Shown in pieces: positions 1-39,902 of a DNA stretch of 39,902 nt (positions within the stretch are counted from its first letter, which is position 1; each line of letters opens with the position of its first letter). The DNA lies in the NCBI GenBank assembly GCA_024400505.1, contig JAKSMP010000018.1, forward strand, positions 1-39,902, written 5' to 3'. A model generated the notes under the pieces. That model was not told where the DNA came from and did no database searches. It saw only the letters and a list, made by a program, of their open reading frames with translations. Source of the DNA: Bacteroidales bacterium (GTDB taxonomy: Bacteria > Bacteroidota > Bacteroidia > Bacteroidales > P3). The position numbers were made by a program, and so were the translations under genes.

Positions 1-42
1 ATAGAAATTGACGTAGCGTTCTTTCGAATCCATATTTCCCAT
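1..42 (-). CDS. 5' end of an unidentified gene running off the window
   Basis: Reading leftwards from 42, an ATG opens a frame of 14 codons (MGNMDSKERYVNFY) that stays open to the window edge. A second in-frame ATG at 33 would give MDSKERYVNFY and is an equally good start. Too little is visible to name a family. The hydrophilic, Lys/Glu/Tyr-containing start looks like a cytosolic protein, but this is only an impression. No clear -7 element was found just upstream. Confidence 0.35.
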   Translation of the reverse strand, partial: MGNMDSKERYVNFY

Positions 43-179
43 TGTTAATAATCATCAGTAACGAAGAAAAACAGATATTATTGTGTGGGATGAGATTCGC
101 GGCAAACTTGAGAGGATATCGGGTTATAAGTTTAGTGGTTTATGAGTTTAGTGGCGAAAACCTGATTGAGACGTTCGCC

Positions 180-219
180 GAACCCACCTAGAAAACAAGT
201 AATAGAACTCACCTAAATA
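180..219. repeat. Copies of an ACCCACCTA / ACTCACCTA short repeat
   Basis: The motif ATAGAACTCACCTAAATA lies at 202-219, and a partial copy (GAACCCACCTAGA) at 180-192. The same motif returns as the arms of the inverted repeat at 728-804. The copies look like ends of a small palindromic element scattered in this gene-free stretch. No coding potential is seen. Confidence 0.5.
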
Positions 220-282
220 AAATGCCAGCCCATCTGCTATCGCACAACCTTTACCGCGAGACTACTGATTCGACGCCTCGGC

Positions 283-374
283 CTTATATAGAGACCAACT
301 TTAGTCTTATATAGAGACCGGATTTGATCATATATAGAGGACATTTTTGGTCTTATATAGAGGACGTTTTTTAC
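283..374. repeat. Array A: four 23-bp degenerate tandem repeats
   Basis: Four units start at 283, 306, 329 and 352, an exact 23-bp period. Each begins with CTTATATAGAG (CATATATAGAG in unit three), followed by a more variable A/T-rich half. Units 1 and 2 share GAGACC; units 3 and 4 share GAGGAC. A fifth very weak unit may begin at 375 (CTTAAGTAG). No ORF crosses it convincingly and there are no long unique spacers, so it is not a CRISPR array. Function unknown. Confidence 0.8.
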
Positions 375-462
375 CTTAAGTAGTGCTAATCTGAGGTTCT
401 ATCAGGAGCATCAAAATGGCAGCATTTCGCTGACAAAACGACAGGCACTCTTCGCCGCCACA

Positions 463-541
463 AACCCCATGGTTCGCTACTGGGGAACCCCATAGTTCCC
501 AGCCACGAACCATGGGGTTCCCGACCTCGAACCATGGGGTA
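463..541. repeat. Array B: four CCATGG-centred palindromic units, about 22 bp apart
   Basis: AACCCCATGGTTCG (463-476) and AACCCCATAGTTCC (486-499) are followed by CGAACCATGGGGTT (506-519) and CGAACCATGGGGTA (528-541). The CCATGG/CCATAG cores are 23, 21 and 22 bp apart. The first and third units are exact reverse complements over 14 bp, so the segment can fold into cruciform or hairpin structures. It lies about 90 bp from array A and has nearly the same period. Confidence 0.75.
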
Positions 542-727
542 TTTTCAGACAAAGGAACAGATACTGATTATCATTAAATTACAGAAACAGACTCCATCAC
601 ACCCCCATACACTAACCATGCCAAAATGACAGTGCTAAGCGCACAAAAGTGACATGAGAAGGAGCTGATGCAACCCGAAGACATTCTTTGCCAGAGGACA
701 TACACAGCGTCACCTATCTAACGATAA

Positions 728-804
728 AGGTGAGTTCTATAAATTCCACATTTGAAAGTCATGAAATCAATTATCATTTTTCTAGTGATTTATAGAACCC
801 ACCT
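728..804. repeat. 77-bp inverted-repeat element (17-bp arms)
   Basis: AGGTGAGTTCTATAAAT at 728-744 and ATTTATAGAACCCACCT at 788-804 are reverse complements at 16 of 17 positions, with a 43-nt AT-rich centre. Both arms belong to the same family as the motif at 202-219. This could be a very small non-autonomous mobile element or a folded RNA. No gene is recognisable on either side within several hundred bases. Confidence 0.6.
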
Positions 805-1044
805 AAATAGAGGAAGATATTACTTACAACTCCGTGACTAAGAAGGCCATGTACATGGGCAGGGTCAACAACGAGCCGTTACGGCCAATGCTGTAATCGC
901 CAAATTTGAGGGCTTGAGACACATGGTATTTTCTATCTTTCTTTTATATATTACAAATCAATTATACAACACTTTTTCGGGCGACTTTTTGATTTTGCAA
1001 AAATACGATTTATTTTTGACATCGTGGCACTAATATAAGGAAAT

Positions 1045-1140
1045 CTCTAAAATTTGTTTTTCTAACCAAGCGAGCTTGGATAGAAGGACTTTCAGTCCGT
1101 AAGTCTCGCTTGCGAAACTTAAATAATCCAATTTTTAGAG
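1045..1140. repeat. Dispersed hairpin-rich repeat, copy 1
   Basis: This 96-bp segment has near-complementary ends (CTCTAAAATTTG and CCAATTTTTAGAG). Inside are a hairpin CCAAG/CTTGG (1066-1079), a hairpin GGACT/AGTCC (1086-1098) and a hairpin TAAGT/ACTTA (1100-1121). The loop CGAG at 1071-1074 can also pair with CTCG at 1105-1108. A longer related copy lies at 39084-39276, where paired bases have changed together. It sits downstream of the gene at 1209-1931. Confidence 0.6.
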
Positions 1141-1208
1141 GCCATGTAGAATTACCAGAAGTAACCAACTTGCCGCGCATTATATCAGAAGGGCAAAATC
1201 AGCCGAGG

Positions 1209-1931
1209 CTATCTGCGGCCGAAGATGAGGTGGGCGAGCTCGGTTTCGCGGGGGTTGCCGGGCTTGGGGCCGAAGGAGCGGAGCTGCCGGAGCGACTTGA
1301 CAAAGGTGCCGTCGGGTTTCTGCCGCTTGAGCAGGGTTTCGATTTCGGCCCAAGAGGAGAAGGTGTAGTGGGATTTGAGTTGATGAACGATATAGCCACA
1401 TTCCACCTCGGGGCATTGGGCGGAGAATACGAGCTGGCACCCGACGAGCTTGATCAACCCACAGCGAAGCGCATTGCTGAGCGCAACAGCCAGGGGGACG
1501 CAGTCGTGCTTAAGGCCTTCTTCGGTCAGGCCGAAGGGGCGTTGGGGGAAGGTGTGGCGGAGACACTCCTCCACCTGGGGATGAACGATGGGGTCGGCCA
1601 TGGTGTCGCCATCCAGCAAGGTGACTTCTTGCAATCCCCCTTGTCGGCCCGCCTCATAGAGCATGGGGCCTTGGCCTTGGTGAAAAACATCATCGAGATA
1701 CAACGGCTGGCCGGGCACAAAGATAAGGCAGCTGAAGGTGTCGCCAACGGCCAGCTTGCTGTTCTCGGAATGCTCCACCACAAAACGCCCGCCACCCAGA
1801 TGGCGGAAATGGCAGCAGCGGTCCGGTGCCCAGCAGACACGAAGCACGTCGAACTGACGGAGATTGGAGGAACTGACATGCTGGCCAACGACAAAGTCGG
1901 AAGGAATGATATTGGAGATAGTAGTGCTCAT
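1209..1931 (-). CDS. Hypothetical protein coupled to the LRR gene
   Basis: This is a 240-residue protein beginning MSTTISNIIPSDFVVG. Its ATG overlaps the TGA of the upstream LRR gene as ATGA (1928-1931), which indicates translational coupling and co-regulation. It has no signal peptide or membrane segment, so it is probably cytoplasmic. Composition is ordinary, with several Cys and His residues in the first third (CWAPDRCCHFRHLGGG) and a basic C-terminus. An upstream in-frame ATG exists at 1964, inside the LRR gene, but the coupled start is preferred. I do not recognise the family and propose no function beyond the link to its LRR partner. Confidence 0.75.
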   Translation of the reverse strand: MSTTISNIIPSDFVVGQHVSSSNLRQFDVLRVCWAPDRCCHFRHLGGGRFVVEHSENSKLAVGDTFSCLIFVPGQPLYLDDVFHQGQGPMLYEAGRQGGLQEVTLLDGDTMADPIVHPQVEECLRHTFPQRPFGLTEEGLKHDCVPLAVALSNALRCGLIKLVGCQLVFSAQCPEVECGYIVHQLKSHYTFSSWAEIETLLKRQKPDGTFVKSLRQLRSFGPKPGNPRETELAHLIFGRR

Positions 1932-3208
1932 GGGATTTCGATAATGTTGGTGAAACGGTTCCACAGGGGGTCGCGGCGATAGGCCGACAGGGCGCCAGCA
2001 GGCACATGGAGGGTGATGCGGCTGAGGTCCATCTCGCTGAAGGTATGATTAAAGATGCGAGGAGGATTGGAGGCCAGCACCGTGATGGAGCGCAAAGCGG
2101 TATCTTCGACAAAACCATAGTCGCCGATGAACCGAACGCCCTCACCCACCACCACCTCGGCAAGCCTATAGTTATAGGCAAAGGCATAGTTTCCAATCAT
2201 GACCGTGCGTGGTGGCACCTCGATGCGCTGCAATCCGCTCTGATAGAAACAGGCGGAGCCCAACACACGTGTGCTGTCGGGCAAACGGACTTGATGCAAA
2301 TTGGTGTCATATTGGCACATCTGAGAGGGGATGACCTCCAGATGGTTGGGCAATTGCAGGCTCCGCATACCATAGAACCGACTGAAAAGAAGGGAGGGCA
2401 AGGCAATGACATGGCTGTCGATAATCACATCCACGGGGTTGATGCTATGGTAGAAAACACGGTGTTCGACGGATGGGATTTGAAGAAGGCGCGACTGGAT
2501 GACCAGCGTGTCGATACTATTCATCCCGGCAAAGGCCATGCCTCCCACCGAGTCGAGCCGGGGCGGAAGGACGAGTTTGCCACGGAGATTGCTGCAATCG
2601 TTGAACGCATTCTCGCCTATCGACCGCAGACTCTGAGGCAGTTTCATCTCGCAATCCAGCGCAGAGCAGGACAGCATGAAGGAAGGGCTTATAGTGCGCA
2701 CAGAGTCGCCCAAATGCAGCCGACGCAGATTGTAGCAGCCCAGCCACACATCGTTGTTGGACTGATCGACATGGCAGCTGACGGCATTGTAGGACACCGA
2801 GTCCAAGCCATAGCAGAGGGCAAAGGCTCCGCGACCCAGCTCTTTGAGCCCCGTGCCCAGCGAAATCCAACGGAGGTTCTCGCAGCCATAACATATCCGG
2901 CTGCCCATATACTGCATGTTGACGCCCGTGGTGAGGCTTCGGATACGGAGGTTGTTGCGCATAGCCCCTCCCCTGGCGGATACCAGCGCATAGCGGACAC
3001 CTTTGAAACGGACCCACTCGGGGAAACGGACATCCACCAGCGTGTCGGAAAGCAGTTCCACCGCCTCCACCTCGGCCTGACGGAGCTGGGCATTGACCAC
3101 ACAGCAGTGCAGCCTGTATCCCGATTCGGAAACCATGAATGACTGGGCACGCAACCCGCAGAAGCACGCACAGACAAACAGCAGTAAAGTCAAACGTTTT
3201 GTTACCAT
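1928..3208 (-). CDS. BspA-like leucine-rich repeat (LRR_5) exported protein
   Basis: This is a 426-residue protein with a signal peptide (MVTKRLTLLLFVCACFCGLRAQ). It is followed by repeated units of the LRR_5/BspA type, seen as recurring 'xIGxxAFxxCxxL' patterns such as GENAFNDCSNL, GRGAFALCYGL and GNYAFAYNYRL. The end (ITLHVPAGALSAYRRDPLWNRF) is the usual closing motif of these proteins. BspA-like proteins of Bacteroidota are envelope proteins that often bind host or matrix ligands; here that role is inferred only from family. No Por secretion domain is evident. The start was chosen at 3208 because a signal peptide follows immediately and the -7 element TAACTTTGC lies about 20 bp upstream; longer in-frame extensions lack one. 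It overlaps the next gene by 4 bp. Confidence 0.85.
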   Translation of the reverse strand: MVTKRLTLLLFVCACFCGLRAQSFMVSESGYRLHCCVVNAQLRQAEVEAVELLSDTLVDVRFPEWVRFKGVRYALVSARGGAMRNNLRIRSLTTGVNMQYMGSRICYGCENLRWISLGTGLKELGRGAFALCYGLDSVSYNAVSCHVDQSNNDVWLGCYNLRRLHLGDSVRTISPSFMLSCSALDCEMKLPQSLRSIGENAFNDCSNLRGKLVLPPRLDSVGGMAFAGMNSIDTLVIQSRLLQIPSVEHRVFYHSINPVDVIIDSHVIALPSLLFSRFYGMRSLQLPNHLEVIPSQMCQYDTNLHQVRLPDSTRVLGSACFYQSGLQRIEVPPRTVMIGNYAFAYNYRLAEVVVGEGVRFIGDYGFVEDTALRSITVLASNPPRIFNHTFSEMDLSRITLHVPAGALSAYRRDPLWNRFTNIIEIP

Positions 3209-3228
3209 TTTTTCGACCAATTGGGACT

Positions 3229-3237
3229 GCAAAGTTA
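3229..3237 (-). promoter_or_regulatory. -7 promoter element of the LRR operon
   Basis: On the minus strand the sequence reads TAACTTTGC, matching the Bacteroidota -7 consensus TAnnTTTG. Transcription would start roughly 5 nt downstream, leaving a leader of about 15 nt before the ATG at 3208. It faces away from the kinase promoter, which is only about 30 bp off. Confidence 0.65.
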
Positions 3238-3268
3238 CAAATTTCTGCGAAAATATCATAATTCTTCT

Positions 3269-3277
3269 TATCTTTGC
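3269..3277 (+). promoter_or_regulatory. -7 promoter element of the kinase gene (probably leaderless)
   Basis: TATCTTTGC is a perfect match to the Bacteroidota -7 element. The ATG of the kinase begins only 3 nt after it, at 3281. With the usual spacing the transcript would start at or next to the start codon, so the mRNA is probably leaderless. Confidence 0.65.
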
Positions 3278-3280
3278 ACC

Positions 3281-4261
3281 ATGAACACATCCTCCGACGC
3301 CACCTCTTCCGACTTCATTTTCAATGGTGAAGCCAACGGCAGCTGGGCATTTTCCAACCACAAGGAAATCGCCAGCCGGGGATTCAACGTGCTCTATTGC
3401 GCCACCCACAAGGGGTGCCGCTACTTACTTAAAGGCCTGAAACCCGAATACCGCGATTCGACAATCCACCAGCTGCAAATGCTGAAAGAATACCGCCTGG
3501 GCAAAAGCCTGAAACACGAGCACATCTGCCAAACATACTCGCTGGCCGACGACCAGCTGGCCGGACGTTGTATTGTGATGGAATACGTGGACGGATGCAA
3601 CCTAAAGCAATGGCTTGAAAAGAAACCGTCAAACGCTTTGCGACACAAGATCTTCTGCCAGATACTTGCAGCCCTGCAATATTGCCACAACAAGCAAATC
3701 ACCCATTGCGACATCAAGCCCAGCAACATCATGATCACAAACAATGGCAATATTGTGAAACTGATAGACTTTGGCCTATCAGACAACGACAACTACCTGG
3801 CGCTCAAGCAGGCTGGTGGCACACATGGATACATGGCACCCGAACAGCAACAGACCAAACTGGCCACCGATGCCCGCACCGATATATACGCCCTTGGGGT
3901 GCTGATGGGAGAATTGTTTCCACACAGATACTACCTGCTGAGAAAACATTGCCGGCGCGCCAACCCCAACCTCCGTCCGCAAAGCATAGGCAAGCTGCAA
4001 GCCAGATACACCCTATGGCGCACCTCCCCGCTGATAATCATCTGCGCAATAGCAGCATCTGGGGCAATCCTCTGGGGAGTGCGGCACACGCCCAAGCCAC
4101 CAGCAACCATTATCACCAACCATGTTATAATCCACGACACAGTACCCATAGTGCCAGAAAACGCCATACAAGAGCCACAACCAGCGGCCGAAGAGCCCAA
4201 CTACGATGCAGTATCGCAATCCCTCTTCGCCGCAATGGACAAATCTATCAATCCGAGATAA
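3281..4261 (+). CDS. Membrane-anchored Ser/Thr protein kinase, reading frame broken near the C-terminus
   Basis: The 326-residue frame contains a Hanks-type kinase domain: a glycine-loop-like stretch near residue 33, the beta-3 lysine in YLLKGL (K51), an alpha-C Glu near 70, the catalytic loop HCDIKPSN (142-149, Cys replacing the usual Arg), DFG at 163-165, APE at 186-188, and the structural Asp of the DIYALG motif at 201. A single membrane span lies at about 249-266 and a proline-rich extracytoplasmic segment follows. The frame stops at 4259, but well-formed coding sequence continues to 4476 in the -1 frame with the same codon preferences. The true protein was therefore probably about 70 residues longer. 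The kinase domain is intact, so activity is plausible. It is transcribed divergently from the LRR operon. Confidence 0.8.
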   Translation: MNTSSDATSSDFIFNGEANGSWAFSNHKEIASRGFNVLYCATHKGCRYLLKGLKPEYRDSTIHQLQMLKEYRLGKSLKHEHICQTYSLADDQLAGRCIVMEYVDGCNLKQWLEKKPSNALRHKIFCQILAALQYCHNKQITHCDIKPSNIMITNNGNIVKLIDFGLSDNDNYLALKQAGGTHGYMAPEQQQTKLATDARTDIYALGVLMGELFPHRYYLLRKHCRRANPNLRPQSIGKLQARYTLWRTSPLIIICAIAASGAILWGVRHTPKPPATIITNHVIIHDTVPIVPENAIQEPQPAAEEPNYDAVSQSLFAAMDKSINPR

Positions 4262-4476
4262 ATCGTTGTACGACAGACGAGTCGTACAACTACGATATTG
4301 AATCCGAATTGCGTAGGCAATGCACAATGGTGGCGAACAACCTGGTGGCCACAGCCCCCAGCCAGTTCCGCATGATAATCCAGAAAGATGCGGCAGCCTA
4401 TGAGGCAAAGCTGAATGCTACCTACCGAGAGCCCCTCTACGAATGCCGCCTAGCCATTGCCAGGCGCAACAGATAA
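4262..4476 (+). pseudogene. Frameshifted C-terminal tail of the kinase gene
   Basis: In the -1 frame relative to the kinase, codons run without a stop from before 4262 to TAA at 4474-4476. They encode a polar, helical-looking tail (for example SELRRQCTMVANNLVATA and FRMIIQKDAAAYEAKLNA). Codon choice matches the kinase gene. A perfect 10-bp inverted repeat (GTTGTACGAC / GTCGTACAAC, 4265-4290) sits right at the junction. Possible explanations are an indel, a small palindromic insertion, or less likely programmed frameshifting, since no canonical slippery heptamer is visible. A separate small protein from the ATG at 4327 cannot be excluded. Confidence 0.55.
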
Positions 4477-4546
4477 CCCGCCACCTCCGCCACACATGCC
4501 CTTGTATCAAACTGCTGTTCGCCAGGTTTGGAACTAGAATCGCAGC

Positions 4547-5572
4547 CTAGCAAAATAGAATATACGCCAGCGAGCCGCAGCTGATCACCAGCCACAGCAG
4601 CACGCCCTGCACCAAGGGCTTCAGTCCCACAGCCTTCAGCGTCTCGCGGGTGAGGCCGGCGCCAATGAAGAAGAGCGACAGGGTAATCAAGTGTTTGGCC
4701 AGGCGCGAGATTCCACCACCAAGTGTCACACCCCATTCAAAACGGCTCAGCACAAAGGTGTTGAGTAGAATAGCCACGATAAACCACAGGATAAATGTGG
4801 GCACTGCCTTATACCAGGGTGCTGTCTTGCCCTCGGCTCCGGCCAACTTCTTGCGGAAGAAGAAAGGTGTGACCAATGCCACTACCACAATCCACAACGC
4901 GCGGGTGAGCTTGACCGTGGTGGCCACGGCCTGTGCCTCATCGCCGTAGGTGCCGCCAGCACCCACCACCGACGAGGTGTCGTGGATGGCTATGGCAGCC
5001 CAAGTGCCGAACTGCTGCTGGGTCATGTCCAGCGCATGACCTATTGGTGGAAAGATAAAGAGGGCTATCGCATTAAGGATGAACACCACACCCAGCGCCA
5101 CCGACATCGACTCGGCCTTGGCCTTAATCACCGGGCCTACCGCAGCAATGGCACTGCCGCCACAGATAGCCGTGCCGGACGAAATCAGGTAGGACGTCTG
5201 CCAATCGACGCCCAGCAGCTTGCGTCCAATCAGCGTGCCGATGGCCAGTGTGCCGAAAACCGACACAATAGTAATCAGCATACCCTCCAAACCCGAAGCC
5301 ACGGCCGACTGCAGTGTCATGCCGAAACCCAGGCCGATGACAGAATACTGCAACAGCTTTTTCGACATCGTCTTATTGAAATCGGGAAAAGCCTTGCCAA
5401 ACGCCAAGGCAAAGACCAAGCCCAGCAACAAAGCGATGGGTGAGCTGACCCAGGAGCCCAACCAACCGAGGCTGCCGAGGTCGAAAAGATGAATATCCTG
5501 ACAGAATCCGAGCAATAGCGACAAACCAAGAATCGATACTAAAACGATGTATACGATATTATTACGTTTCAT
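4547..5572 (-). CDS. UPF0324 / YeiH-family membrane transporter
   Basis: This is a 341-residue, highly hydrophobic protein with about ten membrane spans, matching the UPF0324 family (YeiH-like, often annotated as putative sulfate exporters). Family hallmarks are visible: a conserved GTAICGGSAIAA segment near residue 134, an AIHDTSSVVGAG motif in the middle, and a basic-flanked C-terminal pair of helices (FFIGAGL). Length is normal for the family. The substrate is not established; some members have been linked to sulfonate or cysteate export. The start at 5572 directly precedes the first hydrophobic helix and lies about 30 bp from a -7 element. It is convergent with the kinase gene, with no obvious terminator between them. 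Confidence 0.88.
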   Translation of the reverse strand: MKRNNIVYIVLVSILGLSLLLGFCQDIHLFDLGSLGWLGSWVSSPIALLLGLVFALAFGKAFPDFNKTMSKKLLQYSVIGLGFGMTLQSAVASGLEGMLITIVSVFGTLAIGTLIGRKLLGVDWQTSYLISSGTAICGGSAIAAVGPVIKAKAESMSVALGVVFILNAIALFIFPPIGHALDMTQQQFGTWAAIAIHDTSSVVGAGGTYGDEAQAVATTVKLTRALWIVVVALVTPFFFRKKLAGAEGKTAPWYKAVPTFILWFIVAILLNTFVLSRFEWGVTLGGGISRLAKHLITLSLFFIGAGLTRETLKAVGLKPLVQGVLLWLVISCGSLAYILFC

Positions 5573-5603
5573 ATTTGCAAAAAAATTAAGTTAAAATTAT
5601 AGA

Positions 5604-5613
5604 TGCAAAGATA
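5604..5613 (-). promoter_or_regulatory. -7 promoter element of the UPF0324 gene
   Basis: The minus strand reads TATCTTTGCA, a perfect Bacteroidota -7 element, leaving a leader of about 25-30 nt before the ATG at 5572. Confidence 0.65.
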
Positions 5614-5762
5614 CGAAAAATTGACAAAACACACACAACTGAATTCCTATTTTAACAAATATAGGTAGCCTTCAGTGAATGCCTGTTGCACCAGAATTGT
5701 AATCCGCTGCTCAACAATCCAGCCACACCCCCTTACACGTTGCACTTGTAACTAGAATTTAG

Positions 5763-6188
5763 GTTGTCACTCTCGTCGAGCGCACCACCAAGAAAATGCT
5801 TATGGCCAAGTCCCCAAAGGGAAAGAACGCCAAGTCTGTCGCCCGCCTTGTGGGGCAGATGCTCCGCCCTTTTGAACGCCATGTCCTTTCCATCACCACC
5901 GACAACGGGACAGAGTTCGCTGACCACAAGTATATTGCCAAGAAGCTTCATACCAAAGTCTATTACACTCACCCCTATTCCTCTTGGGAGAAAGGCCTCA
6001 TTGAAAACACCAACAAGCTCGTTCGTCAATTTATCCCCCAAAACGCTGATTTCTCCTCTCTATCTGACGATTACATCCTCTTTGTCCAGTCTGAACTCAA
6101 CCTTCGTCCGAGAAAACTTTTGAACTTTTCTTCCCCAAAACAAAAATTCTTGCTATCTTTGCACAACGGTGTTGCACTTCGATATTGA
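5763..6188 (+). pseudogene. IS30-family transposase, C-terminal remnant
   Basis: The readable frame begins abruptly at 5763 (VVTLVERTTKK) with no start codon and encodes the last part of an IS30-type transposase. The second catalytic Asp is in TTDNGTEF and the Glu in GLIENTNK, exactly 33 residues apart, giving the DD(33)E spacing of the family. The N-terminal HTH and the first catalytic Asp are missing, so the protein cannot transpose. The 3' end (GTGTTGCACTTC, near 6169) looks like the element's right end. A related-looking GTTGCACTTG at about 5738 lies just left of the truncation and may be the end of another remnant. Confidence 0.85.
6154..6162 (+). promoter_or_regulatory. Outward -7-like element inside the IS30 remnant
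   Basis: TATCTTTGC lies near the end of the transposase frame and points out of the element. The next gene to the right is on the opposite strand, so any transcript would be antisense to its 3' end. The match may simply be part of the IS end. Confidence 0.35.
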
Positions 6189-6214
6189 ATCTAAGTCTTC
6201 ACATCGGGCAAGCT

Positions 6215-8107
6215 TCACTGAAGCTTTCCCTTCTCCTTCTTTTCCAAACTGAACTTCACTGGCAGGTTGAACTGGCAGCGGACCGGCTCACCTCTCTGCT
6301 TGGCAGGCTGCCACTTGGGCATCAGCTTTATCACCCTCACCACCTCTTCTCCGCAGCCGCCACCTATGTCGCGCAATACTTTCATGTTATAGATCGAGCC
6401 ATCCTTTTCCACCACAAACTGCACAAACACATTACCCTCTATGCTGTCCTTCTTGGCCTCCGCCGGATAGTGGATGTTGGCCCCAAGGAAGGCATACAGC
6501 GAATCCACTCCTCCAGGGAACTCGGGGGAGTCTTCCACAATCACAAATACCTCATCGTCATCGGAGGATTCTGTAACTGACTCAGGTTCCGCCTTCTCCT
6601 CCTCAACAACATTCTCGGGATACTCCCGTCTTTCGAATGATTCCAAACTCTCCAGATAGGCTTTCCGGGCACTTTCGAGTTCCTCTTTGCTGAATGTGGA
6701 GCGGCCTTTGCCGTCCACCAGTCCTATCCGAAAAGAGGATTCGTCTGTTGAGTAAATCACTACCTCATAGAGGTCTTTCCCAACCTTCACCACACCCATC
6801 AGTCCGTCAAGTTTCAATATCGTCCTGCCTCGGCTGTCGATGTAGCGGGTCGAGCCGTCTTTGAGGGTCACTATGGCGCCCCGACCATTGGAATATCCCT
6901 CGGCTCTACGGTATTTGCAGGGTATAATCAGTCTGTAGTCTTTGTCGGCCAGCCCCCACTTACGGCCCTGCCTTACGGGTATCATGGCCCCATCGCTATA
7001 ATAATCACCGTCTTCAAACAGCACTCCGTCGTAACTGGCCAACTCCTTACCTTCGTAGTCGGTCAGCCGATATGATGTGCGCTCTTCGCCATGCATGCAC
7101 CATAGTATCGAATTATCTTTATAACCAACACAAACTCTATCTTCGATTATTGCCTTCACATTATCATTCCTATCAATAATGTAATGTTGTAGTTTTTTAT
7201 CATTTTCAACTCTCACAATAGCCGTTCCATTCTTCTGGAAATCGTAACAGAAATCATATTTGCAAGGAATCACCTCCCTGCCACTCTTGTCTATATAGCC
7301 CCACTTACCGCCCATCCTAACCGGCGCCAGTCCATTAGAGAATTTTCTCGCAACATCATATTTCAACGACACCACTTCTTTTCCCAAGGTGTCAATATAA
7401 CCAGATTTTCTGCCATTTCCTACTACAGCAAGTCCTTCCGAATAATGCGAACAATAATCGTATCTTGGTTCCACCACCCATCTGCAAAGCGTATCAATCA
7501 GGCCATATTTCCCATCCTTTTGTGCCCAATAGAGGTTGTCACCTGCTTCCCAAACGTTCTCCACATCCTTCAGCAAGAGCTTCTTCTTGTTGACATCGTA
7601 AAGACCCTCTTCGGTCTTCACCCATCTGCGTTCATCGTCCACCACCCGAATCAACTCATATTCCATCGGCATCAGCCAGTTGCCTAGCGAGTCCATCAGT
7701 CCCCACTTGCCGTTCCCCTGTATGGGCAAGAGTTCTTTCCAACCTGAATAATAGTCAAATCCAAAAATATAGTTATATTCTGTAGTCACATCTTCAACTA
7801 TCCATTGTCCCTGGCTGTTCATCAGGCCGAAGGTAGAATCCGTCGCCAGAAGATACATCAATCCTCCATGTTCCAAGAACTCGACCCATCGGTATTTGGG
7901 CTGTTGCAGCATCTCGCCTTTCAGGTTCATGATGCCGTAGAGCCCTGTGGCATTGTCCTTCACCACGAACATATCATTTTTCACATCACCATCCATGCTG
8001 AGGTTCATGCTCCTCAGGGTGCTGCCCAGTTTCACTAGGTCCACCTTCTGTGCCGAGGCCACTAGGCTGACCAACACCATAATCAATAAAATGACAACTT
8101 TTTTCAT
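6215..8107 (-). CDS. Exported WG-repeat protein with C-terminal TonB_C domain
   Basis: This is a 630-residue protein. A signal peptide (MKKVVILLIMVLVSLVASA, then Gln) is followed from about residue 40 to 440 by many WG repeats, seen as recurring 'GKWGYIDKSGREVIPCKYD' type units. A charged linker rich in Glu, Ser and Asp follows (about 490-530). The last 100 residues form a TonB C-terminal domain (NVFVQFVVEKDGSIYNMKVL ... LPVKFSL). Such domains normally contact TonB-dependent receptors or act as partner domains in the periplasm; here there is no N-terminal TonB anchor, so a periplasmic or surface adaptor is more likely than an energy transducer. WG repeats are thought to be beta-rich interaction modules. 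The gene is alone; its promoter is not clear. Confidence 0.8.
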   Translation of the reverse strand: MKKVVILLIMVLVSLVASAQKVDLVKLGSTLRSMNLSMDGDVKNDMFVVKDNATGLYGIMNLKGEMLQQPKYRWVEFLEHGGLMYLLATDSTFGLMNSQGQWIVEDVTTEYNYIFGFDYYSGWKELLPIQGNGKWGLMDSLGNWLMPMEYELIRVVDDERRWVKTEEGLYDVNKKKLLLKDVENVWEAGDNLYWAQKDGKYGLIDTLCRWVVEPRYDYCSHYSEGLAVVGNGRKSGYIDTLGKEVVSLKYDVARKFSNGLAPVRMGGKWGYIDKSGREVIPCKYDFCYDFQKNGTAIVRVENDKKLQHYIIDRNDNVKAIIEDRVCVGYKDNSILWCMHGEERTSYRLTDYEGKELASYDGVLFEDGDYYSDGAMIPVRQGRKWGLADKDYRLIIPCKYRRAEGYSNGRGAIVTLKDGSTRYIDSRGRTILKLDGLMGVVKVGKDLYEVVIYSTDESSFRIGLVDGKGRSTFSKEELESARKAYLESLESFERREYPENVVEEEKAEPESVTESSDDDEVFVIVEDSPEFPGGVDSLYAFLGANIHYPAEAKKDSIEGNVFVQFVVEKDGSIYNMKVLRDIGGGCGEEVVRVIKLMPKWQPAKQRGEPVRCQFNLPVKFSLEKKEKGKLQ

Positions 8108-8470
8108 GAATATCCCGTTTTTTATTTCCTTTACAATCTGATTCTGCGATATATGTCTAACAAACGAGTCATCTGCCTAATTATTGTGCTGGATTAAACC
8201 ATTTTAGGCAATCGATTGCAGAATAAGCAGATTTCCTTTCCATCGCCAAAGTTGCCGTTGCATCAGATTTGCAAGCCGCAAATTGATAATCCTACTACAA
8301 ACCATAAAGTTGAATGATTGATGCGGATTGAAAATTGGTTAGTGCTAGGTGTGTTATTGGCACACCTTTTTGTTGATTCTTATAAATCATGGCCAAATAT
8401 GGCCAAAATTGGAAAATAGAGATAAAAAGAAAATTGCAGGTTGTTGTTTTTAATTACTTGTAATTTATTA
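8108..8470. other. Intergenic region with nested inverted repeats
   Basis: Upstream of the WG/TonB_C gene, TGCCTAA and TTAGGCA (around 8179-8215) are enclosed by ATTCTGC and GCAGAAT arms (around 8141 and 8228). Together they could fold into a branched leader of about 90 nt on either strand. No ORF of note and no clear -7 element was seen in the rest of the gap. Confidence 0.35.
8347..8371 (+). terminator. Stem-loop with T-run, plus strand
   Basis: AGGTGTG, a 7-nt loop and CACACCT are followed by TTTTT. It has the shape of an intrinsic terminator for rightward transcription, although no rightward gene lies just upstream. It may insulate the tRNA locus. Confidence 0.5.
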
Positions 8471-8491
8471 TGGTGCCCGGAACAGGACTTG
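8471..8491. repeat. Duplicated 3' end of tRNA-Leu (possible att scar)
   Basis: A 21-bp segment (positions 8471-8491) is identical to 8578-8598, the last part of tRNA-Leu(CAG) including the T-arm side, acceptor strand and CCA. The two copies are 107 bp apart in direct orientation, with the tRNA terminator between them. Direct duplication of a tRNA 3' end is the signature left by tyrosine-integrase insertion, so this may be a relic attachment site. No integrase is nearby. Confidence 0.6.
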
Positions 8492-8542
8492 TGAGAGACG
8501 GCGCAAGCCGGCAACCTCAACCCAAAAGGACTGTTGCGGGGA

Positions 8543-8573
8543 ATAAAAAAAGAAGACCTCATAAAGGTCTTCT
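8543..8573 (-). terminator. Terminator after tRNA-Leu(CAG)
   Basis: On the minus strand AGAAGACCT, a 5-nt loop and AGGTCTTCT form a perfect 9-bp stem followed by a run of seven T residues. It lies 5 nt after the tRNA CCA end. Confidence 0.85.
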
Positions 8574-8577
8574 CATT

Positions 8578-8662
<85 letters not shown>

Positions 8663-8700
8663 ATCTGGTAGAGTTCCTTTCTCTCGGAACTTGTTTTTAT

Positions 8701-8726
8701 AAAAAAAGCAACTTTATCGTTGCTTT
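8701..8726 (-). terminator. Hairpin between the two tRNA-Leu genes
   Basis: On the minus strand AAAGCAAC, a 6-nt loop and GTTGCTTT are followed by more T residues. It has full terminator form immediately after tRNA-Leu(GAG), so expression of the downstream tRNA-Leu(CAG) may depend on read-through or on RNA processing. Confidence 0.7.
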
Positions 8727-8731
8727 CTTCG

Positions 8732-8815
8732 TGCCCAGGACAAGACTTGAACTTGCACCGCCCTACGGCGACTACCCCCTCAAAGTAGCGTGTCTACCAA
8801 TTCCACCACCTGGGC
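8732..8815 (-). tRNA. tRNA-Leu (anticodon GAG)
   Basis: The 84-nt class II tRNA has acceptor GCCCAGG pairing with TCCTGGGC (less the discriminator), D-arm GGTGGAATTGGTAGAC, anticodon loop TTGAGGG with anticodon GAG, a long variable arm (TCGCCGTAGGGCGG) and T-loop TTCAAGT. CCA is not encoded (the gene is followed by CGA). It lies about 30 nt downstream of a -7 element. Confidence 0.93.
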
Positions 8816-8848
8816 AAGGGATTGTTGCTTTTCTCTTTCAAAGCGGGT

Positions 8849-8857
8849 GCAAAAATA
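8849..8857 (-). promoter_or_regulatory. -7 promoter element of the tRNA-Leu genes
   Basis: The minus strand reads TATTTTTGC, a good -7 element about 34 bp upstream of the mature 5' end of tRNA-Leu(GAG). Confidence 0.6.
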
Positions 8858-9106
8858 CATACTTTTTTTGATTTGACAAAATTTTTTTTCATATTTCGTA
8901 TATACAAAAATATATTCTATTGATTATCACGATAGTAAAAACATGAGTTTTTAATTCAATAAAAACAAAAACTAGGGACAAATTCAATAAATCGAGCTTC
9001 ATTTTTCGATAAATTGAGCCAACTGCTGCGACAAAGTCATACTATTTTATGTATCTATCTATAATACAACAAAAAACACACTAATAAATCTTTACAATGG
9101 GGCATA

Positions 9107-9136
9107 AGAAAAGGCCGACTCGGATGAATCGGCCTT
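9107..9136 (-). terminator. Terminator after the 1513-residue gene
   Basis: AAGGCCGA and TCGGCCTT form an 8-bp stem with a 10-nt loop, followed on the minus strand by TTTTCTTAT. It lies about 30 bp beyond the stop codon at 9165. Confidence 0.75.
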
Positions 9137-9164
9137 GGAAGGTTCGAATTTGTGATGGGCAACA

Positions 9165-12100
9165 CTACTCGTCGTAATCCTCTTCTTCCTCCCGATCGGC
9201 AGATTCACCTGTGAAGTTGGAGAGGAAATTCTGCACTTCGTTACGCGAGTTGGTGACAGAATAGCTGAAACCATCCATGGTGCGCTTGTCTTTCTTGATG
9301 GCGAGAATCTTGTCGTTCCATTCGCCAACGCTACTGCTTACACTGAGGTGGTGAGACTTGTATTCATACTTGAAGTAGTACCAATGGTCGTTGGCCACTT
9401 GGAGATAAAGCACCAAGTAGGTCTCGCTACCGCGCTTGAAGAGCTGGGCACGAGCTTTGACATTGACATGTAGCTGTTGTTTGCCCACATTGCAAAGCGC
9501 CACGGTTCCGCTGGCATGATAGCCCTGAACGACAGAATACTGCCAACGGAGGCCTTCGAGAAGGATGGTGTTGTCGAGGAATCCGTTGAGTTTGTCGAAA
9601 GCACCTGTACTACGATAGGTCTGGTAGGCCAGTTCGCCATCAGGATCGCCCATGCTGAAGAGAAGTGCTCGGTCGAGGAGGTCGTTGTCGCGGTCGGCGG
9701 GAGCGGGACGGAGATCGGCCTCAATCTGCTTGGCCATCTGGGAGATGATACCGTTATCCATAGGAAGGGTGATACCGAAGATTGTGTTCATGGCAAAGTC
9801 GGACTCGTTCTGAGGATCGAGATAGACGGTGCCGTAAGCATTGATCTTGACAGGCATGCCGTCTTCAAGGCCGAAGGTGATGGGGCCTTCGCCTTCAAGG
9901 ACACAATTATCGGTGTTGAGTTTGAGATAACGATCAACAAATTCGTTGTCGTCAAGTTTCTCCTGAGAGGTGAGGGTATAGGTGCTGGAAGCCGCATCGT
10001 AGTGGAGAAGACCGAAACTGCTCATGAGGTCGGCACCACCGGTCTGAGGCTTGGTGAGGAAGCCCGAGGTGGGCTTAAGTCCAGTCTGACTCATGCGAAC
10101 AGAGGCACTGATGGGATGACCTTTCCAATCGACTGCCTTTTCGGGCACTTCCACACGAATATTCTCGGGGTCGAGATAGTTGGCATAAGCCAAGAGCCCA
10201 AGCTGATCGACTGGGGCACACTTGTGGAGCAGGCGCACACCACCATCGAAGAAGAAGTCTTTGTGGGCAGCATCGATTTTGACTTTGCCGGCAAAGCCAA
10301 AGGCTTCGTTGAGGGTGAAGTTGGATGAGTCGGGCACCACACCATTGGCCACACTCATGCCCGTTGCATCGGGGGCTATCTGGGTCATGAGGATAGGCTG
10401 CTTTTTCTCGTCTTGGCTGATATAGTCGATGGTGCCGCTGCCGCCATATTGCTGTCCATTTTTGACCATGAGGTCGCAATTATAGAAGAGATGGTAGGCA
10501 CTATCGCGGGGGAAGAGGAGTTCGCCACCCTTGATCTGAGACATCACACCACCCGAAGAGATGTGGAGCGAGTCGCCAGCGGGTGCGATAAGAGCATCAG
10601 CAATCGGGAGCGCATACACATTGTGGTTGGAGAGTTCCAAATTGTCATACTGATAGCGGCTGTTGATGGCGCAGAAGTGAATGTCTTTGAGTTTGGGATC
10701 GGTGCTCTCGAAGCGTGCTCCAGGCATCTTGTTCAAACGTTTGGCGCGTTCGCGGAGAGTGAGAGCCTCGGTGCCGAGTGTTTCCATGCTCTTGGAATTG
10801 TCAAGAGCCAGGTCTTTGCGCTCCCAACTCCAAGTGTATTGGTCAACCCATGCGGCATATCCCAGCGCAGGCAAGAGGGTGCGGGAGAGGGTGTCGTTGG
10901 AATTGAACTGGCCGGTCTTCTCCTCGTAATCGACATGGGATCGCATATTGTTAGCCGCAAAAGCCTCCTTGTCGTATTTGGTGGACTTGAGGTGGAAATC
11001 GGTATGGGCTGCATTCATCTCCATCGTTTTCATGTCGAAGTGTTTGGACTGGAGCGTGCCTTCAAAGAGGGAGGCAGTGCCGTAGCCCGAAGCGCCTTTG
11101 GGCTGCAGGGTGAGTCGTCCAGCCAAGCGGGTGATGCCGCCATACATGATGAACGGAGTGCCGTTGCGGAGCTGAGATACAGTCATAGAATCCTGATAGG
11201 GATACCAACGAATCAGCGTCTTGCCGTTGCGGGCATCGGGATAGTCTTGCTCGGGTTTCACGTAGAAGGTGTCGGTCTGCGCCATCATGGAGTCGGGCAT
11301 GAAGAGGTATTTGTCGGTGATAGCGGTGGAGGTGAGATATTCGAGGGCACCTTGCCCGCGGAGGCCGCGATAACTCAGGTCAATTTCTTTGTAGTACTGG
11401 CCCTTGCCGCCATAGGCGGGATAGCCACCCGAGGGTATCTTGTGGACAAAGCCGAGAGAGTAGTCGCGCTGCACCTTAAGCGGCTCCTCGATATCGGGGA
11501 AGATGCCAGCCGAAGTGAGCACGCCCACAAACTCAAGCGAATCGGTCTTGAAGTCGGTGAGTTGTTTGATGACAAAGGGATGGAGAGAATAATAGAAGCG
11601 GTCGCGGTTATACACTCCGTTGAAGATAAAATTACGGTCGTAATAGACATAGCTGGGTTGGACAGAGTTGAAGATGGGATAGTCCTTGTTCTTCTTCAGG
11701 CCACAGTGGTTGTCGGGCTTATCCACCTGGATGTCGCCCACCAAGTTGTATAGCGGGGTGCGCACCATCTGCAATTTGGAAGTGTCCTGGAAATTGGCCA
11801 CATAGAAACGAACCGAGTCAATCTGAGGTAGGTCGAAGCGGAAATCGTCATAATAGAAAGCGGCATTGGACACATTGTACTCAAATCGGCCCACATTGAT
11901 GAAACCGGAGAAAAAGATGTCGCGGTTGCGTCTGACCACGATATCGCCTTGGTAGGGCTTGACCACCACCAGCTGGCTGTCGCTGACCACGAACTTCTCA
12001 ATGCCATGGACATTGAGGTCAAGCGTGCGGAGGTCGAGTTCGGCGTTGTTGGATTTGGTCTCGGACTGGAGGGTGAGGGCGTCGTAGTCGTGGCCCTGCT

Positions 12101-13706
12101 GCTTGACAATAGCCTTGTAGAAACCTATCAGCTTGTCGTGCACATGGATGCGGCGAGTGCCTTCATCGTAGGACACCAAGCCTTGCTTGGAAAGACCATG
12201 CACCATAAGCTTGGTTTGCCCCTCGTCCATGCCGATGGCGCGTTGGAAGGTGCCTAGAGAGAAATCCTGCTTCATGTCGTGGGCTTTCATGTATTTGTAC
12301 ACACGCACCACGGGGCTCACCTCTTCGATTCCCTGCACCTCACGGCTTTTCTGGAGCGAGTAAAATCTATTGGATTCGAAAGTAACAAAAGTCTGCGTGT
12401 TGTTTTGTGCCACCATATTAAACTCCACCACATCCTTATCAATCAACCAATTGATATTCTCGCAGTAGATATCTAGCTGGTGATAGCTGTCGGTATAGGG
12501 GCTGTAATAGTTGCGCTTGGTACTATTGATCATGTTCACGCGTTTGTCGGCTGTGGTATAGCGAACCAGCACACCCGCATTGCAGATAGAGTCGTCGCCA
12601 ATATACATCTTCACCATGGCACGCTCGGAGGTGAGCATGTGGGGCAGCACTGCAAACTTGGTGGAGCTGAGCACTAGGAAACGCTTGCCGCCACGATAGA
12701 AAATCATCGAGGCGGGATTCTTCTCGTCATTGGTGACAAATCGAGGCCCATGCATCATAAAGTTGCCCTCAAAATCCACACCGGGCAGCACATCCTTGAG
12801 TTGGAAGTCTTTCTGATAGGAGCGGAATTTGGGGAAGCTGTACTTATCGGGCTCGGTCTTGCTGCTGAGGGCATCCTCCACCACACCCTTGATGGGTGTT
12901 TTGAAATAGGTTTCGTTGATAAAGGTGACCGAGTCGGCAGCAAACTTGGGAAGCTTGGCATCCACCGAATAGTCTTTCAGGTCGGCATAGCACACGCCTG
13001 CACCCACACCGCAGCGCTCCCAGGTGAGGCGACCACCTTTGCCCTCCCACGCTTCGGCCAGGTAGTAATACTCGCCCGAGGTGGCGTGGAGCGTGTTCTC
13101 GTCGGCATGATTGCTCGTACCCGAAGCGTATGTGAGGTCCACCTTGCCGCTGAATCGGATGCGGATATCGTTTTTGAGCACTTCAAATGAATAGACCGCA
13201 CCAGGCTGCACTCGCCAGATAGAGGACTTGGACTTGAACATAGTGCGGTCGGCGAGCATGTTGTCGCTCAAGGTGATAAACCCCAGAATCTCTTTCTTCT
13301 TGCTGGTGAGGTCCATCACGGCAGTCATGGCTTTGAGCCACTCATCGAATAGGGTGGCCGACACCTTGGTGGCACTATAGGCCATGAGGGTGCGGGTGAG
13401 GTTTTCAAAATCGGGATTGAGTTCCATCTTGGTCTTGGTGGCAGCGTTGTAGAGGTCGGTCACCTGCTGCTGGTGCTTGCCATCCAGATGGTCATACACA
13501 GCCGCGAACTGCTCCACAAACTTGGCATTCTCGGCAATCTTGTTCTTATCCGTAGTTTTGCCCAGCAACTTTCTGCCTAGCTGCTGCGGCAGCGAGTCCA
13601 CCTCGAAGGCTGTCTTAGACTTGGTGGGACGAGTCTGCCCCTGAACCACTTGACATGCCAGCAACATAGCTGCTGCAACCATGAGGAATACGATGCGACG
13701 TTTCAT
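9165..13706 (-). CDS. Very large exported protein of unknown function (1513 aa)
   Basis: The protein starts with a signal peptide (MKRRIVFLMVAAAMLLACQVVQGQ). It has no later membrane spans and ends in a very acidic tail (DREEEEDYDE). The body is rich in beta-type alternation and aromatic residues, without repeats that I could recognise as a named domain. An early helical segment (about residues 25-150) precedes the beta-rich bulk. A Cys lies near the signal cleavage region (LLACQ), but it does not form a convincing lipobox. I recall similarly sized unnamed proteins in Bacteroidales but cannot name a Pfam family. It is monocistronic, with a -7 element about 30 bp upstream and a strong terminator downstream. 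Probably periplasmic or outer-membrane associated; function unknown. Confidence 0.85.
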   Translation of the reverse strand: MKRRIVFLMVAAAMLLACQVVQGQTRPTKSKTAFEVDSLPQQLGRKLLGKTTDKNKIAENAKFVEQFAAVYDHLDGKHQQQVTDLYNAATKTKMELNPDFENLTRTLMAYSATKVSATLFDEWLKAMTAVMDLTSKKKEILGFITLSDNMLADRTMFKSKSSIWRVQPGAVYSFEVLKNDIRIRFSGKVDLTYASGTSNHADENTLHATSGEYYYLAEAWEGKGGRLTWERCGVGAGVCYADLKDYSVDAKLPKFAADSVTFINETYFKTPIKGVVEDALSSKTEPDKYSFPKFRSYQKDFQLKDVLPGVDFEGNFMMHGPRFVTNDEKNPASMIFYRGGKRFLVLSSTKFAVLPHMLTSERAMVKMYIGDDSICNAGVLVRYTTADKRVNMINSTKRNYYSPYTDSYHQLDIYCENINWLIDKDVVEFNMVAQNNTQTFVTFESNRFYSLQKSREVQGIEEVSPVVRVYKYMKAHDMKQDFSLGTFQRAIGMDEGQTKLMVHGLSKQGLVSYDEGTRRIHVHDKLIGFYKAIVKQQGHDYDALTLQSETKSNNAELDLRTLDLNVHGIEKFVVSDSQLVVVKPYQGDIVVRRNRDIFFSGFINVGRFEYNVSNAAFYYDDFRFDLPQIDSVRFYVANFQDTSKLQMVRTPLYNLVGDIQVDKPDNHCGLKKNKDYPIFNSVQPSYVYYDRNFIFNGVYNRDRFYYSLHPFVIKQLTDFKTDSLEFVGVLTSAGIFPDIEEPLKVQRDYSLGFVHKIPSGGYPAYGGKGQYYKEIDLSYRGLRGQGALEYLTSTAITDKYLFMPDSMMAQTDTFYVKPEQDYPDARNGKTLIRWYPYQDSMTVSQLRNGTPFIMYGGITRLAGRLTLQPKGASGYGTASLFEGTLQSKHFDMKTMEMNAAHTDFHLKSTKYDKEAFAANNMRSHVDYEEKTGQFNSNDTLSRTLLPALGYAAWVDQYTWSWERKDLALDNSKSMETLGTEALTLRERAKRLNKMPGARFESTDPKLKDIHFCAINSRYQYDNLELSNHNVYALPIADALIAPAGDSLHISSGGVMSQIKGGELLFPRDSAYHLFYNCDLMVKNGQQYGGSGTIDYISQDEKKQPILMTQIAPDATGMSVANGVVPDSSNFTLNEAFGFAGKVKIDAAHKDFFFDGGVRLLHKCAPVDQLGLLAYANYLDPENIRVEVPEKAVDWKGHPISASVRMSQTGLKPTSGFLTKPQTGGADLMSSFGLLHYDAASSTYTLTSQEKLDDNEFVDRYLKLNTDNCVLEGEGPITFGLEDGMPVKINAYGTVYLDPQNESDFAMNTIFGITLPMDNGIISQMAKQIEADLRPAPADRDNDLLDRALLFSMGDPDGELAYQTYRSTGAFDKLNGFLDNTILLEGLRWQYSVVQGYHASGTVALCNVGKQQLHVNVKARAQLFKRGSETYLVLYLQVANDHWYYFKYEYKSHHLSVSSSVGEWNDKILAIKKDKRTMDGFSYSVTNSRNEVQNFLSNFTGESADREEEEDYDE

Positions 13707-13731
13707 ATATTTATAGTATTACAAATAAAAT

Positions 13732-13740
13732 GCAAAAGTA
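13732..13740 (-). promoter_or_regulatory. -7 promoter element of the 1513-residue gene
   Basis: The minus strand reads TACTTTTGC, matching TAnnTTTG. The ATG at 13706 is about 25 bp downstream. Confidence 0.6.
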
Positions 13741-13816
13741 CAACTTTTTGTTTGATTGAATAACGTGGGAACAAACAATTTATTATTACTCAATTGTTGA
13801 TAACCACCCATGGCAC

Positions 13817-13843
13817 AAAAAAAAGCGGGAGATCAACTCCCGC
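13817..13843 (-). terminator. Terminator after the carboxyethylornithine synthase-like gene
   Basis: GCGGGAG, loop ATCAA and CTCCCGC form a 7-bp GC-rich stem. On the minus strand it is followed by eight T residues, a textbook intrinsic terminator about 30 bp after the stop codon. Confidence 0.9.
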
Positions 13844-13871
13844 CCACAGTCTGTTCGAACATAAGGAACCG

Positions 13872-14807
13872 CTACTCAAACAAGTCCCAAAAACGCTGCA
13901 CATCGCGCTTATACACCCACTCCGAGAACGACTTGCTGATTTCCTTGCTCGTATTGCGGTAGAGGAGCGAGGGAGCATTGTTCACCTCGTAGAAGAACAG
14001 CCCATCCTCCTCATACATAGGATTGGCAATGGACATATAGCGAGTGCCTTCAATAGCATTGCCTGCATCGGCGGCGGAGTCGATAATCAAGCATCCCGGC
14101 TTCAGCTGTTTCAGCTGCGCCTTGGATATCACATGGTCGATGGTGCCATCCACCTCAATGCCGTTGATGATGATATCATACTCACCCATGGTCTCATAAA
14201 ATTCCTCCATGGTCTTGCGATAGAACATGCGGAGGTCAACATTATACTTAGAGATATAAGTATATGCTCCCTGCGACACGCTGCCGCTGGCCAGCACCGC
14301 CACCTTGGTGTTGGAGTCGGGCATCAGGCCGAAATGCAAGAGCGCATGCTGCACGCTGGCCACTCCAGCATAAAAACTATTTTTCCACACAAAATTCTTC
14401 TTGATAAAGCTGATGGGCATGTGTTTGTCGCCAATATTGGCAGTAGGATAGATATTGTCCAAATCCACTATCTTCAGCCCCTTCTTGCAGGCCACATTGC
14501 GGTAGAACGCTGTGCCCGATCCCGTGGGGTGAGTCCATCCGATGATCATCTGCCCCTGGCGCAGCTTGTCATAATCTTCGGGCTGGATGAGTTTGAGGCA
14601 GAATATGGCATCGCACTCCTGAAAGATAGCCTCGCGGCTGGCCATGCGGCAACCCTTGGCCTCATAGGCCGCATCCGCTATGGACAAATTGGAGCCGAAG
14701 CCCTCCTCCACGATCATCTCATTCTCAAAATCGCTCGTTATATCTTCGGGCAGCAGCGCCACACGTTTCTCGCCTGGATATGTGGGTTTAATAAATCCTA
14801 ACTTCAT
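13872..14807 (-). CDS. N5-(carboxyethyl)ornithine synthase / alanine dehydrogenase-family enzyme
   Basis: The 311-residue protein belongs to the AlaDH/PNT fold. Its N-terminus KPTYPGEKRVALLPEDI is characteristic, with K14-R15, K72 and H93 matching the substrate-side basic residues of alanine dehydrogenases. The Rossmann segment VLASGSVSQGA lies at 171-181. Overall length and the YPGEKRVALLP and GWTHPTGSGTA segments fit N5-(1-carboxyethyl)ornithine synthase better than true alanine dehydrogenase or lysine-2-oxoglutarate reductase. The expected reaction is NAD(P)H-dependent reductive condensation of pyruvate with ornithine (or lysine); the exact substrate is inferred. The ATG at 14807 was chosen because homology begins there and a -7 element lies about 60 bp upstream; the longer frame to 14933 would cross the promoter. 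Confidence 0.8.
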   Translation of the reverse strand: MKLGFIKPTYPGEKRVALLPEDITSDFENEMIVEEGFGSNLSIADAAYEAKGCRMASREAIFQECDAIFCLKLIQPEDYDKLRQGQMIIGWTHPTGSGTAFYRNVACKKGLKIVDLDNIYPTANIGDKHMPISFIKKNFVWKNSFYAGVASVQHALLHFGLMPDSNTKVAVLASGSVSQGAYTYISKYNVDLRMFYRKTMEEFYETMGEYDIIINGIEVDGTIDHVISKAQLKQLKPGCLIIDSAADAGNAIEGTRYMSIANPMYEEDGLFFYEVNNAPSLLYRNTSKEISKSFSEWVYKRDVQRFWDLFE

Positions 14808-14866
14808 TGCGTTTATATATTGATTTAAAGATATATATATAAATATATCTGTGGTGATATTCTTTT

Positions 14867-14875
14867 GCAAAGATA
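14867..14875 (-). promoter_or_regulatory. -7 promoter element of the carboxyethylornithine synthase-like gene
   Basis: The minus strand reads TATCTTTGC, a perfect -7 element, with an AT-rich leader of about 55 nt before the ATG at 14807. Confidence 0.65.
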
Positions 14876-14938
14876 CAACGTTTTTTTGAAATACCAACAT
14901 GGGGCAATATTTCGCCGCCATTTGCGTTACCATCTATT

Positions 14939-15919
14939 ATGAAATTTACGCTCTACCTCACCTCCGTCATCAGCCTCATGCTTGCCCTGCTGCCCCACGC
15001 CTTATGGGTAGTTGGCTGGCTTTTGTCCAAATGCTGCCACTTCAGGCTCCCCTATCCTCCCTTTGGATGGACCGCTCTGGGGCTGGTGCTGCTCTGTTGG
15101 GGTTTGATGGCCTATGGCCACTTCGTTGGCTGTTGGCAGCAGCGGGTCAACCATGTTGCCTATTCCACGGCCCAACTGCCTGCCGCTTTCGACGGATACA
15201 AGATAGTGCACATCAGCGACCTCCATCTCCACACTTTCATCTCCCACCCCCAGCATCTGCAACGCATCGTTGACTCCATCAACGCCCAGCGCCCCAACCT
15301 CATCTGCTTCACCGGCGACCTCGTGTCGTACTCTTCCCACGAAGGCTCCACCCTCGCCCCCATCCTCCAGCAGCTCCATGCCACCGATGGCATCGTCAGT
15401 GTGCTTGGCAACCACGACTTCTTCATCTATGGCAACCGTTCCCAAGCCGAGCGCGATCAGGAGTTTGCCCAACTAATATCCTTCCAGCAAGACACCCTCG
15501 GGTGGCAACTCCTGCGCAACAGTCACCTTACCCTCAGCCGCGGCCAGCAGAGCATCACCCTGGTGGGCATCGACAACAGCAACGGCTCGGGTCAAGGTTT
15601 CTCCACCATCAACCGCGGCGACCTGCCCCAGGCCATGCAAGGCACCCAAGGATTCCGCATCCTGCTGAGCCACGACCCCAGTTTCTGGCAGGCCGAAGTG
15701 GTGGACAAAGCCCCCATCGCACTCACCCTCAGCGGCCACACCCATGCAGCCCAAGTGCGCTTCTTCGGGTGGTCACCCGCCTCACTCATGTTCCGCCAGT
15801 CGGCAGGGCTCTACCGCCTTGGCAGCCAAGCACTCTACGTCACCGCTGGCATCGGCTGCACTGTCCCCTTCCGCATCAACTGCCCATCCGAAATCACCGT
15901 GATAGAACTGAAAAAATAA
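14939..15919 (+). CDS. Membrane-anchored calcineurin-like metallophosphoesterase
   Basis: This 326-residue protein has two N-terminal membrane segments (about 5-30 and 44-64) and then a metallophosphoesterase domain. All metal-binding motifs are present: DLHLH (D94, H96), GDLV (D127), GNHD (157-160), SHDP (H245) and GHTH (266-269). The arrangement matches YkuE/YaeI-like membrane phosphoesterases, some of which have been linked to envelope phospholipid or lipid A metabolism; the substrate here is unknown. It is divergent from the carboxyethylornithine synthase-like gene and lies 70 bp upstream of rsmE on the same strand. It may share a transcript with rsmE and the DUF4159 gene. Confidence 0.88.
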   Translation: MKFTLYLTSVISLMLALLPHALWVVGWLLSKCCHFRLPYPPFGWTALGLVLLCWGLMAYGHFVGCWQQRVNHVAYSTAQLPAAFDGYKIVHISDLHLHTFISHPQHLQRIVDSINAQRPNLICFTGDLVSYSSHEGSTLAPILQQLHATDGIVSVLGNHDFFIYGNRSQAERDQEFAQLISFQQDTLGWQLLRNSHLTLSRGQQSITLVGIDNSNGSGQGFSTINRGDLPQAMQGTQGFRILLSHDPSFWQAEVVDKAPIALTLSGHTHAAQVRFFGWSPASLMFRQSAGLYRLGSQALYVTAGIGCTVPFRINCPSEITVIELKK

Positions 15920-15989
15920 AAATATGATTTAAAAGTGGCAGCCGCACCACTTCACAATTCACTCTTCACTAATCACCATTCACCCCACC

Positions 15990-16697
15990 ATGCACCTCTT
16001 TCTAACCGACGACACCACAGGCCCCTACGCCACCCTCTCGCCCGACGAATCCAAACACTGCATTCGTGTGCTGCGTATGGGCTTGGGCAGCGAACTGTTG
16101 CTCACCTCCGGCGATGGCACCATGTGCCGTGCCCGTGTGATAGCCCCCGACGACAGGGCCTGCGAAGTTGAAATCATCGAACGCGACACCCAATACCAGG
16201 CACGTCCCTTCCGCCTGCATCTGGCCGTGGCACCCACCAAAAACACCGCCCGACTAGAGTGGTTCATCGAGAAAGCCGTGGAGATAGGCATCGACCAAAT
16301 CACCCTCCTCGTGTGCCAGCACTCCGAGCGAGCCAAGCAAAACACCGACCGGCTGCAGAAAATCATCGACTCCGCTATGAAGCAGAGCCTCAAAGCACTC
16401 CGTCCGCAGCTCCAAGGCCCCATGCCCATCATGGACTTCCTCCACAGCCTCCCCTCCTCCACCACCAAGCTGGTGTGCTACTGCTCTGGCCAAGAGCGCC
16501 AAACGCTCCGCCAAGTCTATCAGCCTGGCCACGACGCCGTGGTGCTTATTGGCCCCGAAGGCGACTTCAGCCCTCAGGAGATCAGCACCGCCCTCGGTCT
16601 TGGTTTCCAGCCCGTCACCCTGGGCAGCTGCCGCCTGCGCACCGAAACTGCCGCCCTCTACGCCACAACAGCCATCAACTTCATCAACGAACCATGA
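15990..16697 (+). CDS. rsmE: 16S rRNA (uracil1498-N3)-methyltransferase RsmE
   Basis: This 235-residue protein has an N-terminal PUA-like domain (about 1-70) and a C-terminal SPOUT/trefoil-knot methyltransferase domain. The knot motifs are clear: GPEGDF at 188-193 and LGSCRLRTETA at 211-221. The AVAPTKNTARLEWFIEKAVE segment is also typical. RsmE methylates N3 of U1498 in 16S rRNA using SAM. Length is normal. The stop overlaps the start of the next gene as ATGA (16694-16697), so the two are translationally coupled. Confidence 0.93.
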   Translation: MHLFLTDDTTGPYATLSPDESKHCIRVLRMGLGSELLLTSGDGTMCRARVIAPDDRACEVEIIERDTQYQARPFRLHLAVAPTKNTARLEWFIEKAVEIGIDQITLLVCQHSERAKQNTDRLQKIIDSAMKQSLKALRPQLQGPMPIMDFLHSLPSSTTKLVCYCSGQERQTLRQVYQPGHDAVVLIGPEGDFSPQEISTALGLGFQPVTLGSCRLRTETAALYATTAINFINEP

Positions 16698-17341
16698 AAC
16701 ACCTCCTCCCCCTCATCCTAGGCCTTTCGCTGGTCCTGCACACTTTTGGCCAAACCCAGCTGGCCCTGCTCAAATATGGCGGCGGCGGCGACTGGTATGC
16801 CAACCCCACCTCCCTCACCAACCTCATCGCCTACTGCAACACCGATGCCCACATGAACTTGGTCCCACAATACGCGGTGGTGGACGTGGGCAGCACCCAA
16901 CTGTTCAACCATCCCTTCGTCCACCTCACCGGCCATGGCAACGTAGTGTTCTCCCACCAAGAGGCGCAAAACCTGCGCCAATACCTCATCGGAGGAGGAT
17001 TCCTGCACATCGACGACAACTACGGCCTCAAACCCTTCATCATACCCGCCATGAAGCAGGTCTTTCCCGAACTCGACTTCGTGGAACTCCCCTTCTCCCA
17101 CCCCATCTACCATCAGCGATACCATTTCCCCAATGGATTGCCCAAGATACACGAGCACGACAACCTGCCACCCCGCGGCTACGGACTGATTTGGGAAGGC
17201 CGCCTCGTGTGCTTCTTCAGCTGGGAGTGCGACCTGGGCGACGGATGGGAAGACCCTGACGTGCACAACGACAGCCCCGCCACCCGTCAAAAAGCATTCC
17301 AAATGGGTGAAAACATCCTGCAATACGCCTTCACCAACTAA
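16694..17341 (+). CDS. Exported DUF4159-family protein
   Basis: This 215-residue protein has a signal peptide (MKHLLPLILGLSLVLHTFGQ). The body matches my memory of DUF4159: an early LLKYGGGGDWYANP segment, the GHGNVVFSHQEAQNLRQYL stretch, GGGFLHIDDNYG, and a late region (GYGLIWEGRLVCFFSWECDL) followed by a DGWED motif. The family is widespread in Bacteroidota and is described as having a glutamine-amidotransferase-like fold, but its biochemical role is unknown. It overlaps rsmE by 4 bp. This rsmE-DUF4159 pairing appears in other Bacteroidales as far as I recall. Confidence 0.85.
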   Translation: MKHLLPLILGLSLVLHTFGQTQLALLKYGGGGDWYANPTSLTNLIAYCNTDAHMNLVPQYAVVDVGSTQLFNHPFVHLTGHGNVVFSHQEAQNLRQYLIGGGFLHIDDNYGLKPFIIPAMKQVFPELDFVELPFSHPIYHQRYHFPNGLPKIHEHDNLPPRGYGLIWEGRLVCFFSWECDLGDGWEDPDVHNDSPATRQKAFQMGENILQYAFTN

Positions 17342-17463
17342 TATGCGGAACATATTTTTCGGTTGCGAAAACCACAAAAGCCTCCATCTACTTTCATCGT
17401 TCAACACCCCGAATGAGGAATACATGGACAGAATATTGGGCGGCTGTACCAGCCAACCCAAGG

Positions 17464-17601
17464 CCCACCTTAAGCCAAGGCTTAGGCTTAAGTTAAGACC
17501 GACGGGAGGCTTAACTTACGACCAAAGCCAGCCTTAAGCAACAATCAGCCTCAGCCCTAAGCAACGATTTCAATCAGCGATTGGCAACGCTTGCCGCCAA
17601 G
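17464..17601. repeat. Array D: 23-bp degenerate tandem repeats
   Basis: Units start at 17487, 17510, 17533 and 17556 (exact 23-bp period). Most begin CTTAAG or CTTAAC. The stretches at 17464-17486 and 17579-17601 look like weaker outer units. Neighbouring units are more alike than distant ones: units at 17533 and 17556 share TAAGCAAC and end in TCAGC. This is the pattern expected from stepwise tandem duplication and decay. No ORF fits. Confidence 0.75.
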
Positions 17602-17663
17602 CCTTCTTACCCCTCAAAATGGGCTTAAAACCGGACGCATACCGGCTGTTTCTTTCCCAATAA

Positions 17664-17775
17664 GGAGCTCCATTTGACCTCGTAAGGAGATATATGGTTG
17701 GTGACGAGGAGATGTATGGTTCGTGACGAGGAGATATATGGTTCCTGAGTGTGGAGTGTATATGGTGATTTCTTC
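17664..17775. repeat. Array C: five 22-bp degenerate tandem repeats
   Basis: Units start with GGAG at 17664, 17686, 17708, 17730 and 17753 (periods 22, 22, 22, 23). The middle three share GGAGATATATGGTT (GGAGATGTATGGTT in one) and then a variable part containing GTGACGA. The outer two are more diverged. The core ATGGTTCG also occurs in array B. It lies about 90 bp upstream of the promoter of the WG lipoprotein gene. Confidence 0.8.
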
Positions 17776-17864
17776 AAGTCCCCACCCCGCAGAGAAAGCT
17801 GAGTGGGGATACTTTGCCATGGACGAATGAAATGCAGAACATCTTATGATTTGAAAAAAATGCG

Positions 17865-17873
17865 TATCTTTGC
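17865..17873 (+). promoter_or_regulatory. -7 promoter element upstream of the WG lipoprotein
   Basis: TATCTTTGC is a perfect -7 element. The first plausible start codon, at 18078, is about 200 nt downstream, an unusually long leader for this window. Confidence 0.6.
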
Positions 17874-18077
17874 ATCGTCGATTCGAGCGAAGGGTTGACC
17901 GAGGAAGACGCATTGGGGCTTTTGTTCCGCAACTGTGAGCCCGGGGATTGGTTCTGGGCCGAAGGTGGGATGATGGCTTGGATGGATGGCTCCGCTTTCT
18001 TGTATTTATGGTGAAAATCAGAGCCAGATTTGCAGAGAAAAGTTGCACCCCAACACGGAATAAGGGCGTTATTGGTC

Positions 18078-19175
18078 ATGAAAAAGATTTGGTTGTTCAG
18101 TTTGGTCTGTATGTTGCTGATCCCCTTCGTGGGCTGCAATCAACAAAAATCGTTATCTTCATCAGAAGACCATGTTGGATTGTTTCCGGCTAAATCTGGT
18201 GTGAAATATGGGTATATCGACACAACGGGAACGATTGTGATTAATCATCAATTTGATGGTGCTTATTTCTTCTCGGAAGGGTTGGCTGCTGTGAAGATTG
18301 GTGGTGAATGGGGATATATCGACAAGACAGGAAAGACTGTGATTGATCCTCAGTTTGATGAGGCTAAGGGCTTCTCGGAAGGATTGGCTCGTGTGAAGAT
18401 GGATGGGAGATGGGGATTTATCGACAAAAGGGGAAGTTTTGTAACTAAGCTTCAGTTTGAGTTTGCTGGTGACTTCTCGGAAGGGTTGGCTGTTGTGAAT
18501 ATTATTGGTGGGAGATGGGGATTTATCAACAAAAGGGGAAGTTTTGTGATTAAGCCCCAGTTTGATGAGGCTTGGGGATTTTCGGAAGGACTGGCTCTAG
18601 TGGAGATTGGTAAAAAAAGGGGATATGTTGACAAGACGGGAAAGATTGTGATCAAGCCCCAGTTTGATGAGGCTTGGGGATTTTCGGAAGGACTGGCGCT
18701 AGTGGAGATTGGTGAAAAACTGGGATATGTTGACAAGACGGGAAAGATTGTGATCAAACCTCAATTTGTTTTGGCCAACTGCTTCTCGGAAGGGTTGGCT
18801 AGTGTGATGGATGGTGGACTATTTGGATATGTCGATAAAACGGGAAAGTTTGTGTTTGATTCTCAGTTTGATATTACTTGTGACTTCTCGGAAGGGTTGG
18901 CTGCTGTGATGGTTGATGAAAGATGGGGATATATCGACACGACGGGAAAAGTTGTGATTGATCCTCAATTTGATGAGGCTGGCGACTTCTCGGAAGGGCT
19001 GGCTCGTGTGAGGATTGATGATAAATTGGGATATATCGACAAGACGGGAAAGATTGTGATTAAGCCTCAGTTTGATTGGGCTAGCCTCTTCTGGGAAGGG
19101 TTGGCCACCGTAAGGGTTGGTGGGAAATCTGGATATGTCAACAAAACGGGAAAGATTGTATATATGGAGCCTTAA
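18078..19175 (+). CDS. WG-repeat lipoprotein
   Basis: This is a 365-residue protein with a lipoprotein signal (MKKIWLFSLVCMLLIPFVGC; the FVGC box ends at Cys20). Nearly all the remainder is WG repeats of about 34-36 residues, about eight and a half copies, each with a core such as GYIDKTGKIVIKPQFD and FSEGLA. Two neighbouring repeats (DNA 18552-18611 and 18654-18713) are almost identical, so the gene has expanded recently. It should be anchored in the envelope and act in protein or ligand interaction, but no ligand is known. The start at 18078 is preferred because the lipoprotein signal begins there; an upstream ATG at 18030 adds 16 residues that would spoil it. Base composition is less GC-rich than its neighbours. 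Confidence 0.85.
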   Translation: MKKIWLFSLVCMLLIPFVGCNQQKSLSSSEDHVGLFPAKSGVKYGYIDTTGTIVINHQFDGAYFFSEGLAAVKIGGEWGYIDKTGKTVIDPQFDEAKGFSEGLARVKMDGRWGFIDKRGSFVTKLQFEFAGDFSEGLAVVNIIGGRWGFINKRGSFVIKPQFDEAWGFSEGLALVEIGKKRGYVDKTGKIVIKPQFDEAWGFSEGLALVEIGEKLGYVDKTGKIVIKPQFVLANCFSEGLASVMDGGLFGYVDKTGKFVFDSQFDITCDFSEGLAAVMVDERWGYIDTTGKVVIDPQFDEAGDFSEGLARVRIDDKLGYIDKTGKIVIKPQFDWASLFWEGLATVRVGGKSGYVNKTGKIVYMEP

Positions 19176-19207
19176 GCGATAGCAAATCCCGCAATGGTAC
19201 TTTTGTT

Positions 19208-19864
19208 CTATTGGCATGATGGTCCGGACTCATCTTCTTCGAGGCTGCGCACTATCTCTTGGAGCCAGCTGTTTTCTTGCTGGCGCTTCTGTTCGTCGCG
19301 ACGGAAAACTGGAATCTTTTTCATCCATTTAAGGGTTATCGGGAAGAGCAACATAAAGAATACGATGAAAGTGGCTCCGTAGCGCAAGCCCTTCAGCGAA
19401 AAGGGGTCCAAGCCACCGCCCTCCACATAGGGGAAATACATGACACAGCATACTGCAAACATGCGCAAAAGACCGTTACGCCTGGTAAAATCCTGCCGAC
19501 GATAATGCAGGAGTGTTTTGGCCGAGGACAGAACAGAAGAAACCGAGTCGGCCTTGCCAAACAACGCCTTAAGCAAGTCTCTGCTTGAGAAAAACAATAC
19601 TCCGGCAAGCACAAGCACCACTATCAGGACAGAAAACCAACTCATGAGCCCCCTGCTCCACGAATAAAACAGCCATGCCAAACAGAACACCATTGTAGCG
19701 ACATATTCTCTGCGCAGTTTGCCTTGCAACGACAAGAATCGCTGCCGAGTGACCTGTTCCATAAGTTGACGGTTGACAATCTGCATCTGGCCAAAACGTT
19801 CTTTCAAATCGTTGTATTGCGCCTGGAGCTGTTCCAGACCTTCCATATTCATTTTATCATCCAT
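19208..19864 (-). CDS. Membrane protein paired with the ECF sigma factor (possible anti-sigma factor)
   Basis: This 218-residue protein has an N-terminal coiled-coil-like region (about 5-50, GLEQLQAQYNDLKERFGQMQ), two close membrane spans (about 56-90), a cytoplasmic or periplasmic loop, two more spans (about 135-175), and a basic/acidic C-terminus. It starts 2 bp after the sigma-factor stop, so it is certainly co-transcribed with it. Membrane proteins in this position often hold the sigma factor at the membrane, but no ZAS zinc motif or other named anti-sigma domain is visible. The anti-sigma role is therefore inference from position. It is convergent with the WG lipoprotein gene, 32 bp apart. 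Confidence 0.8.
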   Translation of the reverse strand: MDDKMNMEGLEQLQAQYNDLKERFGQMQIVNRQLMEQVTRQRFLSLQGKLRREYVATMVFCLAWLFYSWSRGLMSWFSVLIVVLVLAGVLFFSSRDLLKALFGKADSVSSVLSSAKTLLHYRRQDFTRRNGLLRMFAVCCVMYFPYVEGGGLDPFSLKGLRYGATFIVFFMLLFPITLKWMKKIPVFRRDEQKRQQENSWLQEIVRSLEEDESGPSCQ

Positions 19865-19866
19865 GA

Positions 19867-20355
19867 CTATTCGGCTATTTGGTTAGACAATTGAAGTAGT
19901 TTTTCTTTGATGCGGAGCAGACGCACACCCACATTGTTGGCATTGGTGCCCATGATGGTGGCAATCTCATCGTAGCTGACTCCCTCAAGCCAAAGAAGGA
20001 TAAACGCACGATCGATAACACCTAACTGATTAATAATATGATACAATTGGTGCACCTGCTCCATATCCTTGACGCCTTCATCAAAAATGTTGATATTCAA
20101 ATCCAGCGGAACAGTCTCCACCGAGCGTTTGCCATTGCGGTCGAGATTGAGACAGGCGTTCAAGCTCACGCGATACACCCATGTGCGTAAAGAACTATTT
20201 TTGCGGAACTTATCAAACCCCAGCCACAGTTTTATGAGAATCTCTTGGAAGAGATCATCAACCTGGTGACGGTCGTTGGAGAACATATAGCACACCGTGA
20301 AAATGGTACGCTTATGTTCCTCTACCATCTGGGCGAATTGCTGTTCTTTTGTCAT
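19867..20355 (-). CDS. ECF-type RNA polymerase sigma factor
   Basis: This 162-residue protein has region 2 (about 10-75, with DDLFQEILIKLW near 33-44 and a RTWVYRVSLNACLN segment) and region 4 (about 105-160, with GVSYDEIATIMGTNANNVGVRLLRIKEKL cut here by the HTH). The layout and length are those of extracytoplasmic-function sigma factors. The helix-turn-helix falls in YDEIATIMGTNANNVGVRL. It is expected to direct RNA polymerase to a small regulon under control of the adjacent membrane protein. Its own promoter was not recognised upstream of 20355. Confidence 0.9.
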   Translation of the reverse strand: MTKEQQFAQMVEEHKRTIFTVCYMFSNDRHQVDDLFQEILIKLWLGFDKFRKNSSLRTWVYRVSLNACLNLDRNGKRSVETVPLDLNINIFDEGVKDMEQVHQLYHIINQLGVIDRAFILLWLEGVSYDEIATIMGTNANNVGVRLLRIKEKLLQLSNQIAE

Positions 20356-20450
20356 TAATTAATAATTGTGTTTGACCATATTGTGAATCCACATCTATAT
20401 TAGACACCAAACAACCGAAAATATTACAGTAAGAATTAATAGTTAAGTGT

Positions 20451-20510
20451 AAAAATAAAGAGTGGGGCGAGGATTTAGGAATCAATTGTTCCGGCTGCCG
20501 TCCCACTCTT
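20451..20510 (-). terminator. Terminator after mnmA
   Basis: AAGAGTGGG (20458-20466) and CCCACTCTT (20502-20510) form a perfect 9-bp stem. The 35-nt loop contains a small inner GGAA/TTCC hairpin. On the minus strand it is followed by TTATTTTT. It separates mnmA from the sigma-factor gene. Confidence 0.7.
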
Positions 20511-20537
20511 AAACTTAAATTCTTCGATCTTTAATCG

Positions 20538-21611
20538 CTAGCATATCATGCCCGAAGCCACCACGAGGTGAGCATCGTTGTCGTAGATGGTGGCGTATTG
20601 GCCGGCGGCGATGCCTTGCACTCGTTTGTCGGAGAGGATACGATAGCCCTCGGCGGTTTTGCTGAGGTGCCCTTGGAAGAACTCGGGGGTGTGGCGGATC
20701 TTGAACTTGACATCGATGGTCTGGCCAGCGTCGAGCTGCGCACCCCAGATGTCTTTGCTCAGAAAATAGAACCCTAGGAGGTTGATTTCGTTGCCATACT
20801 GGGTGGCGGGGTCATAGCCCTGGGACACATAGAGCACGTTTTCTTCGATATCTTTCTTGACCACAAACCAAGGGCCGCCGCCCAGGAAGAGTCCTTTGCG
20901 CTGACCGATGGTGTGGAACCAATAGCCTTTGTGCTGACCCAGGATTTTGCCTGTTTCGAGTTCGACGATGTTGCCCTGCCGCTCGCCAAGGTAACGGCGG
21001 ATGAAGTCGTTGTAGTTGATCTTGCCCAGGAAGCAGATGCCCTGAGAGTCTTTGCGGTCGGCACTGGGCAGCTTGGCCAAGTGGGCAATGTCGCGCACCT
21101 CACTCTTCATCATGTGGCCGATGGGGAACATGAGCTTGCTGATTTGCTGAGAGGAAAGCTGCGAAAGAAAATCGGTCTGGTCTTTGATGGGGTCTTTGGC
21201 GGTGGCCAAGAATTGCACGCCATCCACAACTTCGGTGGTGGCGTAATGGCCAGTGGCAATGCGGTCGTAGTCGTGGCCACGCTTTTGGTCGAAGGCACCA
21301 AATTTGATAAGTTTGTTGCACATGACGTCGGGGTTGGGGGTGAGCCCTTTGCGCACCGACTCGATGGTGTATGACACCACATTGTCCCAATATTCTTTGT
21401 GGAGGTTTACTTCCTCGAAACGGCAGCCATACTTGCGGGCGATGTAGGAGGTGATTTCTATATCTTCCTCGGCGGGACAGTCGATATAACCTTCTTCATC
21501 TTCCATGCCTATGCGGATGTAGAAGATGTCGGGGTTGAGGCCTTGCTCTTTGAGGAGGTGGACCACTACGGAGCTATCAACTCCACCTGAGACTAATGCG
21601 GCAATGTTCAT
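20538..21611 (-). CDS. mnmA: tRNA-specific 2-thiouridylase MnmA
   Basis: This 357-residue protein starts with the PP-loop ATP-binding motif SGGVDSS (8-14). The two catalytic cysteines are present, C98 in [13 protein letters not shown] and C193 in GICFLGK. Other MnmA signatures are DQTDFLS (144-150), [10 protein letters not shown] and IGQRKGL. The enzyme puts sulfur on U34 of Lys, Glu and Gln tRNAs. Length is normal. It follows the EamA gene on the same strand with a 46-bp gap, so the two are probably co-transcribed. Confidence 0.95.
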
Positions 21612-21657
21612 ATAGTTTCTGTTTTATAAGGAATTTATGATAAAATGTTTGGGCCGG

Positions 21658-22575
21658 TTATTTCTGATCATCAACTTGATGGGGAACAGCCACAATGAGG
21701 GTGACGGCTGCCAGGATGAGCACGATACCAATGGCCAGAGTGAGGGTGAACTTTTCGTTGAACACCAAGATGCCAATAAGTACGGCAGTGAGCGGTTCGA
21801 GGGCGCCCAAGATGGCGGTGGCAGTGGAGCCTACGAGTTTGGCCGCATACACCATCAGCACCAAGGCCATGATGGCGGGCACTATAGCAAGCCAGCCCAC
21901 ATAAAACCAACTGACGGCAGTTTGGGGCATGACAAGCGGCTGACCCGAAAGGAGGGAATAGGCCACCATGCCTAGCGCACAATAAAAGAGAACATAGAAA
22001 TTGATTTTGAAAGAGGACATCTGCAAATTGGAGCGGTTGACAACGATGATGTACAGCGCATAAGAGAGCGCCGACAATAGCACAAGAGCCACACCAAGGA
22101 TGGGGAGCGTGGCAGTGCCATCGGCCCAATAAAGCAACGCCACCCCCACCACTGAAAGCAGGATGGAGGAGATGGTGACCCAGCCCACCCGCTCGTGGAA
22201 AAAGAGGGCCATGATGACGGCCGTCATGACCGGATAGGTGAACAAAATCGTGGAGGCCACACCTGCATCCATCAGATGAAAGCTGAGATAGAGGGTGAGC
22301 GACGAGCAGATGAAAAGCAGACCCAGCCCGGTGAGCGCACCAAACTCACGACGGGTGACACGCAGCGATTCTTTGGCAACCCCGCCCCGAGGCACGGCTC
22401 GAGCCATCATCACCAACGCAATGATTATCCAAGCCAAGCCGAAACGGAAAAACAGCACACTACCTGTGTTCATGCCCTCGGCATAGAGCTTGAGGGCGCC
22501 CAAAGGGTTGGTGCCATAGCATACTGCAGCCAGGATGCCGCAGAGGGTACCAAAAAATCGAGAGGATTTCTTCAT
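21658..22575 (-). CDS. EamA-family (DMT superfamily) transporter
   Basis: This 305-residue protein has about ten membrane spans arranged as two EamA halves (about 5-145 and 155-300). The typical GTNPLGALKLY start and the closing segment LGALEPLTAVLIGILVFNEK are present. The family exports or imports small metabolites; the substrate cannot be told from sequence. The ATG at 22575 (MKKSSRFF) is preferred over 22620, because the latter lies inside the ftsZ terminator hairpin. It stands between ftsZ and mnmA, after that terminator. Confidence 0.87.
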   Translation of the reverse strand: MKKSSRFFGTLCGILAAVCYGTNPLGALKLYAEGMNTGSVLFFRFGLAWIIIALVMMARAVPRGGVAKESLRVTRREFGALTGLGLLFICSSLTLYLSFHLMDAGVASTILFTYPVMTAVIMALFFHERVGWVTISSILLSVVGVALLYWADGTATLPILGVALVLLSALSYALYIIVVNRSNLQMSSFKINFYVLFYCALGMVAYSLLSGQPLVMPQTAVSWFYVGWLAIVPAIMALVLMVYAAKLVGSTATAILGALEPLTAVLIGILVFNEKFTLTLAIGIVLILAAVTLIVAVPHQVDDQK

Positions 22576-22590
22576 CGAAAGAGGTTTGTA

Positions 22591-22624
22591 TATAAAACGG
22601 TGGGCAATCATGCTGCCCACCGTT
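22591..22624 (-). terminator. Terminator after ftsZ
   Basis: AACGGTGGGCA (22596-22606) and TGCCCACCGTT (22614-22624) form a perfect 11-bp stem with a 7-nt loop, followed on the minus strand by TTTTATAT. It ends the dcw cluster about 25 bp after the ftsZ stop. Confidence 0.88.
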
Positions 22625-22647
22625 GGAAATTATTAATATAACAAAAA

Positions 22648-24336
22648 TCAATCAGGCATGAGCAACACACCGGGGTTAGGACGGAGAGACCCATCCTTGT
22701 TCACCAATTTGGTGGGAGCTTCGGATTCGGAAGAGGGCACGGTGGCAAAGATATCTTCTCCAGTGAGGTCGGCAGGATTCATGCGCTCCAAGATGGCTGG
22801 TCCATTGGGGGTGTTGTGCAGCATCTGGTTGATGCGCTGGATGCGGGCCGAGCGGTCCATGGTCAACTGGTCGCTACGAGTGGGAGTCTGAGCTGTGGGG
22901 AAATCTTCGGCAATACGCACCGGAGCTGCCACAGGAGCAGTTGCCACAGTGGAGGTCGTCACAGGAGCGGAGGCAGCTGGAGTGGCTGATTTCAGCACAA
23001 ATCCATCATCATCGGGTTCAACCGCCTTGGGAGCTGGAGCTGTCTTGGGTTTATAAACGTCATCCTCTTCATCCACTTCAAGCACATGCACAATGCGACC
23101 AGAATTGGCGGGCTGAGCCGGAGCCTCAACACGAGGCTGTGGCTGAGGTTGAGGCTGGACACTGGCCACAGGTTGCTCGGGAGCCACATTCACCACAGGA
23201 GCGGTAGGAGTTGTGACAGGGGCGGTAGGGGGTTCCACCTTAGGAGCCACAGGGGTTACATTCTGAGGAACATCAGGAGTGGAGGGTACTTCAGGTGTTT
23301 TGCTGTCGGTTTTATCATCCACATTAGTTTCAGACTGCTTGAAGCCTGTAGCGATAAGGGTAATCTTGACCTTGTCGCCCAAAGACTCGTCGAAACCAGC
23401 ACCCCATATCACATTGGTATCGGGGCTGCCAGTCTTGTCGGAGATATAGTCGGTCACGGCGCTCATTTCATCCATAGTGAGTTCGTGTTCGGGGCCATAG
23501 GAGAAGTACAAGAGCACGTTCTTTGCACCCTCGATATCACTATCGTTGAGCAACACCGAAGTGGTGGCTTGCTCCACAGCCTGGACAGCACGGCGTTCGC
23601 CTTCGCCTTCGCCAATGCCCATGAGGGCAGTGCCGCTATTGGCCATAGTGGTATTCACATCGCGGAAGTCGATATTCACATAAGCATTGAGTGTGATGAT
23701 CTCGGCAATGCCTCTGACAGCAGTGAAGAGCACATCGTTGGCCATAGCAAAAGCATCGGACATGGCCAGATTGCCATAGGAACGGAGTTTTTCATTGTTG
23801 ATGACCAAGATAGTATCTACCACATCGCGGAGTTCCTCCACACCCTTGAGTGCTTGGGAAACACGACGATTACCCTCGAACTGGAATGGGGTGGTGACAA
23901 CTGCCACAACCAAGATGCTGCCATCGGACTCATCATCGTCCAATGACTCGACCTTGATACTCTTGGCTATCTTAGCAATTACGGGAGCAGCACCGGTGCC
24001 AGTACCACCACCCATACCGGCGGTGATAAACACCATCTTGGTGTTGTGCTGGAAGAGTTCGCGAATCTCTTGTTCTTTCTCTTCGGCAGCACGTTTTGCT
24101 CTCTCGGGACGGCCTCCCACACCCAGTCCCTCATGACCCAACACAAGTTTATTGGGCACAGGGCTACTATTCAAAGCTTTCATATCGGTGTTGCTGATGA
24201 TGAAATCAACACCAGCAATTCCTTTGCGGAACATGTGATTGACAGCATTGCCGCCACCACCGCCCACACCTATCACTTTGATATAAGATGACTGATTGAG
24301 TGGAGAGTCAAAATCAAAAAGTTGAGTGTCGTCCAT
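22648..24336 (-). CDS. ftsZ: Cell-division GTPase FtsZ with a long disordered linker
   Basis: This 562-residue protein polymerises at mid-cell and organises the divisome. The GTP-binding tubulin signature GGGTGTG is at 109-115, and the N-terminal GVGGGGGNAVNHM lies at 23-35. The globular core ends near residue 335. A linker of about 150 residues, very rich in Pro, Val, Ala, Thr and Gln, follows. A conserved-looking helical tail comes last (DRSARIQRINQMLHN onwards), ending in LRPNPGVLLMPD. The protein is much longer than most FtsZ (about 380-450 residues) because of the linker. The extreme C-terminus differs from the FLHDNVD-type ending I recall from other Bacteroidales. It is the last gene of the dcw cluster, with a 145-bp gap before it. 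Confidence 0.96.
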   Translation of the reverse strand: MDDTQLFDFDSPLNQSSYIKVIGVGGGGGNAVNHMFRKGIAGVDFIISNTDMKALNSSPVPNKLVLGHEGLGVGGRPERAKRAAEEKEQEIRELFQHNTKMVFITAGMGGGTGTGAAPVIAKIAKSIKVESLDDDESDGSILVVAVVTTPFQFEGNRRVSQALKGVEELRDVVDTILVINNEKLRSYGNLAMSDAFAMANDVLFTAVRGIAEIITLNAYVNIDFRDVNTTMANSGTALMGIGEGEGERRAVQAVEQATTSVLLNDSDIEGAKNVLLYFSYGPEHELTMDEMSAVTDYISDKTGSPDTNVIWGAGFDESLGDKVKITLIATGFKQSETNVDDKTDSKTPEVPSTPDVPQNVTPVAPKVEPPTAPVTTPTAPVVNVAPEQPVASVQPQPQPQPRVEAPAQPANSGRIVHVLEVDEEDDVYKPKTAPAPKAVEPDDDGFVLKSATPAASAPVTTSTVATAPVAAPVRIAEDFPTAQTPTRSDQLTMDRSARIQRINQMLHNTPNGPAILERMNPADLTGEDIFATVPSSESEAPTKLVNKDGSLRPNPGVLLMPD

Positions 24337-24376
24337 ACGTGCTTATCTTATTAAATTATTGATTACTTTATTATTG

Positions 24377-24399
24377 CAAAATACTCAAAGGGTATTTTG
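24377..24399. promoter_or_regulatory. Inverted repeat in the ftsA-ftsZ gap
   Basis: CAAAATAC, a 7-nt centre and GTATTTTG form a perfect 8-bp inverted repeat about 45 bp upstream of the ftsZ start, in a very AT-rich gap. It could be an operator or an RNA hairpin tuning ftsZ. It is not followed by a T-run in the direction of transcription, so it is not a typical terminator. Confidence 0.4.
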
Positions 24400-24481
24400 G
24401 ATTTGTAAAATTACTAATATTTTTAAATATATATTATACTTTGTACGCTTATTTACCAACAAGTTATGAACAAACTCGGGA

Positions 24482-25900
24482 TCAATCGTCGTTCAGTTTC
24501 TTCAGAAAATCCTGATACACGCCACCTCCAAAGCTGTTTAGAACATCAAAAAATCCCTTTTTTTTGGATTTGGGCTCATCCTCCGAGCTGCGCTTCTTTC
24601 TGCCCCACTTTCTCTTCTCTTTAGTTTCGGACTCATCGGGTGCAGGCTCGGGGTCAGGAATAGGAGCAGCTTCTACTTCGGGCTCAACCACTTCATCCTC
24701 AGCCTGGTTTTCAGCTGCCGTCATGGCGAGGCGTTCTTCCTCAGCCAAACCATAAATGATCAAACCGACACCAGTAGCATACATGGGGTGATTCAGATTT
24801 TCGAAAGAGATGCTGTTATCTTTGTCGATATGTTCATCGGGGGTGCCAATGCGGGAGTCCACTCCGATAATCAACTCGGAAAAATCTTTGATGTTCTTGA
24901 TGTTGCCACCACCACCAGTGAGCACAATGCCTGCCAAAAGGCTCTGCTTGGGATAGTGAGACTTTTCAATCTCATAGTCAACCTGCTCAAGAATCAATTG
25001 CACACGGTTCTTGATAATGCCAGCCAGAGAACGGAGACTAATCTCGCGAGACTGCTGGCCACGGATGCCAGGGATGGACACAATCTCATCTTGATTAACA
25101 CACGAGGGGAGACAGGAACCGAACTTGACCTTGAGACTCTCGGCCTGAGCGGGAGCAATGCCACAGAGCCTACGCACGTCCTCAGTGATGGCTTGACCAG
25201 CCAAAGCAAGCACTGATGTATGGCGAATGATGCCCTCATGGAAGATGGCGATATCGGTGGTGCCACCGCCAATATCAACCAATGCCACACCAGCATCGCG
25301 GTCGCGGTCGTCGAGCACAGCCAACGAAGATGCCACAGGCTCCAGCACAAGGCCTTTGACCTTATAACCAGCTTTCACCACCGCATTGCGGATATGACGG
25401 ATGGCCGTCACATTGCCAGTGACAATGTGGAAGTCGGCCTCCAAGCATTTGCCAGCCACGCCCACAGGATTGATTTCAATACCCAACTGCTCTTTATCAA
25501 CCTCATAGCACTGGGGAAACACATGGATGATTTCCTCGCCAGGTTCAAGCACCAAACGATATTGGTCTTCGATGAGGCGATCCAAGTCGGACTGCTCAAT
25601 CAATGGGTGATCATTGGGAATCATGAGGCTGCCTCTGTTGGTTCGACTGGAAATATGCTGACCAGCCACACCCACATACACCTCTTCCACTTCATATTTG
25701 GCCATCTGAGAAGCCTCATCAACAGCCTTTTGAATAGAGTTGGCTGCATCAATGATATTCTTCACCACGCCATGTTCCACACCTGCCGACTTAGTTTTGC
25801 CGAATCCCACGATACGAATTTTGTCGTCCTGCGAACGCTCGCCTATAAAGCAGGCGATTTTGGTTGTTCCGATGTCAAGACCTACGATGTATTTACTCAT
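24482..25900 (-). CDS. ftsA: Cell-division protein FtsA
   Basis: This 472-residue actin-like ATPase tethers FtsZ to the membrane. The phosphate-1 motif GLDIGTTKIACFIGE (about 7-21) and phosphate-2 motif VDIGGGTTDIAIF (about 208-220) are clear. The SHS2 (1C) domain lies between them, with the EEVYVGVAGQHI segment near 73-84. The C-terminal part is an acidic, proline-rich linker (about 400-430), a basic cluster (KRKWGRKKRSS) and a final amphipathic segment (GFFDVLNSF ... FLKKL) that should act as the membrane anchor. It lies 14 bp downstream of ftsQ in the same operon. Confidence 0.95.
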   Translation of the reverse strand: MSKYIVGLDIGTTKIACFIGERSQDDKIRIVGFGKTKSAGVEHGVVKNIIDAANSIQKAVDEASQMAKYEVEEVYVGVAGQHISSRTNRGSLMIPNDHPLIEQSDLDRLIEDQYRLVLEPGEEIIHVFPQCYEVDKEQLGIEINPVGVAGKCLEADFHIVTGNVTAIRHIRNAVVKAGYKVKGLVLEPVASSLAVLDDRDRDAGVALVDIGGGTTDIAIFHEGIIRHTSVLALAGQAITEDVRRLCGIAPAQAESLKVKFGSCLPSCVNQDEIVSIPGIRGQQSREISLRSLAGIIKNRVQLILEQVDYEIEKSHYPKQSLLAGIVLTGGGGNIKNIKDFSELIIGVDSRIGTPDEHIDKDNSISFENLNHPMYATGVGLIIYGLAEEERLAMTAAENQAEDEVVEPEVEAAPIPDPEPAPDESETKEKRKWGRKKRSSEDEPKSKKKGFFDVLNSFGGGVYQDFLKKLNDD

Positions 25901-25914
25901 AGATGTATTTTGTT

Positions 25915-26652
25915 TTAATTATTATTTCTTTTTGTGCATACTACCTGTCCTTTGTATTTGAGGCTCACCTGGCTGTATGTTTCCCAGCCAGCTTGGGACA
26001 GACCTCTTGTATATAACGCCAATAAATTGGCAAATTTTTCATCCAATCGTTCTACCGAACCCACCTGCACCACATGGCTCCCCAACTTGGGCGTGAGGAA
26101 GAGGTCGCCAGATGCATCACGGTAGATTTGGTCGAAGAGCGGACCCACTTCGGGATGTCTATCGAGGTAGCGAGCCAAGGTCCACACCTCATTCAGGCCT
26201 TTACCTTTTGTGGGGATATTCCCGCTGGCCACTATCACATCACACGATCCAGTGGGGCTCATAGGCACACGCACTCCTTTGTCGTCGAGGTAATATTCAC
26301 CACCACCACTCACCACACGCACTATAGGACGACGCTGCACGGCATACACCACCACGCCACCACCGATAGAGGTACCTGCATCGCATTGGCTGAGATAGGG
26401 CGAAGCGGCCGCAGCAGCCTCTACTGCACTCAAATCCAAGTCACGCACCATCTTGGCATGGATATCAGGCATTTGCTGTTCAATGAGACCAGCTATCTGC
26501 GGCCCCGACACCAAAGGTTCGGCACCGCAGTAGTCAATCTCCACCTTAATGTCGCGCACCATCGATTGGCGACGCCACACATTGGCCACTACCACTAGCA
26601 CCACCAACAACAGTGGCACCACAATGGATAGTATTTTGGTCTTTAGCTTCAT
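25915..26652 (-). CDS. ftsQ: Cell-division protein FtsQ
   Basis: This is a 245-residue bitopic protein. The N-terminal membrane span is at about 7-26 (ILSIVVPLLLVVLVVVANVW). A POTRA-like region (about 35-110) is followed by the FtsQ beta domain, recognisable by YLDDKGVRVPM and by LTPKLGSHVVQVGSVERLDEK split around residue 200. It should join the periplasmic FtsQ-FtsB-FtsL complex. Sequence conservation in FtsQ is low, so position between murC and ftsA is an important part of the call. It lies 31 bp after murC. Confidence 0.88.
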   Translation of the reverse strand: MKLKTKILSIVVPLLLVVLVVVANVWRRQSMVRDIKVEIDYCGAEPLVSGPQIAGLIEQQMPDIHAKMVRDLDLSAVEAAAAASPYLSQCDAGTSIGGGVVVYAVQRRPIVRVVSGGGEYYLDDKGVRVPMSPTGSCDVIVASGNIPTKGKGLNEVWTLARYLDRHPEVGPLFDQIYRDASGDLFLTPKLGSHVVQVGSVERLDEKFANLLALYTRGLSQAGWETYSQVSLKYKGQVVCTKRNNN

Positions 26653-26683
26653 ATATTACATATCAATCAAACAAATTCTTCTT

Positions 26684-28072
26684 TTACTTATTTATCAGCT
26701 CTGCCTGCAGCACCTCGGCCAGGCGTGGCACCAGGCGATCGATGTCGCCTGCACCCATGGTAACCACCACCTCGGGGAAAAGGGCAGGCACCAAGGTGAG
26801 CACTTGGTCGGGAGTGCAGAGATACTTGGACATGTGCGATACTTTACGCAACACCATCGAAGAGGTGACACCCAAAATGGGCTGCTCACGGGCAGGATAG
26901 ATGGGCAGCATCACCAAATGGTCGAGGGTGGATAGCACCTGGGCGAATTGATCGGCAAAATCGCGCGTGCGGCTGTAGAGGTGGGGTTGGAAAATACCCA
27001 CCACCGATTTGCCCGGATAGAGGTAACGCACACTCTCCAAGCAGGCTGCTATCTCCTGCGGGTGATGGGCGTAGTCGTCAATCATCACCAGATGGCGATG
27101 CTTGATATGGTAGTCGAAACGGCGTTTTACACCTTGATAAGTGCTCAACCCCTCGCGCAATTGCTGGGCCGAGACACCCAAGGTGAGCACCACCGAGGCT
27201 GCTGCCACAGCATTCTCTACATTGTAAAGGCTAGAGTTGGGGAGTTGAAGGTCATAAATCACGCCTTGGGGAGTACGCAAATCAAAGATAATATCGCCTT
27301 GGTAGGTTCGCACATTCCAAGGGTAGTAGCCAGCCTCTATGCCCTGGCTGGTATAGGTGTCCACACTGGCCTCCACGCCCGAAATGTGCAGTTGCTGGTC
27401 ATGACTGTGGGCCGACTTCAGCATGGGCAATCCCTCTTTGACAATGAGGTGACCGCCAGGCTGGGTCTGCTGAGCAAACTGCAAGAAAGCTTGCAGCACA
27501 TTTTCGTGAGTACCATAGATGTCCAAGTGATCGGCATCGGTGGAGGTGATAACTGAGCAATAGGGGTGCAACTGCAAGAAGGAACGATCATATTCATCGG
27601 CCTCCACCACTACGTATTCGCTCTTGGTATCCACCACCATATTGGAATCGAAATTCTTGGCTATGCCGCCCAAGAAAGCACTACAACCCAACTGGGTGCG
27701 GCTCATGATATGGGCTATAAGGCTAGAAGTGGATGTTTTGCCATGCGTACCGGCTACGGCAACGCATTTCTTGCCGCGGGTGAGTTCACCAAGCACCTGA
27801 GAGCGCTTCTGCATTTTCACCCCACGAGCCAGCAGATGCTGAAACTCAAGCGTGGTATCAGGCACAGCAGGGGTATAGACCACCAAATCGATTTCTTGGG
27901 GGATGAGATCGGGATTGTCCTGGTAGTGGACCGGAATACCTTCCTGCACCAACTGCTGGGTGAGCGGCGATTCAGTACGGTCATATCCACTCACAGTGTG
28001 CCCACTCTGGTGGAAAAAACGAGCAATAGCGCTCATGCCTATGCCTCCAATGCCTAAGAAGTAGTAATTCAT
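26684..28072 (-). CDS. murC: UDP-N-acetylmuramate-L-alanine ligase MurC
   Basis: This 462-residue Mur ligase has the N-terminal UDP-binding Rossmann motif GIGGIGMSAIA (7-17) and the ATP-binding loop GTHGKTST (108-115). It also has the EADEYDRSFL segment, the HHPQEI region of the C-terminal domain and a QPHLYSRTRDF motif. It adds L-Ala to UDP-MurNAc, the first amino acid of the stem peptide. All three Mur domains and the usual length are present. This contrasts with the murD slot four genes upstream. Confidence 0.96.
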   Translation of the reverse strand: MNYYFLGIGGIGMSAIARFFHQSGHTVSGYDRTESPLTQQLVQEGIPVHYQDNPDLIPQEIDLVVYTPAVPDTTLEFQHLLARGVKMQKRSQVLGELTRGKKCVAVAGTHGKTSTSSLIAHIMSRTQLGCSAFLGGIAKNFDSNMVVDTKSEYVVVEADEYDRSFLQLHPYCSVITSTDADHLDIYGTHENVLQAFLQFAQQTQPGGHLIVKEGLPMLKSAHSHDQQLHISGVEASVDTYTSQGIEAGYYPWNVRTYQGDIIFDLRTPQGVIYDLQLPNSSLYNVENAVAAASVVLTLGVSAQQLREGLSTYQGVKRRFDYHIKHRHLVMIDDYAHHPQEIAACLESVRYLYPGKSVVGIFQPHLYSRTRDFADQFAQVLSTLDHLVMLPIYPAREQPILGVTSSMVLRKVSHMSKYLCTPDQVLTLVPALFPEVVVTMGAGDIDRLVPRLAEVLQAELINK

Positions 28073-28087
28073 TGCCGTATGGATGAT

Positions 28088-29197
28088 TTATTTTTTCAAC
28101 AGTTTGTCAATCTCGTCCACTATTTTTTCGGCCGCACGAGGCGAGGCCATAGCTTTGAGGGCTGCGCTCATGCGGGCACAACGCTGCTCATCGTTCATCA
28201 GCTCCAAAACGGCGGGCAGGCCTTGCTCCTTGCACTCGGCATCACGCACCATCAATGCAGCCTCTTTGCGCACCAATGCCATAGCATTCTTGGTTTGATG
28301 GTCTTCAGCCACATTGGGCGAGGGTATAAGTATGAGGGGTTTGCCCACCAAACAGAGCTCTGAGATGGCTATGGCTCCAGCTCTCGACACCACCACATCG
28401 GCGGCAGCATAGGCCAGGTCCATCCGGGAGATGAACTGATGCACTTTTATCCATTCTTCTAAGCCAGCTTGGCGCACTGCTTCAGCAGCCTCGGCATACA
28501 TCCATTTGCCGGTTTGCCACACCAGCTGGATTTGATGTTCCTTGAAAAATTGAAGATTAGCCAACAACATGTGGTTGATACTTCTAGCGCCCAAGCTACC
28601 TCCCACCGAGAGGAGCACGGGACGAGAGGGATCAACGCCGAAATGGGTGCATCCCTCTTGCTTGGTGCATTGCATCTGCTCTATCTCGGCACGGACAGGA
28701 TTGCCGGTATAGACTATCTTTGAGGCGGGGAAGAAACGGTCCATTCCCTCGTAGGCCACGCAGATAGTGGCGGCACTCTTGGCCAGCGTTTTGTTGGTGA
28801 GGCCAGCATAGGAGTTCTGCTCCTGCAAAAGGGTGGTGTATCCCATGCGAGCAGCCACCTTGAGGGTTGGCTCGCTAGCAAATCCGCCCACGCCCACCAC
28901 TATATCGGGCTGAAACTCGCTGATAATGCCTCGCACCATCATGCGGCTGCGAAGCACTCTATAGGGCAGCTGCAAATTTTTGATGATGTTGGCAAGGGTA
29001 AGCTGGCGTTGCAATCCAGCGATGGGAAGCCCTTTGATTTGATAGCCCGCAGCGGGCACTTTCTCCATTTCCATGCGACCTTGTGCCCCCACAAAGAGTA
29101 TTTCGGCCTCGGGATAGCGGCCTTTGATGGCGTTGGCTATTGCCACGGCAGGGAATATATGTCCTCCACTGCCTCCTCCACTGATGATTGCTTTCAT
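28088..29197 (-). CDS. murG: Lipid II synthase MurG
   Basis: This 369-residue GT-B glycosyltransferase transfers GlcNAc from UDP-GlcNAc to lipid I on the inner membrane face. The first glycine loop GGGSGGHIFPA (7-17) and the second (SVGGSLGARSIN, about 197-208) are present, as is the donor-binding segment VVSRAGAIAISEL near 262-274. Its start overlaps the ftsW stop as ATGA (29194-29197). Length is normal. Confidence 0.96.
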   Translation of the reverse strand: MKAIISGGGSGGHIFPAVAIANAIKGRYPEAEILFVGAQGRMEMEKVPAAGYQIKGLPIAGLQRQLTLANIIKNLQLPYRVLRSRMMVRGIISEFQPDIVVGVGGFASEPTLKVAARMGYTTLLQEQNSYAGLTNKTLAKSAATICVAYEGMDRFFPASKIVYTGNPVRAEIEQMQCTKQEGCTHFGVDPSRPVLLSVGGSLGARSINHMLLANLQFFKEHQIQLVWQTGKWMYAEAAEAVRQAGLEEWIKVHQFISRMDLAYAAADVVVSRAGAIAISELCLVGKPLILIPSPNVAEDHQTKNAMALVRKEAALMVRDAECKEQGLPAVLELMNDEQRCARMSAALKAMASPRAAEKIVDEIDKLLKK

Positions 29198-30420
29198 TTT
29201 GTATCGTTTTGATTAGTTATTATCGCTTCAGCCTCTGGTTGTCCTTCGGCTTGAGCGGATTGTTGCCGGTCAACTCGTACCCGTTTTTCATCTCCATTGT
29301 TCTTGCGAGCCACACACTGAATAATGCCCACTGCCACACCCAGCATAAGATAGGAAGAACCGCCATAGCTGATAAACGGCAACGGCTGACCGGTGACAGG
29401 CAGCACACCCGTGGACACCAGCATGTGCACCAATGCCTGGATGAAATAAATCGTGCCCAAACCGGCCACCAAGAGCTGACCATAAGAATTGCGGCACTTG
29501 ATGGCGATGCGGATACAGCGATAGAAGAAGATAGAATAGAGCAAAAATATGAACATGGCCCATACGAAGCCGAGTTCCTCAATGATGATAGCGTAGATAA
29601 AATCATTGTGGGCCTGTGTCATAAGGCGGCCATGGATGGTAGATCCAATGCCGCAACCCAGCCAGCCGCCTCGTGCAACGGCCATGCGGGCCATGTTTTC
29701 TTGGGTCAACTCATCCGGATTGGGATGAAGCCAGGTCTGAATACGATTGTGCCAAGTGGTAGTGCGGCCAAAGTCAATTTCATCGCCGACTAAAACCAGA
29801 AATATTACCGCAAGTAGTCCGACAGCTAGTCCAATAGCTAGTCCATAAGTTGCATGCTTCTTATTGATTCCAGAATAGAGAATGACAAAATATCCGGCAG
29901 CAAAGATGATGGCGGCAGTGGAGCCATTCTCGAAAATGATTAATCCGGCAATCAATAACACCATGGCTATCATCCTCCAAAAAAGTTCTTTGGGTGAATA
30001 TTTATCCTCATACGCTAAGGCCACATACGCCAACGAGAACACCAGCGCAATTTTCGCTATTTCAGAGGGTTGAAATGTAGCAATACCCCAACCAATCCAT
30101 CGAGTTCCTTTTGCCAACGCCCAAACCAACAATACCACAGTGCCCACCAATACCGGCTTATATAATATGCCCCATTTGCGGTAATCACCCCGAAAGCTGA
30201 TGAAGAATGCTAGCAAATAGGCAATCGACACAAACATCAAATGCTTAAAGAACATCCATTCGGGCGTGGTGTGGAGCGTGGCAACAGCGGTATAGCCCAC
30301 CGAGCTATATACAAACACGAGCGAGAAGGCACTCAAAATGAGCACCACCACCCAAAGCGTCTTATCGCCCACATTGTGGAGGATACTTGACTTAAGCTTT
30401 AATTTATCAGAGCTTCCCAT
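29194..30420 (-). CDS. ftsW: Septal peptidoglycan polymerase FtsW
   Basis: This 408-residue SEDS-family membrane protein has about ten spans. Key segments include GTRWIGWG and FQPSEIAKIA (about 110-125), the large periplasmic loop with WHNRIQTWLHPNPDE, and VTGQPLPFISYGGSSYLM (cut here to its core) near 335-350. FtsW polymerises lipid II into septal glycan with its partner FtsI. It starts 9 bp after the orphan MurD C-terminal gene and overlaps murG by 4 bp. Confidence 0.95.
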   Translation of the reverse strand: MGSSDKLKLKSSILHNVGDKTLWVVVLILSAFSLVFVYSSVGYTAVATLHTTPEWMFFKHLMFVSIAYLLAFFISFRGDYRKWGILYKPVLVGTVVLLVWALAKGTRWIGWGIATFQPSEIAKIALVFSLAYVALAYEDKYSPKELFWRMIAMVLLIAGLIIFENGSTAAIIFAAGYFVILYSGINKKHATYGLAIGLAVGLLAVIFLVLVGDEIDFGRTTTWHNRIQTWLHPNPDELTQENMARMAVARGGWLGCGIGSTIHGRLMTQAHNDFIYAIIIEELGFVWAMFIFLLYSIFFYRCIRIAIKCRNSYGQLLVAGLGTIYFIQALVHMLVSTGVLPVTGQPLPFISYGGSSYLMLGVAVGIIQCVARKNNGDEKRVRVDRQQSAQAEGQPEAEAIITNQNDTK

Positions 30421-30429
30421 GAGGTGAAA

Positions 30430-30969
30430 TTATAATTCGTTTACCTCGTGGCGGAACATGCGGCCAGCCGTCTCGTCGGAGAGTCCCTGGGGGGTAGCGG
30501 GCGAGAAAAGCACTTTCACGTCGTCCAATGGGCTATAGCAAGCACAATGTACTGCTGTGGCAATACTATCGGCATCCTTAATCACAGGAATGATGTCTTG
30601 GAACGCTTTGTGAAGGTTGTCGTTGTCCATTCCCACACAAATCAACATACGCACCTTGCGCAACACGCAGGAGCGAAGGCGGGAGTAATCGGTGTCGTGG
30701 TCGCCGCCGAATGCAATCCAGATGATGCTGCCTTCGGTATTTTCAATGGCATACATGGTGGCATTAACACTGCGGGCAGCAGCGTCGTTGATGAATCCTT
30801 TGCCATAGATGCGGGCCACAAATTCCATACGGAAAGGGGCTTCTTCCAAACGGAGAAAACAGCTGCGCAGACCTTCATTACGGATTTGGCGCAACTTGGC
30901 TGAGTCTATGGATGCCAAACCGCCATGTACGCGGTCGCGGCCTTGATTGGCTAGTAGTTCGATGCTCAT
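30430..30969 (-). CDS. Orphan MurD C-terminal-domain protein (truncated murD)
   Basis: This 179-residue ORF occupies the murD position between mraY and ftsW. From about residue 24 it aligns, by my recollection of Bacteroidales MurD, with the end of the central domain and the whole C-terminal domain: FRMEFVARIYGKGFIND (46-62), the VNATMYAIE helix (68-76), WIAFGGDHDTDYSRL (84-98), LICVGMDND (109-117) and LFSPA (154-158). The UDP-binding domain and the entire ATP-binding domain, about 270 residues, are absent, and only 80 bp separate it from mraY. Residues that bind substrate in MurD are changed: the DSKATN motif reads DAAARS, losing the Lys, and the His before Arg in HR(L/F)E is Phe. It cannot be a D-Glu ligase alone. 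The frame is intact with a good ATG, so it may be kept for another role. Confidence 0.75.
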   Translation of the reverse strand: MSIELLANQGRDRVHGGLASIDSAKLRQIRNEGLRSCFLRLEEAPFRMEFVARIYGKGFINDAAARSVNATMYAIENTEGSIIWIAFGGDHDTDYSRLRSCVLRKVRMLICVGMDNDNLHKAFQDIIPVIKDADSIATAVHCACYSPLDDVKVLFSPATPQGLSDETAGRMFRHEVNEL

Positions 30970-31049
30970 TATCTTTTAGATGTATTTTAGTGTGTGCTTA
31001 TGTGTGTTACTTATGATGTATTTTGACAGAACGATGCTTTGTCTTGTGC

Positions 31050-32222
31050 TTATCGGAGTTTCAGCGTTACGATGCTTATGATGGCTAGCAAGATGCCCAC
31101 AATGGCAAACCGCTGCACAATCTTGGGCTCTTTGAATCCTTGCTTTTGGTAGTGGTGGTGCAGCGGAGACATGAGGAGCGGACGTTTATCCACCGGCACC
31201 GGCTGGCCTATTGGCAGCTTGTGCTTGCGCCGATACCATTTGCACCCCCAAGTCTGCCAGATGACGGACAAATCCTCCACCACATAGATGCCGCAAAGCA
31301 CCGGCAGCAGAAGTTCCTTGCGGATAAGAAGTGCGAAAACAGCGATGATGCCGCCCAAAGCCAACGACCCTGTGTCGCCCATGAACATCTCGGCAGGGTA
31401 GGTGTTGAACCATAGGAATCCCAATGTGGCGCCCACAAAGGCAGTGATGAACACCGTGAGCTCTCCGATATCGCTCAGATAGACGATATTAAGATAGTTG
31501 GCCATGATGATATTGCCCGAGAGCCAAGCCAGAATGGCCAATGCACCGCCAATGATAGAGGCTGTGGATGTGGCCAAACCATCTATACCATCAGTGAGGT
31601 TGGCTGCATTGGACACGGCAGTGACCACAAAAATGGCCACCAACACATACACTACCCATGTATAGTCCAACGCCCAATCTCCCATCCAGCTGATGAGCCA
31701 AGCGTAGTCAAACTCGTTGCCCTTGAAGAAAGGGATGGTGGTCTTGGTGGAAGCAATGGAGGGGTGGAAAGCCAGCAGCAGACCCACGCCCAAACCCAGT
31801 GCCACCTGGCCGAAAACCTTGAATTTGCCAGGAAGTCCCTCTTTGTTGCGACGAAACACTTTGATATAATCATCCACAAATCCTATGATTCCTAGCCACA
31901 CGGTGGTAACCAACATAGCAACCACATAGACATTGTCCAACTTGGCAAAAAGAAGGGTGGGGATGATGATGGCAGCCAGAATAAGCAGTCCGCCCATGGT
32001 GGGTGTACCCTCTTTCTCCTTTTGGCCATCAAGACCCAGGTTGCGTACTGTTTCGCCTATCGATTTGCGGCGAATGAAACGGATAAAAGGCTTGCCAAAC
32101 AGCAGCATGATAATCAGCGAAGTGATGGCCGACATAGCTGCACGGAAGGAGATGTATTGAAACACACCTGCTCCAGGAAAATCAAATGCCCGGTCGAGCC
32201 AATCGAATAGATAGTATAACAT
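31050..32222 (-). CDS. mraY: Phospho-MurNAc-pentapeptide translocase MraY
   Basis: This 390-residue, ten-span membrane enzyme makes lipid I from UDP-MurNAc-pentapeptide and undecaprenyl phosphate. Catalytic and signature segments are present: GTPTMGG (72-78), the Asp pair GFVDDYIK (114-121), [10 protein letters not shown] (208-217) and [12 protein letters not shown] in the third conserved region, plus HHHYQKQG near the C-terminus. It starts 21 bp after murE. Slightly longer than E. coli MraY, as usual in Bacteroidota. Confidence 0.96.
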
Positions 32223-32243
32223 TATCTTTTGTTTTATAGGATA

Positions 32244-33689
32244 TTAATTGTTGAGTAAACTTTGGAGTTCTTCCACATCGTCGAAATGATGGCGCACGCC
32301 ATTGATCTCTTGATACTTCTCATGACCTTTGCCAGCCACCAGAATGATATCGCCCTCTTTGGCCATCATCACAGCCGTTTTGATAGCCTGGCGACGATCG
32401 CTGATGCGAACCACCAACGACAGCTCGTCGGGGCTGAGTCCAGCCTCCATGTCGTCAAGTATCTTCTCGGGGTCTTCGGTGCGGGGATTGTCGGAGGTAA
32501 GTATCAGGCGGTCGCTCAATTGAGCTGCTATCTTGGCCATTTCGGGGCGTTTGGTAGCATCACGGTCACCACCACAGCCAGCCACGGTGTACAGCATCTG
32601 GCTATTCTTTCTTATCTCATTGATGGTGCTTATCACATTCTCCAATGCATCGGGGGTGTGTGCATAATCCACTATAGCAGTGATGCCTTTGCCCGTCACA
32701 TATTGGAATCGGCCCTCGGCAGCAGCGAGCATGCTCAACTGACGAAGTGCCTCATCCTGATCCACACCCAACAGCACAGCCGCAGCATAAATAGCCGTGA
32801 GGTTATAGGCGTTGAACCTACCCACCAAGCGGGTCCACACCTCTTTGCCGTTGAGTTCCAGCAAGAGGCCCTGGAATGTGTCCTCCACTATCTTGCAGCG
32901 GAAATCGGCCATCTTGGTCAAACTGTAGGTAGATACGCTGGCTCGTGTGTTTTGAACCATCACCATGCCATTGCGGTCATCGATATTGGTGAGCGCAAAA
33001 GCATTGGCGCCCAACCCGTCAAAGAACCCCCTTTTGGCAGCTATATAGTTGGCCATCGTCTGATGGAAATCGAGGTGGTCGTGCGTGATATTGCTGAATA
33101 TGCCACCGGCAAAGGTGAGTCCCGCAATGCGGTTTTGCACCACCGCATGGCTGCTCACTTCCATGAAAGCATACTGGCAGCCGGCATCCACCATCTGACG
33201 CAGCAGCCGGTTGATTTCCACAGCGTCGGGGGTGGTGTGTGTGGTAGGCACTTCTTGCTCGTCAATTTTGTTAACGATGGTGGACAGAAGTCCCACATGA
33301 TATCCGCAGGCACGAAACATATTGTGGAGCAAAGTCACGGTGGTAGTTTTGCCATTCGTGCCGGTGATGCCCACCAGCTTCAATTGCTTGGAGGGATGCC
33401 CATAAAAGTTATCAGCCATAATGCCCAGTGCCTTATCGCTGTTGTCCACCACCACATAAGCCACACCCTCTTTCTGCTGGGCAGGCAACTGCTGGCAAAC
33501 CACGGCCACGGCACCCGCCTTAATAGTGGCATCGATATACTGGTGGCCATCCACTTTGGTGCCCACCTGGGCCACAAAGCAACTGCCCTCCCCCACTTTG
33601 CGAGAGTCAAAACAGATGCTGTTCACCTCGGGGTCGAGGCTCACCGGCATCTTGAGCTTTATTCCTTTTATTATATTAGATAGTTTCAT
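32244..33689 (-). CDS. murE: UDP-MurNAc-L-Ala-D-Glu:meso-DAP ligase MurE
   Basis: This 481-residue Mur ligase has the ATP loop GITGTNGKTTT (107-117), the AAKRGFF segment with the lysine that is carbamylated in the family (K219 or near), and DNPRTE (400-405). DNPR marks meso-diaminopimelate-adding enzymes, so the wall is predicted to be of the DAP type. All three domains and normal length are present. MurE uses the product of MurD, so a working MurD must exist elsewhere in the genome. It lies 36 bp after ftsI. Confidence 0.96.
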   Translation of the reverse strand: MKLSNIIKGIKLKMPVSLDPEVNSICFDSRKVGEGSCFVAQVGTKVDGHQYIDATIKAGAVAVVCQQLPAQQKEGVAYVVVDNSDKALGIMADNFYGHPSKQLKLVGITGTNGKTTTVTLLHNMFRACGYHVGLLSTIVNKIDEQEVPTTHTTPDAVEINRLLRQMVDAGCQYAFMEVSSHAVVQNRIAGLTFAGGIFSNITHDHLDFHQTMANYIAAKRGFFDGLGANAFALTNIDDRNGMVMVQNTRASVSTYSLTKMADFRCKIVEDTFQGLLLELNGKEVWTRLVGRFNAYNLTAIYAAAVLLGVDQDEALRQLSMLAAAEGRFQYVTGKGITAIVDYAHTPDALENVISTINEIRKNSQMLYTVAGCGGDRDATKRPEMAKIAAQLSDRLILTSDNPRTEDPEKILDDMEAGLSPDELSLVVRISDRRQAIKTAVMMAKEGDIILVAGKGHEKYQEINGVRHHFDDVEELQSLLNN

Positions 33690-33725
33690 TCAATAACATA
33701 TATTTAATTTAGTGGCATAGCTTGC

Positions 33726-35924
33726 TCAAGGCCTGAGTTCCAATACCACAGTTTGTCCTTTTTTGATGGCGGTGCGAGCCTTGGGGGTTTGGCTTGCAAC
33801 CTTGCCCTGCCCACTGAAACGCACCTTGAGCCCCATGCCGCGCAGCAGCTTCATGGCATCGCGTATGGTCATGCCGTGGCAATCTGGCACCACGCCCGTG
33901 GGCAGCGGATAGTTGCGATAGCATTGCTGCTCGTTGTCATACAAAGCCCAACCCGTGGGCTGCTGAACTGTGTCCATCACGCTGAAGGGGAGCCCCAACA
34001 GCTGATAAGCGTGCTCCAACTGACGCAGGTCGGCTTTGGTGGCCACGGGATTCACCACACGGCCAGAATCGCGCAGATGCACACTTCCCAACTCGCTGTC
34101 AAATGCCACAACACAGTCGGCAATCTGCTTGAACACCGGTGCAGCGGCCATGCGGCCAGCAATGCTGGTACCTTCCAGCAAAACCAAGCAAGTATAGCGA
34201 GGATTGTCGGCCGGGAAGAAGCCCACAAACGACGAATTCTTTATCGCCCTATTGTGAATATTCTCAGTGGTGCCCGTTTTGCCGCCAATGCCGTACACAT
34301 TATTCTTGATATTGCTACCCGTGCCGTTTTGCACCACACCCACCAGCATCTCGCGCATCTGCTTCACCAACTCGGGGTTTGCTATCCGCTCTTTGAGCAC
34401 AATGGGTTTCACATCCGACCGATGATTGCCATCCAGAATGGCACGGCAAAACAAAGGTTTCACCATCTTGCCATCATTGGCCAAAGCGTTGTAGAAAGTG
34501 ATCATCTGCATGGGGGTAGTCTCACACGTATAGCCGAAACTCAGCAGCAAGAAATCGCGGTCGTGGCGCAGATCTTTTCTGATGCCTGTATTGGGCTCCA
34601 CTTCCAGCAGGTCCACACCCAGTCGTCCATAGGGGAAGATATCAAGCATACCGTCTCGCAGATCGTTGCGTCGGTTGCGATAATATTCCCAGGCCAGCTC
34701 ACACATGCCTATGTTGGACGATTTGGCCAGCACACCAGCCAAGTTGGTAGTGTCGGTATTGTAGCCGTGCGAGTCGTCAATCACGCCGCCTCTGGCAGAA
34801 TAGGTCTTCTTGCCGCCAGCGCGCACACGCTTGGTGGTGTCGAGCGATATTTTGCGGTCGTTCAGCATGGACAGCATAGCCACCGTTTTGTTGGTAGAGC
34901 CAGGCATATACTTGTGGCTTACTGCCACATTGTTCCACAAGGCCTCGCTCACCACGCCAGAGTCATCGCGCTGCAAATTGCTACATGCCAGCACATAGCC
35001 TGTGCTCACCTCCATCAGGATAGCACAGCCATACTTACCACCATACTGATTCATCGACTTGCGGAGAGCATTCTCGGCAATGTCTTGATATCGAGTGTCA
35101 AGGGTGGCAATAATCGTGTGCCCATCCTCTTTGCGCTGGGTGAGGGTGGAGTCTTCCAAAGGCACATTCTCATCCTCCTGGGGCAGCCACACACCGCGGG
35201 TGAGTCGGATACAGTTATATATGCCGTCCTTGCCGCGCAACACCGAGTCGTAGTAGCCCTCCAACCCCGAGATACCTTTCTTCTGGGTGGCGCTATAGAA
35301 GCCCACGGTGTTCTCGCCCAAATTGCCGTAAATGTGGGCACGCACATAGCGCGTCACGCTGCCATCCGAGGTGAGCGTCACCACACAGCGTTTCCAGCCC
35401 TCCATGTGGCGGATGCTGTCCCATTGCGAGTAAGGCACATTGCGGCACACATAGAAGCAACGGCTGGGCTTGGGCTTTCTATATTCATTCATCACACGGT
35501 TGTAGAAGTGCTTCTCCGACAGGTTGGGAAACGATTCATGCAGTATCTTGCACACCTTGTGCAAGTTGGCCTTGAAAGCCATAGTATCCGTGATATTGCT
35601 CTCCATCACCCGCACACCATGCTCCATCACCACGGCTCCTTTGCGGTCCACCTTAGGCCAGCGGCCCAAGTCCAGGCAAAGGTCACACACCGGCACCGTT
35701 GTGGCCAGCACCTTGCCATCCGAGGAGAGTATCGCGCCACGGCAGGCCGGTTCCACACGCTGCTCCATCTCTCGCTGTGCGCCCTTCTCGCGCCACATCT
35801 CGCCATCGATCAGCTGCGTTTTCAGGGTAGAGCGCACGATGAGCCCACCGCAGACAAGCGTCAGCACCAGCCAGATGATAAACAACCATCCGTGCAGCCA
35901 CCCATTATGATTTTTCTTTTCCAA
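33726..35924 (-). CDS. ftsI: Septal transpeptidase FtsI (PBP3-type) with PASTA domain
   Basis: This 732-residue class B PBP has one N-terminal membrane span (about 13-31), the non-penicillin-binding dimerisation module (about 55-250), the transpeptidase domain (about 265-610) and a C-terminal PASTA domain (about 674-732, VPDCHGMTIRDAMKLLRGMG). Catalytic motifs are intact: S343-T-N-K346 (PGSTNK), S402-S-N404, and K549-TGT. The Asn in STNK, where FtsI often has Phe or Met, and Met instead of Glu before PGS are unusual. It cross-links septal peptidoglycan together with FtsW. Confidence 0.95.
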   Translation of the reverse strand: MEKKNHNGWLHGWLFIIWLVLTLVCGGLIVRSTLKTQLIDGEMWREKGAQREMEQRVEPACRGAILSSDGKVLATTVPVCDLCLDLGRWPKVDRKGAVVMEHGVRVMESNITDTMAFKANLHKVCKILHESFPNLSEKHFYNRVMNEYRKPKPSRCFYVCRNVPYSQWDSIRHMEGWKRCVVTLTSDGSVTRYVRAHIYGNLGENTVGFYSATQKKGISGLEGYYDSVLRGKDGIYNCIRLTRGVWLPQEDENVPLEDSTLTQRKEDGHTIIATLDTRYQDIAENALRKSMNQYGGKYGCAILMEVSTGYVLACSNLQRDDSGVVSEALWNNVAVSHKYMPGSTNKTVAMLSMLNDRKISLDTTKRVRAGGKKTYSARGGVIDDSHGYNTDTTNLAGVLAKSSNIGMCELAWEYYRNRRNDLRDGMLDIFPYGRLGVDLLEVEPNTGIRKDLRHDRDFLLLSFGYTCETTPMQMITFYNALANDGKMVKPLFCRAILDGNHRSDVKPIVLKERIANPELVKQMREMLVGVVQNGTGSNIKNNVYGIGGKTGTTENIHNRAIKNSSFVGFFPADNPRYTCLVLLEGTSIAGRMAAAPVFKQIADCVVAFDSELGSVHLRDSGRVVNPVATKADLRQLEHAYQLLGLPFSVMDTVQQPTGWALYDNEQQCYRNYPLPTGVVPDCHGMTIRDAMKLLRGMGLKVRFSGQGKVASQTPKARTAIKKGQTVVLELRP

Positions 35925-36012
35925 GTCGTTTTATTCGTTTTCTGTTGTTAGTGTATTTTGTTTTTTCACCTTTAATCCAGGCATTCGATATTTCTTTCCT
36001 CCCGTTTTCGAT

Positions 36013-36366
36013 TCAAATCTCAAATGGGGGGCCGGCTGTGATACGCACTCCGGTGGAGTCCAGCAGCTCTGCTATCTTCGAAATCTTGATGGTCTCTTGA
36101 TAACGTTTCTGCATCTCGATATGCGACTGTCGCAAATTGTCTCTGCGCTCCAATGCCGCCATCTTGGCTTTGCTCAGCGACTCGGCTTTGTATCGCATAT
36201 AAACCAGTGCCAAACATCCCACCAGCGCCATCAGCAACACGTATCTCTGTTTCACAAACCAGCGGCTCTGCAAAAAACCGCCGCCCAATGTGAGATTGAA
36301 CAAACTCACCTTCTTGTGCGCTTTTGGCTCTTCGGAATTGTGTTCTATATTGTCCGTTTGGTTCAT
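36013..36366 (-). CDS. FtsL-like division protein
   Basis: This is a 117-residue bitopic protein with a cytoplasmic N-terminus of about 45 residues, one membrane span at about 43-60 (YVLLMALVGCLALVYMRY), and a periplasmic coiled coil (about 62-100, SLSKAKMAALERRDNLRQSH). Position between rsmH and ftsI and this topology match FtsL, called FtsL-like because the family is weakly conserved. In Bacteroidota the gene is often annotated as a FtsL-like protein or DUF. The ATG at 36366 is preferred to a TTG at 36381. Confidence 0.8.
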   Translation of the reverse strand: MNQTDNIEHNSEEPKAHKKVSLFNLTLGGGFLQSRWFVKQRYVLLMALVGCLALVYMRYKAESLSKAKMAALERRDNLRQSHIEMQKRYQETIKISKIAELLDSTGVRITAGPPFEI

Positions 36367-36386
36367 GTTATAATTCAGCAATTTAG

Positions 36387-37286
36387 TTATTTCTTCTCTG
36401 CTATTCTCAGTTTTGCGCTGCGGGCGCGATTGTTCATCTGCAACTCTTCATCGCTGGCAGTAATGGCTTTGCGGCTCACCAGTTTCAGCGGCACGAGGGG
36501 ATTGCCATAGAAGTCCTTCTCCAGCTTGCCTTCGAAATTGCCAGTCTTGAAGAAATTCTTCACCAGCCTATCCTCCAACGAGTGATACGACATCACCACC
36601 AATCTACCCCCGGGCTTGAGCACTTCCTGGGCCTGCTGAAGCATGGCCATAAGGGCCTCCAACTCGCCATTCACCTCTATGCGCAGTGCCTGAAAGAGCA
36701 TGGCCAAGTACTTATTCTCTGCTCCGCGTGGCAGATGGCGGCTCACCGCTTCGCGCAGGTCGAAGGTGGTGACAATCTCCTTCTCTGCCCGGGCCTTCAC
36801 AATGGCTTTGGCCATCTGGTAGGCATTGGGCAACTCGCCATAGAGGCGCAGGAGGCGGGTGAGTTCCTGCTCATCGGCGCTATTCACAAGCTCGCGGGCA
36901 GTCAACTCCTGGCGGCGATCCATACGCAAGTCCAACTCGCCCTCCAAACGGGTGGAGAACCCACGGTCGGCCACATCAAATTGGTGCGACGACACACCCA
37001 AATCGGCCAATACGCCATCCACGCTGCGAATGCCGTGCAAGCGCAAAAAGCTCTTTAGATACCTGAAATTCTCGTGGATCAGCTCAAATCTGGAGTCATC
37101 CAATGCGTTGGCCAGGGCGTCGGCATCTTGGTCAAAACCCACCAGCCGGCCTTCGGCACCCAAATGCTCCATAATAGCACGAGAGTGGCCGCCACCGCCA
37201 AAGGTCACGTCCACATAAGTCCCGTCAGGACAGATATTCAATCCCTCGATGCATTCATTCAGCATCACCGGCAGATGATAGTTCAT
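36387..37286 (-). CDS. rsmH: 16S rRNA (cytosine1402-N4)-methyltransferase RsmH
   Basis: This 299-residue SAM-dependent enzyme begins with the family's YHLPVMLNECIEGL. The SAM-binding motif is VDVTFGGGGHSRAIM (about 26-40), and LADLGVSSHQFDVADRGFS (about 94-112) and VMSYHSLEDRLVKNFF (cut around 236-250) are further hallmarks. It methylates N4 of C1402 in the ribosomal P site. The start lies within the end of mraZ, a 32-bp overlap, implying tight coupling. Confidence 0.95.
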   Translation of the reverse strand: MNYHLPVMLNECIEGLNICPDGTYVDVTFGGGGHSRAIMEHLGAEGRLVGFDQDADALANALDDSRFELIHENFRYLKSFLRLHGIRSVDGVLADLGVSSHQFDVADRGFSTRLEGELDLRMDRRQELTARELVNSADEQELTRLLRLYGELPNAYQMAKAIVKARAEKEIVTTFDLREAVSRHLPRGAENKYLAMLFQALRIEVNGELEALMAMLQQAQEVLKPGGRLVVMSYHSLEDRLVKNFFKTGNFEGKLEKDFYGNPLVPLKLVSRKAITASDEELQMNNRARSAKLRIAEKK

Positions 37287-37731
37287 GCTTTGCTCCCAGT
37301 CTATTATTGACAGTCATGATAAAATCTTGGCTGTCTGATTCAAACAATTGTTCGTAGGCGTTGCGTTCCCAGATTTCAATGTTTTCACCGGTGCTTTGCA
37401 GTACTATCTCCTTGGCATCTTTCAACAAGCTTTTCTGCTCAGGGGGAATCATCAGTCGGTCGTTGCTGTCCAACTCCATTACGTTGGTGCGGGTCAACCG
37501 ACGCAGGATTTGTTTGTCCTCGACGTTGTACGGATTCAACCTCTTTTGGAGCTCGGCAACTTCTTTCTGGAAACTCTCATACGTCCACAGCTCTAAGCAC
37601 TCTCCTGTGAATGCTCGGCGGACCACAAAACGACAATCCGAGCTCTCCAACTGCTTTTTTAAAGCAATTGGGAACTTGAATCGACCGTTAGAATCGACCT
37701 TACAATACTCAGTTCCAAGCACTAAAGCCAT
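37255..37731 (-). CDS. mraZ: Transcriptional regulator MraZ
   Basis: This 158-residue protein has two AbrB/SpoVT-like DNA-binding repeats, marked by KVDSNGRFKFP (about 11-21) and ELDSNDRLMIP (about 86-96). MraZ is the first gene of dcw clusters and in studied bacteria represses the operon by binding direct repeats upstream. A -7 element about 25 bp upstream is consistent with this being the operon's first gene. It overlaps rsmH by 32 bp. Confidence 0.94.
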   Translation of the reverse strand: MALVLGTEYCKVDSNGRFKFPIALKKQLESSDCRFVVRRAFTGECLELWTYESFQKEVAELQKRLNPYNVEDKQILRRLTRTNVMELDSNDRLMIPPEQKSLLKDAKEIVLQSTGENIEIWERNAYEQLFESDSQDFIMTVNNRLGAKHELSSAGDAE

Positions 37732-37754
37732 TTTTATATATTATTTTACAAGTT

Positions 37755-37763
37755 GTAAAGATA
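37755..37763 (-). promoter_or_regulatory. -7 element of the dcw operon (upstream of mraZ)
   Basis: The minus strand reads TATCTTTAC, one mismatch from the usual TATCTTTGC. The leader to the mraZ ATG at 37731 would be about 20 nt. No other strong promoter is seen between here and ftsA, so this probably drives most of the cluster. Confidence 0.55.
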
Positions 37764-37872
37764 CGAAGAATTTCCCAATTAATACCAAAAATCTCCAAAA
37801 AAAGTTTTTTTCTGCCATTATTCTACGCACAAAACTCAAAAAAGTTTCATTCTCCGCATCTTTTTTTTGGAT

Positions 37873-37905
37873 CCCCCACCCCATTTTTCACCCCTCTGCA
37901 CCCCC
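37873..37905 (-). promoter_or_regulatory. Four G-tracts (possible G-quadruplex / MraZ-site region) upstream of mraZ
   Basis: On the minus (mraZ-sense) strand there are four runs of 5, 4, 4 and 5 G, separated by 6, 8 and 1 nt, about 110 bp upstream of the -7 element. This fits the formal pattern of an intramolecular G-quadruplex. The recurring GGGGTG at 10-12 bp spacing also resembles the direct-repeat layout of known MraZ sites. Neither role is proven. Confidence 0.4.
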
Positions 37906-38396
37906 TTTTTCGTGCCAAGAAATCAACAGATAGTTGTTAACAACATAAATCAACACAACTCAGCCACTTACATTTTTATCAACACATTTTTGTTGAAAAC
38001 CACACCATTTTTCACAACTATTAACACACCGCAATTCAATTCAATAGATATAAAAATATAGTACATTATAATATCAAGCGTGAACACAAAACCAGCATCC
38101 GCCAATAGCACAAACCCGAGCCCGTTCCAGACCTCAATATCACGCCTTTGCAACAGGCATTTTCACACACAATCTTCACACACAATCTTTCCCCCTCCGC
38201 CCCGAGAGCATCACCCCAACAGCCTTCCGGCAAGGGATACGCACCGCCCAAAAGTCGAACAGGCAAGCATCGCCAAACATTGGGTGACGGTTGCTGCTTG
38301 CAGGATGCTGCAATGCTCCTAGGGTGCTGCTTCGATGCGGGAACGCTGACTGGTCGATGCCGCAAGGCTCATCCTTCGCTCCAGATACCCTTTCAG
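37906..38396. other. Gene-free AT-rich segment upstream of the dcw cluster
   Basis: The left half (37920-38070) is AT-rich, with repeated TCAACACA, TTTTTCACA and a TTGTTAACAA palindrome. At 38162-38187 there is a two-copy 13-bp tandem repeat (TTCACACACAATC). The right half is GC-richer, with several GCTGC runs. No credible ORF was found and no canonical DnaA box. Confidence 0.5.
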
Positions 38397-38559
38397 CGAA
38401 GCCGAGCGAAGCTGAGCGAAGCGTGAGCGAAGGATGAGCGAAGAACCAGCGAAGCGGCAGCGAAGGAGCAACGAAGGAGCAGCGAAGCGGCAACGAAGCG
38501 GCAACGAAGCGGCAACGAAGCGGCAACGAAGAACCATCGAAGGAGCTGCGAAGGCCGAT
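38397..38559. repeat. Array E: fifteen 11-bp tandem repeats
   Basis: CGAAG recurs at 38397, 38407, 38417 and then every 11 bp without exception to 38549, fifteen copies. The commonest unit is CGAAGCGGCAA; the last positions vary among GGCA, GAGC, AACC and ATGA types. A related CGAAG occurs again at 38581. Because 11 is not a multiple of 3, an open frame on the minus strand shows an 11-residue repeat, which I regard as a by-product. The period is half that of arrays A-D. Confidence 0.88.
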
Positions 38560-38606
38560 CGGCCCCCATTGGGCGGCCAGCGAAGCCTTGTGGGTGAATG
38601 ACTCTG

Positions 38607-38711
38607 TCATTTCCCGAAATCGCTTGTCAATTTCCCCTTGGTTAAACTAAAAAACTTGTCATTGGGCGGCCGGATAAACTGATCAGATTGACAAACCGAA
38701 CAAATTTGCAT
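38607..38711 (-). CDS. Possible small ORF (34 aa) downstream of a good promoter
   Basis: The frame begins MQICSVCQSDQFIRPP and ends KGKLTSDFGK. It follows a perfect -7 element (38759-38767) by about 45 nt, and the leader opens with a perfect 10-bp hairpin (38715-38750). It has a CxxC pair and a basic C-terminus but matches nothing I know. It could equally be untranslated RNA leading into array E, so the coding call is weak. Confidence 0.3.
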   Translation of the reverse strand: MQICSVCQSDQFIRPPNDKFFSLTKGKLTSDFGK

Positions 38712-38714
38712 GAC

Positions 38715-38750
38715 AAAACAAGGATGGCAAAACAGAGTCTTCCTTGTTTT
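38715..38750 (-). other. Hairpin at the start of a predicted minus-strand transcript
   Basis: AAAACAAGGA and TCCTTGTTTT form a perfect 10-bp stem with a 16-nt loop, beginning within a few nucleotides of the predicted transcription start. A 5'-terminal hairpin like this could stabilise an RNA. There is no T-run, so it is not a terminator. Confidence 0.5.
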
Positions 38751-38758
38751 GGGGTGAT

Positions 38759-38767
38759 GCAAAGATA
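38759..38767 (-). promoter_or_regulatory. -7 promoter element, minus strand, in a gene-free region
   Basis: The minus strand reads TATCTTTGC with an A/T-rich stretch upstream. No recognised gene lies downstream until mraZ about 1 kb away. The transcript would cross the small ORF and array E. Confidence 0.5.
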
Positions 38768-38847
38768 CAACTTTTTTTATGACCATAGAAATTCCCCTTC
38801 TTTTTTCCATAGTTTCGCCACAGATATGCGGCCAAACATCAGCGTGG

Positions 38848-38966
38848 GGTGTCAAGGTGTCAGGTGTCAAACTTATTTGGGCAGCCTCTTTCCTATGGGC
38901 AAGGATCACGCCAACCACAAATCCACATATACAAATGACACGTGACACCGCGACACCCACGACACC
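38848..38966. repeat. Clusters of GGTGTCA in opposite orientations
   Basis: Three plus-strand GGTGTCA copies (38848, 38856, 38863) face four minus-strand copies of GTGTCA or GTGTCG (38937-38966) across about 67 bp. The arrangement can form an imperfect hairpin or serve as paired protein-binding sites. No ORF is evident. Confidence 0.55.
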
Positions 38967-39083
38967 CCCTTCTCCCCTATTGCCCGAAAACATAACGCCA
39001 AGATAATGCCGTGGTAATGCCGCAGTATGCTGCCACCATAGCGGGAAAACGCCCACTCAAATAATCCATCAATCAAAAGGCAG

Positions 39084-39276
39084 TCATAAAATTTGTTTTT
39101 TCTAGCCGAGCAAGCTCGGCCAGAACGTCTGAAAGACGAGGATCCTCAGTGAGAATCTGAGAGCGCCATTGCAATTCGAAAATCATTAATAAACAGCAAT
39201 TTTCGATTAATTTCTAGTAATTCCTTTCCGCTCGTAAGTTTTGCCAACGAAACTTAGACCATCCAATTTTTAGAGG
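39084..39276. repeat. Dispersed hairpin-rich repeat, copy 2
   Basis: The left end (TAAAATTTGTTTTT) and right end (ATCCAATTTTTAGAGG) match copy 1 at 1045-1140. Shared internal hairpins are CCGAG/CTCGG (39106-39119), CGTCT/AGACG (39126-39138) and TAAGTT/AACTTA (39235-39256). An extra 90-100 bp insert carries a CTCAG/CTGAG hairpin (39145-39161) and an inverted CGAAAAT/ATTTTCG pair. Its right end directly abuts the promoter at 39293. Confidence 0.6.
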
Positions 39277-39292
39277 TTAACAAAAAAATTCG

Positions 39293-39301
39293 TATCTTTG
39301 C
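39293..39301 (+). promoter_or_regulatory. -7 promoter element of the structured RNA region
   Basis: TATCTTTGC is a perfect -7 element; transcription would start near 39305. The next possible start codon with a sensible frame is at 39800, nearly 500 nt downstream. Confidence 0.65.
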
Positions 39302-39304
39302 AGT

Positions 39305-39755
39305 CGCAAAACGATTTTACTCATAGTTAAATTGTGCAACTTTGCACTTGGATACAGCCTAGCCGAAACGCAGTATCCAAACAGGCAAGGTTCATAAAAC
39401 TTTAAGGTGGATTGATGGGCTCTATGCCACCTTAAAGGCAAAATGAGTTTATAGAGCCCTCTGAAACAAGTTGTTCAAAACAAAACAGAAAGAACATTAA
39501 TATAACATATTAAATGTAACGCGCATTGACTATTATTTGCGTTCGTCTGAATAGCCTCGGAAACTATTATCGGAATAAGAACACAAAGAATAGTGGTTAG
39601 GCTAGCTTCCTTGGTAGAAGTGAGTCTTATCCTCCTTTGTAAGAGTTCAATGTTTGTGCCTTTGGGCATGAGCATATCTTATAGGAGGATGAGGTTCCAT
39701 TCCGAGGCAGCCTCGACGAACGCATAAGAAGGTTCATGCCTTTTTTATGCGCTCT
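39305..39755 (+). ncRNA. Candidate structured RNA or very long structured leader
   Basis: The 5' part has a stem TTGGATAC/GTATCCAA (39348-39380). It is followed by a textbook H-type pseudoknot: stem 1 CTTTAAGGTGG (39400-39410) with CCACCTTAAAG (39427-39437), and stem 2 GGGCTCTAT in its loop (39417-39425) with ATAGAGCCC (39451-39459). The 3' part is a closed multi-branch fold: GCCTCGGAA (39554-39562) with TTCCGAGGC (39700-39708), enclosing ACTATT/AATAGT (39563-39594), a small CTTC/GAAG hairpin (39605-39621) and a 15-bp stem (39622-39636 with 39683-39697) that needs G-U pairs on the plus strand. A last hairpin lies at 39721-39751. No ORF fits. It does not match tmRNA, RNase P or SRP RNA as I know them. 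Confidence 0.6.
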
Positions 39756-39799
39756 CGCAAGTGGTAGATCGATGCACATAGCATCAATTTATCACGAAA

Positions 39800-39902
39800 A
39801 TGGGAAAGAAGGAACATACAGCAATACCGGCAGAATATTTTATTGCTGCCAAAGCGATTGCTTTGATGGGTATTTCTCGTCACTCTTTTGAAAAACTTGT
39901 CA
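39800..39902 (+). CDS. 5' end of a possible helix-turn-helix protein, running off the window
   Basis: From the ATG at 39800, 34 codons are open to the edge (starting MGKKEHTAIPAEYFIAAKAI). The stretch IAAKAIALMGISRHSFEKLV resembles the first helices of MerR/excisionase-type DNA-binding domains (KEAAELLGISRRTFY in typical members). It lies about 45 nt beyond the last hairpin of the structured region, so it may be controlled by that RNA. Family assignment is tentative because most of the protein is missing. Confidence 0.45.
   Translation, partial: MGKKEHTAIPAEYFIAAKAIALMGISRHSFEKLV

Follow-up and report, generated by a model that had tools for sequence, protein, structure and literature searches.

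A structured RNA family of Bacteroidales, a candidate two-state leader of restriction-modification and surface genes

The locus at the end of the contig

The window analyzed here is an entire contig of 39,902 bases, belonging to a Bacteroidales genome of 2.09 Mb (81 contigs, 73% complete). The features of interest lie toward its 3' end, all of them on the plus strand:

39293-39300, plus: -7 promoter element TATCTTTG, read from the sequence; the motif is common upstream of other copies
39400-39459, plus: H-type pseudoknot (11 bp + 9 bp) outside the family unit, supported by shuffles and seen in no relative
39523-39537, plus: anchor, a conserved 5' single strand GCATTGACTATTATT, from the alignment; possible partner of the S loop
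39538-39547, plus: 5' strand of helix P1 (covariation)
39554-39562, plus: 5' strand of helix P2 (mutual information, covariation)
39626-39693, plus: hypervariable long stem, with arms 39626-39644 and 39677-39693
39654-39660, plus: strand A, pairing with 39665-39671 to form hairpin P4 (90.5% of cells paired)
39665-39673, plus: strand B, whose partner is A (P4) or C (39732-39740) (covariation)
39691-39694, plus: 5' strand of helix P5, pairing with 39711-39714 and flanking the P2 3' strand (88.5% of cells paired)
39700-39708, plus: 3' strand of P2 (mutual information, covariation)
39715-39724, plus: 3' strand of P1 (mutual information, covariation)
39727-39744, plus: hairpin T (39727-39732 with 39739-39744), T-rich on its 3' side (87 to 88% of cells paired)
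39732-39740, plus: strand C, long-range partner of B (94.5% of cells paired; both-side changes in 8 of 9 pairs)
39761-39795, plus: hairpin S (39761-39775 with 39781-39795), stopping 4 nt short of the start codon; by eye, relatives have similar hairpins
39800-39902, plus: start of the downstream ORF (34 amino acids), cut by the contig end and read from the sequence

A first-pass annotation of this DNA had described a perfect promoter followed by a region without ORFs (39305-39755). The -7 element TATCTTTG is indeed in place, and we take it to be of the Bacteroidetes type, judging from the consensus of that type; a scan of the window for sigma-70-type promoters, which does not cover the Bacteroidetes type, retrieved none. 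The region also lacks plus-strand ORFs of 60 amino acids or more, as do the approximately 500 nt between the -7 element and the ORF at 39800, and one 66-amino-acid ORF of the minus strand overlaps it. The surroundings of the promoter (39200-39312) recur in parts at six other places of the same genome with 75 to 91% identity (contigs C47, C67, C51, C32, and C34 and positions 1089-1141 of the window), perhaps as a repeated promoter region. For the truncated 34-amino-acid ORF, which the first-pass annotation had called HTH-like, there was no Pfam match even at an E value of 10 and no match in plasmids and phages, and in 190 genomes of the family and 393 of the order it retrieved only itself.

Folding of 39305-39795 gave z scores of -8.1 on the plus strand and -4.8 on the minus strand, and none of 100 shuffles was as stable on either strand. 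The RNA is real but had been misframed, since its unit in the window is 39523-39799, ending at the start codon at 39800. The 9-bp complementarity that had been described as the outer closure of the fold (39554-39562 with 39700-39708, our P2) exists, although it is not the outermost helix and is enclosed by P1 (39538-39547 with 39715-39724), which was absent from the earlier description together with the B:C pairing (39665-39673 with 39732-39740) and hairpin S. A long stem is likewise present where a 15-bp helix with three G-U pairs had been proposed, but that helix could not be reproduced exactly: the stem is made of 11 bp (39626-39636 with 39683-39693) plus 6 bp (39639-39644 with 39677-39682) with two G-U pairs, and it is topped by an 11-bp hairpin (39650-39660 with 39665-39675) that contains three.

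The H-type pseudoknot, also part of the earlier description, consists of two perfect helices of 11 bp (39400-39410 with 39427-39437) and 9 bp (39417-39425 with 39451-39459), and it is above chance expectation, as an equally good one was found in none of 3,000 mononucleotide shuffles of the segment. However, it lies outside the family unit, between the promoter and the leader, is present as a single copy in its own genome, and has no counterpart among the relatives' loci examined.

A covarying RNA family of Bacteroidales

When the window element was compared by blastn with 61 genomes, counting its own, a single match to the structured part fell in non-coding DNA (L009). It belongs to another family of the order, and the alignment corresponds to a homologous RNA with compensated helices. 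When this second RNA was used as the query, matches appeared in 10 of 20 genomes of its family, two of which (G580 and G584) were weak and probably due to chance; 2 of the 23 blast sites were left out because they had no anchor match. A sequence-pattern scan of the genome collection reached at least 119 stretches. Among the 121 matches listed, six were rejected by eye (L080, L167, L173, L181, L189, and L190), and 115 stretches were retained, labeled as Bacteroidales, as Bacteroidia, as families or genera within them, or with one of seven Candidatus names, plus one "uncultured bacterium." The 137 copies were reduced to 131 by removing six that were too short or cut, then to 121 unique sequences and to 92 at 85% identity. 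A covariance model (R1) was built from 44 of these 92, taking every other copy once six poor ones had been set aside.

Searching with R1, we found the RNA in 65 of the 189 genomes from the window's family, and in 41 of 109 when only the better genomes are counted, with up to ten copies per genome; the RNA family is present in many gut and rumen Bacteroidales. One copy was found in the window's own genome. In a phylum-wide sample, R1 matched 2 of 296 genomes, the window's own and a borderline one with an E value of 1e-4. An Rfam 15 search of the window retrieved two tRNAs only and no match at the RNA, relaxing the thresholds to an E value of 5 added one match far below the gathering score, and 16 relatives gave five matches, none at the element; the comparison proposed by the first-pass annotation therefore links neither the window nor these relatives to a known family. 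Neither the window element (blastn) nor a relative's RNA matched anything in the phage and plasmid collections. Two viral matches of the sequence pattern were judged to be chance, and the matches of 39648-39674 inside thrS of two genomes were taken as chance too.

Covariation was evaluated in a MAFFT alignment of the 92 copies, less than 85% identical to each other. In the copies chosen by the pattern, the anchor, the outermost three bases of P1, and the motif AAACT, which reaches the innermost pair of P2, are fixed, so nothing can be concluded from their invariance; the pattern places no such constraint on B:C, P4, P5, and T. P1, P2 (39554-39561 with 39701-39708), and B:C together were paired in 91.2% of cells, with both-side changes in 22 of 27 pairs and 329 both-side-changed cells versus 89.6 in shuffles. 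None of 500 shuffles equaled the paired share, the number of changed pairs, the cells, or the covariation score, and slid partners were paired in 30 to 44%; only the further pair types were unexceptional (102 of 500 shuffles). The covariation to be expected of a conserved RNA is thus present among diverged homologues. For P4 (A:B, 39654-39660 with 39665-39671), P5, and T together, 89.2% of cells were paired, a share reached by none of 500 shuffles, and 115 cells had changes on both sides versus 45.9 in shuffles (0 of 500), their count of both-side-changed pairs being unexceptional (118 of 500 shuffles). Mutual information computed without a preset structure (121 sequences) placed pairs of P1, P2, P4, and B:C near the top of a list that also holds many column pairs forming no helix. 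Since B:C crosses both P1 and P2, it constitutes a pseudoknot. The long stem is kept in spite of its hypervariable sequence, with a longest complementary run of at least 8 in 81 of the 92 copies and a mean run of 9.7 versus 5.9 when partners were swapped. A helix competing with P1 (PX), with at least 5 of 7 pairs in 65 of the 92 copies, is absent in the window and was left out.

The ratio of G-U to A-C was 155:9 in B:C, 142:3 in P4, and 39:9 in P5, and weaker elsewhere (17:9 in P1, 21:16 in P2, and 47:22 in T). The bias in A:B and B:C fits a plus-strand RNA product, the strand that had been proposed from the window copy alone. The promoter motif is also shared. TAnnTTTG is found at most 260 nt upstream in 97 of 123 copies, compared to 22.2 ± 4.0 in shuffles, and in 96 of 121 once repeats were removed; together with an upstream TTG at 17 to 22 nt it occurs in 42 of the 123 (3.2 in shuffles) and in 41 of the 121. 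Its position is most often 40 to 120 nt upstream of the anchor.

Alternative pairings and the start codon

Strand B can pair with A or with C but never with both, and T is excluded when B:C forms. Both P4 and B:C are kept in 76 of the 92 copies, where kept means 5 or more of the 7 A:B pairs and 7 or more of the 9 B:C pairs. Median energies were -9.1 kcal/mol for the A:B hairpin, -5.6 for T, and -15.9 for B:C, and the sum of A:B and T minus B:C had a median of +0.5 kcal/mol (10 to 90% range of -3.2 to 6.4 in 91 of the 92 copies, with pseudoknot loop costs uncounted). For A:B and B:C alike, a copy's own strands outpaired swapped ones, with none of 300 permutations as good. The A:C pairing, which is not expected, also beats its swapped control (-2.6 versus -2.2 kcal/mol, 0 of 300), and relatedness therefore contributes to the advantage of own over swapped strands. 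Mutually exclusive pairings, both of them conserved, are a trait of riboswitches, and here they show two compatible structures, both of which may be used in the cell. As for an attenuator, T is conserved, but it is weak and was not flagged by the terminator scan of the window, so transcription attenuation has no direct support.

The 3' side of the element is tied to the start codon, which lies 244 to 300 nt after the anchor, or 34 to 62 nt after the end of the model, in 104 of 129 distinct copies (107 of 132 with repeats kept). Where the first ATG fell inside hairpin S, the start was reassigned to one further on in the same frame. By eye, a hairpin S stands just before the start codon in most of the relatives' tails inspected. 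The fit between the anchor and the S loop of the same copy was 4.64 versus 4.46 ± 0.06, with 3 of 2,000 permutations as high; some copies look compensated and many have only three pairs. With this modest support, we consider it likely that the 5' anchor and the S loop form a kissing contact.

Two possibilities had been raised for the region, a large noncoding RNA and a structured leader. A stand-alone or trans-acting RNA located upstream of genes by happenstance would account for the stable and complex fold and for the 13 of 164 copies, among the matches listed, that have no called downstream ORF, some of them being cut by the end of the contig or stretch. Nevertheless, it fits poorly with the narrow distance to the start codon and with a hairpin adjoining it, and no intrinsic terminator was found at the end of the RNA in the window, so that we regard this explanation as very improbable. 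The strand bias of the downstream genes is no independent evidence here, as ORFs were called only on the strand of the RNA. The structured leader agrees better with the data, given the covarying homologues, the lack of an Rfam match, and a start codon at a narrow distance downstream. Conserved covarying structure placed between a promoter and a start codon is what would be expected in general of a cis-regulatory leader, and the region is best read as a putative 5' untranslated leader that precedes the gene at 39800 and belongs to a leader RNA family of the Bacteroidales.

The contigs of the window, L077, and L180, which share the window's RNA subtype, break off inside hairpin S or a short way past it (L077 at the last base of the hairpin, L180 at contig base 1); different genes following one leader in the population may be the reason. 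At the loci of G184 and G186 (L248-L252 and L258-L260), the leaders score lower and are followed by genes for lipoprotein-like and BspA-like surface proteins. Where an ORF could be called there, its start codon lies farther off, 66 to 131 nt beyond the end of the model. A tmRNA gene is also present in L250.

Genes downstream of the leader and their exchange

The cargo was tallied as the first downstream ORF of 164 distinct copies, called on the RNA strand only. Most of it was reached by one sequence pattern, so the shares that follow, which refer to the matches listed, are not unbiased. Names come from a Pfam scan of 30 representatives and a PADLOC scan of 9, the remainder having been named by blastp clusters, sequence motifs, or likeness by eye. 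Among these matches, restriction-modification (R-M) genes follow 109 of the 164 copies. In 83 of them the first ORF is an EcoRI-type adenine methyltransferase, and in 26 it is another R-M gene (7 large IIG-like, 4 MmeI-type, 4 N4/N6 or type III, 3 C5, 2 type I N6, 2 ResIII helicases, 1 D12, 1 Tsp45I endonuclease, 1 ISP, and 1 doubtful methyltransferase). The IIG-like label rests on clustering and on an NPPY motif in the members inspected, and three members scanned had no Pfam or NCBIfam match. Surface or surface-modification genes follow 24 of the 164 copies (6 acyltransferases, 2 MBOAT, 5 glycosyltransferases, 4 sulfatase-like, 2 deacetylases, 2 GDSL-like below the Pfam cutoff, 1 hexapeptide, and 2 BspA-like), HTH genes follow 2, and 16, the window included, have other, very short, or unclassified cargo, again among the matches listed. 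In the window's own RNA subtype (19 copies), the cargo includes 4 EcoRI-type, 1 C5, and 3 N4/N6 or type III methyltransferases as well as 2 MBOAT and 3 acyltransferases. The suggestion that the RNA belongs to a mobile-element regulator is not borne out, as in relatives it mostly precedes DNA methyltransferase or restriction genes and surface-modification genes. The cargo of L054 and L063 (and of L056 by clustering), proteins of 811 to 911 amino acids with no Pfam or NCBIfam match and an NPPY-type motif in the two inspected, is possibly an unmodeled type IIG group.

The abundance of methyltransferases, together with the two-state architecture, could point to a metabolite riboswitch, for instance one sensing S-adenosylmethionine. 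This is the least credible of the explanations considered, because the same leader stands before acyltransferases, glycosyltransferases, and sulfatase-like genes and no Rfam family matches it. Metabolite riboswitches with two-state platforms do share with this RNA the position in a 5' leader, one strand with two partners, and a hairpin near the start codon; they differ in that ours has no Rfam match or known ligand and precedes diverse defense and surface genes.

We consider instead that the element is probably, if well short of certainly, a cis-acting two-state 5' leader controlling R-M and surface genes. Structure, strand, alternative pairings, placement, and cargo are facts at the level of sequence, from which we infer a switch of expression. 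In one state B would pair with A, leaving T free to form next to hairpin S at the start codon; in the other, B would pair with C, breaking T and locking the leader into the pseudoknot, with S possibly held as well by way of the 5' anchor. Such a switch would be read out near the start codon, with either state potentially being the ON state, and its output would be the level of the R-M or surface-modification enzyme, set via translation initiation or attenuation. Since the same leader precedes unrelated proteins, we propose that the balance would be governed by a shared trans factor or small molecule rather than by the encoded protein.

Antitermination leaders are known before surface-polysaccharide genes, and a leader of this kind, comparable to EAR/LoaP, PUT, or JUMPstart/RfaH leaders, bound by a protein or by the polymerase and aiding read-through of the downstream genes with no two-state switching, would agree with the surface-polysaccharide-type genes among the cargo and with a promoter motif placed mostly 40 to 120 nt upstream of the anchor. 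We find it an unlikely explanation, given that many cargos look by eye like single genes or pairs, that the element extends to the start codon, which antitermination does not need, and that the conservation of both A:B and B:C would be left unexplained. The RNA resembles epsC (EAR) and JUMPstart in being a structured leader able to precede surface-polysaccharide genes but differs in standing mostly before R-M genes, in reaching the start codon, in its occurrence in Bacteroidales, and in having no Rfam match. Leader-dependent control of surface loci is known within the Bacteroidales from the UpxY-type control of Bacteroides capsule loci; in contrast, no NusG-like protein was present among the 30 cargo representatives scanned here. 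R-M genes elsewhere are controlled by C proteins or small antisense RNAs, which are alike in providing special control for R-M genes, whereas here one cis RNA design would serve across R-M types.

In the main texts of two motif surveys, the epsC (EAR) and JUMPstart leader elements correspond to RF01735 and RF01707 (Weinberg 2010, PMC2864571), and uncharacterized structured RNAs of Bacteroidetes, as the present one is, are described (PMC2864571; Fremin and Bhatt 2021, PMC8040213). The words "methyltransferase" and "restriction" have no occurrence in these main texts. We recognized no description of this RNA in the literature searched, in which the motif surveys are represented by their main texts only, and this is not proof of novelty. 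Structured cis-regulatory leaders are a known kind of element; as far as we can tell from Rfam and the literature searched, what is new is this RNA family, a design built on three strands, and the variety of R-M and surface genes that follow it.

Among 23 distinct pairs of copies sharing their upstream flank, 14 have related cargo and 7 unrelated cargo. In four of these seven exchanges, representing three loci, the two copies stop resembling each other close to the start codon, from 4 nt ahead of its first base to 6 nt beyond it (L075 and L100 versus L117, L096 versus L098, and L123 versus L176). L123 and L176 represent the locus of G587e and G590a, whose downstream sequences become alike again close to the stop codons. 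Homology stops 23 to 24 nt before the start codon in L156/L188 and inside the leader in L098 versus L126 and L178. In L086 and L144, inspection by eye shows the final codons of an HNH gene left behind a glycosyltransferase, which seems to have replaced an R-M operon; in L119 the leader is joined to that HNH remnant, the cargo being gone.

Unrelated cargo behind a shared flank and leader, breaks at the start codon, and such HNH remnants might suggest that the DNA of the element is a site of recombination or cassette exchange, the fold serving recombination and not expression. We hold this to be improbable: the excess of G-U over A-C in B:C and P4 denotes selection on one RNA strand, three of the seven exchanges break before the start codon or inside the leader, and the 3' breakpoints are not fixed; exchange behind a common leader can also be plain homologous recombination. 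An integron-like attC site, which works as folded DNA with a definite boundary on either side, is not matched: the 5' break falls at the start codon in four of seven exchanges, the 3' ends are unfixed, and the G-U bias of B:C and P4 denotes RNA. The simplest reading would be homologous exchange within the shared leader with a variable 3' break.

A broader idea, which we put forward tentatively and think rather doubtful, is that one RNA switch serves the whole lineage as a shared regulatory plug, behind which genes of several R-M types and genes altering the phage-exposed surface are exchanged at the start codon, with one cellular signal setting both methylation and surface state. How R-M systems are acquired without self-harm and kept in balance is a long-standing question, usually answered by system-specific regulators. 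If the idea were correct, a new defense gene arriving behind the leader would gain ready-made control, and a single RNA design may regulate various forms of phage defense. A leader common to different R-M types and surface genes would give these abundant inhabitants of gut and rumen a shared layer of control and tie epigenetic variation to variation of the surface. The covariance model in any case lets R-M and surface loci be found by RNA rather than by protein.

Some loci carry further genes next to the leader. In L053, L064, L057, and L059, accessory genes that by eye are presumably DUF1016-, zeta-toxin-, and RhuM-like have their ends immediately upstream of it or no more than about 50 nt away. 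In L048 (G054:C33), a degenerate second leader (element G054b) is found just upstream of the intact one, and so is a fragment resembling a C terminus that we take to be of the DUF1016 type, as if an earlier cargo had decayed upstream of the intact leader.
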